DNA of 64,000 nt from Providencia rustigianii DSM 4541 (lineage in GTDB: Bacteria; Pseudomonadota; Gammaproteobacteria; Enterobacterales; Enterobacteriaceae). Below are positions 1 through 64,000 of this stretch, piece after piece. The position numbers and the translations under genes were made by a program. Position 1 is the stretch's first letter. The number at the start of each line of letters is the position of its first letter. Below the pieces are notes generated by a model. That model worked only from the letters and a program-made list of their open reading frames with translations. It was not told where the DNA came from and searched no databases. Location: the NCBI RefSeq assembly GCF_000156395.1, contig NZ_GG703819.1:115194-179193 (forward strand), read 5' to 3'.

Positions 1-426
1 GCTTGATTGCTCTTTTTTGACAACCTTGCGTGGCGGTAAGTCACCATATTCCGGATCGACCGTTCGCCACTCAGTGAAACGTAATGACAACTTAATCGCG
101 TCTGACATTTCAGGAATTTCATCATGATAGAAATTCACTAACAACATAGGTTGATAGATTTTAACGCGCGTTTGAATGCCGACTAATTGGTGTTTGTCAT
201 ACGCTTGCTGCATAAGCTCAAACGCATTTTTCATCTCGCCAGAGAGAATTAAGTCCATACCAATTTCAACCGGTTGAACAACGACATGATCGCTACGCGT
301 CTCGCCTGATTCAACAGCAAACTGCGTCGCTTTATGCTCGTCACGGACATTGATTTGAATCGGGCTTGCGGTTTCAAATAACGTCGTAAAATTATCCACA
401 TTGAATATTTTAACTTCGGTGATCAT
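1..426 (-). CDS. Dit-like/baseplate tail protein, partial (C-terminus beyond window)
   Basis: An open frame starts with ATG at 426 and runs off the window edge, giving 142 visible residues. The ATG overlaps the TGA of the tape-measure gene (ATGA), which indicates translational coupling in the tail operon. The sequence resembles the N-terminal domain of Dit-like tail proteins found directly after the tape measure in DUF3383-type myoviruses; that assignment is from memory of the family and gene order. No stop codon or membrane segment is visible. It could be another baseplate-hub protein. Confidence 0.6.
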   Translation of the reverse strand, partial: MITEVKIFNVDNFTTLFETASPIQINVRDEHKATQFAVESGETRSDHVVVQPVEIGMDLILSGEMKNAFELMQQAYDKHQLVGIQTRVKIYQPMLLVNFYHDEIPEMSDAIKLSLRFTEWRTVDPEYGDLPPRKVVKKEQSS

Positions 427-2555
427 TTGCTTACCCCCGAGCTAGTCTGGTGCCCTAAATCTTGCAACTGTGATTGAAGTGCATCTTTTATACCGTTAGC
501 TATGCCCTGCGCATCCGTCGCTTGTGTTTCAACCTTTATTTCACCAATTGAAAGATTGGTTTCGTTAGTCGTGCTGGACTGATTACTGATTGCTTGGCTA
601 GTGACAGGATTCATCGGGTTAGTCGACATGCCCGTTATTTGTTGGTTAAGCCCTTTCACAAGCAAGGCGGTATCATCTTCAGATAACTTTGGCGTTTCAG
701 GTATAGTGTGCTCAATTGTTCCATCTGCAGAGACTTTACGCTCAACCGTCTGAGTCACTTCCGCATCTTCAAAGCCAAACCAGCCTTTAACCGTACTCCA
801 GCCGTTTTTAATCGCGTCCAGTCCATCATTGATCCAGCCGAGATATTGCTGTATTTGCGCCCACAGCCATTTAAAAATGCCGACGACAGCATCCGATACG
901 GTGTTAAAGACACCCTTGAAATCATTCCCCCAACTGACAATTGAGTTGATACTTACCACTAACCAGTCAATAAACTGATTTAACGCATTGTTCATCGAGT
1001 TATAGGCGTTGACGACAATATCGGCGACAAACTTCACCGCAACCATCAGATACTCAAACAGAATTTTAAACGTTTGCCAGAGTCGTAGGATGACTTCTTT
1101 TAACTCAGGGTATTCGTCAAGAATACGACCAATCATCGAATCGTTGCCGTCGATGAAATTCATAATGTCGTCATAGACAAACGCAAATGCGGCAGCAAGT
1201 AAGGCAATAACAGCAACAATTGCCAATATGGGCCACGTTGCCGCAAGCGTAGCAGTTGCCGCTGCTATCATTGAAGGAACATAGAAAATCGCGACTGCAG
1301 AGCCTATCGCAATGAAGAAACCAACCATTAATTGTTTGTTATCTTTGCAGAAACCAACAAACTTATTAATCCATTCCAATCCTTTGGTTAAAACAGGGAT
1401 CACCATTTCAAGAAAGCTGTTTTTCAGCAAGCCGGAAGACTGCTTAAAACCCTGCATGGCGTTATTGAACTTGATAGATTGCTCAATACTTTCTTTATTG
1501 ATGCCCGAGTATTCTTTTTGAATACCCATCATCCGTTCAAGCTCTTTACGCCCCTTCATCATGAGTTCGACAGTTTTATCATCGGTCACACCCAGCGCAG
1601 ATAAAGTCGCCTTGGCTTTATCGAACTTCATTCCCTGCACTTTATCAGCCGTTTTCAGGACTTTTTCCATCGAGTTTTTCGCAAACCCAAAGGATTTTGC
1701 CATAGCGGATAAATCGGCTTGAGCCGCATCTCGCGTCCCACCAAGCTCTGCCATTGAGCCTGCAAATGCGTCCACATCGGCTGTGGCTACATTAATTTTT
1801 TTACCTAGCTTATCAAGTGATTCAATCTCAGCGGAGCGCGTGACAGATTCGCTCACCATCGCAGTCGCACCCATCAACAAGCCCACAGCACCTAATGCCT
1901 TTTTCGCAAAAGAGACGATCGTGTTGCCTGTTTTTTGGTATTTAGCGTTGGTGTTATCTAAGTTTTTTTGAACTTCACCTTGTGCTTTAACTTCGCTATT
2001 TGCCGCCTCAATTCCCTTGACTCGCATTTCGTCAACAATACGGATCAGCTCTTGATAATTGCCTTGTAAGGCTTGAATTATCGCGTTAGCTAAACGTTTA
2101 GTGGCTACACTTTGACTTTCTGTGTGTTCAAGTTCAGTCATGCCCGTAGATAATTGAGCAATATCACCGTGTAATAATTGGTAATGCTCATCCAGCTCAC
2201 CCAATGTCGACTGAGTTTCACTCCAACCGGCATCTGTAGCCTCACGCTGCTCATCCAAAGCCACTAAAGCAGTACTCACAGAATCCAATTGTGACTTAAC
2301 CGCGTCAGTCTGTGCGTTGACCTCTTCGGCATTAGTCGAAAAATCAATGGAGTGTTCACCCGATAGCCCTTGGAGCGATTGCCATAACTCGTTCATCACA
2401 CTGCCGAACGTGAGTGAGCTCTGCTCTGCCGCTTCTTGGGTTTTCTTCATGCCCTCGATAATGTCGTCCGTAGAACGCTGGACTTTGTCAAAGGCTTTAT
2501 CGGCTTGCCGGGTGTCAAATTCAAAGACCTGAACAAACGTATCCATTAACGACAT
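423..2555 (-). CDS. Tail tape measure protein
   Basis: This 710-residue protein follows the tail-chaperone gene, the standard place for a tape measure, which sets tail length and leaves the tail during DNA ejection. Residues about 1-210 are charged and predicted coiled coil. A short hydrophobic stretch lies near 220-234, and a long apolar stretch at about 408-461 resembles the membrane-active segments of these proteins. The C-terminal part is Trp-rich and ends in a Gln/Ser-rich tail. Its ATG overlaps the stop of the -1 frame of the chaperone (TAATG). The neighbourhood and composition make the call firm, although tape measures share little sequence. Confidence 0.88.
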   Translation of the reverse strand: MSLMDTFVQVFEFDTRQADKAFDKVQRSTDDIIEGMKKTQEAAEQSSLTFGSVMNELWQSLQGLSGEHSIDFSTNAEEVNAQTDAVKSQLDSVSTALVALDEQREATDAGWSETQSTLGELDEHYQLLHGDIAQLSTGMTELEHTESQSVATKRLANAIIQALQGNYQELIRIVDEMRVKGIEAANSEVKAQGEVQKNLDNTNAKYQKTGNTIVSFAKKALGAVGLLMGATAMVSESVTRSAEIESLDKLGKKINVATADVDAFAGSMAELGGTRDAAQADLSAMAKSFGFAKNSMEKVLKTADKVQGMKFDKAKATLSALGVTDDKTVELMMKGRKELERMMGIQKEYSGINKESIEQSIKFNNAMQGFKQSSGLLKNSFLEMVIPVLTKGLEWINKFVGFCKDNKQLMVGFFIAIGSAVAIFYVPSMIAAATATLAATWPILAIVAVIALLAAAFAFVYDDIMNFIDGNDSMIGRILDEYPELKEVILRLWQTFKILFEYLMVAVKFVADIVVNAYNSMNNALNQFIDWLVVSINSIVSWGNDFKGVFNTVSDAVVGIFKWLWAQIQQYLGWINDGLDAIKNGWSTVKGWFGFEDAEVTQTVERKVSADGTIEHTIPETPKLSEDDTALLVKGLNQQITGMSTNPMNPVTSQAISNQSSTTNETNLSIGEIKVETQATDAQGIANGIKDALQSQLQDLGHQTSSGVSK

Positions 2556-3096
2556 TATCTATCCTTTGAAGCGGCTAAGGCTTCGTTGTAGCGATTAATG
2601 ATAGCGATTTCCCACAAGTCCATCGCTTCTTCTAAATCTATTGAGGTTTTGAGCTCTGAGAGGGTGGCGAGGTCTTCGCTGAGGATGACTGCAAAGAACC
2701 CATCAGCGTTTTTATAATCGACGGGAGTGAACCGCTTACCTTGCTGAGCAGGTAATGGAGGAAGCCTGAGTTCCCGTCGCCCCCGAAAAAACTGGTGTTA
2801 TATTTCAGCATTTCCAGTTCTAAGCGGATCAACGATTCACCATCCGGCACGTGGTTATCAATCAAGGTTTGCGTTTTGAGTGGAATTTCATCCCCATCAA
2901 CCACAACACAGACATACGCCATCATTTTCAGCATGGCTTCTTTACTGACATCGTAATCACCTATTTTCGGTGCGTTAGACAGTGGATATTTAGCCAAAAT
3001 TTCACGCCCAACCGTTGCTGGCAGTCGGCTGATCACAAATAGCTTTTCGTCACCATCAACGTCTTTGATAGCGACTTCTTTGGGTTTAATTAACAT
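2555..3096 (-). CDS. Tail assembly chaperone, -1 frameshift fusion (GT-like)
   Basis: The heptamer T TTT TTC at 2791-2785 lies in the correct phase (codons AGT TTT TTC) for -1 slippage. Shifting there joins 104 residues of the short form to 76 residues read in the -1 frame, giving 180 residues. The extension looks like real coding sequence with acidic and aromatic residues (for example VDYKNADGFFAVIL). It stops in TAATG exactly at the tape-measure start. A G/GT fusion made by programmed frameshift is established for lambda and many long-tailed phages; use of this site here is inferred. Confidence 0.75.
2638..3096 (-). CDS. Tail assembly chaperone, short form (G-like)
   Basis: This 152-residue protein is encoded between tail tube and tape measure, the position of the lambda G/T chaperone pair. 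Such proteins coat the tape measure during tail assembly. The zero-frame product ends in a Ser/Pro/Gln-rich low-complexity tail that overlaps a well-formed reading frame in -1 (next entry). A minus-strand terminator lies just upstream, so the gene may depend on read-through or a weak internal promoter. Start ATG at 3096. The function is inferred from position and the frameshift architecture. Confidence 0.75.
   Translation of the reverse strand: MLIKPKEVAIKDVDGDEKLFVISRLPATVGREILAKYPLSNAPKIGDYDVSKEAMLKMMAYVCVVVDGDEIPLKTQTLIDNHVPDGESLIRLELEMLKYNTSFFGGDGNSGFLHYLLSKVSGSLPSIIKTLMGSLQSSSAKTSPPSQSSKPQ
2785..2791 (-). promoter_or_regulatory. Programmed -1 ribosomal frameshift site (T TTT TTC)
   Basis: On the minus strand the run TTTTTTC is phased as X XXY YYZ, the canonical slippery heptamer. 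It is followed by a G-rich stretch (GGGGGCGACGGG). The downstream -1 frame stays open for 77 codons to the tape-measure start. Confidence 0.7.
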
Positions 3097-3109
3097 GATG
3101 TGAACCTAT

Positions 3110-3131
3110 AAAAAAGGCGGGTAGCCCCGCC
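3110..3131 (-). terminator. Intrinsic terminator after tail tube gene
   Basis: Reading the minus strand, GGCGGG and CCCGCC form a six-pair GC stem with a four-base loop, followed directly by a run of six T. It lies between the tail tube gene and the tail chaperone and probably lowers expression of the downstream tail genes relative to the tube. Confidence 0.75.
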
Positions 3132-3146
3132 ATAGTTGGAAGTGAA

Positions 3147-3599
3147 TTAACGGACTCGCGTGCTGTCGAAGTCTTGGAAAACAAAGGTGTATTGCTTCGC
3201 TTTCAACTTACCTGCGGATGCCGCTGAATTACCGCGACTACCATTGGTCATTTTTCCGTTACGCGCTGTGACTGTAGAACCATCTCCGTACGATGCTACC
3301 ATGGTGATCATATCACCGGCATGACGACGCCCTTTTTTCGCTGTATTTGCCTCGAGCAAAATCGACAGGTTTTGGTCTTCTTCGCTACCGGCTAAAACGT
3401 TAATTGTCACCGTCTGCGGCGTCGGTGTTGACCAGCTCACCAAATTACCGTTAATGTCCATGCCAGTCTGCGCAATATCTACTGCAGGTAAATCCAGTGG
3501 ATCGGCATCATCAGCAAATGTGGTGATTAAGATACCGGCTGGAAAAGTTTTAGAGGCTTGAATCGTTAAACTCAAGCCTGTTGCTGAAATGTCGCTCAT
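3147..3599 (-). CDS. Tail tube protein, DUF3277-like
   Basis: This 150-residue protein lies immediately downstream of the sheath gene (10-base gap), the usual place for the tube protein of contractile tails. The N-terminus (SATGLSLTIQASKTFPAG) and beta-rich composition match the DUF3277 family of myophage tube proteins as I know it. The C-terminal segment ends QDFDSTRVR. An intrinsic terminator follows. Tube and sheath are expected to be highly expressed late products. The family assignment is by recognition and context. Confidence 0.78.
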   Translation of the reverse strand: MSDISATGLSLTIQASKTFPAGILITTFADDADPLDLPAVDIAQTGMDINGNLVSWSTPTPQTVTINVLAGSEEDQNLSILLEANTAKKGRRHAGDMITMVASYGDGSTVTARNGKMTNGSRGNSAASAGKLKAKQYTFVFQDFDSTRVR

Positions 3600-3609
3600 T
3601 ATCTATTCC

Positions 3610-5097
3610 TTACACTAAATTATGTGAGCCTTCGACCTTACGCACCCAGTCGCCTTTTCCGTAAATTAATACGTACTTCATGACATACTCAGGCAATCCA
3701 CTCTCGCCAGTGCTTTCAACGATTTGGGCATTGTACCAATAGCCCTTGTCCTGCACGTCATGCCAAGCGAGGTCATCACCGGAAGCATCGGCAATCGCCA
3801 GTTTTTGAACTTCAGTAATTGTCTTACCGGCTAAAATCGTGCCGTTACCCAATGCTTTGGTCACTGCGCCAGCAATCACCATGAGCGCACGGGCTTCCCC
3901 GTCTTTATTCGCTGGAACACCACGCGTGGAAAGCAATACACTGAACCACTGTTGTGCGATATAGGCTTTTAACCACTGCTCGTTAGCATGGACGCTCATG
4001 TCCAATGGATTCGATGGACCACCACACAAGAACCCGCGCTGATAAAAGCGAATCTGCGAACCGGCAACCGCTGTTTCACCGTAGTAGTTCACTCGATATT
4101 TATCGTAGAGGTTGGCATCCTGGTCAGTAGTAACCTGTGCCGGGAACGTCACGCTAAATTGACGGAACATATAGTTCGTCGTTGCATTAGTGCGGTCGTA
4201 ATCTGTTGCGGCCATGATCGCCATTGGCAACGCTTGGACGTAATAGAGGTTTTCTGTTTTAAGATTAAGCCCCACAGATGCGGTATTGATTAACGCGGCG
4301 CTAAAATCTTCAACCTTGCCTTTACTCACACTTAAATGAAGTTGATACTTCACATTCTCACCGGCAACATATTGCGCCAGCGGTACCGCCTGCTCTAATG
4401 ACATTTCATCTAAGAATGTCGCGCTACCAAAGGAGTCAGAGACTTGTTCAGCCACAATGAAAGCTTCGAGTGGCGTCTGTGCCGGGTTGCCTTCGGATGT
4501 GGTACCGGATGATAATCCCATCGCATTCGACAGAACAGAGTAAGCGACACCGATAGAGGCGCGTTTCTGAACGCCACCACTTAACTCAAAGCAACTATTC
4601 AGGGAATTAAACGTCAAATAGCTGTTTGAGAACTGAGGCTCAGGCTCTGCATTCAGTTTCGCTTGGATCATCGATGCAATATCGGCATACGATTTCACCT
4701 CTGACAAATCCAATTCTTTGTAATCTTTGGTGATAGCACCGATAGTGACAGACAAGGTACCATCCGCAATCATTTTTAAATCCGCTAATGCCGCTGCCTT
4801 AGTACCGAACAACGTAGGCGCTCGTCCTACTGGCTCATAAGACGCGATTTGCAGCGCTTTAGGCTTGCTAACCGGTGCTGGACTGACATAGCTGAAATAC
4901 TGACGCGCAAAGTGCGCTTCGGGTGAATCCGCGCCTAACAGTTCATCAACTTGACCACTGGCGAACTCTAAAACTTTACCAGCGGGAATTTTAGGGTTGG
5001 TTGAAAATAAGCGACCGATTAGTTTACGCATCGGAACAGCAGACGCGCCAATAACCGCCGATGCGATATCAACGTATCGATTTTGTTTAATTGGCAT
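3610..5097 (-). CDS. Contractile tail sheath protein, DUF3383-like
   Basis: This 495-residue protein has the features of the DUF3383 sheath family: an N-terminal MPIKQNRYVDIAS segment, a central region rich in Ser/Thr and a C-terminal domain ending in KVEGSHNLV. It precedes the tube gene, matching the sheath-tube order of myophages. The sheath contracts around the tube to drive DNA injection. The gap to the upstream neck gene is only 9 bases, so both are probably co-transcribed in the late operon. Confidence 0.85.
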   Translation of the reverse strand: MPIKQNRYVDIASAVIGASAVPMRKLIGRLFSTNPKIPAGKVLEFASGQVDELLGADSPEAHFARQYFSYVSPAPVSKPKALQIASYEPVGRAPTLFGTKAAALADLKMIADGTLSVTIGAITKDYKELDLSEVKSYADIASMIQAKLNAEPEPQFSNSYLTFNSLNSCFELSGGVQKRASIGVAYSVLSNAMGLSSGTTSEGNPAQTPLEAFIVAEQVSDSFGSATFLDEMSLEQAVPLAQYVAGENVKYQLHLSVSKGKVEDFSAALINTASVGLNLKTENLYYVQALPMAIMAATDYDRTNATTNYMFRQFSVTFPAQVTTDQDANLYDKYRVNYYGETAVAGSQIRFYQRGFLCGGPSNPLDMSVHANEQWLKAYIAQQWFSVLLSTRGVPANKDGEARALMVIAGAVTKALGNGTILAGKTITEVQKLAIADASGDDLAWHDVQDKGYWYNAQIVESTGESGLPEYVMKYVLIYGKGDWVRKVEGSHNLV

Positions 5098-5106
5098 AGT
5101 AAAACC

Positions 5107-5628
5107 TTATATGCGGTGAATGTCAGGATAGAGCGCACTAACAGCCGCTGTATCGGGAAGTAATGTCCGGGTGAATGAAACCGTGAGGTCGAACGAGGGA
5201 TTTTGTTCGTAGTTACCATGATCATTAAGAAAATAAGGCCTACGAATGGTGCTTGCGCGTTGAATACCAACACCTTGCTTTCTTAATGCTTCAACAAAGG
5301 GCAAAGAGTTGGTAATCATTCTGACAATAGCGGTAATGTCTCCCGCTGTATAATGCTCAGAATCAGTGATTAGAGCTTGAAACTGGTATGTTTTCTCAGA
5401 TAACTGGCTTTCTTGGTGATTCGCCTTTTCACCTTGAACGTTGTATTTTCTCCCCTGCCACCCGTGACCATGCTCATCAATGGGGAAAAACATCACCATA
5501 TTTTCTTCGCGACCTTGCTTAGTTGATTGGAACCCTGCTTTGATGGGGATATCAATTCCTGCCTCTTTGAGTTGAAAAAGAAGCTGCTTACGAAGAGCAA
5601 TATCAACATTGTTATCCGTCATAAGCAC
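5107..5628 (-). CDS. Phage neck/tail terminator protein (LIC_12616-like)
   Basis: This 173-residue protein sits between the connector genes and the sheath, where the tail terminator or gateway protein is expected. Composition and the internal motif VSFTRTLLP resemble the LIC_12616 neck-terminator family. It overlaps the upstream connector gene by 17 bases. The role, capping the tail so that it can join the head, is inferred from order and similarity recalled from myophages of this type. No catalytic motifs are present. Confidence 0.6.
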   Translation of the reverse strand: MLMTDNNVDIALRKQLLFQLKEAGIDIPIKAGFQSTKQGREENMVMFFPIDEHGHGWQGRKYNVQGEKANHQESQLSEKTYQFQALITDSEHYTAGDITAIVRMITNSLPFVEALRKQGVGIQRASTIRRPYFLNDHGNYEQNPSFDLTVSFTRTLLPDTAAVSALYPDIHRI

Positions 5629-5980
5629 CTACCTCGATACAAATCACTGATTTCCAGCCGTCCTGCTCATACCAATCCGCATCGCCCATCACATCGTATT
5701 TCTTGCCATTGAAAACAAGGAAATCGGGAGACGTGCCGCGCTGAATGCTTTTGATATCGTGAGAGGTATAGAAACGACGATAAACCGAGCTTGAATCAAA
5801 CCCCATACTTTGGGCGTCTTGTGTATCTACCGCTTGCCAGCTCCCGCGAATTTCAACCGGTTCATAGTATTGGTTTTGGTCATGCCCTAATTCATCAGGT
5901 TCACGGCTTTTGAAACGAAACCACATAGCTTTTTGCTGTGGGATATAACGCGACGCTATACGATGTAAATTACCAAACAT
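5612..5980 (-). CDS. Head-closure/neck connector protein
   Basis: This 122-residue protein is encoded in the connector cluster and shares a one-base stop/start overlap (TAATG) at 5980 with the preceding gene. It is rich in aromatic residues with a compact beta pattern (VFNGKKYDVMGDADWYEQDGWKSV), typical of small head-closure proteins. I cannot name a precise family. The position between an HK97 gp10-like gene and the tail terminator supports a head-tail joining role. Confidence 0.5.
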   Translation of the reverse strand: MFGNLHRIASRYIPQQKAMWFRFKSREPDELGHDQNQYYEPVEIRGSWQAVDTQDAQSMGFDSSSVYRRFYTSHDIKSIQRGTSPDFLVFNGKKYDVMGDADWYEQDGWKSVICIEVGAYDG

Positions 5981-6438
5981 TATCTATCCTCCACGGCAAA
6001 AGTAACCGCATTTAACATCTGACCTGTATCGACCAATGGCTTATTTGTCGACTTGCCTTTGCTATGCCGCCGCGCCCTAGCCTTTACGGTTGCATCATCT
6101 AACGCAGGGGTGGTAACAGCTTTAATCGCCAGTTTCACATCACTAGCCGCTTTTGCACCCACTTGAGTGAGCCCATCAGTGACTGTGATATTTCCCTTTG
6201 CAGCTGCTTTAGCGGCACGAAAGATTAACGAACCATACTCTGATTTTTTATCACTCATCGTAGGGCGAAAAAACGAGCGAGGAGGAATACCGCCTTCGGG
6301 ATAACCTAATTCCTGAATAGCAGCAACATACGCAATGGGCGTACCGTCAGGGTATTTGGAATGATCAAAGAAGCCGACTTTAAGCTGTATCTTGGCTAAC
6401 TCATCGTAAACCGCTTTTAACTGGGCTAATTTCGTCAT
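5980..6438 (-). CDS. HK97 gp10-like head-tail joining protein
   Basis: The protein contains the motif IPPRSFFRPTM typical of HK97 gp10-like tail-completion proteins, and an Arg/Lys-rich C-terminus (KARARRHSKGKS). The likely start is the ATG at 6438 (MTKLAQLKAVYDEL), giving 152 residues. An upstream ATG at 6510 would overlap the previous gene by 110 bases and adds residues unlike the family. It is co-translated with its neighbours through short overlaps. It probably helps join tail to capsid. Confidence 0.6.
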   Translation of the reverse strand: MTKLAQLKAVYDELAKIQLKVGFFDHSKYPDGTPIAYVAAIQELGYPEGGIPPRSFFRPTMSDKKSEYGSLIFRAAKAAAKGNITVTDGLTQVGAKAASDVKLAIKAVTTPALDDATVKARARRHSKGKSTNKPLVDTGQMLNAVTFAVEDR

Positions 6439-6871
6439 TAACGTAATCGCCCCCGCGCGTAAATCGCCCACCCACACCGCGAAATGCCGAGCGTTCACCT
6501 GCACCACCAATATATTGCGGTACGCTACAGCGCTTAATGAGTGCTAAGAACTGTTGGCCATATGTGGTCATTTTGAACCAGTGTGACCAATCAGAACCCG
6601 CAGGCGGTGCAGAGAATGACACGCTGATTTTGTCCATGGTGACGCTGGTAACAACACCCGTGGGCGCGGCGCCCTCTGCAATTTGCTGATTTAAGTCCAA
6701 CATGTGGGCGACAACCAGCATCCACAATTCATTGGTACAAACACCACGACAAGGGGAAAAATAATTCAACGCGGATTGGGCAATAATATAAATATCATCA
6801 TCAGGCACCGCACTGAACTGTGGACGGAGCACACGAAATGATTGAAGGGGAAATGTGCTCGCCTCCATCAT
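6401..6871 (-). CDS. Phage head-tail connector, DUF4054-like
   Basis: This 156-residue protein has the features of small adaptor proteins of the DUF4054 type: an N-terminal acidic helical segment (VPDDDIYIIAQSALNYF) and a helix with WMLVVAHMLDLNQQ. The C-terminus has a Gly-rich segment (QYIGGAGERSAFRG). It shares its start with the stop of the upstream gene at 6871 and overlaps the next gene by 38 bases. The predicted role is the first connector ring beneath the portal. Family identity is moderately certain. Confidence 0.5.
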   Translation of the reverse strand: MMEASTFPLQSFRVLRPQFSAVPDDDIYIIAQSALNYFSPCRGVCTNELWMLVVAHMLDLNQQIAEGAAPTGVVTSVTMDKISVSFSAPPAGSDWSHWFKMTTYGQQFLALIKRCSVPQYIGGAGERSAFRGVGGRFTRGGDYVNDEISPVKSGLR

Positions 6872-7212
6872 TATTTACCCTTTTTGTTGGTTTTCGGGAC
6901 TTCCTGCTTAGCCGCTTCCAGTGATTCAGGTGTTTCAGGTGCTGAGTTGTCACTGGCTTCCATATTTGTGGCCACTTTATCTGGATCTTCTTTGCGATTT
7001 TCCACACTGATAAACCCGTTTTCTTTATGCAACTGAAATACATGGTTATCTTTGAGTTGTGAGTATTGTTCATCACTGATTTCTGTCACACGCCCGCGCG
7101 GGGTATACATGTGCTTAGTCATGATGTTGGCTTGACCTGCAATAAACACCTTGCCGTCTTTAACGGAGTAATTTTGGTCGTTTGATAATGTGCAATAAAC
7201 GTAGAGAGACAT
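6871..7212 (-). CDS. Phage hypothetical protein in capsid-connector cluster
   Basis: The start chosen is ATG at 7212 (MSLYVYC), preceded by GGAG at a good distance. A possible ATG at 7239 lies inside the hairpin of an intrinsic terminator and is unlikely. The protein has 113 residues: a small folded N-terminal part (about 1-70) and a charged, low-complexity C-terminus rich in Pro, Glu and Lys ending NKKGK. I do not recognise the family. Its position right after the capsid gene suggests a minor head component or connector accessory. Confidence 0.55.
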   Translation of the reverse strand: MSLYVYCTLSNDQNYSVKDGKVFIAGQANIMTKHMYTPRGRVTEISDEQYSQLKDNHVFQLHKENGFISVENRKEDPDKVATNMEASDNSAPETPESLEAAKQEVPKTNKKGK

Positions 7213-7225
7213 GGCTTTCTCCAAT

Positions 7226-7247
7226 AAAAAAGCCCTCAAATGAGGGC
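7226..7247 (-). terminator. Intrinsic terminator after major capsid gene
   Basis: On the minus strand GCCCTCA and TGAGGGC form a seven-pair stem with a two-base loop followed by six T. It lies 20 bases after the capsid stop codon and should raise the ratio of capsid mRNA to downstream connector and tail mRNA. Confidence 0.8.
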
Positions 7248-7268
7248 GTAAAAAAGGAAGTGGTTAAG

Positions 7269-8336
7269 TTAGATGCCCGTTAGACGGGTGATCGCCCAAG
7301 GACGCGTGACAAAGACACCGGCTGTTGCGTTAGTCGCATCCTCTAAATAACCTTTAATCTGAGCTTGTGAACCCAGTAATTGGTACTTAACCGGCACGAC
7401 TTGCAAGATTGTCGCGCTGGTTGCGGTTGAGCCATCATCTACAGTGTCAGCGAACATATACGCCACATCAGCCCCACCATTCGCGCCGACAAACTCAGGC
7501 GAAAACACAAAGCGCATGTTTGGATAGTTCTCTTTCACCCACTGATACACGGTCTCACCACGTGCTACAGGGTTAGCAACGTTTAGCGCGGAACGGTAGC
7601 CTAACGGCAACGTCAAGGTGATATTGATGTCATCTTTAATAATACCGCCCGAGGTGATCTCAATGCGTGAGAACATATCCGTAATATCTTTCGTGATATC
7701 CGCAAACGTACCGCCTTTCCACTTTTTCGATGCAGTTTCATAAGCCGGTAAATTAGGCTCATTTAACAGACCGAAAACACGGGTTTCAGGGGCATTAAAA
7801 CCGTAATAACCAATGCGCTCACGCCCTTGCTCTAATGACTCAGCCGCCGCATTACGTTTCTCTGCTGCTGATTCAAACCCTGCTGCAGACTGGCGCGCTT
7901 CTTCTAACTTACCGACTTGGAAGCCTTGTTCAAAACGCACGATACCGCGACGCTCCTGGTCTTGAATGTAAGATGCTAACGGCACATTGGTATGATCGCC
8001 GTAGAGCTCGGCTTTACCGGTTGGTGTTGCCACGTTAAGGATAATTTCTTCATCGTGCCATTCACCGGCATTCAATACACCGGTGATTTCATCCAGTACG
8101 CGAACACGAGTTGCAGTACGAATCAGACCAGGAAGAACGTGCTGTAACATCTCGCGCTGAATTAGCCCGCCTTGCACTGCTGCGCCGCTAATTGCGGAGT
8201 CCATTGCAGATAAACCACCAAAGCCGATTTGTTCGAGTTCGCGATACGTCCACTTCTGGTCAGGTTGGATATTCAGTTGACCATGCTTGCGAATATCACG
8301 ACCGGACATATAAAACTTTTGTTGACTGACTGGCAT
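7269..8336 (-). CDS. Major capsid protein, DUF2184-like
   Basis: This 355-residue protein is the probable capsid subunit. It has a beta-rich shell domain (WHDEEIILNVATPTG, PLGYRSALNVANP) and a C-terminal segment ending FVTRPWAITRLTGI that matches DUF2184 capsid proteins of myophages as I recall them. It follows a short structural gene and the protease/scaffold gene, the standard order. A strong terminator follows. No unusual features were seen. Confidence 0.82.
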   Translation of the reverse strand: MPVSQQKFYMSGRDIRKHGQLNIQPDQKWTYRELEQIGFGGLSAMDSAISGAAVQGGLIQREMLQHVLPGLIRTATRVRVLDEITGVLNAGEWHDEEIILNVATPTGKAELYGDHTNVPLASYIQDQERRGIVRFEQGFQVGKLEEARQSAAGFESAAEKRNAAAESLEQGRERIGYYGFNAPETRVFGLLNEPNLPAYETASKKWKGGTFADITKDITDMFSRIEITSGGIIKDDINITLTLPLGYRSALNVANPVARGETVYQWVKENYPNMRFVFSPEFVGANGGADVAYMFADTVDDGSTATSATILQVVPVKYQLLGSQAQIKGYLEDATNATAGVFVTRPWAITRLTGI

Positions 8337-8833
8337 TATTCACCTTCCTTTACTGCCACTGGGTATGGGATTTCCGTTAAGCGAATAACGCTCAAATGGG
8401 CTGATTCGCTGGACTCAACGTGACGACTAACAAAACCAATCACGCGGTCACCAGCAGCAGGAACAAGCTTGGAGGAAAGTGAGCCGTCCGTTTCATCAAA
8501 GATAACTGGCGCATTGATCTTACCTACCCCCTCTTCGAGTTCGACATAGACTTCGCCCATTGCCAAAAATTCACCTTGCGTACCGTTACGTGCGTAACCC
8601 ACTTCAACACGATACGCTTTGGGGTTAATCATGATCCCCGCAAACGCACCCTTACCACCCACTTGGACAGATTCAACCGAATCATCTTTGTAGGTGTACG
8701 CACGACCGAAGATATTTTGCTTTTCATCCTCAGAACTGAGAATGGCAGCAACGGCACGAATCGGACCAGCATGACTGATTTCACCCACTACGCCAGACGT
8801 TAATCCATGCGCCACTGATTTAGGAATTGCCAT
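8336..8833 (-). CDS. Capsid decoration/structural protein
   Basis: This 165-residue, beta-rich protein lies between the protease/scaffold gene and the major capsid gene, sharing stop/start bases with both (8833 and 8336). Position and composition (many Val/Gly, no catalytic motif) fit a head-decoration or structural cement protein found next to DUF2184 capsid genes. I cannot assign a specific family with confidence. Confidence 0.6.
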   Translation of the reverse strand: MAIPKSVAHGLTSGVVGEISHAGPIRAVAAILSSEDEKQNIFGRAYTYKDDSVESVQVGGKGAFAGIMINPKAYRVEVGYARNGTQGEFLAMGEVYVELEEGVGKINAPVIFDETDGSLSSKLVPAAGDRVIGFVSRHVESSESAHLSVIRLTEIPYPVAVKEGE

Positions 8834-10107
8834 TATTTAGCTCCCCATTTGTCCATAATTGATTTGTTGCTAACCGCAGAGTCCATCGTTGATGTAGCTT
8901 TCTGAGAGTCCGGTACGCGCCCTTGCATCCACGCATCAAGTGCAATCGCTTCGTTACCCTTACCGCATTGAATACCGAGCTTATCAACGCCATACTCCGC
9001 CACTTGCTGCTTCGTCATGGTGGCATGGTCGAACACGCCAATGAACGGAGTTAGCTTATGTGCTAATGAATCACGCTCACCGATTTGCTTTAACAATGCA
9101 CCAGTGTCCATGGTCGGTTTGGATTTTTCTAAGCGGTTCATTTTTCGCTTAAGGGATGCCATTTCATCCATTGTAGTAATGCCACGCTTAAGACGCTTGA
9201 TACGGCGATTCAGGCTATCCGTTGTCGCTTGGTCAAGTTCTTCTTTAGCTTCTTCCAGCGCTTCTTCAGCCGCTTCAATCGCAACCTCGGCGGCTTCGAC
9301 GGCTTCGGGGTCTCCCGATTCCGCTTTTTCCGCTTCGACTTCAGCATCTTCAACCGCTTTTTCGACTTCAGCTTCGGTATCTTCCGTTTTCTTTTCGGGA
9401 TCGGGGTCTTCGTCTGAAGTGTCTTTCTTTTCAGGATCTTCATCTGAGGTTGGCTTACCTGCTGCGATTGCCTCAGCGATAATAGTTTTCAGTGCAGCGA
9501 GTTGTTCTGGGGTAAACGTCCCCTCATCTTTCGTCTGCTTTTCTTTGTCATCTTCTGGATTCATACGAATAAATTCCTTTGTGTCGATAGTGATAACGAG
9601 GTGATCTTGCACAGCAACATCAGGACCGGTTCGTCCTTCATCCACTAATGCGAGGTGATTTCCACGTAGGTGACGCTGAATTACGTCATAGTGCTGCCCT
9701 TCATAAATACCGGAGGTAAATTCATACTTACTGCGGTAGCCGGGTGAAAGGTCGATTTTGCCGCTGTCGATATTGCTAAGTGCGACATTAGAAAAGATTT
9801 TGATATTGGCTCTAAGATACGGAGGGTCAAAATACACGTTCTCACCAATAACACCCTGAATGCCTTTCTTCTCCGCTGGGGTGGCATATTTACCCAGCAT
9901 TTCATGTTCAATAATGAACGGGGTTAACTTGAAAGAGTTGATGGTCTCTTCGCTGGCTAATTCTTCCGGTGGGCGTAATACGCGATAGATTTTGTCGGGT
10001 ATCGGCGCCCCGATTTCAGCCCCCAAATAATCAAAAACCCCAACTTTAGAGATGGGGTTATCTTTTACTTCGAGCCAGCCGTTGTTGTCATAGGTTCGTT
10101 TTGTCAT
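8833..10107 (-). CDS. DUF2213-like prohead protease with acidic scaffold-like extension
   Basis: The first ~180 residues of this 424-residue protein match DUF2213 proteins, with a conserved segment near RHLRGNHLALVDEGRTG that resembles the core of phage prohead proteases. Residues roughly 180-300 are a very acidic Glu/Asp/Ala/Lys low-complexity stretch with short repeats (DEDPEKK). A basic helix and coiled-coil C-terminal part follow (about 300-424). The fusion of a protease-like domain to a scaffold-like tail is common in such phages. It overlaps the gpF-like gene by 4 bases. Confidence 0.7.
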   Translation of the reverse strand: MTKRTYDNNGWLEVKDNPISKVGVFDYLGAEIGAPIPDKIYRVLRPPEELASEETINSFKLTPFIIEHEMLGKYATPAEKKGIQGVIGENVYFDPPYLRANIKIFSNVALSNIDSGKIDLSPGYRSKYEFTSGIYEGQHYDVIQRHLRGNHLALVDEGRTGPDVAVQDHLVITIDTKEFIRMNPEDDKEKQTKDEGTFTPEQLAALKTIIAEAIAAGKPTSDEDPEKKDTSDEDPDPEKKTEDTEAEVEKAVEDAEVEAEKAESGDPEAVEAAEVAIEAAEEALEEAKEELDQATTDSLNRRIKRLKRGITTMDEMASLKRKMNRLEKSKPTMDTGALLKQIGERDSLAHKLTPFIGVFDHATMTKQQVAEYGVDKLGIQCGKGNEAIALDAWMQGRVPDSQKATSTMDSAVSNKSIMDKWGAK

Positions 10108-10958
10108 GTCTCCTCACCAAAATCGATAACTGGCGTCATAAAACATTTACATTCGCGCAATTGCCCGGGCAATCCTCGCTCACCGGTTTTTTCATCAATC
10201 ACCGGTGGGTTATCTAGATCGAACTCTTCTCCATTTAGATGCAGATGTAACGCTCTTGGCTCTGCGCTTCCTCCCGAGTGGTTCCAGATGGCTTTACGAA
10301 TACCCACTGATTTCATGCGCTCACAGTTTGCCGTAGTCGTGATTTTTCGCGTTTGGTCAACAGCGATAATATTCGCTCGTCTTTCCGTGACGTTGCCAGT
10401 GTGCCTGATTACATCCAATAAGGTTTTCGCACCCTCACCGCCTTGTGAGATAGAGCGCAACGCCGCACTTTCGATACGCTGATGAAATTGAGTAGGAATG
10501 GATTTAATCAGAGAGACATTTTCAGCTGTTGCAGCAATTATTTTGTCTTTTAACGCTTCAGGCATCGCAGGTGTTTTAATTGTGATGCCGCCTGAAAGCT
10601 GCTTGAGGGAGTCGTCTAAATTACGCTGAGCGCCAATATCTACTTGGGATACAAACTTATCTGCCATAGCGCTAGACTGCGTCGTAAAGATTTTATCCCA
10701 CTTGCGTTTTAACCGGTTGAGCCAAATTCGCGTTTGACTCGCGATACTGGCGTCCATCGTGGCGCCGTCAAAATCATCACTCAGATCACTAAATACTTTT
10801 TCATAGTCTTTAATCATTGAACTAATTAAACGTGACATGTCACGTTGATAACGGCTAGATGGCGCTGCTGAGTACTGTAGAGGCTTGCCCTTCAATACCG
10901 CTTGGCGAGAGGTTGCCCACTTCGCCTTTTTCGTTCGGACTCGTATTCTCCTCGACAT
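10104..10958 (-). CDS. Head morphogenesis protein, Mu gpF/SPP1 gp7-like
   Basis: This 284-residue protein carries the hallmarks of gpF-like minor head proteins. The N-terminal GKPLQYSAAPSSRYQRDM segment resembles SPP1 gp7. The C-terminus has ALHLHLNGEEF followed by a Cys pair in RECKCFMTPV. These proteins associate with the portal and are a few copies per head. Its start overlaps the 3' end of the portal gene by 104 bases in another frame; a shorter start at Met41 (10,838) would remove most of the overlap but would cut a conserved segment. A long palindrome lies in its 5' part. Confidence 0.75.
   Translation of the reverse strand: MSRRIRVRTKKAKWATSRQAVLKGKPLQYSAAPSSRYQRDMSRLISSMIKDYEKVFSDLSDDFDGATMDASIASQTRIWLNRLKRKWDKIFTTQSSAMADKFVSQVDIGAQRNLDDSLKQLSGGITIKTPAMPEALKDKIIAATAENVSLIKSIPTQFHQRIESAALRSISQGGEGAKTLLDVIRHTGNVTERRANIIAVDQTRKITTTANCERMKSVGIRKAIWNHSGGSAEPRALHLHLNGEEFDLDNPPVIDEKTGERGLPGQLRECKCFMTPVIDFGEET
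10829..10846. repeat. 18-bp perfect palindrome with core GTGACATGTCAC
   Basis: AACGTGACATGTCACGTT is perfectly self-complementary and lies inside the gpF-like gene. The 12-bp core GTGACATGTCAC recurs at 25,468-25,479 and 31,845-31,856 within the same prophage. Function unknown. Confidence 0.75.
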
Positions 10959-12357
10959 AATCGTCCTCGTTCACATCAATGCCGTAATAGCTCGACTCTT
11001 TATCGGCTGCGATTTTTTTACGAATATCTAACCCATCAATGGCGCCAGTAGCCGCTAGAGCCGCATCCGTCTGAGCTGATTTCAACTCAATATCTGCACT
11101 CTCTGCCGCTGTTGGGCTATCGAGTGGCGCCCACGTGACCGATATTTCAGTCAGCGGTAGATCTTCACTGCGCATCAACATGTCGTAATGTCGCTGTAAA
11201 AGTTCGTCTAAGTCGTTTGATTGGACGCTTTCTAGCTCTTCACGGTAGTTCGACTCTTCATACTCTCCCGTGGCATTAAATCCCTTTGGTGTGGTACCCA
11301 GCAACTTAGTAGCAGGTACGTTTGCCGCCGCTGCAACTAACTGGTACTGCGTCATAATGGTGGCATCTAAATCCGCTAACGAAGTATCGAACTGCTGAGC
11401 AACGTCCTCTTTCCCCATCACCTGTACGCCATAATTATCGCGCATCTCCATGAAATAAATCATGTTCTCCTGAATAGTACTTTTATCTGCTCCTTCAGGG
11501 TCAGCCATGCCAATAGTTAATAACCGTTTGGTCATTGCCAGTTGCGGTGCTTCATTGGCTGTACGTTCTGATGCATAGACACGCTCATAAATGCGCTCTG
11601 GCACTGATACACCAAAGTAGTTATAAAGTGGCTTAAGTACATTAGGCACAGGGAACGGCACAAACTTAACAAAGTGCGATTTATGGTATTTACGGCCACC
11701 GATGACGTAATACGTCGGCTCGTAGAAATCCATGCTTGCCGGGTCTTGAATGTTGGAGTCAGTTAAATCAGGCGTTACCCACTGTGGATCAATTTGCTTA
11801 ATCCCCTTGTACATCCCCTTAGTCACACCATCGAGATTAAACGGATTCTCATACCATTCTTTAGGATTTGATGTTTCCACCACGAACAGAGCCAATCGAC
11901 CACCGTACACGCGTCCAAAGTGAATTAGCTCCTTGAGTTGATGTTGTATGCGATACTTTTTATCGCGCTTGCGTAGCTTCTTGCTAATCGCGCTATCATC
12001 GTCATTATCGCAATCAACAACATAGCCCTGACGGATAGCATCACGAGCTGGCATGTTGCAGGCCTTATCAACTAGCCAATGCTTCGCAATAATGGCGCAC
12101 ATATTGTTGCCAATAAACATTTGCGAGGCATACCAAGCCGCCTGTGACTCGGGAACGCCATAAACTTGCTCACATTTAAATGAGGGAACGGAGGTATCAA
12201 TACTGTCCATCCCCACACCGTTAATCATCGGCTGCGGTAATGCTAACCCGTTAAACCCATTCTCTTTTGCTAATGCAGGATACAAATCCGTGGTAAACGC
12301 TGACCGCTTCGGCGGTGCAATCTGCTCTGCAATTTTTCGCCTTTTAAACGGCCACAT
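10855..12357 (-). CDS. Portal protein, DUF1073-like
   Basis: This 500-residue protein follows the terminase large subunit by four bases and precedes the gpF-like gene, the portal position. It has portal-like features recalled for the DUF1073 group: an N-terminal region with NMCAIIAKHWLVDKACNMPARDA, a mid-part with TTPKGFNATGEYEESNYREE, and a Ser/Glu-rich C-terminus. The portal forms the dodecameric ring through which DNA is packaged and ejected. The start at 12,357 follows an AGGT-containing leader. Confidence 0.82.
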   Translation of the reverse strand: MWPFKRRKIAEQIAPPKRSAFTTDLYPALAKENGFNGLALPQPMINGVGMDSIDTSVPSFKCEQVYGVPESQAAWYASQMFIGNNMCAIIAKHWLVDKACNMPARDAIRQGYVVDCDNDDDSAISKKLRKRDKKYRIQHQLKELIHFGRVYGGRLALFVVETSNPKEWYENPFNLDGVTKGMYKGIKQIDPQWVTPDLTDSNIQDPASMDFYEPTYYVIGGRKYHKSHFVKFVPFPVPNVLKPLYNYFGVSVPERIYERVYASERTANEAPQLAMTKRLLTIGMADPEGADKSTIQENMIYFMEMRDNYGVQVMGKEDVAQQFDTSLADLDATIMTQYQLVAAAANVPATKLLGTTPKGFNATGEYEESNYREELESVQSNDLDELLQRHYDMLMRSEDLPLTEISVTWAPLDSPTAAESADIELKSAQTDAALAATGAIDGLDIRKKIAADKESSYYGIDVNEDDYVEENTSPNEKGEVGNLSPSGIEGQASTVLSSAI

Positions 12358-12361
12358 AGAA

Positions 12362-13765
12362 TTACCTCTTGGTTGTAAAGAAACCGCCTTTCTTTTTCTG
12401 GAACAGATAACGCAATGCCTGTGTCATGGCATCCACAGTGTCATCATGACCAGCAAACGGGAACGTTGTGATTTCATCCACCGTTTCAGTGATCCACGGT
12501 GCAATAGCTTTGTGTGGTAGCCAGACGTTTCCGGCTTCCCATTCTGCTGTACAGGCGTGTGCGCGGGCGATTTTGCTACCATCTGGTTCAATCGGAACAA
12601 GACCTGAAATAATGGATTTTAGTGAATCAATGACCGCAGGACCGTTAGCTTTATCCTCTACTAGCTTTCTCCTCGCCTGTGGATATTTCTCAACCAATAG
12701 CTTCACGGCTTTGAGTGTTTCCGTGAAGCTCATACGCTTACGAATCTGATACAACAAATACGCATTCGCCCCCTTCTTACCCCAGACTTGTCCTACTACA
12801 TAGTCGGTACCATCGCTATCTTTAAAGGTCATATCCCAGCTGTGAATAATTTCATCAAAGGACTCAGGCAGATCTTTTGGCAAGTAATAGCGCGCAAACT
12901 CTTCATGGAAGATTTGACCATCACCCGGCTTAGGTTTTTGTTGATACATGGCAGACCAAAAATAATCACCAAGGATTGCTTTAGTCTCTAGAAGTTTGTC
13001 AATTGGGTGCAATTCAGGAACTAGGGCTTCCCCATCGTCATTAATAGCTGGAAATTCTAATACTATCGCCTTTTTGTTATTTTCGATTACACGACCCGAT
13101 AAATCATCGGTTGCCCATCGTGTAGCCATAATGATCTCGCCACTATTTTTCGATAAGCGGGTTTTAAATGTGGACACATACCAGTTCCAGACTGACTGCT
13201 TGGTCGTTGGGCTTAATGCTTCTTTGGCGTTTTTTATGGGGTCATCGATAATACCAAGATCAACTTTTTTACCTGTTAATGGACCACCGACACCCTGACT
13301 GATATATGTCCCTTTTCTACCCACAATTTCGAACGTTTCTGAGTTACGCTTTGCTTCTACCTCGATGGTAACAACGCGCTTGGCATTCAAACATGACAAA
13401 GGGAACAGCGCAGCGTATTCGTCGCTCATCATGATCCGCTGCACATCACGGTTCATATCACTGGCTAGGTCTTTGCCGTACGACAAACCCGCTATACGCA
13501 GATCGGGATATTTACCAAAGATGTAAGCAGGTAAGTAGCGAGAAACAATATCGGACTTACCGTGCTGAGGGGGAGCGCCTAAAATAATCACCGGTCGCTC
13601 ACCATTCATCATCTTAATGATAAACCTATCGAGCGCATCACACACCGTTTGAGAGAAATGGCTCGTGATGTATTCAGGGTTTATATACTGAATGAATTCA
13701 TGCAAACTACGGCGTGCTATCTCCCTTTCGATCTCTTCATCAAATAAGCTGAAATCGATATCCAT
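12362..13765 (-). CDS. Terminase large subunit
   Basis: This is the ATPase/nuclease motor for DNA packaging. Walker A is GAPPQHGKS and Walker B is VDLGIIDDP. The C-terminal nuclease shows acidic residues in SWDMTFKDSDGTD, VEDKANGP and FAGHDDTVDAM. The start is taken at ATG 13,765 (MDIDFS), seven bases after TTAGG. Alternatives are ATG 13,771 and GTG 13,795. From 13,765 the protein has 467 residues, normal for the family. A terminator lies between it and the small subunit, so the two are not simply co-transcribed without read-through. Confidence 0.92.
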   Translation of the reverse strand: MDIDFSLFDEEIEREIARRSLHEFIQYINPEYITSHFSQTVCDALDRFIIKMMNGERPVIILGAPPQHGKSDIVSRYLPAYIFGKYPDLRIAGLSYGKDLASDMNRDVQRIMMSDEYAALFPLSCLNAKRVVTIEVEAKRNSETFEIVGRKGTYISQGVGGPLTGKKVDLGIIDDPIKNAKEALSPTTKQSVWNWYVSTFKTRLSKNSGEIIMATRWATDDLSGRVIENNKKAIVLEFPAINDDGEALVPELHPIDKLLETKAILGDYFWSAMYQQKPKPGDGQIFHEEFARYYLPKDLPESFDEIIHSWDMTFKDSDGTDYVVGQVWGKKGANAYLLYQIRKRMSFTETLKAVKLLVEKYPQARRKLVEDKANGPAVIDSLKSIISGLVPIEPDGSKIARAHACTAEWEAGNVWLPHKAIAPWITETVDEITTFPFAGHDDTVDAMTQALRYLFQKKKGGFFTTKR

Positions 13766-13855
13766 AGCCATACCTAAAATGTAAGAAATAGCCACTTCAC
13801 TTCAAAAGGACAGTGAAACGGAAAATGAGTTTTTGATAACAAATTAGCAACAAAT

Positions 13856-13892
13856 AAAAAGCCCAAATTCAAAGAGAAGATTTAGGCTTTTA
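13856..13892 (-). terminator. Terminator between terS and terL
   Basis: On the minus strand AAAAGCCTAAAT pairs with ATTTGGGCTTTT (one mismatch) around an 11-base loop and runs into TATTTG. It sits downstream of terS. Late transcripts must pass it, consistent with Q-type antitermination. Confidence 0.6.
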
Positions 13893-13963
13893 TCGGTTTA
13901 GAGTGACATTTTAATTGAGTTGAAAAGTCGCAGGGCATGTAAGCACCATTATGTTAAATAAGG

Positions 13964-14983
13964 TCAACTTTTCGATTTTTTCCTCAACTGCATGAGCTGC
14001 TCAAAACTTAAGTGGCTTAGATCGATTCCTGTTGATTGAATGGGCCCACCATCCGCACCAGTTACTTCAGTTCTGTTTTTCAGCATACCTAAATGCTGTG
14101 CAACCATTTTAAGCGCGTCATCTTGATTACGAGTGATCACCTCGACGCCAAACTTACCCTCTTTCACGCCGGCGAATAAACGACGAGCTGCGCCGGCTAA
14201 ATCGCGCGTATCATGAAAATGCGCACGACCAATACCCGCGCCATTACATCGAGGGCAATCAGGGTTAGGGTCTAACGTGTCATCATAACCGTAACCACCA
14301 ACATCTTGTGGAGGTGATTTATTCGCTGCCATGGCTTTTTTCACAGCATCTTCATATTCAACCGCATCACGCCACTGATAATTAAAACCAAAGCCCCAGC
14401 AATGACGACAACACAATCGACGATATTCAGTCAGCTCGTTAACGTCTGCAGTCGCAATATCCCACCACATTTTTAATACGGCATCTTGGGTTATCTCAGT
14501 TCTGCGTTCTCGTTCAGCTAGCGCGTCTCTGATTGCTCGATTGACCTCAATATTTCTATATATCTGACTTGCGCTAGCGTAGGCATTATGTCCATTACAT
14601 TTACCACCTGCTCTCTTGTATGCAGCAGTACGGTTTAAGTCGATAAGATACTCATTGACGAAACGAAATTGTAGGTCTGTAAGCTTGTAGTTGCGCAGGT
14701 TAAACGTGTTTTCATCATTGTGCGCATTATCTTGTTCACCGCTCTGCGCAATTGATATATCACTATCGTGTATTGGCTCTTTTGCGCATTCTTTATCGTG
14801 CGCAGTGCGCAATTTCTTGTGCGCAGTTTTTTGCGCACTCTGCGCATTTGATATCTTGATGTATCGACGCGCAGTTGCGTAATTAAGTCCCTGTTCTTCG
14901 CACCACTCTTTCGGGGATATTCCTGATTCGGCGTGAGCGGCGAGGAACTGTTGTTGTAGCGTCCCCCAATCCGGTTTAGCCAT
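13964..14983 (-). CDS. Terminase small subunit with N-terminal HTH and zinc ribbon
   Basis: This 339-residue protein is longer than typical small terminases. The N-terminus (about 1-45) is helix-turn-helix-like (EWCEEQGLNYATARRYIKIS). A polar Ala/His/Gln-rich linker spans about 46-98. The Terminase_2 core starts near LTDLQFRFVNEYLIDLNRTAAYKRAGG. Two CxxC pairs (CCRHCWG and CPRCNGAG) suggest a zinc ribbon. The linker is encoded by DNA containing nine TGCGCA hexamers, a candidate pac site. The protein recognises viral DNA and recruits the large subunit. Confidence 0.87.
   Translation of the reverse strand: MAKPDWGTLQQQFLAAHAESGISPKEWCEEQGLNYATARRYIKISNAQSAQKTAHKKLRTAHDKECAKEPIHDSDISIAQSGEQDNAHNDENTFNLRNYKLTDLQFRFVNEYLIDLNRTAAYKRAGGKCNGHNAYASASQIYRNIEVNRAIRDALAERERRTEITQDAVLKMWWDIATADVNELTEYRRLCCRHCWGFGFNYQWRDAVEYEDAVKKAMAANKSPPQDVGGYGYDDTLDPNPDCPRCNGAGIGRAHFHDTRDLAGAARRLFAGVKEGKFGVEVITRNQDDALKMVAQHLGMLKNRTEVTGADGGPIQSTGIDLSHLSFEQLMQLRKKSKS
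14692..14846. repeat. Cluster of nine TGCGCA hexamers in terS (candidate pac/TerS-binding site)
   Basis: TGCGCA occurs at 14692, 14721, 14745, 14783, 14799, 14806, 14820, 14832 and 14841, nine copies in 155 bp where chance predicts well under one. The region encodes only a low-complexity linker of the small terminase. Headful-packaging phages commonly carry pac inside or beside the small terminase gene. Confidence 0.6.
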
Positions 14984-15006
14984 CGTGTTTATCTCCTTTA
15001 ACCTAT

Positions 15007-15032
15007 AAAAAAGCCCACTCGAAAGTAGGCTT
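15007..15032 (-). terminator. Intrinsic terminator upstream of terS
   Basis: Reading the minus strand, AAGCCTACT and AGTGGGCTT pair (one G-U) around a TTCG tetraloop and continue into TTTTT. It separates the 83-residue gene from the terminase operon. Confidence 0.78.
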
Positions 15033-15076
15033 TGTGATTGGCTATCATAGATATAAATAACGTAATAATTTGTATA

Positions 15077-15328
15077 TTATTTGTTTAGATATTGATAAAA
15101 ATCTCTAATGGCACCATATTTTGATGAAAAATCTTTAGCGACTTCGCGCCAATATTCATCATCCCCTTTGACACCTAATAAGTATTCTCTAAACATATCT
15201 TCATTTATGTCGGGATGCCTCTCCAATAGCCTCAATACAACTGTATTAAATAATTCAATATCCCCACCCTCTTCACGCCCATATGTATCAGATGTAATCC
15301 ACGGATCTAACAACTTCAAACCTTCCAT
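15077..15328 (-). CDS. Phage hypothetical protein
   Basis: An 83-residue acidic protein encoded between the Rz1 gene and terS. It has no Cys and no signal peptide, and its C-terminus is aromatic-rich (AIRDFYQYLNK). I do not recognise a family. Local DNA is AT-rich compared with the structural genes, and a terminator follows, so it may be a small cargo gene (moron). ATG at 15,328 is preceded by AAGGAG. Confidence 0.55.
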   Translation of the reverse strand: MEGLKLLDPWITSDTYGREEGGDIELFNTVVLRLLERHPDINEDMFREYLLGVKGDDEYWREVAKDFSSKYGAIRDFYQYLNK

Positions 15329-15394
15329 CCTACATACTCCTTAGCTTCTATGAATAATTATAGTAGTTGATAATTTTAGCATATTTACACTGGG

Positions 15395-15712
15395 TTAATT
15401 ATTACCTCTAGAAGCTTCAATTTCTCGGATGGCTTCAAACTGCGTATTCGCCTTCTCTATCGTTCCTAGCAATAATCTGTTCCATAATACAGACGCTTTG
15501 AATGATAAGGTTTTTCCGTCACTGTCAGGCGGCAATGGCGGTACCACAGAATTAGTTAACGTCGATGGAATTGGAACGCATTGCGCGCGCTCGTAGCTCG
15601 TTTGTGTACTCGAACAAGCCATCAGTAACAAGCTGAGGCACAAGAGAATCACAAGAAGACTCTGCTTTGAGTATCGTTTTATATTCAATGATTTTCTCCT
15701 GCGCTTTCGCAT
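15395..15712 (-). CDS. Rz1: Outer-membrane spanin lipoprotein, Rz1-like
   Basis: The protein has a basic N-terminus, a hydrophobic stretch and the lipobox-like LLMAC near residue 33, followed by a Pro-rich segment (VVPPLPPDSDG) typical of o-spanins. It overlaps the Rz gene by 161 bases in a different frame, the classical Rz/Rz1 arrangement. With the inner-membrane spanin it fuses the inner and outer membranes at the end of lysis. At 105 residues it is longer than lambda Rz1; the mature part after the lipobox Cys is about 72 residues. Confidence 0.75.
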   Translation of the reverse strand: MRKRRRKSLNIKRYSKQSLLVILLCLSLLLMACSSTQTSYERAQCVPIPSTLTNSVVPPLPPDSDGKTLSFKASVLWNRLLLGTIEKANTQFEAIREIEASRGNN

Positions 15713-15929
15713 CAGCTTGAATGCCGTTCCGGTATGCTGTTGTTGCTATCTGATTAAAGCGATTGAATTGAAATGACTGAAGGGCAATGACCGCACTTTG
15801 TTTGATGTTTTCTTGCTTTAACTTGTCGTTGTCGCTATTAACTGCAGTGTTATTATCATAAAGTGTCAATGCCAACCAACTAACAGCAACTAACATTAAA
15901 AAAAGCCAAAACGAGTTATCTATCTTCAT
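15552..15929 (-). CDS. Rz: Inner-membrane spanin, Rz-like
   Basis: This 125-residue protein has an N-terminal membrane anchor (about residues 6-24, FWLFLMLVAVSWLALTLY) and a periplasmic helical part, the topology of i-spanins. Its ATG overlaps the stop of the preceding small membrane-protein gene (ATGA at 15,929). The Rz1-like frame overlaps its 3' half. It acts with Rz1 after endolysin has degraded the wall. Sequence conservation of this family is low, so the call rests on topology and neighbours. Confidence 0.72.
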   Translation of the reverse strand: MKIDNSFWLFLMLVAVSWLALTLYDNNTAVNSDNDKLKQENIKQSAVIALQSFQFNRFNQIATTAYRNGIQADAKAQEKIIEYKTILKAESSCDSLVPQLVTDGLFEYTNELRARAMRSNSIDVN

Positions 15930-16102
15930 AAGTTAACCTGCTTGGCTTTATTGTAATTGACCGCACTTTGACAGCGTTTTTCTAGGCTTACTTTGTCAGT
16001 ACCACCGCAGGTATTGTCTCTGAGTACGTATACGCCAGCTGCCAAGAAGATGGGTATCCCGATAATGAAAGCGGATAAACATAAGCAAACTCGCCAAGAC
16101 AT
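15926..16102 (-). CDS. Small membrane protein overlapping endolysin C-terminus
   Basis: A 58-residue frame starts at ATG 16,102 (MSWRVCLC), preceded by GGAAG, and ends in an ATGA overlap with Rz. It has one predicted membrane segment ([19 protein letters not shown]) and a tail with two Cys. Its first two thirds (115 bases) overlap the last 38 codons of the endolysin in another frame. Coupling to Rz and the hydrophobic segment suggest a real lysis-cassette gene; function unknown. A longer frame starts at 16,168. Confidence 0.5.
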
Positions 16103-16560
16103 ACAGCTTCTTCCACTTCGCGCCTTGTCATTAATCCTTTCCATTTCACACCTCCGGCATAAATCCAACGTTTAAGTTCATTGCAAGCACCAATTGGATC
16201 ACCTGCGTTGAGTTTTTTGAGTAACGTAGAACGCGAGAAAGCACCGGTTCCGACGTTATAAGTAAATGAATAAAGAGCCGCCCTGGTGTAATCAGGAATA
16301 TTGACTTTAATTAGTGGATTTACCGCTTTAGCAACGATTGCTAAGTCTTTTTCTAATAGCGCTTTACACTCGGCTTCCGTATAGGTTTTGGTGGGGATAA
16401 TGTCAGAACCTGTGTGTCCATAGCACACAGTTAATATTCCTACCGGATCCAAGTATGGCTTGCGCTTGTACCCTTCAAACTCAGTAACCATTGCAACAGT
16501 TAATGTCATCAATCCACCAGCTGCAGCGGCCATTTTTATTTTATTTGGTATCTTTGCCAT
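15988..16560 (-). CDS. SAR endolysin, GH24 lysozyme (R21/T4-type)
   Basis: The glycoside hydrolase 24 catalytic triad is visible as Glu-x8-Asp-x5-Thr in [21 protein letters not shown]. The N-terminus ([19 protein letters not shown]) is a weakly hydrophobic signal-anchor-release segment. The enzyme is therefore probably exported by Sec, tethered inactive and released when the membrane depolarises, cutting peptidoglycan. The family motif [15 protein letters not shown] is near the end. The last ~35 residues extend past the usual family end and overlap another small gene. It pairs with the adjacent pinholin. Confidence 0.88.
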
Positions 16561-16765
16561 GTACCGCCTCTCTGCGCTTATCTTCTTTTCGTTTGAAATA
16601 TAGGTTTGTTAAGAATGTGGCCAGACCTAAAAGCAGGCTCCCGAGCACACCAATCGCTGCCCATTGTTCCGATGAAAAACCATCTAATAATTGCTTTAAC
16701 CAGTAAAACGTTGAACCTGTCGAAGCAGCATAGGAGGCGCCAGTCGTTAATTTATCCATACGCAT
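16541..16765 (-). CDS. Pinholin, phage 21 S-type holin
   Basis: This 74-residue protein closely resembles the phage 21 pinholin: [16 protein letters not shown], the [21 protein letters not shown] membrane segment, and a basic tail ([12 protein letters not shown]). Two start codons (MRM: Met1 and Met3) with a positive residue between them mirror the dual-start holin/antiholin design of S21. The first membrane segment is Gly/Ser/Ala-rich and would flip out to trigger small pores that activate the SAR endolysin. It overlaps the endolysin gene by 20 bases. Confidence 0.88.
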
Positions 16766-16864
16766 ATACCACCCCCTACGGAGTGCCTGATATTTAGTTA
16801 ATAGAAAGCCACCAGATAAAAAATCTAGTGGTTGTTAATAAACTCAGTTGGAATTTAAAAAATG

Positions 16865-16888
16865 AAAAAGGCTAAGCATTGCTTAGCC
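16865..16888 (-). terminator. Intrinsic terminator upstream of lysis cassette
   Basis: On the minus strand GGCTAAGC and GCTTAGCC form a perfect eight-pair stem with a three-base loop followed by TTTTTC. A second, weaker hairpin (CCACTAGAT/ATCTGGTGG) lies at 16,809-16,832. Both precede the holin, so lysis expression needs antitermination. Confidence 0.75.
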
Positions 16889-16906
16889 ATCAGGATGTGA
16901 TAAAAA

Positions 16907-17089
16907 TTAATTTGTTACTTTTCTACTTCTAAAAATACCGTTAATCATTTCTTCAAAGATTATTTTGCTGCAATCTTCATATGGGCAAATAACCGGTTCT
17001 TTTTCTTTACCACCGGGGCCTACAACGCCCCATTCTTCATACCCAAGCTTGCGTCCGCAATGAGGGCAATCAATAATACCGCCGGACAT
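16907..17089 (-). CDS. Small zinc-ribbon protein
   Basis: The protein has 60 residues from ATG 17,089 (MSGGIIDCPHCGRKL), which has TAAGGAG six bases upstream. A CPHC pair and a second pair in CPYEDC form a probable zinc ribbon. Such proteins are common in phage accessory regions; no specific role can be assigned. It lies between the methyltransferase and the lysis cassette and is followed by a terminator. A start 18 bases further upstream is possible but has no good ribosome site. Confidence 0.65.
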   Translation of the reverse strand: MSGGIIDCPHCGRKLGYEEWGVVGPGGKEKEPVICPYEDCSKIIFEEMINGIFRSRKVTN

Positions 17090-17126
17090 ATACCGCTCCT
17101 TACACAATAATAGACGGCATATTGTA

Positions 17127-18179
17127 CTATTTATTATTGTTTACTTCATTTATCTCCAATACCGTTTGCTCGAAACGCTCTGTTTCCAACTCAACGCCAA
17201 TAACACGACGATTAAGTTTTAATGCAGCTTTTACTGTTGCGCCTGATCCCATAAAGAAATCAGCAACTACGTCGCCCTCTCGGGTGCTACTGTTAATAAT
17301 GTGCTCCATCATTACCGCAGGTTTTTCGCAAGGATGCTTGCCGGGATAATATTGTACCGGCGAGTAAGTCCAAACATCGGTATAAGGAACATCAACAGTT
17401 ACAGAGAAAGGGCGCCGTAATAATTGGTACTGCTCAGCTAGCTCTCGATATTCACGATTAAGCGTTGCTTGGATTTCTAGCAAATCTAAGTGATTGCGAT
17501 TTAACGGGTTTTCTCTGAATTTTTCATTTGCTACACGATGAAACAAATCCTGTAACTTCTGATAGTCTGACTCGCTAGGTAATTGCCATTGGCTATAACT
17601 GAACCAATGCGATGCCATTTGTTTACCCGTGGCTTGCTTGATTTCTTTAGCTGTTATTCCAAGCGATTCACGCGATTGCTTGAAATACTCAATTAAAGGC
17701 TTGAACACATTTTCTTTTAGCTGCTTACACTGCTGTAAATAGTCACTGCTTTTGCCTTTGTATGGGCTTTGGTAATGTTCAGCGAATAAAATTCTTTCTG
17801 TACTTGGAAAGAAACTGCGTAGATCAGCTTTGCATGCTCTACGCCATGGCCCTGATGGCTTTGCCCAGATAATATGATTCAGGACGTTAAAGCGTTCTCT
17901 CAATAACAACTCAGTATCTGCGGCAAGTTTTGAACCGCAAAACATATATAAGCTACCGTTTGGCTTTAGTACACGCCAGAATTCCGCCAGCATGTCATCA
18001 AGCCAAGATAGATATGCAGTAACATTTTCCCACTGATTATCCCAACTGCACGTCTTTACTTGAAAGTATGGCGGGTCAGTTGCGATTAAATCAATACAGT
18101 TGTCTGGAAGTGTTTTTATGTAGCTGAGTGAGTCTTCATTAACCAAATTGACACTGTTTAAATTTACAGTATTTTTCAT
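17127..18179 (-). CDS. DNA N6-adenine (or N4-cytosine) methyltransferase, beta-class order
   Basis: This 350-residue enzyme has motif IV DPPY at residues 35-38 and the AdoMet-binding motif FFMGSG at about 308-313 near the C-terminus, the beta-class order. DPPY favours adenine as target. The middle (about 140-260) is the recognition domain and contains a Ser/Gln/Trp-rich segment resembling a helix-turn-helix insert (GITAKEIKQATGKQMASHWF). No cognate restriction gene is adjacent, so it is an orphan enzyme likely protecting phage DNA or altering host methylation. Confidence 0.87.
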   Translation of the reverse strand: MKNTVNLNSVNLVNEDSLSYIKTLPDNCIDLIATDPPYFQVKTCSWDNQWENVTAYLSWLDDMLAEFWRVLKPNGSLYMFCGSKLAADTELLLRERFNVLNHIIWAKPSGPWRRACKADLRSFFPSTERILFAEHYQSPYKGKSSDYLQQCKQLKENVFKPLIEYFKQSRESLGITAKEIKQATGKQMASHWFSYSQWQLPSESDYQKLQDLFHRVANEKFRENPLNRNHLDLLEIQATLNREYRELAEQYQLLRRPFSVTVDVPYTDVWTYSPVQYYPGKHPCEKPAVMMEHIINSSTREGDVVADFFMGSGATVKAALKLNRRVIGVELETERFEQTVLEINEVNNNK

Positions 18180-18265
18180 AGATCAGGGAAACCTTTTTTG
18201 ATAAGCTCCACCATGCTTTGTGCACATAAGCAGTGGGCTTTAGTTTGTCCGTGATCTACCGGAAC

Positions 18266-18310
18266 GGGCGAATGACTGTAAGGGTGCTACCAACACCTTT
18301 ACAGTCGCCC
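18266..18310. repeat. Long inverted repeat/hairpin upstream of methyltransferase
   Basis: GACTGTAAGGGTG (18,274-18,286) and CACCTTTACAGTC (18,294-18,306) pair over 13 positions with one G-U on a 7-base loop. A further GGGC/GCCC pair lies outside after a 4-base bulge. There is no T run on either side, so it is not an intrinsic terminator; it may be an RNA structure in the mRNA between two genes. Confidence 0.65.
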
Positions 18311-18322
18311 ATTTTCACAGCA

Positions 18323-18520
18323 CTAGATATTTTGGAATGTGTTTTCTTTGATGTTTTCTTTGATAAATCCCGCCATCGCGAGTTGCGTTAATATCAACTG
18401 ACAGCGTGATTTTGCTAATTCAGTGTAACCTGAAATTTCTTCTATTGTTGCCCACCAGGAGTGTGGAACAACTTCTAAAACAATTTTTGCCTCTTCTGTC
18501 ATATCAATATGTTTTAACAT
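18323..18520 (-). CDS. Small winged-helix-like phage protein
   Basis: The probable start is ATG 18,520 (MLKHIDMTEEAKIVLEVV), giving 65 residues; an upstream ATG at 18,613 lies beside a terminator and adds a Cys-rich stretch unlike the rest. The order of helices around WWATIEEISGYTELAKSRCQLILTQLAMAGFIKE reads like a small winged helix. It is transcribed just after Q and the putative late terminator, so it may belong to the late transcript. Function unknown. Confidence 0.55.
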   Translation of the reverse strand: MLKHIDMTEEAKIVLEVVPHSWWATIEEISGYTELAKSRCQLILTQLAMAGFIKENIKENTFQNI

Positions 18521-18611
18521 GATATTTCTATACCTTTGGTCAGTTATTGGTCGTGAACACACATGTAACTCTGAACAAGGGTGACAGCAAGCTTTACTTA
18601 CTTTAGAAAGC

Positions 18612-18637
18612 AAAAAACCCAGCGCAATGGCTGGGTT
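18612..18637 (-). terminator. Intrinsic terminator just after Q (tR'-like)
   Basis: On the minus strand AACCCAGC and GCTGGGTT form an eight-pair stem with a six-base loop, followed by TTTTG. Its place 49 bases downstream of Q matches tR', the terminator that lambdoid Q proteins overcome. Confidence 0.75.
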
Positions 18638-18673
18638 AGTTGGTCAAGTTACAAAATCGGCAACTTACCGTGA

Positions 18674-18703
18674 AATAGTGGCTCATTAATTCAAAGAAGT
18701 CAA
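18674..18703 (-). promoter_or_regulatory. Candidate late promoter (pR'-like) at end of Q
   Basis: On the minus strand TTGACT lies in the last codons of Q. CACTAT or ACTATT follows 17-18 bases later, then the tR'-like terminator. The -10 box is weak; the call rests mainly on lambdoid organisation. Confidence 0.3.
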
Positions 18704-19216
18704 CACGTTTTTGCAGTTTCTCTTCAATATCGCTTCTTTTTCTCTATTTTTAAATGCATCTACTAATGGTTGGTACAATAAATATTCAGTTGATTTTAGA
18801 ATTACCTCAACTTCTCGCCGGCAAGTAGATATTGATGGCTTACGCTTTCTAAGTAATCCATTTCTACGTGGCATAATTCTAGGTTCACAATTTTCATAAT
18901 AAGAACTAGCGATAGCCCTATCGGACGCACAGTAAACATAACGACTTAACAGCATTTTAAATGCGATGGTATCGAGATGATAAATTTGATCGACTACGTC
19001 ATGAATTAATAGACCATCATCATCACTACATGTTGGTCTATCTGGATAACTTCTTCGCTCTACTGTAGCCATAAACTCAGCTATCATGCTGCTTTGTCTT
19101 TTTTCAAGTCTTCCGCTGTAAACCCAAGCGCCAAATCTAGCCAGCCAATTTTGAAGCCATGCTTCTCGCTCTGGATCGAGCACAAGACCATCAGAAATAC
19201 TTTTTATACTCGACAT
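18686..19216 (-). CDS. Q: Antitermination protein Q-like
   Basis: This 176-residue protein contains SDDDGLLIHDVVDQIYHLD and the basic segment RRNGLLRKRKPSISTCRREVEVILK, typical of the Phage_antitermQ family (phage 82/21 type rather than lambda Q). It loads on RNA polymerase at the late promoter and allows read-through of the terminators seen at 18.6, 16.9, 15.0, 13.9, 7.2 and 3.1 kb. It overlaps the upstream Ref-like gene by 13 bases. Family recognition is good; the promoter it acts on is only tentatively located. Confidence 0.83.
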   Translation of the reverse strand: MSSIKSISDGLVLDPEREAWLQNWLARFGAWVYSGRLEKRQSSMIAEFMATVERRSYPDRPTCSDDDGLLIHDVVDQIYHLDTIAFKMLLSRYVYCASDRAIASSYYENCEPRIMPRRNGLLRKRKPSISTCRREVEVILKSTEYLLYQPLVDAFKNREKEAILKRNCKNVLTSLN

Positions 19217-19518
19217 GCGCGCAGCTCCATTACTTCTTTTTTCGTTTGTTCTAATAACTCGATTTCGTTACCGTGAATTTCTTGCCATGTTTTGGGTGCC
19301 GCATGAAAGCCGGTATCATAACTAGCCCGGTGATGAGGAGGACATAACGGTAAAACATCTTTATGACTAGCTCGCTGCGCCATTCCCTGCCCTGCTCGTA
19401 CATGATGGATTTCTGCTGGTGATGGTCCATACCCCATATTTCGACAACAAATACAGCCAAGTTCGGTTACATCTGATAGCCATTGTTTATCTTCTTTGGT
19501 CTTTGATTTTTTGGTCAT
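19204..19518 (-). CDS. Ref-like RecA-dependent nuclease (HNH)
   Basis: This 104-residue protein has a ββα-metal/HNH arrangement: CICC (residues 22-25), EIHHVRAGQGM and PLCPPHHRASYDTGFHAAP. This matches the P1 Ref/RecA-dependent nuclease superfamily found near Q in lambdoid phages (often beside ninG-type genes). Such enzymes cut DNA at RecA filaments and enhance recombination. Its start is the shared 15-mer GAGGCAAGACCAATG (19,530-19,516), which overlaps the stop of the preceding gene. Confidence 0.8.
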   Translation of the reverse strand: MTKKSKTKEDKQWLSDVTELGCICCRNMGYGPSPAEIHHVRAGQGMAQRASHKDVLPLCPPHHRASYDTGFHAAPKTWQEIHGNEIELLEQTKKEVMELRACRV

Positions 19519-19529
19519 TGGTCTTGCCT

Positions 19530-20123
19530 CTAGGTAAAATCTAATAACTGAGCCGCGGCATTTTCAGCAGCTTTTTGAGTGGGGAATTTACGGAATAGAA
19601 TGAAGTTCCAAAGCACGTCGAGCGTGGCTTTGTAGAGTTCGCCAAAGGCTAGGTCATCCATTTTTGCAAAGCTGATTGATTTAGCAACGCGGCGTAGGCT
19701 GCCATCTGGCATTTCAAAAGTTTCATAGTGACCAGATTGCTCAACGACCCAGTAGCGAAAGGCATCAAAGGATTTAGCGGCTGAAATATTGCGAGCGCGT
19801 TTTTTTGCTATATCATCGAGATAAACATCTGCGGTAGATTGGAGGGCATCATCATTATCGGTGTAGTAAGCGAGGAATTTAACGTAACCACGAACTAACT
19901 CTTTTTCTTCAGGCGAAATAGTGCCACCGGTTGGTTCCCAATATTCATACCCTAGGTTGAGTAAAGCGAAGTATTTACGGTGGAATCGTGGGTTTCGTGC
20001 CTTCTTAAAATCAGCATAAAGCACATCACCACATTTGATTTTTGAATGCAGAAAATCTCTCGCAGCTGGATTAGCAGGTACAAGAGTGTCGTTAGACATT
20101 TTGATAAAGCCATGCTGTGCCAT
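19530..20123 (-). CDS. DUF1367 phage protein
   Basis: The start is ATG 20,123 (MAQHGFIKMSNDTLVPANPAARDFL), giving 197 residues. The opening and the segment KKARNPRFHRKYFALLNLGYEYWEP are diagnostic of the DUF1367 family, common upstream of ninG/ref genes in lambdoid phages. Similar proteins are suspected of aiding recombination, but the biochemical role is not settled. The stop codon overlaps the GAGG of the next gene's start signal. Confidence 0.8.
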   Translation of the reverse strand: MAQHGFIKMSNDTLVPANPAARDFLHSKIKCGDVLYADFKKARNPRFHRKYFALLNLGYEYWEPTGGTISPEEKELVRGYVKFLAYYTDNDDALQSTADVYLDDIAKKRARNISAAKSFDAFRYWVVEQSGHYETFEMPDGSLRRVAKSISFAKMDDLAFGELYKATLDVLWNFILFRKFPTQKAAENAAAQLLDFT

Positions 20124-20335
20124 AGTTTTTCTCTCAGTAGGCACAGCAAGTGTTAAGATTGGGTGTTCAGACCAATGGTATCTATTCTACTTTCTGACTC
20201 AAGAAAAATCCATCAACCAATTATAGTTACCTTGCCTAATTTTCATATTACACACAACGAAATGATCAATAATAAAAAATATATTTAAATGACTTTTATT
20301 GCCATTATTATCTCTACGAGATAAATTTTTCATAA

Positions 20336-20361
20336 TTAGATAAAATTCAAACTTTATCTAA
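20336..20361. terminator. Inverted repeat after AbiTii gene (weak terminator)
   Basis: TTAGATAAA and TTTATCTAA form a nine-pair AT-rich stem with an eight-base loop adjoining the AbiTii stop codon. There is no long T run after it on the minus strand. The rest of 20,124-20,335 is AT-rich and without a gene. Confidence 0.4.
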
Positions 20362-21246
20362 CTATGAAAATAATTCTATTAGTTTGCCAATATACATACC
20401 AACAACAGGAAGAACAGTGACACTATTTGCAGCTATGCTCGAAATTTTTGCCACTTTCTCAAGCCCTTCTTGTCTGTCCTTTACTTGTTTTATGGACTCC
20501 ACATGAGAAATTAAGCAATCAATCACCTCACAATCTTTCCCTTGCCTTTTTAAATCTATCAATTCATGAACTAACTTATCTACCAGCTCATTAGATTGGA
20601 CTTGTAAGTTTTGAGTGAAGTTCTCTCCGCTATTCGCTATATTTGCATTACCATTAATAATATTATTAAAAACTTGAGTAACTACTTTCTCATCTAATTT
20701 AGACAATTTAACCTCCTCAATATCTGGTAATTTATTTTCCAATTCCAAAACAATGCTCAGCACTTTAGTTTTAACACTATCCAGAATGCCAGACATTAAA
20801 TGAATAGCTGTTTCATTCCATGCTTCAATACAATACATTCCTTGATATATTTTATCACTGACAAGTCTAGTAGCTTCAGCATTCCAATTACTTTTAACAA
20901 TTTGAGATTCTGAGGTTTGTAGTAACCCCTCTATAGATGCAACTGTATTAGTAACAACCATTTTACCAAATAATTCAGTATACTCTTCTGGTAGTATACT
21001 TAAATCAATTGGAAGGTTTTTTAGTATACCACCATATCGCGAGAAGCTTCCTTTCGAGTGGCATGAAATAATACGGTAATCAGGAACATCGTCATAACTT
21101 GGATATCCATCCAGTTCATGTAAAACCCAATTTTTAAAATCATCACTACCAGTTTTACTAGCTAGAAATAAACACTTGCGTAATAAGTCAGCGACTCTTA
21201 CTTCTGGGTTGATCGCATCATGCTGTATCTCAGCTAAAATAGACAT
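20362..21246 (-). CDS. AbiTii-domain protein, candidate phage-exclusion (abortive infection) gene
   Basis: The first ~190 residues of this 294-residue protein match the AbiTii domain (SILAEIQHDAINPEVRVADLLRKCLFLASKTGSDDFKNW... and LDGYPSYDDVPDYR). The middle is linker-like, and the C-terminus (about 270-294) is hydrophobic (AANSVTVLPVVGMYIGKLIELF), suggesting a membrane-targeting end. AbiTii domains occur in abortive-infection proteins. The gene is visibly AT-richer than its neighbours and is closed by an inverted repeat, so it looks like inserted cargo in the early operon. It may exclude competing phages. Confidence 0.75.
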   Translation of the reverse strand: MSILAEIQHDAINPEVRVADLLRKCLFLASKTGSDDFKNWVLHELDGYPSYDDVPDYRIISCHSKGSFSRYGGILKNLPIDLSILPEEYTELFGKMVVTNTVASIEGLLQTSESQIVKSNWNAEATRLVSDKIYQGMYCIEAWNETAIHLMSGILDSVKTKVLSIVLELENKLPDIEEVKLSKLDEKVVTQVFNNIINGNANIANSGENFTQNLQVQSNELVDKLVHELIDLKRQGKDCEVIDCLISHVESIKQVKDRQEGLEKVAKISSIAANSVTVLPVVGMYIGKLIELFS

Positions 21247-21274
21247 ACTAATCCCTCTTTAAATAATTTATATT

Positions 21275-21616
21275 TTATTCTACCTTCAATTTTAATCCGT
21301 GCCACCCATTGGTTAACCAGCATTTAGAATCACCATCAAGGCAACATTCCGTCACTGGTAGACGTTCACCACATTTACCACAACAACGATTGGATAATTC
21401 CGCAATCTCGCGCTGAAGTCTTGTATCATCATTCCGTATGAGCATCTGAATATATTCACTCTCATCATAGGAATCACGTCCTGGTCTACGCAATGCACAA
21501 TTACGCTTAATCATTTCATGTTCTTCTGATTCAACTTGCCACTGCGGGGTAACAAAGCCAGCTTCACGCTGGCGTTTGCGTTGGGCAGCCTTGCGCTCTG
21601 CTGCTGATTTAGCCAT
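21275..21616 (-). CDS. Phage protein with C-terminal zinc-binding cysteines
   Basis: This 113-residue protein begins with a very basic helix (MAKSAAERKAAQRKRQREAGF) and a MarR/CopG-like helical middle, and ends with a Cys-rich segment (CCGKCGERLPVTECC). Proteins of this plan are frequent in enterobacterial prophages and are probably DNA-binding; I do not know a tested function. Its start uses GAGGCAAGACCAATG (21,628-21,614). Confidence 0.6.
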   Translation of the reverse strand: MAKSAAERKAAQRKRQREAGFVTPQWQVESEEHEMIKRNCALRRPGRDSYDESEYIQMLIRNDDTRLQREIAELSNRCCGKCGERLPVTECCLDGDSKCWLTNGWHGLKLKVE

Positions 21617-21643
21617 TGGTCTTGCCTCTTCATATCAATTTGG

Positions 21644-21814
21644 TTAATGCACTGAGCAATAACGCTCAATAGATAACTCATCTACTCTAGCGCCATTTAG
21701 ATTTGCCCAAAATGCTATTGTTGAAAGTACATCTTTTTCACTTGAAGCGACGAAAAGAGTTATGAAAGATTTTTCGTCCCATAAACCACTTGCTTTATAA
21801 ACCGATTTTTTCAT
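21644..21814 (-). CDS. Small phage protein (56 residues)
   Basis: A frame from ATG 21,814, with GGAG five bases upstream (TTGGAGTGAAAATG), encodes MKKSVYKASGLWDEKSFITLF and ends at 21,644. Composition is normal for a small globular protein, with one Cys near the end. It lies in an otherwise empty gap between two early genes. I do not recognise it. A divergent-looking repeat (AAGAC/GTCTT) lies upstream near 21,850. Confidence 0.55.
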   Translation of the reverse strand: MKKSVYKASGLWDEKSFITLFVASSEKDVLSTIAFWANLNGARVDELSIERYCSVH

Positions 21815-21927
21815 TTTCACTCCAACTAACTACATTTAATAACCTTATGACAAGACGGTCTTATATCCGCTATAAAATGTTTAGTTATATGATGGGAGTA
21901 ATTTTATTTTTTCCAAGAGTGTATGCT

Positions 21928-22164
21928 TCATACCTGCATTAATTGACGCCAATAGTTCAACCTATCTCTAAAAAACTCTCGATGTACCTCTGGCGCCTTT
22001 TCAATTTCCACCAGCACACGCTCTCTGTTTATTTTTCGATTTTTCAGTTGCCGAATTAGCCGGCTAGCGAATAAATCAAGTTGCTCCAGTTCGCGATATT
22101 CTTCTGACCACAAAGCGCGATTGTGAGGCAATCCATCAGGCAAGTAACTTGATTGCCCAGACAT
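21928..22164 (-). CDS. Phage hypothetical protein (78 residues)
   Basis: An acidic/basic helical protein (EEYRELEQLDLFASRLIRQLKNRKINRERVLVEIEKAPEVHREFFRDRLNYWRQLM) that could form a short coiled coil. It starts two bases after the stop of the 57-residue upstream gene, so they are probably coupled. No family is recognised; it belongs to the early replication operon. Confidence 0.55.
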   Translation of the reverse strand: MSGQSSYLPDGLPHNRALWSEEYRELEQLDLFASRLIRQLKNRKINRERVLVEIEKAPEVHREFFRDRLNYWRQLMQV

Positions 22165-22166
22165 AA

Positions 22167-22340
22167 CTACCTCGGCTTTTGTGGTTTTAAAATTTGCTGA
22201 TATGGCGCCTTAGTTCTTGCTCGCGCAGCTGATTGAATAAGCTCAATGTGACATGGTGTATGATCCAAACCATCATCGGGCAATATGGGGTGATTGCTCC
22301 GGACGAGTGACTCACCGGTGATTGGGTCTTTAATTGTCAT
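22167..22340 (-). CDS. Small phage protein (57 residues)
   Basis: A frame starts at ATG 22,340 directly after GAGGCAAGACC, the shared early-gene start signal lacking two A. It encodes MTIKDPITGESLVRSNHPIL and ends two bases before the next gene. The N-terminal part is Pro/Gly-rich and the C-terminus basic. No family is recognised. The start signal and tight spacing support it as real. Confidence 0.6.
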   Translation of the reverse strand: MTIKDPITGESLVRSNHPILPDDGLDHTPCHIELIQSAARARTKAPYQQILKPQKPR

Positions 22341-22360
22341 GGTCTTGCCTCAATAAGTTT

Positions 22361-23731
22361 TTAAAATGCCTTTTCTGCGTATTTGCGTGGTTTAGCACTC
22401 TGTGATTGCTGTTGCATTCTGGACACTTCCGTTGCCGTAATTTGGTCGGTCGGCATGTAATGTCCGTGTTTAAACTCTTGGTAGATGGTACCGGTTTCAC
22501 CGTGTCGGTTTTTATCCACAATAACTTCAGCATAGTTTTTAGCTGGGCTGTTCGGGTTATAAACCACATCGCGGTAAGTGAATAAGATGTAGTCTGCATC
22601 CTGCTCTAAACTACCAGAATCACGTAAATCAGCGGCAACAGGGCGACGTTGATTTAATAGGCGTTTATCAACGTCACGTGATAACTGGCTTAGGGCGATT
22701 GTTGGTGTATGAAGTCGTTTTGCCAGCCCTTTCAATGCGGCTGAAATTGCTGCTATAGCCAAGTCGTTACGCTCTGCCTTCGGCTTTTTGATGAGACCTA
22801 AATAATCAACGAAAATCCCTTTTAAGTTTGGATACTGCCGCTTATGGTTCTCACTAATTGCGCATATTTGCTCTACTGTTAAGTTACTAGCATCGATGAT
22901 GTGAATATCTCGATCCATTAAATGCGCTAAGCCAGAGCTCAATCTTGCCCAGTCTTCATCATGTAATTGCCCTTTTCTTAGTGTTGATACAGGTAACTGT
23001 GATGAACCTGCGATCATGCGTTCCGCTATTTGTTGATTCGCCATTTCCATGGAAAATAGTAAGGCTCCACCGCCATCACGGGTCATACCCTCAATCATGG
23101 TTAAAGCAAGTTCTGTTTTCCCCATCCCCGGACGACCACCAATGAAAACTAAATCAGTCGGGTTAAACCCTCCGATTTTGTCATCTAATGCTTCTATGCC
23201 CGTCTTAATCATTCCACTAATATCTTCACCTAAGTTTCTACGTTCGAGGACTTCAACATATCCTTCAATCAGAGTATTTAGATGAACGGGTAACAGGTTT
23301 TGGCTACCGGCAGTGAGCTGACCAATCTGATTTGCAAACTGGTTAATCAACTCTTCGGCTTGCTCATGGTTGCCTGCCTCAGTGATAACGGTCTGATATT
23401 TAGCCATCAGTTGAATGACTTGGCGAACACGGAAGTAACTATGAACTTTGGATGCGTACCCTTTCAGATTAGCTTTCCATACCGGTGATTTGGCAAGCTC
23501 CAATAAATTAGCTAAATCGCCCTTATCACCTAAAGCATCCGCAATAAAAAATGGGTCAATTAACGAACTCGTTAGTGCTTGTTTTTTTATCTCTCGATAA
23601 ACACGCTGATAATAACTTGAGCTAAATGCCTCTTCAGGTAATGTAGCCAATACCTCATAAGCGTCTTGAGAAGCCCCACCAGCAAGAAAACCGCTAATCA
23701 CTGCCCCCTCTAAATCGCGCTCATCCATCAT
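22361..23731 (-). CDS. Replicative DNA helicase, DnaB-like
   Basis: This 456-residue protein has an N-terminal helical domain and a RecA-like helicase domain with Walker A GRPGMGKTE, the DnaB Arg-rich loop (QLSRDVDKRLLNQRRPVAADLRDSGSLEQDADYILF) and VDKNRHGETG. This is the full set of DnaB motifs. Phages of this type carry their own helicase together with an O-like initiator and a DnaC-like loader. The C-terminus ends KPRKYAEKAF. It overlaps the loader gene by four bases (ATGA). Confidence 0.92.
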   Translation of the reverse strand: MMDERDLEGAVISGFLAGGASQDAYEVLATLPEEAFSSSYYQRVYREIKKQALTSSLIDPFFIADALGDKGDLANLLELAKSPVWKANLKGYASKVHSYFRVRQVIQLMAKYQTVITEAGNHEQAEELINQFANQIGQLTAGSQNLLPVHLNTLIEGYVEVLERRNLGEDISGMIKTGIEALDDKIGGFNPTDLVFIGGRPGMGKTELALTMIEGMTRDGGGALLFSMEMANQQIAERMIAGSSQLPVSTLRKGQLHDEDWARLSSGLAHLMDRDIHIIDASNLTVEQICAISENHKRQYPNLKGIFVDYLGLIKKPKAERNDLAIAAISAALKGLAKRLHTPTIALSQLSRDVDKRLLNQRRPVAADLRDSGSLEQDADYILFTYRDVVYNPNSPAKNYAEVIVDKNRHGETGTIYQEFKHGHYMPTDQITATEVSRMQQQSQSAKPRKYAEKAF

Positions 23732-24318
23732 AAGTGATTACCTCTGCGGTATGTTGCCCAATTGAATGTAAGCACGGTACCACCCTGTAATAATCGGTCT
23801 ACTACACGTTCACCAAGCATTTCTTCCAGCTCATTCAACGGTAAATTGCTAACTAAAATAGTCGGCAATAAACTTTCGTAACGATCATTAATCACTTCGA
23901 ACAAAATATTTCGTTCCGAGTCAGTACCGTACTGGACACCGATTTCATCAATTATCAACAGGTCGGGATCACAATATTTTGCTAGCACATCCAGTTCACT
24001 AAATTCTGAATTTCCTGACCACGTTCTACGAAATGCGCGAATGATACGCGCTGCTGTAGTGATAAATACCGATTCCTGTAAACCTCCGGCAATCTCACGG
24101 GCGATCGATACTGCAAGGTGGGTTTTACCTGTTCCGGGCATTCCACACAGTACAAGCCCCTCTCCTGCATTTTTCCTGTCGTTCCATGTTGTTACGTACT
24201 GTTTGCAGATCATGAGATTATGTTTAGCCGGTTGCGTAGTTGCTTTGAATGTTTCAAAGGTTGTACTAGCAAAACGCGGAGGAATATTTACACTAACCAA
24301 TAAATCTTGTTCAGGCAT
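23728..24318 (-). CDS. Helicase loader, DnaC-like AAA+ ATPase
   Basis: The start is ATG 24,318 (MPEQDLLVSVNIPPRFA), preceded by GGAGG, giving 196 residues. Walker A is GMPGTGKTHLA and Walker B is LLIIDEIG; a sensor-like segment VVDRLLQGG follows. DnaC-type loaders place DnaB-type helicase at the origin, fitting the adjacent initiator and helicase genes. It overlaps the upstream O-like gene by eight bases. An in-frame ATG further upstream adds residues lacking family similarity. Confidence 0.88.
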   Translation of the reverse strand: MPEQDLLVSVNIPPRFASTTFETFKATTQPAKHNLMICKQYVTTWNDRKNAGEGLVLCGMPGTGKTHLAVSIAREIAGGLQESVFITTAARIIRAFRRTWSGNSEFSELDVLAKYCDPDLLIIDEIGVQYGTDSERNILFEVINDRYESLLPTILVSNLPLNELEEMLGERVVDRLLQGGTVLTFNWATYRRGNHL

Positions 24319-25162
24319 TTTTACCTCCAACAAACCAGTGCGGATCCTGAGATTCATAGTGCTTGTCACCAAACCCAGTATGCGAATTAGGTTTGTTAAC
24401 CTTGGCTATGACTTTATCTGGAAATATCCCCTGCCAACCATTGGCAATCGAATTACAAATCACGGCATCGGCATCAGAACACTTCGCTAATTTTTTTGCT
24501 TGCTGCTTGCACATAGTTTCAGTCAGCGGTTTTTTAATTTCCTTTCGGAAAGTAATCCAATCTGACCAAACTTCGTCACTCACGTTTTCGGGTTTAGCCA
24601 ATTTTGCATCGAATAATTTCTTCGATTTTTTTGGCTCAACCTGAACTGATGGATCCTCTTTTGAATTTACTGATGGATCATGTTTTGAATTTACTGATGG
24701 ATCGCCTCCAGATTCTGGAGGGTGAAAACCATCTTGAACGCCAGAAACTGGAGGGTCAAACCTCACTTTTTCATTGTTTTCTGTACGGTCAAAATCTGAA
24801 CGTTCAGAATCTGGATGGTGAGATTTAGATGCTTTTTCGCGCAATTTTCTTAGTTTTGCATTTTCCTCAAGTGCTATTTTTTCCAACTTATCAACATTCA
24901 AAAAATACAAATTTGATGCATTTCTATTTCCATTTCTACGCATCTTTTTAACTAACCAACCATCTTGCTCAAGCTCGTTACAAGCGCTACGAATAGTGCT
25001 GACACCAGCTCCAATTTGTCGACTAATCGTTTCTACACTAGGGTAACTAACACCTTCATCACTCGAGTAGTCAGCCAAGCGAACCATGATCATTAATTTG
25101 GTACCTTTAACGCCAGAAACTGCGCAAGCATCCCAAACATAACCTTGAATTTTATTACTCAC
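24311..25162 (-). CDS. Replication initiation protein, O-like with winged-helix domain
   Basis: This 283-residue protein begins at GTG 25,162. Residues about 20-85 form a helix-turn-helix/winged domain (YPSVETISRQIGAGVSTIRSACNELEQDGWL). The middle (about 110-180) is a low-complexity linker with repeated DPSVNSK units. The C-terminal part (about 185-283) contains a helical segment (ETMCKQQAKKLAKCSDADAVICNSI) likely binding the loader. Linker DNA carries iterons (candidate origin), as in lambda O. The gene precedes the loader and helicase genes. Confidence 0.8.
   Translation of the reverse strand: MSNKIQGYVWDACAVSGVKGTKLMIMVRLADYSSDEGVSYPSVETISRQIGAGVSTIRSACNELEQDGWLVKKMRRNGNRNASNLYFLNVDKLEKIALEENAKLRKLREKASKSHHPDSERSDFDRTENNEKVRFDPPVSGVQDGFHPPESGGDPSVNSKHDPSVNSKEDPSVQVEPKKSKKLFDAKLAKPENVSDEVWSDWITFRKEIKKPLTETMCKQQAKKLAKCSDADAVICNSIANGWQGIFPDKVIAKVNKPNSHTGFGDKHYESQDPHWFVGGKNA
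24645..24819. other. Candidate replication origin: iterons inside the O-like gene
   Basis: ACTGATGGATC occurs at 24,645, 24,669 and 24,693, exactly 24 bp apart. A second family CAGANNCTGGANGGT occurs at about 24,709, 24,742 and 24,805. A 14-bp palindrome TCTGAACGTTCAGA lies at 24,795-24,808. All fall in the linker-coding part of the initiator gene, as the lambda origin does in gene O. Confidence 0.6.
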
Positions 25163-25163
25163 T

Positions 25164-25388
25164 TCACACCCCCAGTGCTTTAGCTATATCACGGCAGGCG
25201 TTCTGGTACTGTTCCGGCGTGAGTTTCTTTGAAAGCAGCTTTTGTTTTTGTTGTTCGTACTGTTCCCAAACGCTTAGCGCAGCCGCTCTTCTACCCTCGA
25301 AAACGTCTTCGATTTTCTCTCTATCCGCTGGTTCTCCGTTCAACAAAAAACCATTGCGATAGGTTATTTTCTCAATTGTTCTTAGCAT
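25164..25388 (-). CDS. Phage hypothetical protein (74 residues)
   Basis: A helical, Glu/Lys/Gln-rich protein (RRAAALSVWEQYEQQKQKLLSKKLTPEQYQNACRDIAKALGV). Its start uses GAGGCAAGACCAATG (25,400-25,386). The stop lies one base before the GTG of the O-like gene, so the two are probably coupled. I recognise no family. Position in the early operon suggests a replication accessory. Confidence 0.6.
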   Translation of the reverse strand: MLRTIEKITYRNGFLLNGEPADREKIEDVFEGRRAAALSVWEQYEQQKQKLLSKKLTPEQYQNACRDIAKALGV

Positions 25389-25405
25389 TGGTCTTGCCTC
25401 TTGAA

Positions 25406-25861
25406 TTAATGCACGCTGGTCTGACGTGGTATCGCATTTAACGCAATGACTGCATTATTAATATGGTGTGACATGTCACGACCCTCTAATAAAATTTCGC
25501 TAATTGCCTCAGCAAATCGTTGTATTGCAATTGAAGCTAGGTAATTTTTTGTATCACCACGAATGCGAGCTAATCTCGATGCCGGTAATGCAATTTCTAT
25601 TGCCGGCATTAACTCAACTATTTTTCTGATAGATGCGGGGGAATCACCACGCAACCAACGAAATATCTGTTGCCGGTTATTATTAATCGCTTTCCAATCA
25701 GCCCTACCCGATTCGTCTTCGATCACATGCAAACGCACTTGTGACCTGTTTTTTACAATGCCTAAATAAGCACGGCTAACCTCAATAGCTACATGCTCTT
25801 GACCTTGCTCCGCTGCCCAATCCTCAATTTCAGAACGGACAATATCGATATCAAAATTCAT
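25406..25861 (-). CDS. YdaT-like regulator/toxin family protein (CII position)
   Basis: The opening (IEDWAAEQGQEHVAIEVSRAYLG), the central QQIFRWLRGDSPASIRKIVELMPAIEIALP and the length (151 residues) resemble the YdaT family of Rac-like prophages, which lie next to cro/YdaS genes. In this slot lambdoid phages usually carry a cII-type regulator, so a role in early lysis-lysogeny control is inferred. A GTGACATGTCAC palindrome lies in its 3' half (25,468-25,479). ATG 25,861 follows AGGAGACG. Confidence 0.65.
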   Translation of the reverse strand: MNFDIDIVRSEIEDWAAEQGQEHVAIEVSRAYLGIVKNRSQVRLHVIEDESGRADWKAINNNRQQIFRWLRGDSPASIRKIVELMPAIEIALPASRLARIRGDTKNYLASIAIQRFAEAISEILLEGRDMSHHINNAVIALNAIPRQTSVH

Positions 25862-25970
25862 CTACTCGCGTCTCCTGTCGCAAAATTGATTATTAAGAAT
25901 CAGTTTTTATTTTTTAATCAAATACACTAATAAACAGTGAGCTGCATATGTTTAAAATAACAACATGATT

Positions 25971-26180
25971 TTAGGCAACATTCTTACTACCGCTGATTAA
26001 CCATGATGGTTCGCACTTTAAAGCACTTGCGATCTCAATAATAAATCTAGGTTTTTTTATAAGTCCTGATTCAATTTGCTGGATAGATTGCTGCTTCAAT
26101 CCAACCATATCTGCAAGTTCTGACTGAGTTAAATTGAGTTCAACTCGGCGACTCTTAACTCTTTCTGAAAGCGTATTCAT
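25971..26180 (-). CDS. cro: Cro-like repressor
   Basis: The start is ATG 26,180 ([19 protein letters not shown]) with GGAGACGCAA upstream, giving 69 residues. An XRE helix-turn-helix is clear ([22 protein letters not shown]), very similar to the N-terminus of the divergent cI gene. It is the first gene of the leftward early transcript and lies beside three operators. By analogy with lambda it would repress cI. A longer upstream frame is rejected because it runs through the operators. Confidence 0.88.
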
Positions 26181-26194
26181 TTGCGTCTCCTTTT

Positions 26195-26257
26195 TAACAA
26201 AGTTTCTTGTATTTAAAAACAAACTAACTTGTTTGTCAATTACAGGTTTTCTTGTAA
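26195..26257. promoter_or_regulatory. Three tandem repressor operators between cro and cI (OR-like)
   Basis: Three 18-bp sites share the plan NNACAA-N6-TTGTNN: 26,195-26,212 (TAACAA-AGTTTC-TTGTAT), 26,217-26,234 (AAACAA-ACTAAC-TTGTTT) and 26,240-26,257 (TTACAG-GTTTTC-TTGTAA). Their centres are 22 and 23 bp apart, so all lie on nearly one face of the helix, as in lambda OR. The middle site falls within the cro promoter spacer. Confidence 0.82.
26211..26239 (-). promoter_or_regulatory. Leftward early promoter PR-like (cro, replication)
   Basis: On the minus strand a perfect TTGACA (26,239-26,234) and TTAAAT (26,216-26,211) are separated by exactly 17 bases. The middle operator occupies the spacer, and the outer ones flank it. 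Transcription would begin near 26,204 and give a short leader to cro. Confidence 0.82.
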
Positions 26258-26260
26258 TCA
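26233..26260 (+). promoter_or_regulatory. Candidate cI promoter (PRM-like)
   Basis: TTGTCA (26,233-26,238) and TAATCA (26,255-26,260) lie 16 bases apart on the plus strand. The third operator lies between them. The boxes are weaker than those of the divergent promoter, as expected for a PRM. The cI start lies 27 bases downstream with AGGGGG before it. Confidence 0.5.
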
Positions 26261-26286
26261 TCTTCTTGTATTTTTTAGGGGGTTAT

Positions 26287-26979
26287 ATGTCGATTTCTGA
26301 ACGAGTTAAAAATAAAAGAATTCTTCTCAATCTGACTCAGGCAGAGTTAGCTGAAACCGTTGGAACTACCCAGCAATCGATAGAACAACTAGAAAGCGGA
26401 AAAACTAAGCGCCCTAGATTTTTACCTGAATTAGCAAAAGCATTATCTTGCTCAGTTGATTGGCTTGTAACAGGAAGAGAAAACAACAATGACTCACTCC
26501 CTCCGGAAAACGAGTGGGGAAGTATTAAGTCATGGGATAGTAAAACCCCATTAGAATCTGATGAGGTTGAAGTTCCTTTCTACAAAGATATAGAGTTTGC
26601 CTGTGGTAATGGCGGATGTATTGATATTGATTATAACGGCTTTAAATTGAGATTTTCTAAGTCAACACTACGTCGAATTGGCGCACCTACTGATGGATCA
26701 ACTATTGCATGTTTTCCTGCAAATGGGGATAGCATGGAACCAGTAATACCTAACAATGCAGCTGTAGCAATTGACATGGCAAATAAAAAAATAATTGATG
26801 GTAAAGTCTACGCTATAGACCAAGACGGTCTAAAACGCTTAAAAATGTTATATAGAAGACCAGGTGGAAAACTAATTATTCGCAGTTATAACCGTGATGA
26901 ATATGAAGATGAAGAAGCTGATGAAGACAGCGTGACGATTATCGGCAGAATGTTTTGGTATTCTGTTCTTGATTACTAA
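26287..26979 (+). CDS. cI: CI-like repressor, XRE HTH plus S24 LexA-type peptidase
   Basis: The protein has 230 residues from ATG 26,287, preceded by AGGGGG. Residues 1-60 are an XRE DNA-binding domain ([23 protein letters not shown]). Residues about 95-228 form an S24 domain: probable self-cleavage site Cys106-Gly107, nucleophile Ser149 in NGDSMEP and Lys183 in LKRL. RecA-triggered autocleavage would induce the prophage under SOS. Operator half-sites ACAA/TTGT fit its tandem sites. The next gene starts ten bases after its stop, so they are likely co-transcribed in the lysogen. Confidence 0.93.
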
Positions 26980-26988
26980 GGTAACTCT

Positions 26989-28146
26989 ATGGAAAATTTC
27001 AAGTTAAAGCTTAAAAATCATGTGGACCATGTAAAACAGGTTGGGCAACACTGCTCAACAGAGGAAACCACAAAACAGGCGTTAATACTACCTTTTCTCG
27101 ATATCCTCGGCTTTAGCCCTTATGACCCACAAAAAGTTAAGGCAGAATACGGCGCTGATTTCCCTGGTGTAAAAGCAAATGAGCGTGTTGACTATGCGCT
27201 CTTTTGCCAAGATGTTCCCGTTATGTTCATTGAAGCCAAATGTTATTTTGAAAAATTAGATAACCATTGCCCTCAACTTTCTAGATATTTCAATTCCACA
27301 CCTGAAGTCACTATATCAGCTATAACTAATGGATTGGAATGGCGTTTCTTTACTGATTTGAAACAAAAAAACGTTATGGATCCAACTCCATTCTTACGCA
27401 TTAGAATGGATGAAATTAGTGATTCAGATGCAGGTCAATTATTTCGCTTTAGACACGATAAATTCAAACCTGAAGCATTAAGAACTCTAGCTGAAGAGAG
27501 CGTATATCTATCTGCTTTCACTAAAACTATTAGTTCAAGTCTAAGAGATGTTGATAGTGAGTTTGTTCGCTATGTTGCTAGCCGCTCGAATGTTGAAAGA
27601 CAATTAAATCAGCGCTTTATCGATTCTATAACCCCTCTAGTCAAGCAAGCTGTTGAACGTTCTGTCAGTGCAATGGTAGTTTCAGGCTTATCTGGTAAGT
27701 TTGCTTATGGCGAAGAGCCCGTAGAAACAGCAACAGAGGAAACTCAAGAGTCTAATGAATTAAAAGATATTATTGATCCTGATAATCCAAACATTATTAC
27801 CACCACTAATGAATTAACTTTATTTGAAAAAATAAAACAGATCACCGGGTGTAATGAAATTGAATATAAAGATACTGAGTCTTACTTTGGTATCCTATAT
27901 CAAGGTAAAGTTAATCGTTGGATAGTTAGATTCTACGATAAGAAAAATAGTGCTTATCTCATGGTTCCGATAGAGATTACTGACCTATTAGGTAATGAAA
28001 TAAAGCGCGCAGGTTTAGAGTTAACAAATAACCGCATCACAATTCAATCCCCTGAAGATATATTAAGAATAACAGGTATCATTCTTGATTCGTTTGAATA
28101 TGTAAAAAACGATGAAAACTTCAGAAAAAAATCAGCTAGCGAATAA
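26989..28146 (+). CDS. HsdR-N-like (type I restriction R-subunit N-terminal) nuclease-domain protein, candidate exclusion factor
   Basis: This 385-residue protein has the restriction-like nuclease signature Asp68 (RVDYAL) then Glu82-Ala-Lys84 (VMFIEAKC) near its N-terminus, as in the HSDR_N family. The C-terminal part (about 270-385) forms a separate beta-rich domain (YQGKVNRWIVRFYDKKNSAYLMVPIEITDL). No helicase motifs and no HsdM/HsdS partners are present. It is co-transcribed with cI, so it is expressed in the lysogen. This placement is typical of prophage-borne defence genes; the function is inferred. Confidence 0.72.
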   Translation: MENFKLKLKNHVDHVKQVGQHCSTEETTKQALILPFLDILGFSPYDPQKVKAEYGADFPGVKANERVDYALFCQDVPVMFIEAKCYFEKLDNHCPQLSRYFNSTPEVTISAITNGLEWRFFTDLKQKNVMDPTPFLRIRMDEISDSDAGQLFRFRHDKFKPEALRTLAEESVYLSAFTKTISSSLRDVDSEFVRYVASRSNVERQLNQRFIDSITPLVKQAVERSVSAMVVSGLSGKFAYGEEPVETATEETQESNELKDIIDPDNPNIITTTNELTLFEKIKQITGCNEIEYKDTESYFGILYQGKVNRWIVRFYDKKNSAYLMVPIEITDLLGNEIKRAGLELTNNRITIQSPEDILRITGIILDSFEYVKNDENFRKKSASE

Positions 28147-28166
28147 TTATTGTGTAATACCTTTCT

Positions 28167-28192
28167 GCCCTTGCTTAACGTAAGGGCTTTTT
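28167..28192 (+). terminator. Terminator after cI-HsdR-N transcript
   Basis: GCCCTT (28,167-28,172) and AAGGGC (28,182-28,187) form a six-pair stem followed by TTTTTG on the plus strand, 20 bases after the stop codon of the nuclease gene. It closes the lysogenic transcript before the next promoter. Confidence 0.72.
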
Positions 28193-28368
28193 GTTTCCTT
28201 CTATCCTCTGTTTCTCTATTCACACCTCATTCAATGTAAAAACCATTTCTGCATACATTGATGTGATCCCCACCTCTTTTCCACAAAATTAAACAAAATA
28301 AATATCCTCATAAAAACAACCAACTACAAACAAATAAACAAGCAATACAAATTTAAACAAGTTTTTCA

Positions 28369-28398
28369 TTTACTTTAATACAATTTATCTTGTATATT
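28369..28398 (+). promoter_or_regulatory. Rightward early promoter with single OL-like operator
   Basis: A TTTACT box (28,369) and TATATT (28,393-28,398) with TG before it lie 18 bases apart. Overlapping the -10 is ATACAA-TTTATC-TTGTAT (28,378-28,395), a fourth copy of the cro/cI operator. The flanks carry several ACAA half-sites at roughly ten-base spacing (28,326, 28,338, 28,347, 28,357). It is placed where lambda has PL/OL. Confidence 0.65.
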
Positions 28399-28627
28399 AC
28401 AAACATCGAAACAAACAAGACCTCACAGCAAGTGTTTTGATAGGTGTTCAAACCAAATTTAGTTTTGCTGTTATGTCGGAGGAGAACCAAAGCTCTCATC
28501 GCGACCTTTCATGATTACCACGACATAACAGTGAATTTTTGCAGTACCAGGGAATTTAATTAGTTACCGACCAAAGCTACAAGGCAAGACCTGACAGCTC
28601 GGAAAGACGGGCATTGATTTACAGACG

Positions 28628-28651
28628 TAAAAAAACCCACCGAAGTGGGTT
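28628..28651 (-). terminator. Strong intrinsic terminator on the minus strand inside the leader
   Basis: Reading minus, AACCCAC and GTGGGTT form a seven-pair stem with a TTCG tetraloop followed by TTTTT. On the plus strand the same stem is followed only by CCTTTACC, a weak terminator. It would stop antisense transcription entering from the recombination operon or attenuate the forward transcript. Confidence 0.65.
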
Positions 28652-28715
28652 CCTTTACCTCGGGTCGCCGACCAAAGCTAACCGAGAATTCTACTAGCGC
28701 GACCAAACGCTAGAA

Positions 28716-28742
28716 GAGGCAAGACCAATGATAAATCACTGA
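28716..28742 (+). other. Start signal GAGGCAAGACCAATG followed by a four-codon frame
   Basis: The conserved 15-mer start signal at 28,716-28,730 opens a frame that reads Met-Ile-Asn-His-stop. The next real gene starts 25 bases later with its own AAAGGAG. The signal is therefore either a leader peptide or the remnant of a deleted gene. Confidence 0.6.
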
Positions 28743-28767
28743 TCACAGTTATTTTAAAGGAGCTGCT

Positions 28768-29100
28768 ATGAAAGCACAACCTAAAACCCTAAGCGTTACG
28801 CTTTACATCCACGCACGAAAGCAATTTGACGGTTCATATCACTACGCAGCATTCACATTTAAAGCCGATGTTAGTTTAGGTGTAGGTTTCGTTGTATCAG
28901 AACATACCGTTGAAATTCCATTTCAAGAATTAACCTCAGAGCAATTAGTAAGTGCTGAAATTGAGATATTACGCGAAGAGCAAAATAAAATTCTTGCTGA
29001 TGCGCAGGTGAAATCAAGCTTACTTGAAGATCAGATCCAAATGCTGCTTTGTTTAGAAGGCAAGCCAATTTCTAAAATTGACGAAGAAATCCCCTATTAA
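28768..29100 (+). CDS. Phage hypothetical protein (110 residues)
   Basis: The first full gene of the rightward early operon, with AAAGGAGC before ATG 28,768. The N-terminal half is beta-like (LSVTLYIHARKQFDGSYHYAAFTF) and the C-terminal half is acidic and helical. It ends immediately before the GAGGCAAGACC start signal of the recombination gene. I do not recognise its family. Its position resembles that of small anti-host or anti-RecBCD proteins, but there is no direct sign of such function. Confidence 0.6.
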   Translation: MKAQPKTLSVTLYIHARKQFDGSYHYAAFTFKADVSLGVGFVVSEHTVEIPFQELTSEQLVSAEIEILREEQNKILADAQVKSSLLEDQIQMLLCLEGKPISKIDEEIPY

Positions 29101-29112
29101 GAGGCAAGACCA

Positions 29113-31119
29113 ATGAAAACTTTTATCTGTGTATTTGAGCCAACGACCGAGGCTCGCTCCAACGGAGCAGTACCATTAACTATCGCTTTAAATGCAACTA
29201 ACGAAAAGCTAGCTAGCGCATCAGCAATGATCAAGCTTTCAGAATCTTATCCGGAAGCCATGGATAATTTCAACACTGACGAACCTATCGTTTGTGAAGA
29301 TGCTATGGGATCCCCTCGCCCTGCTATCGGTGAATTTGATGAAGTATTTGCTTCTCAAAATGAATTTAACGGCACTAGCTGGCAGCCTATCGTTTATAAA
29401 GACTTTAATAAATTAGCGCCGATGGTCCGTATTGCTGCAACCCTGCTATATGGCAAAACTCAGTTTACAGATGCGGAATATAGCCAAGCTATCAAATTCG
29501 TGCACGAAGGCAGCGATCAGCCAAAAATCCGTAATATCGGTAAAGGGCTGGCTAAAATCAGTGCTGTATGCACGATGGATGCAGAACAAACTATCGAAAT
29601 TGCACAAGCCGTTTCTGAGTTCGCTGATGATGAAATCACCATTGAAGATGCTACCGCCCTCGGTAAAAGTTATTTGAAAGAAGAACCTAAGCTGGAAGTG
29701 ACATCCGCAACAAAAAGTGAAAACGATGAGCCAATTCTCAAACGTGACTACGCCACGCTTGATATGGAGGTTGCCCTCGCATTAATTGGTGATGTTGATT
29801 TTGACGCTATCCGTAGTGCTGATATCCGTAAAGCTAAAGAATTAATAGCAGCTGAAGATAAAGCATGGAAACGTTTATCAATGGACTTGCGCACACTCCC
29901 TAGCGTTCTCGATATACCGCGCGAAAACATCTTCGCATTAGTGTCTGAGGCACGCGAGAAACCTGAATTATTTGATGATGCCAATGCCCGTAAGGCGTTT
30001 ATCGATGCAAAACTTGGTGCCGAAAATCCAAAAGTAACCTCCTTAGGTAATGGTCGTTTTTCAGTTGATAACTTAGGTACCAAACCGGCTAATGATGAAG
30101 ATCCCAAAGAGCCCGTTACCAAAGAAAAAACCAGACGCGGCAGTAAGAAAAAAGAAACACCGGCTAAAGAAGAAAAAGAACCTGAAACCGTTGCTATTGA
30201 AACTAAAGAAACACCAGCAGTTACTAAACCAATTTCCGCTGTAACTGCTGAGCAAGATGATTTTGAACATCGTGCAACAGTTATCGATGAAGTGCTCGAA
30301 GGCAATAACGACCACCTCAGCATTTGGAAGCGCGTGCAGCGCACTGACGCACGATTTACCAAGCCTTTAGAGGGTATGGGATTTACTGGTACCAGCATTA
30401 ACAGCACTTACATGTTTATGCGTGCGACTGAAATCTTTGGTCCTATCGGTGAAGGATGGGGATATGAAGTTATTGAAGAAAAGTTCATTGATGGGAAGCC
30501 ACTCGTAGAACCCGTTCTCGATGAACGTAATAAACAAGTAGCAACTAAATTTTTACGTGATAGTGATGGTTCATTATTTTGTGAACAGAACCATTCACTC
30601 AAAATTAAGTTCTGGTACAACACTGAACGTGGATTACGCGGTGAATTCGAAAGTTACGGCGCCACACCTTATCGATACCAAACTAATTACGGTATCAAAG
30701 TCGACGGTGAAGTAATTAAAAAATCACTCACCGATGCAATTAAGAAAGCATTATCGATGCTTGGATTCAGCTCTGATGTGTTTATGGGAATGCACGATAA
30801 CCCTGAATATGTTGCAAGCAATAAACTCGAGTATGAAATCAAAGCAGCGACAGACAATGCCGAAGATACAACTCGCGTTCGTAAAGAGTTAGACGAGAAA
30901 TTCACTCGACACACTGAGACTATGCGCAGTGCTGTCACAGCAAATGAATTACGTGGTATTACTTCAACCCTTACCCGTGAAATCTCAACCCACGCTAAAT
31001 TAGCTAAACAACGTGGTGATACTGAATATGAAAAATATTTAAACGGTCGTCTTCGCAGATTAAAAGAAATTGAAGATGAGTGTTTAGACCAACTGAAACA
31101 AAAAGAAGAGGCAATCTAA
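29113..31119 (+). CDS. Large recombination protein: RecE-N-like region fused to Rad52-like annealing domain
   Basis: The protein has 668 residues. Residues about 1-200 (EFNGTSWQPIVYKDFNKLAPMVRIAA...) recall the N-terminal region of RecE-type exonucleases. Residues about 310-400 are a Lys/Glu/Pro/Thr-rich linker. The C-terminal 260 residues contain WKRVQRTDARFTKP, GEGWGYEVIEEKF and KKSLTDAIKKALSMLGFSSDV, reminiscent of single-strand annealing proteins of the Rad52 superfamily. No exonuclease active-site motif is evident. The start uses GAGGCAAGACCAATG; TAATG couples it to Gp157. Assignment is by motif recognition only. Confidence 0.62.
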   Translation: MKTFICVFEPTTEARSNGAVPLTIALNATNEKLASASAMIKLSESYPEAMDNFNTDEPIVCEDAMGSPRPAIGEFDEVFASQNEFNGTSWQPIVYKDFNKLAPMVRIAATLLYGKTQFTDAEYSQAIKFVHEGSDQPKIRNIGKGLAKISAVCTMDAEQTIEIAQAVSEFADDEITIEDATALGKSYLKEEPKLEVTSATKSENDEPILKRDYATLDMEVALALIGDVDFDAIRSADIRKAKELIAAEDKAWKRLSMDLRTLPSVLDIPRENIFALVSEAREKPELFDDANARKAFIDAKLGAENPKVTSLGNGRFSVDNLGTKPANDEDPKEPVTKEKTRRGSKKKETPAKEEKEPETVAIETKETPAVTKPISAVTAEQDDFEHRATVIDEVLEGNNDHLSIWKRVQRTDARFTKPLEGMGFTGTSINSTYMFMRATEIFGPIGEGWGYEVIEEKFIDGKPLVEPVLDERNKQVATKFLRDSDGSLFCEQNHSLKIKFWYNTERGLRGEFESYGATPYRYQTNYGIKVDGEVIKKSLTDAIKKALSMLGFSSDVFMGMHDNPEYVASNKLEYEIKAATDNAEDTTRVRKELDEKFTRHTETMRSAVTANELRGITSTLTREISTHAKLAKQRGDTEYEKYLNGRLRRLKEIEDECLDQLKQKEEAI

Positions 31120-31619
31120 TGACCAAGGTAAAGGCAATCGCAATAGCGGCTGATTATGACAAATTACAACAGCTCGTTGAGTCGGGTGAGTTCTCTGCAG
31201 AAGATGTCGCAGATACGTTAGAAGGTCTTGAAGGTGAATTAGGCGATAAGCTAGACGCAATTATGGTTCACGTTCGTAATATTGAAGGGCAAGCTGAAAC
31301 CCTAAGTAAAGAATCGAAACGTCTAGCTGAGCGTAAAAACCAATTCGATAATCAAATTAAAAACTTAAAACAGTATGCCTTAACGTGTTTATTAACATCT
31401 GGAAAAGATAGCTTAAAAACGTTGAGAAATACGTTTACAGCAAGAAAAGGCACTGTATCTGTTGTCATTGATGATGAATCATTACTTCCTGACGAATTAA
31501 TTGATGTTCAAACTGTGACTGCACCCGATAAAAAAGCAATTAAAGCGCGTATTGATAAAGGTGAAATTATAGATGGAGCACACCTTGAAACTGGGGCGCG
31601 TACTCTGCAAGTTCGTTAA
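31119..31619 (+). CDS. Gp157-like phage protein
   Basis: The start is ATG 31,119, overlapping the previous stop (TAATG), giving 166 residues. Long N-terminal coiled coil (about 20-95: VADTLEGLEGELGDKLDAIMVHVRNIEGQAETLSKESKRLAERK...) and the C-terminal segment VTAPDKKAIKARIDKGE are typical of the Siphovirus Gp157 family. Gp157 is often next to single-strand annealing proteins and helps phage resistance/recombination in streptococcal phages. A hairpin GCGCCCA/TGGGCGC follows at 31,628-31,645. Confidence 0.8.
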   Translation: MTKVKAIAIAADYDKLQQLVESGEFSAEDVADTLEGLEGELGDKLDAIMVHVRNIEGQAETLSKESKRLAERKNQFDNQIKNLKQYALTCLLTSGKDSLKTLRNTFTARKGTVSVVIDDESLLPDELIDVQTVTAPDKKAIKARIDKGEIIDGAHLETGARTLQVR

Positions 31620-31663
31620 TACCTATAGCGCCCATTACTGGGCGCATTATCAGGAGAGACATT

Positions 31664-31843
31664 ATGGCTATGAAACTTGAAGTGATTATTACTCACGATG
31701 AAGCAAGCAATAAGTGCAGCGTAGAGTGGTCTACAGATACAACTGAGCATGTGACAACTCAAGAAGAACATACTCTATCAATGGTAAAAAAAGCGGTTTT
31801 ACTGCAACTAGGCTACCCAACATCATCGGTAATTATTCACTAG
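31664..31843 (+). CDS. Small phage protein (59 residues)
   Basis: A frame from ATG 31,664 with CAGGAGAG upstream encodes MAMKLEVIITHDEASNKCSV and ends at 31,843. It has one Cys and mixed alpha/beta composition. I do not recognise it. The stop is directly followed by the palindrome CGTGACATGTCACG. Confidence 0.6.
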   Translation: MAMKLEVIITHDEASNKCSVEWSTDTTEHVTTQEEHTLSMVKKAVLLQLGYPTSSVIIH

Positions 31844-31857
31844 CGTGACATGTCACG
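31844..31857. repeat. 14-bp palindrome CGTGACATGTCACG between two early genes
   Basis: A perfect palindrome in the 25-base gap between small genes. Its 12-bp core is one of three in the prophage (others at 10,832-10,843 and 25,468-25,479). Candidate protein-binding site for an unknown regulator. Confidence 0.6.
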
Positions 31858-31868
31858 GTGTATTTATT

Positions 31869-32099
31869 ATGAAAAATAACCTAGAAGATTTACATAACTA
31901 CTTGTTCATGCAATTGGAAAGGCTGTCTGATGAAGATCTTAAAGGGGAGGAACTTAAAGAGGAGATTGGGCGTGCAAAGGCTTTATCCGCAGTTGCATCA
32001 CAAATCGTCAATAATGGGCAGTTGGCGATTAGTGTTAAGCGTATGGCTAGTGAAGGGCGTATTAAAGACGCCCCTAATTATCTGGAAGTTAAAAAATGA
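31869..32099 (+). CDS. Small phage protein (76 residues)
   Basis: A mostly helical, acidic protein starting at ATG 31,869 (MKNNLEDLHNYLFMQLERL). The middle contains GRAKALSAVASQIVNNGQLAI, which suggests a short helical bundle. It overlaps the start of the HNH gene by four bases (ATGA). I do not know its family; proteins of this plan occur in early operons of enterobacterial prophages. Confidence 0.6.
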   Translation: MKNNLEDLHNYLFMQLERLSDEDLKGEELKEEIGRAKALSAVASQIVNNGQLAISVKRMASEGRIKDAPNYLEVKK

Positions 32100-32689
32100 G
32101 CCGATTTTCTTATAACGAAGAAATGCGTGATTGGATGCGTAAAAACTACCTATTATCGCTCCCTCAACTCACCATTAACTTTAATAGCCGGTTCGGTACC
32201 ACTCGATCAAAAGACATGATCAATGGGTTACGTAAAAGCCTGAAATTGAAAACTGGTAGGTCTGGAGTGTTTATTAAAGGAAATATACCCGCCAATAAAG
32301 GTATTAAAGGTTTAAAGGGGGCAAATTCAGGATCTTTTAAAAAGAATCATATTCCTCATAACCGCCATGAAATTGGCGCAGAAGTCATAGCTACAACTGG
32401 ATATATCAAAGTAAAAACAGGCTTGCCGAGCGAGTGGAAATTTAAACATATTTTGCTATGGGAAAAGAGTAACGGAAAGATACCCAAAGGTCATGTTATC
32501 AAATTCATAGATGGCAACCCATTAAACTGCACCATTGAGAATTTAATGATGATTACTAAACCAGAGCATGGAGTAATGAACCGCTTCTTTTCTGGTGTAT
32601 CAGCTGAATATAAACCGGCTATCTTGCAATTGGCTAAAATTAAAATTGCAATTAGAAGCATAGAAAATAAGGGGCAAGACCAATGCTAA
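32096..32689 (+). CDS. HNH endonuclease
   Basis: This 197-residue protein has an N-terminal helical segment (YNEEMRDWMRKNYLLSLPQLT), a Gly/Lys-rich stretch with repeated GIKGLKG-like units, and a C-terminal HNH_3-type motif: FKHILLWEKSNGKIPKGHVIKFIDGNPLNCTIENL. Such free-standing HNH enzymes are often homing endonucleases in phages, so it may be an intruder between two early genes. It overlaps the upstream gene by 4 bases and the next start signal lies in its 3' end. Confidence 0.78.
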   Translation: MSRFSYNEEMRDWMRKNYLLSLPQLTINFNSRFGTTRSKDMINGLRKSLKLKTGRSGVFIKGNIPANKGIKGLKGANSGSFKKNHIPHNRHEIGAEVIATTGYIKVKTGLPSEWKFKHILLWEKSNGKIPKGHVIKFIDGNPLNCTIENLMMITKPEHGVMNRFFSGVSAEYKPAILQLAKIKIAIRSIENKGQDQC

Positions 32690-32850
32690 GACATGTGCAT
32701 CAAAAAGACCAGGAAGTGAAAATTATCTTACCTGATGGATCGTACGGTTTTATTTCAACTGACCGCCGTTGCAAAGTCTCCTATGATTTGCCGGCAAATA
32801 TCAAAATTGAAATACAGCCACCGGTATCGAAACAGCAAGGTGGGAAATAA
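32683..32850 (+). CDS. Small phage protein with weak CsrA-like pattern (55 residues)
   Basis: A frame from ATG 32,683, started by GGGGCAAGACCAATG, encodes MLRHVHQKDQEVKIILPDG and continues with RRCKVSYDLPANIKIEIQPP. The beta-strand pattern and the ending V-x-Y-x-L-P-x-N-I-x-I weakly resemble CsrA-type RNA-binding proteins (VRIGVNAPKEVSV). The match is not strong enough to name it. It overlaps the next gene by one base (TAATG). Confidence 0.5.
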   Translation: MLRHVHQKDQEVKIILPDGSYGFISTDRRCKVSYDLPANIKIEIQPPVSKQQGGK

Positions 32851-33020
32851 TGTTTGGCTTATTTTTACTCGTATGCAGTGCAATGAATTGCCAGTTTGAG
32901 CCATATGGCTATATCTATCCTGATGAAATTAATTGTTTAATCGATAGAGAAATTGAAGCCGGAAAAGGGAATATCGCAGAGTGTTACCCGGTTGATTCGG
33001 TTATACCGGCTAAAAATTGA
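32850..33020 (+). CDS. Small Cys-containing phage protein, possibly exported (56 residues)
   Basis: A frame from ATG 32,850 (TAATG overlap) encodes MFGLFLLVCSAMNCQFEPYG and ends at 33,020. The first ~14 residues are hydrophobic and could act as a signal or anchor; four Cys follow (C9, C14, C28, C44). Function unknown. The stop codon lies in a perfect 16-bp palindrome (TGATTAAGCTTAATCA, 33,018-33,033). Confidence 0.5.
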   Translation: MFGLFLLVCSAMNCQFEPYGYIYPDEINCLIDREIEAGKGNIAECYPVDSVIPAKN

Positions 33021-33057
33021 TTAAGCTTAATCAGTTTTGTTCTTTAGTAATAATTAA

Positions 33058-33092
33058 CATGGTGGTTTATTCAATAATGGATGACCACCATG
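33058..33092 (+). promoter_or_regulatory. Inverted repeat over start of the next gene
   Basis: CATGGTGGT (33,058-33,066) and ACCACCATG (33,084-33,092) form a nine-pair stem with a 17-base loop. The right arm contains both possible start codons (33,081 and 33,090), so the stem could hide the ribosome site. Confidence 0.5.
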
Positions 33093-33329
33093 AAACAACC
33101 GCAATTAACCCCTTGGAGAACTGGGGATCAATTATTAACTGAATTCGATATCAAGCTAGGCAAGTTAGCCTCTAGTGTAAAAAACAGACCATGCACTGAA
33201 GCGGAAATAAAACGTGCTTGTGATACTACAGATAAAATTATTTCATCAATTATGAGGCAAGACCAAGATGGTAACAGAAAGCGCTTGCGTAGAACGCAAA
33301 ACAAAAAAAGAAGAGATGAATACCCCTAA
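33081..33329 (+). CDS. Phage hypothetical protein upstream of excisionase (82 residues)
   Basis: Starts at ATG 33,081 or 33,090. A helical protein with TPWRTGDQLLTEFDIKLGKLASSVKNRPCTEAEIKRACDTTDK and a very basic C-terminus (RKRLRRTQNKKRR). It overlaps the excisionase gene by 62 bases; the start signal of the latter (GAGGCAAGACCAAGATG) lies inside this frame. No family is recognised. The basic tail suggests nucleic-acid binding. Confidence 0.5.
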   Translation: MTTMKQPQLTPWRTGDQLLTEFDIKLGKLASSVKNRPCTEAEIKRACDTTDKIISSIMRQDQDGNRKRLRRTQNKKRRDEYP

Positions 33330-33531
33330 AAAATACCATGATGATGATTTATTAAGTATTCAAGAGGTATGTGTTCTCATTGGTGGCATTAGCCCTAAAA
33401 CTTTGGCTGATTGGAATAACAATCATAAACATAGAAAAATACTCGCACCTATTTGTTTTACCGAAAAAGTCGTTAGGTACGAGTATAAAAATGTTAAAGC
33501 ATTTATTGAAAAATGCCGCAAAGTTTACTAA
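33268..33531 (+). CDS. xis: Excisionase-like DNA-binding protein
   Basis: This 87-residue protein has an AlpA/excisionase-like winged helix (DLLSIQEVCVLIGGISPKTLADWNNNHKHRKILAPICF... RYEYKNVKAFIEKCRKVY). It sits directly beside the integrase and converges with it, overlapping its end by three bases (33,528-33,531). Start at 33,268 is supported by the shared start signal; ATG 33,316 is an alternative. It probably directs excision with the integrase and is expressed from the rightward early promoter. Confidence 0.72.
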   Translation: MVTESACVERKTKKEEMNTPKKYHDDDLLSIQEVCVLIGGISPKTLADWNNNHKHRKILAPICFTEKVVRYEYKNVKAFIEKCRKVY

Positions 33532-34928
33532 CCCATTTTCCTACGTAATAGCGCTACTTGAGTCAAAATACTATTTTCATGAGCTTCAAAAGCCTGACGC
33601 TTTAGCGCTATTTCTTCCTGTAGTATCTCATCAGAAAAATCATAGTGTTCAGCCATACGGTCCTCACTTCTGTCAGAATGATGTAGGCATAGTATGCTTA
33701 TCTCTTTTGTATCTGAGCGTGAATATCCCTTTTGGCGCATTTGAGCAATGATGTTACTTTTGAAAAATTTCCGGCACATCGTATTGAATGCGCCGGATTT
33801 TCCCTTCACCGTCCCTTCGTGTACTACCCCTTTCACCGCCCCTTCCGGGCTATATGTTTTCACCAATTTATCCAAAGAACGTTTTGAAAAAGGCAGTGAT
33901 GGATCTCGTGGTTGCAGAAATACATAATCACGATTGCAGTTAACTGAAGACTCACGCCACGATAGCTGCTCATCAAGTAAAGCCTTCATTGCTTTAGTGA
34001 TTGGGAACTTGAATTCTTTCTGCGTTTTCATTGCCCCTCGCATTCCCGTTAGCCCCGCTGGATAAGTAATTTCTAGATTATCCAAATCAACATAGTCCCA
34101 TCGCAAATTTGCAATGTTTATCGGTCTAACGCCAGTTAAGATCATATATCTAACCGCATTTTTTTGATGAACGGAACTACATGACGCAACGTTAATCCAG
34201 AGAGTGGAGATCGATTCTATATCTGTGTATCGTTTGGTTGGTAAAGGCTTTTGTACTCGAGAGGAAACATAGTCGTCGGGAATGCTTGCGGCTATATTTA
34301 TCCCATTGCAATAAACAGGGGCGGCAAATTTCCAAAACCGGCGCAACTCTGCAAATAACTCCAATGCCTGATTGTTTGATTTAGTCTGTACCCATGAATC
34401 GATAACTTCAATTAGCCTTGGGTATTTCATATCGCTGAAAACTTCTCTGCTACCAAAGGATTCTTTTATTTGTTTTGTTCTGCAGCAATATGTCGCATAG
34501 CTATTTTCGCTAAGCTTTGCTCGGGAAACTTTGCCAGCTAAATCCTTTTCGTATGCATCTATTAATTGATGAACTGACTCAGCCCTTAGCCCTTGCTCAG
34601 CTAATAATTGAGCTTTTTCTCTTGCGATAGGTAATGATAACTCTGGAAACTCACCTAATTTTTGACCTTTGACTTCCATATGTTTGGGGAATTCGGCGTA
34701 TACTGTTACCTTACCGGCTTTGCTAAAATCAATACGCAGGTAATGCTCTTTTTCGTATTTAGATCGACGTGGCTTGTTGATGTGTTTTAAAATGATTTTT
34801 GCAGCCGCAACACAGATTCTCATGTGTGTACTTGTGTACGGTGGCTTGCATGACTCCCAACGCTGTAATGCGTCGGCATATTCATCAGAATTAGTGCTAT
34901 CGGGCTTTTGTGTTGCTAACTTTGACAT
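33528..34928 (-). CDS. int: Tyrosine-recombinase integrase of the prophage
   Basis: This 466-residue integrase has the catalytic-domain order of tyrosine recombinases: Arg in ILTGVRPINIANLRW, a Lys-containing strand (MKTQKEFKFPITKAMKALL), a basic helix where the second Arg is expected (FNTMCRKFFKSNI), LHHSDRSEDRM, and Tyr in EHYDFSDE. The N-terminal part (about 1-110) resembles arm-binding domains. It is longer than lambda Int. It lies at the host edge of the prophage and reads opposite to xis, so int is expressed separately from the early operon. Confidence 0.9.
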   Translation of the reverse strand: MSKLATQKPDSTNSDEYADALQRWESCKPPYTSTHMRICVAAAKIILKHINKPRRSKYEKEHYLRIDFSKAGKVTVYAEFPKHMEVKGQKLGEFPELSLPIAREKAQLLAEQGLRAESVHQLIDAYEKDLAGKVSRAKLSENSYATYCCRTKQIKESFGSREVFSDMKYPRLIEVIDSWVQTKSNNQALELFAELRRFWKFAAPVYCNGINIAASIPDDYVSSRVQKPLPTKRYTDIESISTLWINVASCSSVHQKNAVRYMILTGVRPINIANLRWDYVDLDNLEITYPAGLTGMRGAMKTQKEFKFPITKAMKALLDEQLSWRESSVNCNRDYVFLQPRDPSLPFSKRSLDKLVKTYSPEGAVKGVVHEGTVKGKSGAFNTMCRKFFKSNIIAQMRQKGYSRSDTKEISILCLHHSDRSEDRMAEHYDFSDEILQEEIALKRQAFEAHENSILTQVALLRRKMG

Positions 34929-35144
34929 TGAAATACCTCGTCATATCAACACATTAAATTAAAAGCTCACACACTAGGTATTTTTAGAGCTGTAAAATAG
35001 GTATGTGTTGCTGTTTTGTGTTACGAATCTTGGTTTCTCAATGTAAAACATACTGTATAAAAACACAATAGCCGGACGAAAGTAACGAATACGGATAGAA
35101 CTTAAGTTACTGATTATTAACTTTATTAAACGTAAATTATTGAT
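34929..35144. other. Prophage-host junction region
   Basis: No gene is visible. The stretch holds the integrase leader, a TATTTT/AAAATA inverted repeat near 34,979-35,000 and AT-rich DNA up to yfhL. The attachment core must lie here or just inside the integrase gene but cannot be named without the other prophage end. A CTGTATAAAAACACAA sequence near 35,052 resembles a LexA box with one mismatch. Confidence 0.5.
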
Positions 35145-35405
35145 ATGTCATTATTAATTACAAAACGCTGTATTAATTGCGATATGTGTGAACCTGAATG
35201 CCCTAATGATGCTATTTTCATGGGACAGGAAATTTATGAAATAGATTCTGACCTATGCACTGAATGTGTTGGCCACTATGACAAGCCAACCTGTCAGTCT
35301 GTCTGCCCTATCACAAATACCATTATTACCGACCCTGAACGAACTGAATCCCAAGAACAGCTATGGGATAAGTTTGTCATGATCCACCACGCAGATAAAA
35401 TCTAA
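35145..35405 (+). CDS. yfhL: YfhL-family 4Fe-4S ferredoxin
   Basis: This 86-residue protein has two Cys clusters (CINCDMCEPECPNDAI and CTECVGHYDKPTCQSVCP) binding two 4Fe-4S centres, with an insertion in the second typical of the YfhL/Alvin type. It lies next to acpS as in E. coli. It is a small soluble electron carrier whose partner is not settled. It converges on acpS with a shared terminator and marks the return of host DNA right of the prophage. Confidence 0.92.
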   Translation: MSLLITKRCINCDMCEPECPNDAIFMGQEIYEIDSDLCTECVGHYDKPTCQSVCPITNTIITDPERTESQEQLWDKFVMIHHADKI

Positions 35406-35429
35406 CATCAAAAGTTTGTCATCCTTAAA

Positions 35430-35465
35430 AATTGCCGACGTAACGACGTAGCCTTGTCGGCAATT
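35430..35465. terminator. Terminator between yfhL and acpS
   Basis: AATTGCCGAC and GTCGGCAATT form a ten-pair stem. On the minus strand it runs into TTTAAGG with the AT base of the stem giving a T tract; on the plus strand into CATTT. It serves two convergent genes, better for acpS. Confidence 0.72.
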
Positions 35466-35468
35466 CAT

Positions 35469-35858
35469 TTAATCTATCAGACTCTCTATAATCACTGTTG
35501 CTGCCGCATAATGGCGCTCATCGGTAATAGAAACATGAAAATGGGTTGCATTCAGACAAGCTGCCAGCTTCAAAGCTTCTCCACTGAGCGTTAATAACGG
35601 TTTACCTAACTTATCATTAGTGACCTCAAACTGATTAAAAGCCAATCCGTTACGGATCCCAGTCCCTAATGCTTTAGCAGCAGCCTCTTTAACGGCAAAT
35701 CGTTTAGCTAAAAAACGGGCAGGCTTAGTTTGTTGCTGATATTGTGCATACTCGTATTCCGTCAAAATTCTTTTAGCTAAGCTATCCGCTGAGCGTTCAA
35801 TGACTGACTCTATACGACTAATTTCAACGATATCAGTACCTAAACCTACAATAGCCAT
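35469..35858 (-). CDS. acpS: Holo-[acyl-carrier-protein] synthase
   Basis: This 129-residue enzyme transfers phosphopantetheine from CoA to acyl carrier protein. The N-terminal [13 protein letters not shown] and the [14 protein letters not shown] segment are the family signatures with metal-binding Asp8 and Glu. Length equals that of E. coli within three residues. The ATG shares a base with the pdxJ stop (TAATG), so the two are translationally coupled, the usual pdxJ-acpS arrangement. Confidence 0.97.
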
Positions 35859-36589
35859 TATTTGCGTGCTTCCGTGAGTAATTGCTTCATATCGGATACT
35901 GCTTGCGCTAAACCACTAAATAACGCTCTTCCAATAATCGCGTGGCCAATATTCAATTCATAAATTTCAGGAAGTGCGGCAATACGCTGAACATTATGGT
36001 ACGTCAAGCCGTGACCTGCATTCACTTTAATGCCTTTACCTGCGGCATATTTGACACCATCACGAATTCGACGAAACTCAATCTCTTGAGCTTGCTCTGT
36101 TTTTGCATCCGCATATGCTCCAGTATGGATCTCAATAAATGGAGCACCGCACTCTTGAGCAGCATCAATTTGCTCATGATCTGCATCGATAAACAAGGAG
36201 ACTAAAATGCCCGACTCTGTTAGACGTTTTACCGCAGCAGCAACTTTTTGTTTTTGCCCTGCAACATCTAATCCCCCTTCCGTTGTCACTTCTTCACGTT
36301 TTTCTGGTACTAAACAACAATAAGTTGGCTTAATGCGACAAGCGATGTCGATCATCTCATCGGTGACCGCCATTTCAAGATTCATGCGAGTTTGAATAGT
36401 TTGGTTAAGTAACTCAACATCTCTGTCCGTAATATGGCGACGGTCTTCACGTAGGTGAATGGTGATACCATCTGCTCCAGCTTGTTCAGCAACAAATGCT
36501 GCTTGGACAGGATCTGGATATTGTGTTCCTCTTGCATTTCTAACGGTTGCAATGTGGTCAATGTTAACGCCCAATAACAGCTCAGCCAT
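35858..36589 (-). CDS. pdxJ: Pyridoxine 5'-phosphate synthase
   Basis: This 243-residue TIM-barrel enzyme makes pyridoxine 5'-phosphate from 1-deoxyxylulose 5-phosphate and amino-acetone phosphate, the last step of de novo vitamin B6 synthesis. Family segments are visible: [33 protein letters not shown] and [13 protein letters not shown]. It precedes acpS. Unlike E. coli, recO is not tightly coupled; a 245-base AT-rich gap with no gene separates them. Confidence 0.97.
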
Positions 36590-36834
36590 GTTTAACTCCC
36601 TATGAATAAACGGTCACTTATTTTTTATAAGTCGTATCGTACTGCACTTTAGCGCTTTGTGGGAATAAATCTCTCACTCTTTCCCACATATTACAAACAG
36701 ATATCTGTATTGCACCTATTACATTCAACTTTTGGGAAGCGCTTCGAAGAAAATGGATAAGGATAAAAAATTAGCTGGATAGCAGATGAATTTGCACGTA
36801 GAAATATCTGCAAATAGCTTCAAAAAAATAAAAT

Positions 36835-37566
36835 TTAGCTTTTATTATTAGTTAATATTGAAGGCATTGTCGTGAATTGCCTAAAAAGCTCTCGACTTTT
36901 TAACGGCTTACCTCCCAGATAGGGCTTTAAAGCCATCCGAGTAAAACGTTTAGCTGCCTTTAGGGTATCAGCATCAGGGAAATCACGGCTTGCCAGCGCT
37001 TTAAGTTGTTTTCCTGTGAAGCTAAATTGGTCTATTACTAAGCTACCAATAAATCCTTTTTCTTCGCGGTAACGATAAGTCATAGTATCCGATACAGGCT
37101 CTCCGCTACCTGCACAGTGCAGAAAGTCAACGCCGTAACCTAAGTAAGATAGCAGTGCAAGCTCAAATTGGCGTAGAGCAGATTCAGGTGTTCGCTCACT
37201 GCCTGCCAACACTTGTAAGCAAGATAGGTAATCAAAAAATAAGGCTGAATATGGGGTTCCAAACTCAAGGACACGGGCGGTTAATTCATTGAGATATAAG
37301 CCGCTATATAAAACAGTGCCGCTTAGAGGAAGAGCAAGAGAAACAGGATCTGCGTTAATGAGGGTCTTGATTTCACCTTTACCACCCCAACGGATTAATA
37401 AAGGTGTAAAAGGCTGCAAGCAGCCTCTTAAAGGTGAGCGGTTGCGCCTAGCGCCTTTCGCCAACAAACGTATTTTACCTTCCCCTTCAGTGAAAAAATC
37501 GAGTAATAAACTCGTTTCACTGTAAGGACGGGAATGGAGCACAAACGCACGTTGCCAACCACTCAC
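36835..37566 (-). CDS. recO: DNA repair protein RecO
   Basis: This 243-residue protein has an N-terminal OB fold ([39 protein letters not shown]) and a helical domain with [15 protein letters not shown], matching RecO. RecO anneals SSB-bound DNA and helps RecR load RecA. It lies 11 bases after era, as in enterobacteria. Zinc-binding Cys pairs of some RecO proteins are absent, as in E. coli. Confidence 0.95.
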
Positions 37567-37577
37567 GTTGTCACCGA

Positions 37578-38486
37578 TTATTTTAAATCGTCAACATAAC
37601 CCAGGCTACGCAGCGCTCTTTCATCGTCTGCCCAACCTGATTTAACTTTAACCCAAAGTTCAAGGTGAACTTTAGTTTCAAACAGACGTTCCATATCAAT
37701 ACGGGCTTCGGTACCGATAGTTTTCAGCTTGCTGCCTTTATTACCGATAACCATTTTTTTCTGACCCTCGCGTTCAACAAGAATCAAGCCGTTGATGTGG
37801 TAGCCACCTCTATCCATTTCTTTAAACTGCTCAATTTCTACAGTTACGGAATATGGTAATTCATCACCAAGAAAACGCATTAATTTTTCACGGATAATTT
37901 CAGACGCCATAAAGCGCTGAGAACGATCAGTAATGTAGTCTTCAGGGAAATGGTGAATAGCTTCAGGAATATGTTGTTTAACAATTTTCGCAATTGTGTC
38001 AACGCCCTGACCTTTTTCAGCACTAATTGGTACTACATCCAAGAAATTCATTTTCTGGCTGATCATACCAATGTGAGGCAATAGGCTCGTCTTATCGACC
38101 ACATTATCAATTTTGTTGATTGCCAGAATAACAGGGCAACGTAAGCTGGATAATTTATTGACCACCATTTCATCATCTGGTGTCCAATGGGTTCCTTCAA
38201 CCACAAAAATAACCAATTCAACATCACCAATAGAACTGGATGCTGCGCGGTTCATCAATCGGTTGATCGCTCTTTTTTCTTCAATGTGTAGACCTGGGGT
38301 ATCAACATAGATAATTTGGTAATTATCTTCTGTATTGATCCCCATAATGCGGTGACGAGTTGTTTGTGGCTTTCTCGACGTAATCGAGACTTTTTGCCCT
38401 AACAACTGGTTTAATAACGTTGATTTACCAACGTTCGGACGTCCAACTATGGCAACAAAACCACAGTGGGATTGTAATTCACTCAT
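37578..38486 (-). CDS. era: GTPase Era
   Basis: This 302-residue protein has G1 [10 protein letters not shown]3 DTPGLH and G4 NKID in the N-terminal GTPase domain, and a C-terminal KH domain ([32 protein letters not shown]). Era binds the 3' end of 16S rRNA and assists maturation of the 30S subunit. It overlaps rnc by four bases (ATGA), so the pair is translationally coupled as in E. coli. Confidence 0.98.
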
Positions 38487-39163
38487 TCAATCTCCAAGAT
38501 TTTCAATGCTTGTTCTGCTGCGGCTTGCTCCGCTTTACGACGACTTGAACCAACACCATTAATAGATTGCTCAATACCACTGACTTCGCAGTGGATCGTA
38601 AATTCTTGATCATGAGCCTCACCTTTTACCTGAACAACTAAGTAATTAGGTAATGGAAGGTGACGCCCTTGCAGATATTCTTGTAGCCGCGTTTTAGGGT
38701 CTTTTTGTTTATCACCCGGACTAATTTCATCTAGTCTACCTTTGTACCAAGCAAGGATGATTCGCTCAATAGTTTGGATATCACTATCAAGAAAAATGCC
38801 ACCAATCAAGGCTTCAACGGTATCCGCAAGAATTGATTCACGACGAAAACCGCCGCTTTTTAATTCTCCAGGACCTAAACGTAAACATTCACCGAGCTCA
38901 AATTCACGGGCTATTTCAGCCAATGTATTTCCACGCACTAACGTTGCGCGCATGCGGCTCATATCTCCTTCATCCACTTTAGGAAAACGGTGATATAAGT
39001 CATTTGCAATCACAAAACTAAGAATTGAATCACCTAAAAATTCTAATCGTTCATTATGCTTGCTGCTAGCACTTCTGTGTGTCAATGCTTGGATTAATAA
39101 ATCGTGTTGCGTAAAGGTATAACCCAGCTTACGCTGTAATTTCTCTAATAAAAGAGGGTTCAT
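38483..39163 (-). CDS. rnc: Ribonuclease III
   Basis: The start is ATG 39,163 ([15 protein letters not shown]), giving 226 residues, the E. coli length; a longer frame reaches 39,274 but its extra residues have no counterpart. The catalytic motif [12 protein letters not shown] and the second acidic cluster (DTVEALIGG) are intact, and a dsRNA-binding domain ends the protein. It cleaves double-stranded RNA including rRNA precursors. It heads the rnc-era-recO run. Confidence 0.97.
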
Positions 39164-39446
39164 GTGCGCCCAACCATTTCTTATTTGATAACAAAGCACA
39201 CGCAACAGACCTGTAAAATTGGGTATTTTACAAAACTGTTGCGTTTGCACTGACATCCAACAAACACCACTCATAATTCATTGAAACTAATGAAAATAAC
39301 TTTAATTAGCCATGATGATTTAACAGGAATGGTTGATTATTAGGAAGCCAATAATATTTAATACAAGATTATTGTACACTGGGTAAAACAATAATGCTTA
39401 TGATAATGCGAGTTTTCATCTGAAAACCCGCATTGTCTGAATTGAA

Positions 39447-40412
39447 TTATAGAGGACCAATACGACTAAAGCGAATACCCGTCGGCCATTCATTTTCTTG
39501 TTTATCTAAACTTAGCCAGATAAACACGGCTCGACCCACTAAGTTTTGTTCAGGAACAAAGCCCCACATACGGCTATCAGAGCTATTATCCCTATTGTCA
39601 CCCATCATAAAATAATGTTTATCAGGAACAATCCACTCATTACGAGGCATATTGGGTTGAACATATTTAGCTTCAGTCATCGCTTCACGAATAATTAAAA
39701 TCTGATGTTCAACAGTGCCCAACGTTTCACTTCTCTCGTACTGACGCAATGCATTTCTTGGCAATGCTTGGTCAAGAGGGATTTGATAGTTGCCCTTTTG
39801 GTTATCAACCACCGAGCCAATATCTAAAAACATCGTCCATTCGCTTGGCTTTAATGGGCCATAAGTAATTGGTAAACGTTCGGTACAATTATTTGCTGTG
39901 CAGTTCGGATAAATAGTGAGTTCTTTGGAATCCGGATTATAAATAATTTTATCTCCCGGTAAACCAACGACACGCTTTACGAAATCAACATTAGGTTCTA
40001 GCGGGTATTTGAATACCGCGATATCTCCACGATTCGGTTTTCCTGTTTCGATTAATGTGGTTTGAGTAATAGGATCTTTCAACCCATAAGAGAATTTCTC
40101 AACCAACATAAAATCACCGACTAATAACGTCGGCATCATCGAGCCAGATGGAATCTGAAACGGTTCGTAAATAAATGAGCGTACAATCAGAACAATAGCT
40201 AACACAGGAAAAATTGAGGTTCCCGTTTCAAGCCATGAAGGACGACGAACTGCTTTCGCTAATTCATCTTCATTCATTGAGCCGTTAGTTACTTCCCGCA
40301 ATTTTTTAAGCTTGGCTTTACGAGCAGGCGCAAACTTAAATTTATCTAAGCACCAAATAATCCCAGTCACTAGCGTGGCTAATGTTAGGATCAGGGCAAA
40401 TGTGTTAGCCAT
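39447..40412 (-). CDS. lepB: Signal peptidase I
   Basis: This 321-residue membrane protease has two N-terminal hydrophobic segments (about 2-22 and 60-80), catalytic Ser in FQIPSGSMMPTL and the Lys of VDFVKRVVGLPGDKI, plus the box MGDNRDNSSDSR. It cleaves signal peptides from exported proteins. It follows lepA by 17 bases in the conserved lepA-lepB operon. The gap to rnc is 283 bases without a gene. Confidence 0.97.
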   Translation of the reverse strand: MANTFALILTLATLVTGIIWCLDKFKFAPARKAKLKKLREVTNGSMNEDELAKAVRRPSWLETGTSIFPVLAIVLIVRSFIYEPFQIPSGSMMPTLLVGDFMLVEKFSYGLKDPITQTTLIETGKPNRGDIAVFKYPLEPNVDFVKRVVGLPGDKIIYNPDSKELTIYPNCTANNCTERLPITYGPLKPSEWTMFLDIGSVVDNQKGNYQIPLDQALPRNALRQYERSETLGTVEHQILIIREAMTEAKYVQPNMPRNEWIVPDKHYFMMGDNRDNSSDSRMWGFVPEQNLVGRAVFIWLSLDKQENEWPTGIRFSRIGPL

Positions 40413-40429
40413 TGAGACTCCTTGTAAAC

Positions 40430-42232
40430 TTAGCTGTCTTTACCAACATGCAATATAGCAAGGAACGCTTCTTGTGGGAGTTCAACGTTACCCACTTGTT
40501 TCATACGTTTCTTACCGTCCTTTTGCTTCTGCAACAGTTTTTTCTTACGGCTAACGTCACCGCCATAACACTTCGCAAGAACGTTTTTACGTAATTGCTT
40601 AACTGTAGAACGAGCAATAATGTGGTTACCAATCGCCGCCTGAATTGCGATATCAAACTGTTGACGAGGGATTAGCTCTTTCATCTTCTCAACCAGCTCA
40701 CGTCCACGGTATTGTGAATTTCCACGGTGAGTGATCAGTGCTAATGCATCAACACGTTCGTTGTTAATTAATACATCCACACGGACCATATCAGATGTTT
40801 GGAAACGTTTGAATGCATAATCCAAAGACGCATAGCCACGAGATGTCGATTTCAAACGGTCAAAGAAATCTAGTACGACTTCTGCCATCGGAATTTCATA
40901 GGTCAGAGATACCTGATTTCCGTGATAAACCATATTGGTTTGCACGCCACGTTTCTCAATACACAGAGTAATCACGTTACCTAAATACTCTTTAGGCATC
41001 AGCATATGACACTCAGCGATTGGTTCTCTTAACTCTTCAATATTATTAAGTGCTGGTAATTTGGATGGGCTATCCACATGTACCACTTCACCGTTGGTTT
41101 GAACCACCTCATAGACAACCGTTGGTGCCGTTGTGATCAAATCAAGATCGTATTCACGCTCTAAACGTTCTTGAATGATTTCCATGTGCAGTAAACCAAG
41201 GAAACCACAACGGAAACCAAAACCTAATGCTGTCGACGTTTCTGGTTCATAAAATAGAGATGCATCGTTCAGACTTAATTTGCCTAGTGCATCACGGAAT
41301 GCTTCATAATCATCGGAACTTACTGGGAACAGACCCGCATAAACCTGAGGCTTCACTTTTTTAAAGCCTGGTAATGCTTTATCCGCTGGATTACGAGCTC
41401 CCGTTAAAGTATCACCAACAGGCGCGCCCGTGATGTCTTTAATCGCACACACCAACCAGCCTACTTCACCACAACTTAAGGTGTCTCGGTCAATTTGTTT
41501 TGGTGTGAAAATTCCCAGACGCTCAGCGTTATAGACCTGTCCTGTACTCATCACCTTGATTTTATCGCCTTTTTTCAAGGAACCATTTTTGATACGGATC
41601 AGAGAAACAACGCCTAAATAGTTATCAAACCAAGAGTCAATAATCAGCGCTTGTAAAGGTCCTTCCGGATCGCCTTCCGGTGGTGGAATTTCTTTAACTA
41701 AACGCTCAATGACATCTTGAACACCGATTCCTGTTTTCGCTGAGCAGCGAACTGCATCATGAGCATCAAGCCCCACAATGTCTTCAATCTCATCCGCAAC
41801 ACGATCGGGATCCGCTGCAGGTAAATCAATTTTGTTCAGGATTGGAACAACTTCCAAATCCATCTCAATTGCGGTGTAACAGTTAGCCAGCGTCTGAGCC
41901 TCAACGCCCTGCCCTGCATCCACAACTAACAGAGCACCTTCACACGCAGCCAAAGAGCGTGAAACCTCGTAAGAGAAGTCAACGTGTCCTGGGGTGTCGA
42001 TAAAGTTCAGTTGGTATGTTTCACCATCTGATGCCTTATAATCAAGGGTAACGCTTTGTGCCTTGATAGTAATTCCACGTTCACGCTCTAAATCCATAGA
42101 GTCTAGAACCTGCGCCGCCATTTCGCGGTCAGTTAAGCCACCACAAATTTGAATAATGCGGTCTGATAATGTGGACTTACCATGGTCGATATGTGCAATG
42201 ATCGAAAAGTTTCTGATGTTTTTGATTTTCAA
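40430..42232 (-). CDS. lepA: Elongation factor 4 (LepA)
   Basis: This 600-residue translational GTPase has G1 [10 protein letters not shown]3 DTPGHVDF and G4 NKIDLP, and the LepA-specific C-terminal domain ([27 protein letters not shown] and [22 protein letters not shown]). It acts on the ribosome and influences initiation and elongation. Length matches E. coli. It is the first gene of the lepA-lepB operon, with a 265-base AT-rich upstream region holding its promoter. Confidence 0.98.
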
Positions 42233-42497
42233 GGTAATATCTTCTTTTAAATTGCCTTACAAAATCAGTTTTGTGCAAAATTTGCTACAAAACTAAAATG
42301 CTATGATTATCACAAGATTGCTAATTAGCAGCATTTTACATACAAGAACCCTCTAACACAAAGATTCAATGTAAAACAACTGTAAAACAGCCGAAGTTTA
42401 ATAAGTTACTGATGACATTTTTGAGTAACTAAAAGCAAAATCGCCAATAACTATTAATAATGGCTACGGGCGAATAATGGCTACAGGTGATTTCGGC

Positions 42498-42962
42498 TCA
42501 AGAATGGGTTTGAACACAAACCTCTCCGGGGGGAAGACCTATTTGCAAAACAATTGGTTGAAAATCTATTTTATGGCGCCAATGTGATGCCATTGTACGC
42601 GCAATAAAAAATCCAGCAAACCCGCCAAATACACCCGAAACAGCCACCCATAGCTGTTCAAAATCAGCAGACTGCGCTAATGCAGCAAATAAGAATAGGC
42701 CAATCAGTGGCGTTAAATAGACCAACATCGCCGAACGTAATAGGCTACCTTCAGGGATGCCAACCTCTATTTTTTGCCCTACAACGAGAGGTTGCTCAAT
42801 TTCAATTTCTAATTCATGCTCTGTATTCGGTCCGATTTTATTCAATGCATAAGAGCCGCAAGCAGCTCGTGCACTGCAACTGCCACACCCTGCTGAAGAG
42901 CCATAACGCAATAATGCGCGCCCTTTTTGCCATCGAACAACTGTTGCCCATTCTTTTACCAT
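42498..42962 (-). CDS. rseC: SoxR-reducing system/sigma-E regulator RseC
   Basis: This 154-residue inner-membrane protein has an N-terminal Cys cluster (GCGSCSARAACGS) able to bind an iron-sulfur group and two central membrane segments (AMLVYLTPLIGLFLFAALAQS and LWVAVSGVFGGFAGFFIA). It is the last gene of the rpoE-rseA-rseB-rseC operon, three bases after rseB. RseC has a mild positive effect on sigma-E and is linked to SoxR reduction. Confidence 0.93.
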   Translation of the reverse strand: MVKEWATVVRWQKGRALLRYGSSAGCGSCSARAACGSYALNKIGPNTEHELEIEIEQPLVVGQKIEVGIPEGSLLRSAMLVYLTPLIGLFLFAALAQSADFEQLWVAVSGVFGGFAGFFIARTMASHWRHKIDFQPIVLQIGLPPGEVCVQTHS

Positions 42963-42965
42963 GAT

Positions 42966-43916
42966 TTACTCCCGAAATTGGATGCTACTCGCAATTAACT
43001 GTGAGGTTGCAAGCGGTAGCTCGCCTATTATCGTAATCACATTTTGCTTCTGAGTCATGGTATAAATTGTGCGGCGACCATTTTGCAACGGTTGATCGAG
43101 CAGAGGACCTTTGGATGCTTTAGTCACATTCACCGAAAAAGTGAACAGACCATCACTAAACATAGCGGTTTCTATTACATCATCATCCGCTAATTTCCTT
43201 ACTGAGCGTGAGGTTTCCTCAAAACCAGGAGGGAGCATCCCAACTTGCCATTTAAATGAAGGATTTTCATTTCTTGGGGACACAAGTAAAGGCGGTAAAT
43301 TAACATTGCGTAATGTAGCTAATGAATCTTGTACCGTTTTGCTATCAAGCACCGTAGAAATCACGCGAAATTGTTCTAGTGTCTGACTGTTGTTATCTAA
43401 TAAATCCACGCGTAATGGCAATTTAGTTTCTTCATCGATGAGAACAACATAATTAAAGCGAGAATTGTCTTTTGAAATAATGCGGATAACTAATGCAGGT
43501 CTGTCACCAATATGGGTACGACCAGCATCGATAAAATTATAATAAGGTTGGATTTTTTGATAATCCGCAAACAGCACCATCGGTAAATTATCAATGATAT
43601 GGTCGCCGTTTAGGCTAAAGGCATCAAATCCCGGCTCAAAATAACTGATTCGATCCCCTTTTTGCACAATCTCTCGGCGAGATGAGTCCATTTGAATCAT
43701 CTGAGAGATATTCTCACCGTCAATGATGGCGTGGCGGTAACGAACGGGAACAATATTTTGTGGGTTGAATGTCATGAATGACATTTCATAAGATAGATTC
43801 TGGGCAGCAGATCCCATTTCTTTAAAAAGAACATCGGCATCTTGTGTAGATGCCGAAGCTTGATTAGAAACAATCAGGCTGCCCGTCAGGCAGATGACGG
43901 ATAACCATTTTTTCAT
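42966..43916 (-). CDS. rseB: Sigma-E regulatory protein RseB
   Basis: This 316-residue protein begins with a signal peptide (KKWLSVICLTGSLIVSNQASAS) and has two periplasmic domains of the MucB/RseB family. It binds the periplasmic part of RseA and protects it from DegS until LPS or misfolded porin signals arise. It shares a base with the rseA stop. The arrangement matches that of enterobacteria. Confidence 0.95.
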   Translation of the reverse strand: MKKWLSVICLTGSLIVSNQASASTQDADVLFKEMGSAAQNLSYEMSFMTFNPQNIVPVRYRHAIIDGENISQMIQMDSSRREIVQKGDRISYFEPGFDAFSLNGDHIIDNLPMVLFADYQKIQPYYNFIDAGRTHIGDRPALVIRIISKDNSRFNYVVLIDEETKLPLRVDLLDNNSQTLEQFRVISTVLDSKTVQDSLATLRNVNLPPLLVSPRNENPSFKWQVGMLPPGFEETSRSVRKLADDDVIETAMFSDGLFTFSVNVTKASKGPLLDQPLQNGRRTIYTMTQKQNVITIIGELPLATSQLIASSIQFRE

Positions 43917-44539
43917 TATTGCAGTTTAACTCCGGCAGACGCTGCATTTTTATCATTTTCATTATGCTGTTGATTTAGCATAGAACGTCTTTCAATCTCA
44001 TACTGTTGCAGCATTGCATTAATTCGTTGGTTCTGTTGTTCAATTTGCTGAGTTTGCTGGTCTGTACCAAATAATTGGCTATCTGACAGATTCAAACTTA
44101 CAGGCGCTCCACGACCGACTGGCACTGTGTTAAACACCGGTTCATCGACCATTGAATCTACAGAATTGCTTTGGTTATATTGTTGAACACCAACAATGAC
44201 CGCCAACGATACACAAGCTGCCACACCAATTTGAGTGATTTGGCTGGCCCATGGACGAATCTTGTTCCAGAACGGAAGTCGATTCCACGTGGATGGTTCA
44301 GGTTGCGACTCGACAACTACCTGAGGATTAATTCGCACAGCTTCATTCTCTAATGCTGCCGCAACTTTACTTGCAATATCAAGATGGATGACATCGCCAA
44401 TATCATTACGCAGAGTATCACGAACAAGATGATAGCTCTCCCAGCGCTGTTTCAACGCTGAATCACATGAAATGGTATTAATGAGTTCTAAATCTAGAGC
44501 TTCACCATCCATCATTGCGGAAAGTTTCTCTCTTTGCAT
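43916..44539 (-). CDS. rseA: Anti-sigma-E factor RseA
   Basis: The start is ATG 44,539 (MQREKLSAMMDGEALD), matching E. coli; a TTG six bases upstream is less likely. The protein has 207 residues: an N-terminal sigma-E-binding domain, a membrane segment near 97-118 (ITQIGVAACVSLAVIVGVQQY) and a periplasmic tail rich in Gln. Cleavage by DegS and RseP under envelope stress frees sigma-E. The gene follows rpoE by 59 bases. Confidence 0.95.
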   Translation of the reverse strand: MQREKLSAMMDGEALDLELINTISCDSALKQRWESYHLVRDTLRNDIGDVIHLDIASKVAAALENEAVRINPQVVVESQPEPSTWNRLPFWNKIRPWASQITQIGVAACVSLAVIVGVQQYNQSNSVDSMVDEPVFNTVPVGRGAPVSLNLSDSQLFGTDQQTQQIEQQNQRINAMLQQYEIERRSMLNQQHNENDKNAASAGVKLQ

Positions 44540-44598
44540 GCCCAATTACCTTCAGTTAATTGCTCACAGTTAAATTTTGACCCACAACTCCAACAAGA

Positions 44599-45177
44599 TT
44601 AATAATGTTGGATCAAGGGTTGAACTTTCTCATCTATTGCTTCCCTTGCTCTAAAGATCCGTGAACGCACAGTACCTACAGGGCAATCCATCACTTCGGC
44701 AATTTCTTCGTAGCTTAAACCTTCTAATTCTCGTAACGTAATTGCCGTTCGAAGATCTTCGGGTAATGACTCAATGGTACGGAAAACAACTTTCTTCAGT
44801 TCTTCAGACAACATTAAGTTCTCTGGGTTCGAAATTTCTTTTAAAGCACCAGCTGTTTCAAAGTTCTCAGCATCGCTCGCTTCCAGGTCAGACGCGGGTG
44901 GGCGCCGATCTTGGGCAACTAAATAATTTTTAGCTGTGTTGACCGCGATTCGATAAAGCCAAGTATAAAAAGCACTATCACCACGAAATGATCCAATTGC
45001 ACGATAAGCCTTAATAAAGGACTCTTGCGCGACATCTGGAACATCGGATTGCGGCACATAACGAGAAACTAAACTTGCAACTTTATGCTGGTATTTAATT
45101 ACCAGTAAGTTGAAGGCTTGTTGGTCGCCTTTTTGTACTTTTTCAACCAGTACTTGGTCTGTCAATTGCTCGCTCAT
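44599..45177 (-). CDS. rpoE: RNA polymerase sigma-E factor
   Basis: This 192-residue ECF sigma factor has region 2 (VASLVSRYVPQSDVPDVAQESFIKAYRAIGSFRGDSAFYTWLYRIA) and region 4 (LRTAITLRELEGLSYEEIAEVMDCPVGTVRSRIFRARE). It directs the envelope-stress response and its own operon. Length and sequence are close to E. coli RpoE, including residues contacting RseA. A sigma-E-like promoter lies upstream. Confidence 0.98.
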   Translation of the reverse strand: MSEQLTDQVLVEKVQKGDQQAFNLLVIKYQHKVASLVSRYVPQSDVPDVAQESFIKAYRAIGSFRGDSAFYTWLYRIAVNTAKNYLVAQDRRPPASDLEASDAENFETAGALKEISNPENLMLSEELKKVVFRTIESLPEDLRTAITLRELEGLSYEEIAEVMDCPVGTVRSRIFRAREAIDEKVQPLIQHY

Positions 45178-45253
45178 TCCAGGAACAAACTCCCGAACGT
45201 AGACTGATAAATGCTTAACTTGATCATTTTCTCCCTTCCTTAAGCAAGCCTTA

Positions 45254-45283
45254 CTTCGAGTAGTAAAAACAGACGAAGTTCAA
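45254..45283 (-). promoter_or_regulatory. Candidate sigma-E promoter of rpoE
   Basis: On the minus strand TTGAACTT (45,283-45,276) is followed after 16 bases by TCGAAG (45,259-45,254), close to the GAACTT/TCTGA-type sigma-E consensus. The rest of 45,178-45,552 is AT-rich and without a gene; it also holds the nadB promoter on the other strand. Confidence 0.5.
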
Positions 45284-45552
45284 TTTAATACCCAAAAAAT
45301 CGAAAAAAAATTAAAAAAATGAGATTCTGGTCTTCTTTCGATCCTAGAGATCCTTGTGAGTTATAACTAATAGTATACACAACCGCGTTATCAATGGGAT
45401 ATTCTGCGCGTAAAATCCTCGATGTGATAATACATGCCATCAATACAATTAACAGCGGATGTTAATGTGACCATCGATTAATACGTAGTCACAGGGGATT
45501 CGATAGGCTAACATAAAATCCTCAATAGATACTACATAACACGCAAACACTT

Positions 45553-47154
45553 ATGAACGCATCCACACAGCATTACACTGATATTCTCATCATTGGGAGT
45601 GGTGTTGCCGGGTTATCCGCCGCTTTACGGCTCGCCCCTTTTCATCAAGTTACCATTCTCAGTAAAAGCAACCTCACAGAAGGTGCATCCTATTATGCTC
45701 AAGGCGGAATAGCCGCAGTTTTCGATGATACCGACAGCATCGAGTCTCATGTTGATGACACGCTAATTGCTGGTGCCGGTATTTGTGAAAAACAGTCCGT
45801 CGAATTTATTGCCTCGAACGCCAAACATTGTGTCCAATGGCTGATTGATCAAGGCGTCCTGTTCGACACCGAAGTGACTGAGACAGGGGAAACTCAGTAT
45901 CACCTAACTCGAGAAGGAGGGCATAGCCACCGTCGTATTTTGCATCATGCTGATGCAACGGGTAAAGAAGTTGAAACCACTCTCGTTGACCTTGCATTTT
46001 CCCATCCTAACATCCACATCAAAGAACGTTATAATGCCGTTGACTTGATCCTTGAAGATAAAAATCAATCCTCAGGTCATTCCCGAATTGTTGGCGCATA
46101 TGTCTGGAATCGACAAAAAGAGCAAGTTGAAACGATCCGAGCCAAAACAATTGTCTTAGCCACTGGTGGTGCAGCAAAAGTTTACCAATATACTACTAAC
46201 CCAGATATTTCATCTGGTGATGGCATTGCGATGGCATGGCGAGCAGGTTGCCGAGTTGCAAATTTAGAATTTAACCAATTCCATCCCACCTGTTTATTTC
46301 ATCCTCAAGCTCGCAATTTTTTACTGACTGAGGCTTTACGTGGTGAAGGCGCCTATCTTAAGCGCCCTGATGGTAGCCGATTTATGCCGGACTATGATGA
46401 ACGTGGTGAATTAGCACCACGGGATATAGTCGCTAGGGCGATTGACCACGAAATGAAGCGCCTTGGCGCTGACTGTATGTATTTAGATATTAGCCATAAA
46501 TCGCCAGAATTTATTAAACATCATTTTCCAACCATATATGCCAAATTAATCACCCTTGGTTTAGACCTCACCAAAGATCCCATTCCAATCGTCCCTGCTG
46601 CCCACTATACCTGCGGTGGCGTTATGGTTGATCAAACTGGTATGACCGATATTCCTAACTTATACGCTATTGGCGAAGTCAGTTATACCGGATTACATGG
46701 GGCAAACCGCATGGCGTCGAACTCTCTACTCGAATGCTTAGTTTATGGTTGGGCCGCTGCGGAAAATATCATTCAAACGATCGATAAGATCCCCGATGTT
46801 CCACAACTTGATGATTGGGATGAAAGCCGAGTCCATAACTCCGATGAACAAGTTGTCATTCAGCATAACTGGCATGAATTAAGATTATTTATGTGGGATT
46901 ACATGGGGATAGTTAGAAGCACTAAACGATTGGAACGTGCTTTGCGCCGAATTCATTTATTACAGCAGGAAATACATGATTATTATGCTAATTTTCGTAT
47001 CTCCAACAATTTATTAGAACTAAGGAATCTGGTACAAGTTGCCGAGTTAATGGTACGTTGCGCCCTAGAGCGTAAAGAGAGTCGTGGCTTACATTACACT
47101 TTAGATTACCCTGAACAACTGGAAAAATCAGGGCCCACAATTCTAACTCGATGA
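45553..47154 (+). CDS. nadB: L-aspartate oxidase
   Basis: This 533-residue flavoprotein oxidises aspartate to iminoaspartate in NAD biosynthesis. The FAD-binding Rossmann motif is [11 protein letters not shown] near the N-terminus; later conserved segments are [24 protein letters not shown]-like ([14 protein letters not shown]), [10 protein letters not shown] and [15 protein letters not shown]. It is divergent from rpoE, exactly as in E. coli. Length is normal for the family. Confidence 0.97.
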
Positions 47155-47167
47155 AACGAAAATAATA

Positions 47168-47215
47168 ATTAATTTACCTATCTGTAAATATTTATATTGC
47201 AGGTAGGTAATTAAT
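47168..47215. terminator. Terminator between nadB and trmN6
   Basis: ATTAATTTACCTA...CTG and CAGGTAGGTAATTAAT form a long imperfect stem between two convergent genes; its right arm overlaps the trmN6 stop codon. AT-rich ends supply T tracts in both directions. Confidence 0.65.
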
Positions 47216-47945
47216 ATTTCAGATAAAATGGTTTAATCAACGCTTTAAATTCATCGGTATATTGCTCATCTTGCTGTTTCAACGTCAAGGATGAAACCTC
47301 TGCCGTGCACGGCTCCAACCGTAATCCTAATAGCATGCGATGGTATGGGGTATTTTGTTTATCACGCACATTCATGCGCAACGCACTAAACCATCCATTC
47401 TCAACCGCCATTCCTTCTACTTTTTCACCGACTTCATAGGGTAAAACTAAACAAAAAATACCTTGTGGCAGTAAACAACGGCGAGCACATTCCAACAAAA
47501 TTGGGTGGTTTAATGTACTGGTATAACGAGCTTGATCACGCTTTTCATCACGACAGGATATTGCTGGCTCGAAATAAGGTGGATTACTGACGATAACATC
47601 GTATTGCTTCGTGGTTTGCTCACTAAAACTAATAATATCTTGATTAACAATTTGTAAGCGTTCAGCCCATGGGGATTCATCAAAATTTTGTTGTGCTTGT
47701 GCCGCTGCATCACTATCAAGTTCCACTGCATCGATGTTGAGATGAGCATTTCGCTGCGCCAACATTAACGCAATCAAACCGCTGCCACTGCCAATATCTA
47801 ACGCTCTTTGTACCCCATTAATTGGAGCCCATGCACCTAGTAAGACACCATCAGTACCCACTTTCATTGCACAACGGTCATGACCCACAAAGAATTGTTT
47901 AAAGGTAAAACCCCCTTTACGGTACTTCGGCTTTTGATTGCTCAT
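47211..47945 (-). CDS. trmN6: tRNA1(Val) (adenine(37)-N6)-methyltransferase
   Basis: This 244-residue class I methyltransferase has the AdoMet motif ALDIGSGSGLIALMLAQR and the target motif VSNPPYFEP (N6-adenine type). The opening MSNQKPKYRKGGFTFKQFFVGHDRCAMKV matches TrmN6/YfiC. It methylates A37 of tRNA-Val. Its position beside nadB and srmB-side genes is as in other enterobacteria. The stop is shared with the terminator stem. Confidence 0.93.
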   Translation of the reverse strand: MSNQKPKYRKGGFTFKQFFVGHDRCAMKVGTDGVLLGAWAPINGVQRALDIGSGSGLIALMLAQRNAHLNIDAVELDSDAAAQAQQNFDESPWAERLQIVNQDIISFSEQTTKQYDVIVSNPPYFEPAISCRDEKRDQARYTSTLNHPILLECARRCLLPQGIFCLVLPYEVGEKVEGMAVENGWFSALRMNVRDKQNTPYHRMLLGLRLEPCTAEVSSLTLKQQDEQYTDEFKALIKPFYLKY

Positions 47946-48104
47946 GCTGTCACTCTGATTTGATTGTTATTTGTACTCAAATTCTCAATTTAGGCTCACA
48001 AATCGATAAATTTAATCTATTTGCAACAATTAGATTCTCATATTATGAGAATATCATTTGTTAGCTAAAAATTTTACTGCTAAGTTCGAAAAAAAGGAGA
48101 TGCC

Positions 48105-48836
48105 ATGAACAGCATAAATAGAACCCTAGATATCTTATCTTTCATCACTACCAGTGCATCTCCAGTCACACCCCAAGCAATCTCTAATGGGCTCAATATT
48201 CCTTTATCAACCGTTTATCGCTTATTAACAATTCTCATCAATTGGGAATTTGTCTCTTACTCTAAACAATATGGGACTTACACGGTTGGTGCGCAGAGTA
48301 TCAAAACTCAAGAAAAATACTATCACCATAGTTTGCTGATGACGTCATCAAAATCAGAGTTACAAGCTCTCGCGAAAAAGACCCAAGAAACCGCCGCCAT
48401 CATTACCGCTAATCTTCGTGAAACTATCTGTGTGGATAAGATTGATAGTGAACAAGCGGTTCGTTGCTCGTTCATTGTTGGACACGGTAACACAGTGATC
48501 CGTGGTGCAAGCGCTAAAACGTTATTAGCTTTTCGTGATGAGCAATATCAAGAATTAGTGTTTGAAACTCATGGGAAACAGTTACAGCAAGATAATTATT
48601 TGCAGACATTAAAGAAGGATTTAGTCCAGATCCGCCAGCAAGGTTATGGCATCTCAGTAAGCGAAATAGATGCTGGTGTTTTCGGTGCCTCCGCTCCTAT
48701 TTTCAAAGGTAACGATATTTTAGCTGTGGTTTCCGTCATGGCTCCTGAATTTCGTTCAATTCATCGCGTCGATGAGCTTATCAAAGCAACGTGTCAAACC
48801 GCTCAAAACATAACAAAACTAATTAATTTGGAGTAA
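48105..48836 (+). CDS. IclR-family transcriptional regulator
   Basis: This 243-residue protein has an N-terminal winged helix (RTLDILSFITTSASPVTPQAISNGLNIPLSTVYRLL) and a C-terminal IclR effector domain ending in VMAPEFRSIHRVDELIKATCQTAQNI. It starts at ATG 48,105 with AAAGGAG before it. The stop lies only two bases before hutG, so they are one operon and it probably controls hutG or the wider histidine-degradation pathway. The inducer cannot be read from sequence. Confidence 0.9.
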   Translation: MNSINRTLDILSFITTSASPVTPQAISNGLNIPLSTVYRLLTILINWEFVSYSKQYGTYTVGAQSIKTQEKYYHHSLLMTSSKSELQALAKKTQETAAIITANLRETICVDKIDSEQAVRCSFIVGHGNTVIRGASAKTLLAFRDEQYQELVFETHGKQLQQDNYLQTLKKDLVQIRQQGYGISVSEIDAGVFGASAPIFKGNDILAVVSVMAPEFRSIHRVDELIKATCQTAQNITKLINLE

Positions 48837-48838
48837 TT

Positions 48839-49756
48839 ATGTCGCAACCTTTTGTATGGCAAGGTCGTACTGATGGCGAAACCGCAGAGCATCTTAGAAT
48901 CCATCAGGTTATCAATCAATTCTCACCTGCAAAGTTCGCACTGCTCGGTTTTGCTTCAGATGAAGGAGTAAGACGTAACAAGGGGCGTGAAGGTGCGAAA
49001 GCAGGCCCTGATGAAATTCGCCGCCAGTTGGCTGGGTTACCGATTCATCAACCTCTAGCTATCCGTGATGCAGGCACTGTGAGCTGCGATGATGGGGATT
49101 TAGAAAGTGCTCAGCGCAAATTATCTGATGAAATTATTAAGATCTTAGAACAGAAACAACAGCCAATTATTCTTGGTGGAGGGCATGAAGTCGGTTATGC
49201 CAGTTTTCAAGGAGTTTTTGATTTCGTTCAGAAATATTCTCCAGAAAAAACGATCGGAATTATCAACTTTGATGCTCACTTCGATTTACGAGAAGCATCC
49301 GAAGCGACCTCGGGCACACCATTTTTACAAGCTTCACAACTGTGTAAACAGTATCAACGCCCGTTTAATTATCTCTGTTTGGGTATTGCTGATCACGGTA
49401 ACACTAAAGTGTTATTCAACACGGCAGATCGTCTTGGTTGCCAATATATTCGCGATAAAGCGCTAACATCAAGTCAGTTGCCCAAAGCCATTGAGCAGCT
49501 CCGGCTGTTTATTGATTCTGTCGATTATCTCTATATCACCGTGGATTTGGATGTATTTTCTGCCGGTATTGCACCGGGAGTCAGTGCCCCAGCAGCACGA
49601 GGAATTTCCACTGAAACGTTTGATGAATTATTTAACGTTATCAAGGCGAGTGGCAAGATTGCGCTGTTTGACATCGCTGAATGTAATCCTGCATTTGATA
49701 TTGATAACCACACATCAAAACTTGCAGCCTATTTGATTTACCAATATTTATTCTAA
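48839..49756 (+). CDS. hutG: Formimidoylglutamase
   Basis: This 305-residue enzyme of the ureohydrolase superfamily splits formimidoylglutamate into glutamate and formamide, the last step of histidine use. Metal-binding segments are clear: GGGHEVGY, NFDAHFDLR and VDLDVFS. The start LRNKGREGAKAGPDEIR resembles HutG. It is isolated from other hut genes here; the adjoining IclR-type regulator suggests local control. Confidence in the family is high, and substrate choice is by similarity. Confidence 0.87.
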   Translation: MSQPFVWQGRTDGETAEHLRIHQVINQFSPAKFALLGFASDEGVRRNKGREGAKAGPDEIRRQLAGLPIHQPLAIRDAGTVSCDDGDLESAQRKLSDEIIKILEQKQQPIILGGGHEVGYASFQGVFDFVQKYSPEKTIGIINFDAHFDLREASEATSGTPFLQASQLCKQYQRPFNYLCLGIADHGNTKVLFNTADRLGCQYIRDKALTSSQLPKAIEQLRLFIDSVDYLYITVDLDVFSAGIAPGVSAPAARGISTETFDELFNVIKASGKIALFDIAECNPAFDIDNHTSKLAAYLIYQYLF

Positions 49757-49903
49757 AAACAACAAACACAATAAAACGACTGATAAACAACTTTACCTTG
49801 TCTTTCAATATATAAATAAAAGCTTAGTCAACTAAGCAACTATATAAAAATAAAAGTATTTAAATTTTAAATGCTTGGATTTTTGGGTTACAGATTGATG
49901 GAA

Positions 49904-50293
49904 TTTCGAGTGACAGCTAAGCGGTAAACGAAGGTATCCCTATAGGGTACCTGAGAGAAACCAACAACGCTGTAACTTGAAATAGCCAACAACGCTGTAA
50001 TTTGAAGAACAACTGTATATATCTCTAAAAAGATATTTATACCCTTGGATTTCGAGTTACAGCTAGGCGGTAAACGAAGGTATCCCTAGGAGCATACATA
50101 AGTATGTGACTAGGGTACTTGAGAGAAACCAACAACGCTGTAATTTGAAAAACAACTGTATATATCTCTAAAAAGATATTTATACCCTTGGATTTCGAGT
50201 TACAGCTAGGCGGTAAACGAAGGTATCCCTAGGAGCATACATAAGTATGTGACTAGGGTACCTGAGAGAAACCAACAACGCTGTAACTTGAAA
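49904..50293. repeat. Three copies of a ~101-bp hairpin element with terminal inverted repeats
   Basis: Copies lie at 49,904-49,982 (short form), 50,050-50,150 and 50,193-50,293. Each begins TTTCGAGTTACAGC (first copy TTTCGAGTGACAGC) and ends with the inverted partner GCTGTAACTTGAAA. Copies two and three are 143 bp apart, with an identical 42-bp spacer. Inside is a nested hairpin GTATCCCTAG...CTAGGGTAC, with CATAC/GTATG in copies two and three that is missing from copy one. The region 49,757-50,320 holds no gene. Confidence 0.85.
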
Positions 50294-50320
50294 GACAAGG
50301 TATAAAACAAGGGGATACCA

Positions 50321-51526
50321 ATGACGTTCCAAATCGACACACTCACCACACTCTTCCTGACAGTGCTCTGCCTGCTCATGGGTGTACACCTCAAAAAACG
50401 GATTGAATGGCTGCAACGTTTTTGTATTCCTTCACCTGTCATTGGCGGTTTTTTAGTTAGTTTACTTATCTGGGGATTAAAATCTTTCGATCTGGCTGAA
50501 ATCACTTTTGATACCAGCCTGCAAACATTTCTGATGGTCGCATTCTTTACCACTGTCGGTATCGATGGCAGTTTCCGCATTTTAAAAAGCGGTGGTCGTT
50601 TGTTAATCACTTACTTACTGATTTGTTGGACTCTCGTTATTTTCCAAGATACTTTCGGCGCAGGTCTGGCTCATCTGCTGGGCATTGATCCGGTTATTGG
50701 GATCATGGCTGGCGGTGTTTCTCTCACTGGTGGACACGGTGGCGCGGCAGCATTTGGCAGTATGGCTGAAGGCCTTGGCGTACAATCTGCAACTGTTGCA
50801 GCTATCGCTGCTGCAACATTTGGTTTAATTTCAGGTAGTTTATTAGGTGGTCCCATCGCAAGCTACCTAATTAAAAAACACAAAGTAACGATTCAAAGCG
50901 AAGAAAATATTGAAAGTGTAAAAGTTGAAGAGAAGCTAGCAGGCAAAATCGACTCAATCGACGCACATGCTTTCTTAAAAATGTTAGCACTAATTTTAGG
51001 TGTGATGGTCATTGGTCAATTTGCTTCAGCGCAATTCACGAAAGCAACAGGATTCTCTTTGCCAAGCTATGTGGGTGCGATGATTATCGCGATCATTGTA
51101 CGAAACATTAATGACCAAGTTGAAATTGTTCGAATTAACCAGAAATCCATCAATTTAATTTCCGACGTTTCATTAGGCCTATTTTTAACTATGGCGATGA
51201 TGTCCTTAAAAATTTGGGAATTGAAAGTTATCGCACTACCATTATTTATCATCTTACTGGCACAAACTGTTGCTATCATCCTGTTTATTGTCTTCGTGGT
51301 CTTCCGACTATTAGGTAAAAACTACGATGCGGCGGTAATGTGTTCAGGCATGATGGGACATGGGCTAGGCGCGACACCAAACGCCATGGCAAACATGTCA
51401 TCGGTTTGCGAGCGTTACAAACACGTCTCCATGAAAGCCTTCATGATTGTTCCATTAAGTGGTGCAGTACTTATCGACCTCGTTGGGATCCCTTACCACA
51501 CTTGGTTAATTAACATGCTCAGCTAA
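50321..51526 (+). CDS. gltS: Sodium/glutamate symporter
   Basis: This 401-residue inner-membrane protein has about ten or more hydrophobic segments and family segments GGHGGAAAFGSMAEGLG and GHGLGATPNAMANM, diagnostic of GltS. It takes up glutamate with Na+. It sits directly after the repeat array; its start has CAAGGGGATACC upstream. Association with hutG, which yields glutamate, may be coincidence. Confidence 0.95.
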   Translation: MTFQIDTLTTLFLTVLCLLMGVHLKKRIEWLQRFCIPSPVIGGFLVSLLIWGLKSFDLAEITFDTSLQTFLMVAFFTTVGIDGSFRILKSGGRLLITYLLICWTLVIFQDTFGAGLAHLLGIDPVIGIMAGGVSLTGGHGGAAAFGSMAEGLGVQSATVAAIAAATFGLISGSLLGGPIASYLIKKHKVTIQSEENIESVKVEEKLAGKIDSIDAHAFLKMLALILGVMVIGQFASAQFTKATGFSLPSYVGAMIIAIIVRNINDQVEIVRINQKSINLISDVSLGLFLTMAMMSLKIWELKVIALPLFIILLAQTVAIILFIVFVVFRLLGKNYDAAVMCSGMMGHGLGATPNAMANMSSVCERYKHVSMKAFMIVPLSGAVLIDLVGIPYHTWLINMLS

Positions 51527-51537
51527 TCAAGCAATAA

Positions 51538-51575
51538 ACTTGCCTATTACGGGGCCAAACTCGTCGTAGGCAAGT
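51538..51575 (+). terminator. Inverted repeat after gltS
   Basis: ACTTGCCTA and TAGGCAAGT form a nine-pair stem 12 bases after the gltS stop codon with a 20-base loop. The T tract after it is weak, so termination may be inefficient or factor-dependent. Confidence 0.5.
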
Positions 51576-51689
51576 CCTTCCCCATATACCCTCCGCCATT
51601 AAAAACAGGTAAACTCTACGAAAACTGATTTTTGTGGTGAACAATTTTGCTAACCTGTTTATAATCAGCGCCCCAAACAGAGGTATATC

Positions 51690-53029
51690 ATGACTGCATC
51701 CACATTTTCTGAACTGAACTTGATGAAAGCCTAATCACAGCGCTAACCAATAAAGGTTACGAGCGCCCAACGGCTATCCAAGAAGCCGCGATCCCGCCAG
51801 CAATGGATGGGCGCGACGTGTTAGGTTCAGCCCCTACCGGAACAGGTAAAACAGCGGCATTCTTATTGCCAGCAATTCAGCATTTACTTGATTTTCCGAG
51901 AAAAAAATCAGGGCCACCTCGTGTTCTGATCGTGACGCCAACTCGCGAATTAGCCATGCAAGTTGCTGATCAAGCAAAAGAGTTTTGCGCACATAATCAT
52001 TTAGACGTCGCCACAATTACAGGCGGAGTCGCGTATATGAACCACGCAGAAGTGTTCAGCGAAAACCAAGATATTGTCGTCGCAACTACCGGTCGCCTAC
52101 TGCAATATATTAAAGAAGAAAACTTTGACTGCCGCGCTGTAGAAATTTTGATCCTTGATGAAGCTGACCGCATGTTAGACATGGGTTTTGCTCACGATAT
52201 CGAAACTATTGCGGCAGAAACCCGCTGGCGCAAACAAACCATGTTGTTCTCGGCAACCCTTGAAGGGGATGCTATCCGTGATTTCGCCGAGCGCTTATTG
52301 GAAGATCCTGTTGAGATTAGTGCAGACCCATCACGTCGTGAACGCAAAAAGATCCAACAGTTTTATTACCGTGCGGACAACCTAGAACACAAAACAGCCT
52401 TACTGTGCCATTTACTCAAACAAAAAGATGTCACTAAATCTATCGTATTTGTTCGTAAACGTGAGCGTGTACGTGAGGTCGTTCAGTGGCTACGAACAGC
52501 TGGGATTGAGCCTTGCTACATCGAAGGGGAAATGGTACAGGCTAAACGTAATGAAGCGGTACGTCGTATGGTTACCGGGCAAGTTAACGTGCTAGTTGCT
52601 ACCGATGTAGCTTCCCGCGGCTTAGACATTGAAAACGTAAGCCACGTATTTAACTTTGACCTACCACGTACGGCAGATGTTTATTTACACCGTATTGGTC
52701 GTACAGGACGTGCGGGACGTAAAGGTACTGCACTTTCACTTGTGGAAGCTCACGATTTCCCACTGTTTGGCAAAATCACCCGATACATTGAAGATCCTAT
52801 CAAGATTCGAGTGGTGGATTCTTTACGACCAACAACAAAAGCACCTTCAGATGCGATGCTGACGAAACCAAAACCGTCGAAGAAAGTGCTGGCTAAACGT
52901 AAAGAAAAGAAAAAAGAAGAACAAAGTAAAAAGAAAATTAAAGTACGTGAGCGCGATAAGAAAAATATCGGTAAGCGCCGTACATCTGCTACCCCGCCGA
53001 CTCCAGAGAATAGCGGAAAAACAGAGTAA
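51690..53029 (+). pseudogene. srmB: ATP-dependent RNA helicase SrmB, frameshifted at codon 11
   Basis: The start MTASTFSELNL at ATG 51,690 matches the SrmB N-terminus, but the frame then stops at 51,734. The family sequence resumes in another phase at 51,722 (DESLITALTNKGYERPTAIQEAAI). One base is missing between 51,721 and 51,722, as if GG became G. From there the helicase is intact with APTGTGKT, DEAD, SAT, HRIGRTGR and a basic C-terminus. A reinitiated product from ATG 51,803 would lack the Q motif. SrmB assists 50S assembly. It may be a true mutation or a sequencing error. Confidence 0.88.
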
Positions 53030-53035
53030 TTTAAG

Positions 53036-53061
53036 AAAAACGGGCTTCGGTCCGTTTTTTT
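53036..53061 (+). terminator. Terminator after srmB
   Basis: AAAAACGG and CCGTTTTT pair, with an inner GC/GT pair around a TTCG-containing loop, followed by TT; a strong intrinsic terminator on the plus strand. It overlaps the stop codon of the opposing lipase gene. Confidence 0.8.
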
Positions 53062-54508
53062 AACTCATCATTTGATAGATTTTCCCCCTCGAGGCTCTCC
53101 CCTCATCCGTTAATGATGTCTCTTTAATCATGTGATGACTTAAAATATCTCGGCAATTGTCACCTTGATTATTTTTCATCCTCCAATCAGCCCCTTTTGA
53201 TAATAATAATTCAGCGACTTCAAGTGCATGACTATTTAACGCATCATGTAGCGGTGTATTACCTAAGCTATCTTTTACATTTACCATTATCCCGCTATGT
53301 AGCAAAATTTCTGACTGTGCAACTTGTCCACTCTGCGCAGCAATATGTAAAATACTTTTCTGCTGTGCTAATTTCATATTTTGAATTCCCTTCCCATATG
53401 AAGATTTAAGTAATACCTTAATAAACTGGCTATTCACCGAGCGAACTGATTGCATTGCCAAACTATCAATATTACATTGCTTATTACTCATCGACAGCAG
53501 TGTAGAAAATTCATTTATATTTCCCTGTTTAATTGCGTTTTTACAACTTTCCTGCCAGTTTATAATTTTCTGCTCTTCAACAGTTGGAAACTCTGTAAGC
53601 ATAATATCTACCTGCTTATCGAATTCCCCAGTAATGGCATTCCAGTTATTCCATGGTTTATACTTGCACATCATCCTAGTTATTTTCACCATTGTATGTG
53701 CAATAAAACTTCGGGTTAAGAGACGATGAGGGAGCCAGTCTTTCCAAGAGCTTTGTTCGCTATAGGCCATTTTAATACGATTTCCCAACGCAGGAGGGAT
53801 TGGTAGCGTGTTTTGAAGAGCATCAAGCCAATCATATTGGACAGTATAAAAGCGCATTAATCCATTATCTGCCATCTTCTTAGCTAAGTGATAATCCATA
53901 CCAATTTTTTGTACCGTACTTTGCGCTAGCCCTGCAGGACTAAATGAGATACAAGGGGACTGGCTAGCTAGCCCTGCAATGGATGCGAGCCCACCACCAA
54001 GAGAATGTCCAGTACAAATAATATTACCCTGAACAGCTTTATATAGAATATTTGTTAATCCAACAGCTTGAAAATATTGAGGTTCATAGTATCCCAATCC
54101 TTGTCTGATATTGGCATAAAAATCGACTATATCGTTAGTCCCAGCAAAACATAGAATATATAAATTATTAAAACGGCAAATATTTGCTTGAAATCCAGTA
54201 AAATTATCACTTAGTAGTTCAGCCGTTATTCCCAACTGATTAATTTGTTCTGTATTTAGTTTTTCTATTCCATGAATTTCTTGCCAACGGCTGTAATATG
54301 CGCCTCGTGACAGTAGCGCTAAAAGATAATCCTTATTTTGTGCATCGCTTCCTAAAAAATCCTCCTTAGTGATATTTGGTGACCATTTATCACCAACACT
54401 GCAAAATGTTTCGGTAAATGGGTTTTGTATGTACAGATTTAAACCTTCTTGAATTAAAGAAAGTTCATCTTTTTTAATTATCGTCTGTAAGGTTGTACTC
54501 AAAGGCAT
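53060..54508 (-). CDS. Lipase (class 3-like) with C-terminal ankyrin repeats
   Basis: This 482-residue protein has the alpha/beta-hydrolase nucleophile motif GHSLG at 167-171 (Ser169) after a strand, and an oxyanion segment FAGTND at 121-126, as in class 3 lipases. Asp226 or Asp229 and a later His are candidates for the triad. Residues about 384-455 form two to three ankyrin repeats (GNTPLHDALNSHALEVAELLLSKGAD). No signal peptide is seen. Local DNA is AT-rich. The plan resembles toxic lipase effectors, but no immunity gene or secretion marker is adjacent, so the role is open. Confidence 0.75.
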   Translation of the reverse strand: MPLSTTLQTIIKKDELSLIQEGLNLYIQNPFTETFCSVGDKWSPNITKEDFLGSDAQNKDYLLALLSRGAYYSRWQEIHGIEKLNTEQINQLGITAELLSDNFTGFQANICRFNNLYILCFAGTNDIVDFYANIRQGLGYYEPQYFQAVGLTNILYKAVQGNIICTGHSLGGGLASIAGLASQSPCISFSPAGLAQSTVQKIGMDYHLAKKMADNGLMRFYTVQYDWLDALQNTLPIPPALGNRIKMAYSEQSSWKDWLPHRLLTRSFIAHTMVKITRMMCKYKPWNNWNAITGEFDKQVDIMLTEFPTVEEQKIINWQESCKNAIKQGNINEFSTLLSMSNKQCNIDSLAMQSVRSVNSQFIKVLLKSSYGKGIQNMKLAQQKSILHIAAQSGQVAQSEILLHSGIMVNVKDSLGNTPLHDALNSHALEVAELLLSKGADWRMKNNQGDNCRDILSHHMIKETSLTDEGRASRGKIYQMMS

Positions 54509-54597
54509 AGACTCTCCCTAACAAATACGTTATTCAGGAAGAGTATTGAAATATAAATCGCGAACAGGGGAAATAATCGACTTTATTAGAAGGGAAT

Positions 54598-54625
54598 AAA
54601 AAAGCCATTGATAACAATGGCTTTT
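54598..54625 (-). terminator. Terminator after grcA
   Basis: Reading minus, AAAAGCCATTG and CAATGGCTTTT form an eleven-pair stem with a four-base loop followed by TTATT. It lies 43 bases after the grcA stop codon. Confidence 0.82.
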
Positions 54626-54668
54626 AGAATTTGTTAAGCTCAGAGATCTATTGACCCCTTAATGTTTA

Positions 54669-55052
54669 TTACAAACTTTCTGTGAAAGTACGAGTAATAA
54701 CATCGCGTTGTTGTTCTGGCGTTAATGAGTTAAAACGCACTGCGTAACCAGAAACACGGATAGTTAACTGTGGATATTTCTCTGGATTTTTTACTGCATC
54801 TTCCAATGTTTCACGGCTTAATACGTTAACATTTAAGTGCTGACCACCTTCTACACGAACGGTTGGTTTCATTTCCAGAGGAACTTCACGGAACTCAAAA
54901 GCACCTAATTCATCTTTAGCAACTACTTGACCTTCGTTATAATCTGCTTTTGCACACACACAACGCGCTTCGTTTGTCTCATCATCCAGTAACCAGAATG
55001 AGTTCAGCAGTGCTGCATTATCAGTTTTAGTAATTTGAATACCAGTAATCAT
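54669..55052 (-). CDS. grcA: Autonomous glycyl radical cofactor GrcA
   Basis: The start is ATG 55,052 ([22 protein letters not shown]), preceded by GTGGAGG, giving 127 residues as in E. coli. The glycyl radical motif [13 protein letters not shown] is intact. GrcA repairs oxygen-damaged pyruvate formate-lyase by replacing its C-terminal part. Two FNR boxes upstream fit anaerobic activation. It is divergent from ung. Confidence 0.96.
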
Positions 55053-55178
55053 GTCGACCTCCACGTTCGAATCAGATTTTGATCAATCTTCGCTAACCAT
55101 CTTTAATAGCTTTTGATTGGATAATTGGTCTAACCAACCTATTTATCTAATATATACCAGCTAGACACCCTGCTTTCT

Positions 55179-55244
55179 TTGATATTTATCAAATATTTTG
55201 TGTGGCGATCAATTTGGGGTTCGCATGTTTCTGATTTAAATCAA
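55179..55244 (-). promoter_or_regulatory. Tandem FNR boxes of grcA
   Basis: TTGATATTTATCAA (55,179-55,192) is a perfect FNR site. CTGATTTAAATCAA (55,231-55,244) has one mismatch. Their centres are 52 bp apart, nearly the same spacing as the two FNR sites at E. coli yfiD. A TATATT-type -10 lies near 55,150 on the minus strand, placing the nearer site at about -40. The gap 55,053-55,381 has no other gene. Confidence 0.78.
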
Positions 55245-55381
55245 AAATCATATTTGCATTCTTTTAATTATTTTTTGTAAATTTTCAAAATAATTTGAAG
55301 ACATTAGCAATGAACAATACTTTATCTCTGACCAAGGAAACAGTAAGCTACCTTTATACATAGATAGCAATGGAATATTTC

Positions 55382-56062
55382 ATGTCAAATACGGTAACTT
55401 GGCACGATGTGATTGGCTCAGAAAAGTCACAAACCTATTTTCAAGATACGCTGGCTTTCGTTGCCTCAGAACGCCAAAATGGAAAAATTATTTATCCACC
55501 ACAAGAAGACGTCTTTAACGCTTTTCGTTATACAGAGCTGGCCGATGTCAAAGTCGTGATCCTAGGACAAGACCCTTACCATGGTCCGGGACAAGCCCAC
55601 GGCTTATCCTTTTCCGTGCTTCCTGGCATCAAGGCACCGCCATCTTTAGTCAATATGTATAAAGAGCTAGAACAAGATATCCCCGGCTTTGTGCGGCCTA
55701 ATCATGGGTATTTACTGAGTTGGGCGCGGCAAGGGGTGTTACTTCTCAATACGGTATTAACCGTTGAGCAGGGAAATGCGCATTCACATGCCCACTTGGG
55801 TTGGGAAACGTTTACAGATAAAGTAATCGAAGCAATCAATGAGCATACTGAAGGCGTTGTTTTTCTTTTATGGGGAGCGCATGCCCAAAAGAAAGGACGA
55901 ATTATTGATACTAAACGCCATCATGTATTGAAAGCGCCTCATCCATCACCACTTTCAGCTCATCGAGGTTTTCTTGGATGCGGACATTTTTCAAAAACCA
56001 ATCAATTGTTAGAACAACAAGGTCTTACACCTATCAATTGGAATCCTGTCATTGACGAATAA
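55382..56062 (+). CDS. ung: Uracil-DNA glycosylase
   Basis: The start is ATG 55,382 ([15 protein letters not shown]), giving 226 residues; an upstream ATG at 55,370 adds four residues not in the family. Motifs are intact: catalytic [18 protein letters not shown], and [13 protein letters not shown] near the C-terminus. It removes uracil from DNA to start base-excision repair. It converges with grpE with a shared terminator. Confidence 0.96.
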
Positions 56063-56080
56063 CATGAATTGATAGAAACA

Positions 56081-56107
56081 AAAATGGGATGCTAAGCATC
56101 CCATTTT
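56081..56107. terminator. Bidirectional terminator between ung and grpE
   Basis: AAAATGGGATGC and GCATCCCATTTT form a perfect twelve-pair stem with a three-base loop between two convergent genes; A/T tracts lie on both sides. Confidence 0.88.
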
Positions 56108-56125
56108 ATTTTAAATATCCTAAAC

Positions 56126-56704
56126 TTACTTAGAAACAATAACCATCGCTGGTCGCAGTAAGCGGTTATTCAATGTATAACCTTTTTGCATCACATTGAT
56201 CACTTGCCCAGCTTGGTGATCAGGGGATTCGATCATGGTCATTGCTTGGTGGACTTCAGGATTAAATGGTACGTTAGCAGCATCAACGACTTCGATACCG
56301 AATTTTCCGACAGCATCCAAGAACATTTTGAGCGTCAGATTCAAGCCTTCTAGCATCGCTTTTGATTCTTCGTTTTCGTGGTCAGCAGCATCAATAGCAC
56401 GCTCTAAGTTATCTATAATAGGCAATAACTCATTTGAGAATTTCTCAAGAGCAAATTTGTGTGCTTTTTCGATGTCTTGCTCAGTACGACGACGAACATT
56501 TTCAATTTCTGCGTGAGCACGTAACATTGCTTCTCGCTCAGTTTTTTGGGAAGCTTCAAGTTGCTGTTCAAGCTCAGCAATGCGCGCGGCTAACGCTTGT
56601 TCTTCAGCTTGTTGAGTATCGACTTCTTGTTCTGCTTCAACTTTTTGAGTTTCAGTTTGCTCAGAAGTTTGCTCATCATGCACATTTTGTTCTTTACTAC
56701 TCAT
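56126..56704 (-). CDS. grpE: Nucleotide exchange factor GrpE
   Basis: This 192-residue protein has an acidic Gln/Glu-rich N-terminus, a long coiled coil (about 30-95, [40 protein letters not shown]), and the conserved beta domain ([24 protein letters not shown]). It releases ADP from DnaK. A sigma-32 promoter lies upstream. It is divergent from nadK as in E. coli. Confidence 0.96.
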
Positions 56705-56749
56705 GAATATCTCCGCGTATTTAGCAATAATTCGATATATGAGAGTATT

Positions 56750-56775
56750 ATGGGGATCTAATACAGGGATTCAAG
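56750..56775 (-). promoter_or_regulatory. Heat-shock (sigma-32) promoter of grpE
   Basis: On the minus strand CTTGAA (56,775-56,770) is followed after 14 bases by CCCCAT (56,755-56,750), the sigma-32 consensus with ideal spacing, about 45 bases before the grpE start. Confidence 0.85.
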
Positions 56776-56787
56776 GGAAGCCATACA

Positions 56788-57705
56788 ATGAGAGGCCAAA
56801 AAAGTATGCAAACGGATAAGACAACACCACAATCACCATTTAAAACTATCGGTATTGTTGGGCACCCTAGGCATCCTGAAGCACTGGCAACCCATGAACT
56901 TATCTATCATTGGCTAATTTCGAAAAATTACCATGCGATTATTGATAAACAAGTTGCCAAAGATTTGAAATTGGCAAATGCCAATGCCGGTACATTGACT
57001 GAAATTGGTCAACAAGCCGATCTGGTCATTGTTGTTGGTGGTGACGGCAATATGCTTGGAGCGGCACGCATTTTATCTCGTTATAACAATAAAGTCATCG
57101 GTGTTAACCGTGGTAATTTAGGATTCTTAACTGACCTCGATCCCGATAATGCTCTGCAACAACTCTCCCGAGTTTTGGATGGTGAGTATCATGAAGAACA
57201 GCGTTTTTTATTAGAAGCGCAAGTGATCAAACCAAATCAAAAATCACGTAAAAGTAGTGCTATCAACGAGGTAGTACTTCACCCAGGCAAAGTTGCACAC
57301 ATGATTGAGTTTGAAGTCTATATTGATGATAAATTTGCTTTTTCTCAGCGTTCTGATGGATTAATTATTGCCACCCCAACGGGTTCTACAGCCTATTCAT
57401 TATCTGCCGGCGGGCCTATTTTGACACCCAATCTCGACGCCATTGTATTGGTGCCAATGTTTCCTCATACATTGTCATCTCGTCCCCTCGTGATCAGCAG
57501 TGACAGCAGCATTCGCTTGAAATTTTTGCGTACCAACATTGACTATGAAGTGAGCTGTGATAGCCAAATTATGCTACCTATACAGGATGGCGAAGAAGTC
57601 ATCATCAAACGTAGTTCAAAGAGCTTAAACTTAATACACCCAAAAGATTACAATTATTTCAATACGTTAAGCTCAAAGTTAGGTTGGTCCAAAAAAACTT
57701 TTTAA
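56788..57705 (+). CDS. nadK: NAD kinase
   Basis: This enzyme phosphorylates NAD to NADP. Family motifs are clear: [37 protein letters not shown] and [15 protein letters not shown]. It has 305 residues from ATG 56,788; ATG 56,806 (MQTDKTTPQ) would give 299, nearer the E. coli length. Both have only moderate ribosome sites. The start region overlaps the heat-shock promoter region of the divergent grpE. recN follows after the SOS boxes. Confidence 0.95.
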
Positions 57706-57726
57706 TTTTTTCACTCTGCCTCTTTA

Positions 57727-57764
57727 CTGTATAAAAAAACAGGTTAAACTGTATGAAAACACAG
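57727..57764 (+). promoter_or_regulatory. Two tandem LexA boxes at recN
   Basis: CTGTATAAAAAAACAG (57,727-57,742) and CTGTATGAAAACACAG (57,749-57,764) both fit CTGT-N8-ACAG. Their centres are 22 bp apart and they lie just before recN, which in E. coli is also strongly LexA-controlled with more than one box. Confidence 0.9.
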
Positions 57765-57790
57765 TTGTGTATTTTCACAGGAGAGCGCAG

Positions 57791-59452
57791 ATGCTAACCC
57801 AATTAACCATCAATAATTTTGCTATCGTTCGTGAGTTAGAAATTGATTTTCGTAGCGGTATGACCACAATTACAGGTGAAACTGGTGCAGGTAAATCCAT
57901 CGCTATCGACGCTCTAGGGCTATGTTTAGGAAACCGAGGTGAAGCCAATATGGTGCGGCCTGGTTCCCAACGAGCCGATCTGTGTGCCCGCTTTTCTCTT
58001 GCTGATGCACAAATGGCAGCAAATTGGCTGGTAGAGCATCAGTTAGATAATCACAATGAATGTCTATTACGCCGAACTATCGCGGTAGATGGCCGTTCCC
58101 GAGGCTTTATTAATGGTGTTTCTGTTCCCTTATCTCAATTAAGGGAACTTGGCGCCCTGCTTATTCAAATTCATGGCCAACATGCACACCAATTATTGCT
58201 AGATAATGGTCATCAACAATCGTTGCTTGATGCCTATGCTAATCAGCAAGAATTATTGTCACAAATGAAGCATACATGGCAAAAATGGCACGAGTCGTGC
58301 CAACAACTCGCTGTATTTCAAAAACAGATGCAAACGCGAGAATCTCGCAAACAATTACTTGATTATCATCTGAAAGAACTAACTGAATTTTTGCCCGTCC
58401 AAGGTGAATTTGAAGAGATTGATCAAGAATACAAGCAACTCGCTAATCATGGTCAATTTTTGACTATCGGACAAACTACCGCCCAAATTTTAACTGAAAG
58501 CGACGACGCTAATGTAATCAGCTTATTAAATATGGCAAAAAGTGAGCTAGCAGACTTAGTCTCTCTTAATCCTAAATTCTCTGGTTTGCTCGATATGTTG
58601 GAAGAAGCCACAATTCAAGTCAGTGAAGTCAGCGATGAAATCAAACATTATTGTGACCAATATGAACTCGACCCAAATCGTCTATTTGAGCTTGAGCAAC
58701 GTATTTCTAAACAAATTAGTCTTGCGCGTAAACATCATGTAACTCCCGAAGCCTTACCTGAGCTTTTTCAACAGCTAGTGGAAGAGCAAGAACAAATTGC
58801 CAATCAAAATGAAGATTGTGAAGTCTTAAATGCTCAAGTCGTTGCAGCCCACCAAGAAGCTTTAGCTTGTGCTGAGCGCTTACATCATGTGCGCTTACAC
58901 TACGCACAAGAATTAAGCCAATTAATCACGGATAGCATGCATCAATTATCGATGCCGCATGGCCTATTTACTATTGATGTAAAATTCGTGCCGGAACATT
59001 TGCAAATTGATGGGGCTTGCAAAGTGGAATTCAATGTCACAACGAACCCTGGACAACCTCATCAAGCCCTGGCTAAAGTTGCTTCTGGTGGTGAGTTATC
59101 CCGTATTGCTTTAGCAATTCAAGTAATTACAGCGAAAAAAATGGATACTCCTGCCCTAATTTTTGATGAAGTAGATGTTGGTATCAGTGGTCCAACAGCC
59201 GCGATTGTCGGCAAAATGTTACGCGAACTGGGGGAATCAACCCAAGTAATGTGTGTTACTCACTTACCGCAAGTTGCTGGCTGTGGTCATCATCATTTTT
59301 ATGTCAGCAAAGAAACGAACGGTGTAGAAACGGAAACGCATATGCAACTGCTAGATAAAAAATCAAGATTACAAGAACTTGCGAGATTATTGGCAGGTTC
59401 ATCTGTAACAAAAAATACACTAGCGAATGCAAAAGAGTTGCTTGCAGCATAA
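57791..59452 (+). CDS. recN: DNA repair protein RecN
   Basis: The start is ATG 57,791 ([19 protein letters not shown]) after CAGGAGAG, giving 553 residues, the E. coli length. An SMC-like ATPase has Walker [17 protein letters not shown] near the N-terminus, a long coiled coil in the middle, the signature [14 protein letters not shown] and Walker [14 protein letters not shown] at the C-terminal end. It acts in double-strand break repair and is SOS-induced through the two LexA boxes. Confidence 0.97.
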
Positions 59453-59564
59453 ATTTTGACAACTTTTTTTCTCTCCTGTTGTCTTAGAGTCGATATGGAA
59501 GGTTTTAAATTGTATCAATGTCGATTATCATTGATGTTCTGACTCCAAAAGGAATGAGATATCC

Positions 59565-59972
59565 ATGCGTTATAAATTGTTAACTGCTGCTGCACTATCA
59601 TTTGCATTAATGTCTACAGGCTGTTCAATGATGGAACGTCTTGTTTACCATCCGGACATTAATCAAGGTAACTACTTGACTGCAAAAGATGTTGCTAAGA
59701 TCAAAAAAGGAATGACACAGCAACAGGTCGCTTATACTTTGGGCACCCCAATGATGACTGACCCGTTTGGTTCTCAGACTTGGTTTTATGTTTTCCGCCA
59801 AGAGCTTGGTCATGACCCTGTAAAACAAGAAACTTTAACGCTAACTTTTGATCGCACAGGTATTCTGACTGATATCAAAAATGAAAAGAATCTTGAAGCG
59901 CAGCAAGCAATGGAAGCTAATGAAATAAAAGCATCCGAAGCTAAAACTTCAGAAACTAAAGCAGCGGAATAA
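59565..59972 (+). CDS. bamE: Outer-membrane assembly lipoprotein BamE
   Basis: This 135-residue lipoprotein has a signal peptide with lipobox STGC (Cys20) and the SmpA/OmlA fold ([40 protein letters not shown]). BamE is part of the BAM complex inserting beta-barrel proteins. The C-terminal tail is Ala/Glu/Lys-rich ([16 protein letters not shown]) and longer than in E. coli. An inverted repeat AACTACCTGT/ACAGGTAGTT follows at 60,010-60,060. Confidence 0.95.
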
Positions 59973-60116
59973 CGCACTAATAAAGCTCAATGCTTTTGCT
60001 AGCGCGCGGTAACTACCTGTGAAACCAAGATTAATTTATGTCTTTCAAACTACAGGTAGTTGCTAAATCTGCAAATTAGTATTTAGAAAATGCTTCAAAC
60101 TCATTTTAAAATATAT

Positions 60117-60140
60117 AAAAAAACCGAGTTTCCACTCGGC
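60117..60140 (-). terminator. Terminator after rnfH
   Basis: On the minus strand CCGAGT and ACTCGG form a GC-rich stem with a four-base loop followed by seven T. It lies 31 bases after the rnfH stop codon. Confidence 0.8.
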
Positions 60141-60170
60141 TTCATTATCAATAATGATTACACTAATCTA

Positions 60171-60464
60171 TTATTTATTATTCTCTTTAGATTTCTCAGC
60201 ACGCTTACGACGTAACTCTTTCGGATCAGCAATCAGTGGTCGATAAATTTCAATACGATCCCCTTCCTGAACCTTATCCCCTAATTTAGCTGGTCGGCTA
60301 TAAATACCAACTTTATTCTTTTTTAAATCAATATCAGATCGTAATGCCAAAATACCTGACGCAATAATTGCATCTTCAATAGTTGTATCTTCAGGCACAG
60401 CCACTGATAGCAAGAACTGCTTTTCAGGCAATGCATAAGTGACTTCAATGTTGATATCAGACAC
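60171..60464 (-). CDS. rnfH: RnfH family protein (RatB)
   Basis: A probable GTG start at 60,464 ([15 protein letters not shown]) gives 97 residues, matching the family; the longer frame to 60,548 lies within ratA. It has a ubiquitin-like fold with [25 protein letters not shown] and the ending [17 protein letters not shown]. It overlaps ratA by eight bases. Function is poorly known; it is conserved beside ratA and smpB. Confidence 0.93.
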
Positions 60465-60891
60465 GGTAAACAACCTTAGCTCTTGATGTAAATGCTTGAA
60501 CCATATTGTTCGCAAGATCTTTAAAAATCTTACCAAATGCAAGCTCAATTAATTTATTGGAAAACTCAAAATCAAGATGAAATTCAATTTTACAGGCGTC
60601 ATCACTAAGAGGAATAAACTGCCATCCCCCTGTTAGCTTACTAAAAGGCCCTTCAACCAATTGCATATGGATTCGTTTATTATCTTCCAATGCATTTTTA
60701 GTAATAAAGGTTTTGCTGATCCCTGCTTTGGAAACTTCAACCGACGCTGTCATCTCATCAGGGCTATGGCTAATAATTCGACTTCCAACACACCCTGGTA
60801 AAAAACTTGGGTATGAAATAACATCATTAACCAATTTATACATTTGTTCCGCGCTAAAAGGGACTAACGCAGAGCGACTAATCTGTGGCAT
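60457..60891 (-). CDS. ratA: Ribosome association toxin RatA
   Basis: The start is ATG 60,891 ([18 protein letters not shown]), giving 144 residues. It belongs to the START-like polyketide cyclase family ([29 protein letters not shown]...). RatA can block 70S association in E. coli and its coenzyme-Q-binding relatives are COQ10-like. It is divergent from smpB, the conserved order. An upstream ATG at 60,948 is not supported by the family. Confidence 0.94.
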
Positions 60892-61044
60892 ATCAATTCC
60901 TATCCCCAAAAACTGCGCATATAATAGCACCATTGACGGGTTACACAAAAAACAAAACCTGTGCAGGGCAAGAAATGCACAATTAGAAAAATATCGGCGT
61001 TGAAAGATTTATTTCAACTCATCTTAACGTATAATGATTGAACT

Positions 61045-61527
61045 ATGACAAAGAAAAAACCATATAAACCCGGTTCAGCAACAATTGCTATGAACAAACG
61101 TGCTCGCCACGAATATTCTATCGAAGAGGAGTTCGAGGCGGGTTTATCCCTACAAGGTTGGGAAGTTAAATCATTACGTGCAGGCAAAGCCAATATTGGT
61201 GATAGTTATGTTTTACTGCGTGATGGTGAGGCCTATCTGTTTGGTGCAAACTTTACACCACTAACTGTCGCATCATCCCATGTTGTCTGCGACCCAACCC
61301 GTAGCCGTAAACTACTTCTTAATCAACGTGAATTAGATACTCTTTATGGCAAAGTTAACCGTGAAGGGTACACAGTTATCGCGCTTTCTTTATATTGGAA
61401 AAATGCGTGGTGCAAAGTCAAAATTGGCGTTGCCAAAGGTAAAAAAGCCCACGATAAGCGCTCTGATATCAAAGATAGAGAGTGGCAGTTAGATAAAGCG
61501 CGTATAATGAAACATTCTAATCGCTAA
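61045..61527 (+). CDS. smpB: SsrA-binding protein SmpB
   Basis: This 160-residue protein has the OB-fold of SmpB ([56 protein letters not shown]) and the basic C-terminal tail ([24 protein letters not shown]). It binds tmRNA and delivers it to stalled ribosomes. The tmRNA gene follows 48 bases later, the standard pair. Confidence 0.98.
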
Positions 61528-61575
61528 GTTCTAGCTTTATAGAGTTATTTTCTGTTATACTGCGTTCAACAACTT

Positions 61576-61939
61576 GGGGCTGATTCTGGATTCGACGGGA
61601 TTTGCGAAACCCAAGGTGCATGCCGAGGGGCGGTTGGCCTCGTAAAAAGCCGCAAAAAAATAGTCGCAAACGACGAAAACTACGCACTAGCAGCTTAATA
61701 ACCTGCTTAGAGCCCTCTCTCCCTAGCCTCCGCTCTTAGGACGGGGATCAAGAGAGGTCAAACCCAAAAGAGATCGCGTGAATACCTTGCCTGGGGTTGA
61801 AGCGTTAAACTTAATCAGGATAGTTTGTTGATGGCGTGTCTGTCCGCAGTTGGCAAATGAATTTAAAGACTAGACTAAGCATGTAGTACCGAGGATGTAG
61901 AAATTTCGGACGCGGGTTCAACTCCCGCCAGCTCCACCA
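61576..61939 (+). ncRNA. ssrA: Transfer-messenger RNA (tmRNA)
   Basis: The RNA begins GGGGCTGATTCTGGATTCGA and ends with the T-arm GGGTTCAACTCCC and acceptor AGCTCCACCA; 5' GGGGCU pairs with 3' AGCUCC. Length 364 fits E. coli (363). The resume frame starts at GCA 61,666 and encodes ANDENYALAA, then TAA TAA (61,696). A TATACT -10 lies at 61,556. It rescues stalled ribosomes with SmpB. Its 3' end is a known integration target of P4-type integrases. Confidence 0.98.
61912..61939 (+). other. ssrA 3'-end attachment site (attL of the next element)
   Basis: The T-arm and acceptor end of ssrA abut an integrase gene of the P4 type only 180 bases downstream. Such integrases use the ssrA 3' end and leave the gene intact. 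The precise core and the far copy lie outside the window. Confidence 0.6.
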
Positions 61940-61971
61940 AATTATCTTCTAATGACGTCCAAAGAAGACTG

Positions 61972-62007
61972 AAAAGCCCGCTAACTCAATGAGTTGCGGG
62001 CTTTTTT
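61972..62007 (+). terminator. Terminator after ssrA
   Basis: AGCCCGC plus AACTCA pair with TGAGTT plus GCGGGCT, a 13-pair stem with one bulge, followed by TTTTT on the plus strand. Confidence 0.85.
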
Positions 62008-62064
62008 ATGTCCTACACTGTCCTATTTCATCTCACCCAAGCTAATTCCTTTAGGCCCATTGAT

Positions 62065-62101
62065 AGGCCCAACGAAAAGAACTAACATCTTTGTTGGGCC
62101 T
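62065..62101. promoter_or_regulatory. Inverted repeat before ssrA-site integrase
   Basis: AGGCCCAAC (62,065-62,073) and GTTGGGCCT (62,093-62,101) form a nine-pair stem ending 19 bases before the integrase start. A further AGGCCCA half-site lies just upstream. It is a candidate operator for autoregulation or an arm-type binding site. Confidence 0.5.
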
Positions 62102-62120
62102 AAACGCATGGAGATTTTTT

Positions 62121-63362
62121 ATGGCAAGAAAAACTAAGCCATTAACCGATACCGAAATCAAAGCATCTAAACCACAAGACAAGGACTATCAGCTGTATGA
62201 TGGTGACGGACTCACTCTGCTAATCAAATCTAGCGGAAGCAAATTATGGCAATTCCGTTACTACCGCCCGTACACAAAACAAAGGACCAAACAAAGTTTT
62301 GGGGCCTATCCTGCTGTCACACTTTCCGATGCTAGAAAACTTAGAGCAGAATCTCGCTCATTACTGGCAAAAGATATTGATCCTCAAGAATATCAAAAAG
62401 ATCAAATAAGAAGTTCTCAAGAGTCCAAAACCAATACCTTTCGACTTGTTGCTAAACGTTGGTGGGAAGTGAAGAAGTCCACCGTCACAGAAGACTACGG
62501 TAACGATATTTGGCGTTCGCTTGAACGAGATGTGTTTCCCGCTATAGGAGATATCAGCATTACCGATATCAAAGCGCATATATTGGTCCAAGCAATACAG
62601 CCCGTTCAAGCCAGAGGTGCATTAGAAACCGTTCGTCGCCTTTGTCAGCGCATTAACGAAGTGATGATCTATGCTCAAAATACTGGCTTAATTGATGCTG
62701 TTCCAAGTATCAATATTGGTAAGGCTTTTGAAAAACCCAAGAAAAAGAATATGCCAAGTATTCGCCCCGAGCAATTACCGCAACTGATGCAAACGATGCG
62801 TACAGCTAATATTATCTTGCCTACCAGATGTTTGTTTATGTGGCAGCTACTTACCATATCCCGCCCTGCTGAAGCAGCTGAAGCCCGTTGGGATGAAATC
62901 AACTTCGAAACCAAGGAATGGAAGATACCTGCAGCTAGAATGAAGATGAAACGAGAACACACTGTTCCGTTATCTGACACTGCTTTAGCTATCTTAGAGC
63001 TAATGAAACCACTAAGTGATCATCGTGAGTTTATCTTCCCTAGCCGTATCAAGCCTACTCAGCCTATGAACAGCCAAACCGTCAATGCTGCTTTAAAACG
63101 TGCTGGGTTTAGTGGTGTACTGGTTTCACACGGTCTTCGCTCAATTGCCAGTACCGCACTCAATGAGCAAGGCTTCCCACCCGATGTTATTGAAGCCGCC
63201 CTGGCCCACGTTGATAAAAACGAAGTTAGACGTGCTTATAACCGCAGTGATTATCTAGAACAACGCCGCCCTATGATGCAATGGTGGGCTGAATTTATTG
63301 AGGAAGCTGATCGTGGGAGTATGATTAAGGGTGGAATAAGAGGAATATCGCTAGTTGGATAA
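62121..63362 (+). CDS. P4-type tyrosine integrase (ssrA site)
   Basis: The start is ATG 62,121 (MARKTKPLTDTEIKASKPQ) after GGAG, giving 413 residues. The N-terminal DUF4102-type domain (DGDGLTLLIKSSGSKLWQFRYYRPYTKQR...) is characteristic of P4-like integrases. Catalytic residues are Arg in ISRPAEAAEARW, His/Arg in HGLRSIASTAL, the AHVDKNEVRRAYNR segment and Tyr in NRSDYLEQRR. It is the sole recognised gene of the downstream element and appears intact. Confidence 0.93.
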   Translation: MARKTKPLTDTEIKASKPQDKDYQLYDGDGLTLLIKSSGSKLWQFRYYRPYTKQRTKQSFGAYPAVTLSDARKLRAESRSLLAKDIDPQEYQKDQIRSSQESKTNTFRLVAKRWWEVKKSTVTEDYGNDIWRSLERDVFPAIGDISITDIKAHILVQAIQPVQARGALETVRRLCQRINEVMIYAQNTGLIDAVPSINIGKAFEKPKKKNMPSIRPEQLPQLMQTMRTANIILPTRCLFMWQLLTISRPAEAAEARWDEINFETKEWKIPAARMKMKREHTVPLSDTALAILELMKPLSDHREFIFPSRIKPTQPMNSQTVNAALKRAGFSGVLVSHGLRSIASTALNEQGFPPDVIEAALAHVDKNEVRRAYNRSDYLEQRRPMMQWWAEFIEEADRGSMIKGGIRGISLVG

Positions 63363-64000
63363 CTTATGTGTATCAGCTCAAATTTTAGCTGGTACTATAA
63401 CTGTACAGAGTTATATATCATCCAGATGTCGGCTATGTGCTGTGATTTCAATCGACTGGAAGCTGGTCAAAGGAATGCAGCAGCGAAAAAAACGTCAAGG
63501 GTAAAAGTGGATAATAGATGAACCCCAAACGCACAACAAAGTGGTACGCCTTGATAATGCGTAGTCACGGGTTAAAGTCACGGACAAGGTGATGGAGTCA
63601 AGTCAAGAAAGGCTACTGGACATGTCAACGGTCGTCCCTGTGTTCTGAGCTTCATGGCAGGTGCAAATGTGCAGACCCAGCTCTGAAAGACAGTTGAGTA
63701 GGTGTCAGGGATCCAGAAGTATGCCTATAGCCAAGCCTGTTAAGAATGAGTAGACAGCGAACTTGGAGCAGCTCGATCTACAAAGCAGAGACGCAATGAT
63801 TTATTTCGTCTATTATCCATTTGTATAAATAACTTCTTTCGGTCAAAAGCGGTTAACTTGTGTTTACGACTATGGTGTGATTCAATCAAAATATTGCTTT
63901 TACCTTGGACTATTGAGAGCAGCATAAAGTGCCAATAAATATTGCATATGACCAGCCAATGACTGCAATAGAAATAGTAGGGTAGTATTAGCAGGTTTCA
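63363..64000. other. Gene-poor tail of the ssrA-site element
   Basis: About 640 bases show no convincing coding frame on either strand. The part from about 63,430 to 63,780 is GC-richer with many short repeats and stops in all frames, as in structured RNA or decayed DNA; the last ~180 bases are AT-rich. A small inverted repeat ATAACT/AGTTAT lies at 63,397-63,414. I see no RNA family I can name with confidence. Confidence 0.4.

Follow-up and report, generated by a model that had tools for sequence, protein, structure and literature searches.

Gene content of the immunity region

The prophage examined here lies in a 64-kb window, by which we mean the whole stretch of DNA analysed. To the left of its immunity region are tail sheath, capsid, portal, terminase and Q-like genes, and to the right are an exonuclease gene, a Gp157 gene and an integrase gene; the phage combines a contractile tail with a lambdoid early region. 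The immunity region itself comprises a 434-type cro gene divergent from cI, a gene coding for an HSDR_N-domain protein, and a set of operators and promoters (Table 1), for which the site sequences, their register, their conservation and the protein families were all read directly. Three other features were observed in the window. A gene between the Q-like and replication genes (20362-21246, minus strand) has a strong AbiTii match in PADLOC (E=4.1e-39); the gene in the cII position after cro (25406-25861) is a YdaT toxin according to Pfam and a CII-like activator according to PHROGs; and the rncO family of cis-regulatory RNAs has a match at 39109-39281, outside the described prophage genes.

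Table 1 Features of the immunity region, with positions in the window
Feature	Positions	Strand	Basis
cro, coding for a 434-type Cro (69 aa, start codon ATG at 26180)	25971..26180	-	Match to 434 Cro structures, E=8.5e-22
OR1 ACAAAGTTTCTTGT	26197..26210	none	Perfect ACAA-N6-TTGT; register of 434 OR1
pR	26211..26239	-	TTGACA (26239-26234), 17-bp spacer, TTAAAT (26216-26211); 434 annotation with equal offset
OR2 ACAAACTAACTTGT	26219..26232	none	Perfect ACAA-N6-TTGT; register of 434 OR2
pRM	26233..26261	+	TTGTCA-17-AATCAT, TG ahead of the second hexamer; offset as annotated 434 pRM
OR3 ACAGGTTTTCTTGT	26242..26255	none	One mismatch, ACAG left half, as in 434 OR3
cI, 230 aa, 434-type head and phi80-type S24 tail	26287..26979	+	Sequence comparison, domain match
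HSDR_N-domain gene, 385 aa, directly 3' of cI	26989..28146	+	PF04313 E=1.1e-12; phrog_4225 E=2.7e-145
Terminator-like hairpin 3' of the HSDR_N gene	28167..28187	+	Scan: 2 in the stretch against 0.3 expected
Decayed OL2 ACAAGTTTTTCATT	28357..28370	none	Left half intact, right half with three mismatches; relatives perfect or with one mismatch
pL, TTTACT-18-TATATT	28369..28398	+	Promoter scan; resembles 434 pL in sequence
OL1 ACAATTTATCTTGT	28380..28393	none	Perfect; close relatives have a perfect site at the equal place before ATATTACAAA

Operators and promoters between cro and cI

One constant offset maps the three OR operators of phage 434, and the -35 and -10 hexamers of both its pR and its pRM, onto positions in the window. 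The original prediction, made from this DNA, had located the sites correctly and had described steps of 22 and 23 bp, which are the start spacings that we find; its TTGACA with a 17-bp spacer was likewise recovered, on the minus strand and followed by a poor -10. The common plan NNACAA-N6-TTGTNN that it gave for four sites is exact for three of them, OR3 being one base off. Taken alone, the promoter scans were at chance level at both OR and OL, which counts against our reading of the region. At OR, the consensus scan found one promoter, pRM, against 0.7 expected, and pR was missing from its output because the -10 TTAAAT is poor; at OL, where pL was returned, the stretch gave two with 1.8 expected. 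The interval between OR3 and cI also holds a TTGT half-site (26266-26269), which was rejected as a candidate fourth OR site: it is present in the sister locus L096 and absent at that place in the other nine close relatives (L018-L025 and L097).

By itself, the 14-mer ACAA-N6-TTGT is nothing special in the window, with four found against 1.96 expected and at least four in 11 of 100 shuffles, and at least one perfect site arises in the 621-bp OL gap in 169 of 5,000 shuffles (3.4%). Both figures are what would be anticipated if the sites were chance matches within AT-rich intergenic DNA. That explanation is nonetheless extremely improbable, as two perfect sites in the 103-bp cro-cI gap were obtained in none of 20,000 dinucleotide shuffles, a pair of perfect sites with 7-11 bp between them is confined to a single place in the 3.98-Mb host genome, namely OR, and the sites are conserved along with the CI head, not the tail. 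Among 60 genomes, the host's own included, the pair pattern occurs at nine places in seven genomes. Five of these places are the OR (G000, G017, G006) or OL (G006, G025) of 434-type or close repressors, that of G025 having a head of related type (NTSQQAIQQ), and four lie elsewhere at unrelated places (two in G021, one in G001 and one in G031); the reversed control pair pattern was present in one genome of the 60 (G055). The lone OL site is weak statistical evidence, and what supports it instead is that it lies over pL and is conserved in relatives.

A mosaic repressor

CI is a mosaic of a 434-type head and a phi80-type tail. The head matches structures of the 434 repressor (E=2.4e-25), is identical to that of 434 CI at 50 of 66 residues and contains the 434 recognition helix TTQQSIEQ. 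When 17 positions were compared in 434 numbering, 15 were identical, including 17 and 25-33; positions 16 and 36 differ, which counts against the 434-type reading. Positions 17 and 27-33 of the head face the DNA. The tail (residues 92-230) is identical to phi80 at 97 of 138 positions and to a Photorhabdus repressor at 114 of 139, versus 25 of 101 for 434, and the head shares 18 of 66 residues with phi80. Comparison of the tail sequence with solved structures gave chance-level matches only. SOS induction is to be expected, since CI also has a Cys-Gly cleavage-type site, an S24 peptidase domain and the GDSM serine.

Conservation of the operators with the repressor head

The search for cI relatives yielded 123 sequences with a cI match and sufficient DNA upstream of it; among them are the window itself and two copies of it, L017 and L095. 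Of these 123 loci, 94 carry the strict 434 head motif, and 82 of these 94 have at least two perfect sites within 110 bp; the remaining 12 are 11 Proteus loci and L038. Among the 29 loci without the strict motif, two (L002 and L110) also have two perfect sites, a point against a strict coupling of sites and head, and the heads of both retain the QQ recognition core. L110, from the host's genus, combines a related head (GISQQSVES) with a three-site array at 22- and 23-bp steps whose middle site has one mismatch. Related QQS heads are found in L108-L110, all from the host's genus, and three ACAA-N6-TTGT-like sites at steps of 22 and 23 bp stand before cI in L109 and L110; within this type of operator layout, L108-L110 are a more distant branch.

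A pR -35 anchor could be placed in 83 of the 94 head-motif loci, which gave 40 distinct regions, many of them coli-type 434 relatives; the 11 loci left out for want of this anchor are L006-L016. OR1 is perfect in 40/40 of the distinct regions and OR2 in 39/40, and OR3 reads ACA-N7-TTGT in 40/40. The 18-bp pattern, for which a scan of related prophages had been proposed, is kept in relatives with this repressor head. Mean information is 1.99 bits in the contact columns of OR1 and OR2, 1.47 in the central six, 1.58 in the OR1-OR2 spacer and 1.0-1.1 in the outer flanks. Among 17 loci in which we counted head and tail identities, six (L004, L005 and L099-L102) have a tail at least half identical and another head (at most 28/66); none of the six has a site with at most one mismatch in the 170 bp upstream.

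The 11 Proteus loci among the 94 with the head motif (L006-L016) each have one site, with no three-site OR, which counts against our reading in that a 434-type head is not enough to bring the layout with it. These eleven genomes encode, at 4001-4693 of the locus, a CI with a 434-type head and an S24 tail, and the single site (ACAATTTAATTTGT, or ACAATTTAAATTGT in L008) stands at -74 to -76. In the two neighbourhoods viewed, L015 and L008, the repressor appears by eye to lie among host-type genes, in a listing of ORFs of at least 90 aa below which a small cro could fall. Perhaps the single-site CI is a domesticated repressor. In four Proteus genomes, sites with at most one mismatch are about as common as the reversed control pattern, and no regulon of this repressor emerged from them. 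Loss of the S24 catalytic lysine was considered and rejected, the lysine before LYR-x-PGG being kept; we take this residue to be the catalytic one from its spacing and a sequence motif. Our literature search found nothing joining a Proteus mirabilis prophage repressor with phage 434.

The OL region

The original prediction had a fourth site overlap the recombination operon's promoter, and OL1 is indeed a perfect site over pL. This single OL-like site stands; the decayed OL2 had been missed. The window OL2 has three mismatches, starts 23 bp before OL1 and keeps its left half, ACAAG. The OL comparison covered 14 loci, of which L017 is a copy of the window. A second perfect site is found 24 bp before OL1 in four close relatives (L018, L019, L025 and L097) and likewise in the more distant L091 and L098, and OL2 has one mismatch in five close relatives (L020-L024). 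The sister L096 has three mismatches at a 24-bp step (counted by hand from the printed sequence), and L002 has no OL2 site at the 24-bp step before OL1. The 95 bp upstream of OL1 contain no OL3, even when two mismatches are allowed; a two-mismatch match downstream of OL1 (28425-28438) was taken as chance. OL has one intact site here, not three, which counts against our reading of the region. Close relatives also retain an ATACAA half-site, found here at 28345-28350, which precedes the OL2 half-site by 10 bp; it may be a half-operator or an upstream element of the promoter.

The pL leader contains a long hairpin (about 28464-28535) that was not seen in related leaders. In phage HK022, put RNAs consist of two stem-loops and putL directly follows pL, as described in the part of the source used here (PMC9378689). 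A put-type antitermination RNA in the pL leader was considered and is supported neither by Rfam, where no family reached the gathering score for this leader, nor by the leader folds, since no second stem is common to those of 11 related leaders (compared by eye; the L097 leader is incomplete). The leaders of L020-L022 and L024 have, in place of the long hairpin, a GCTCTTT-A stretch that resembles a boxA motif.

Does CI loop the DNA between OR and OL?

By hand measurement, the centres of OR2 and OL1 are 2,161 bp apart. By analogy, it is plausible that a CI-mediated DNA loop joins OR and OL and strengthens repression as in lambda. In the loopometer assay, all three lambdoid repressors examined, those of lambda, HK022 and phiKO2, formed a loop between OL and OR, a behaviour that its authors think widespread; the repressors of 434 and phi80 were not in the set, the text naming phi80 once, in a strain genotype, and 434 nowhere, as far as the portion of that paper drawn on here goes (PMC8053113). 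With OL2 decayed and no OL3 at hand, the two-dimer platform at OL would be missing or weak. The decay of OL2 speaks against a strong OR-OL loop, and we put an effective loop at somewhat under an even chance.

Alternatively, no functional loop forms, and pL would be held by OL1 alone, with local help from the OL2 half-site at most, OR and OL acting independently. To this we give an even chance. OL1 is perfect, and OL2 carries three mismatches in both the window and its sister versus zero (four loci) or one (five loci) in the nine close relatives. However, the left half ACAAG is still present in OL2, and cooperative repressors are able to fill weak sites. The assembly of 434 repressor oligomers on DNA is reportedly the topic of a published study. 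The decayed-OL2 lineage, beside relatives with an intact OL2, offers a natural series on the contribution of OL2 and of looping.

The HSDR_N gene downstream of cI

The gap between cI and the HSDR_N gene is 9 bp, and this short gap together with the downstream hairpin makes it likely that both genes form one pRM operon. In phage 434, the corresponding place on the pRM transcript is occupied by hex, according to the section of the source used here (PMC3564112). Relatives of the HSDR_N protein were found in 18 phage records, and the neighbourhood was viewed in five. The gene follows the repressor in Klebsiella phage KpF5, where a small ORF overlaps its start, and likewise in a Fusobacterium phage and a Corynebacterium phage; it is one gene away from the repressor in an Acetoanaerobium phage and follows hicAB in a Porphyromonas phage. 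Viral HSDR_N loci were then assessed in a set of 80 kept out of at least 537 confirmed. In these 80 of at least 537, the upstream ORF is a repressor-like HTH protein in 40, another protein in 35 and absent in 5. The 40 HTH cases (again 80 of at least 537) consist of two clusters, with 20 and 18 members, and of L147 and L181; they were assigned by eye from one sequence per cluster, and some of them are phages also present in the cI search. PADLOC gave no match for the gene, and its protein matched no solved structure at E 0.1. Its position and its domain suggest, as no more than a guess, a role in exclusion or defence. We regard it as possible, though rather doubtful, that this is an exclusion or defence gene expressed in lysogeny and travelling with many unrelated phage repressors, in which case OR and OL would control cargo as well as phage.

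Proposed regulation

We consider it very probable, from sequence comparison, that the region serves an integrated lambdoid prophage as its immunity region and that its operators, of 434 type, are used by CI and Cro as follows; the binding of both proteins, the order of occupancy, the activation of pRM and induction are modelled on 434 and lambda. In the lysogen, CI dimers would occupy OR1 and OR2 and keep pR off, silencing cro and the replication genes, and CI at OR2 would switch on pRM for synthesis of CI and the HSDR_N protein. At OL1, CI would shut pL and with it the recombination genes. High CI levels would fill OR3 and turn pRM down. SOS cleavage of CI would free pR and pL, and Cro would then occupy the same sites. 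Adjacent CI dimers would be expected to pair via the phi80-type tail, not a 434-type one.

Comparison with known systems

Judged by its sequence, ACAA-N6-TTGT is the operator of phage 434 and not a new one, and the region is an ordinary lambdoid immunity region: the sites are real, and no new kind of system is involved. With this analysis a prophage with a contractile tail joins the 434 operator class, and repressor mosaicism gains a clear natural example whose operators go with the CI head, not the tail; for the field this is confirmation rather than surprise. Literature searches on the 434 operator consensus returned only unrelated work, and nothing was found combining a Providencia prophage, a cI repressor and immunity.

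The layout and logic of OR and OL in lambda are as here; the operator sequence differs, and lambda OL has three intact sites. The original prediction of lambda OR/OL logic with unrelated sequence was borne out for the three-site OR and for an OL over the promoter of the recombination operon, except that the sequence, a known 434 operator, is unrelated to lambda only.

The prophage resembles phi80 (JX871397) in its CI tail and in overall layout, phi80 having three annotated operators at OR and three at OL. Unlike the window, phi80 has a different CI head and no ACAA-N6-TTGT site with at most one mismatch in the 170 bp upstream of its cI.

The closest likeness in operators is to Escherichia phage 434 (OL657226), whose annotated sites are ACAAACTTTCTTGT, ACAATGTATCTTGT and ACAGTTTTTCTTGT at OR and ACAATCTTCCTTGT, ACAATATTTATTGT and ACAATGGAGTTTGT at OL; in the record, OR1 is annotated as a CII site and is shorter by one base. 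The window shares with 434 the CI head, Cro, the operator sequence, the OR spacing, the positions of pR and pRM, the ACAG half-site in OR3, and a cI gene with one accessory gene between OR and OL. It differs from imm434 proper in three respects: its OL has one intact site and a half-site whereas that of 434 has three intact sites, its CI C-terminal domain is not of 434 type, and an HSDR_N gene stands where 434 has hex.
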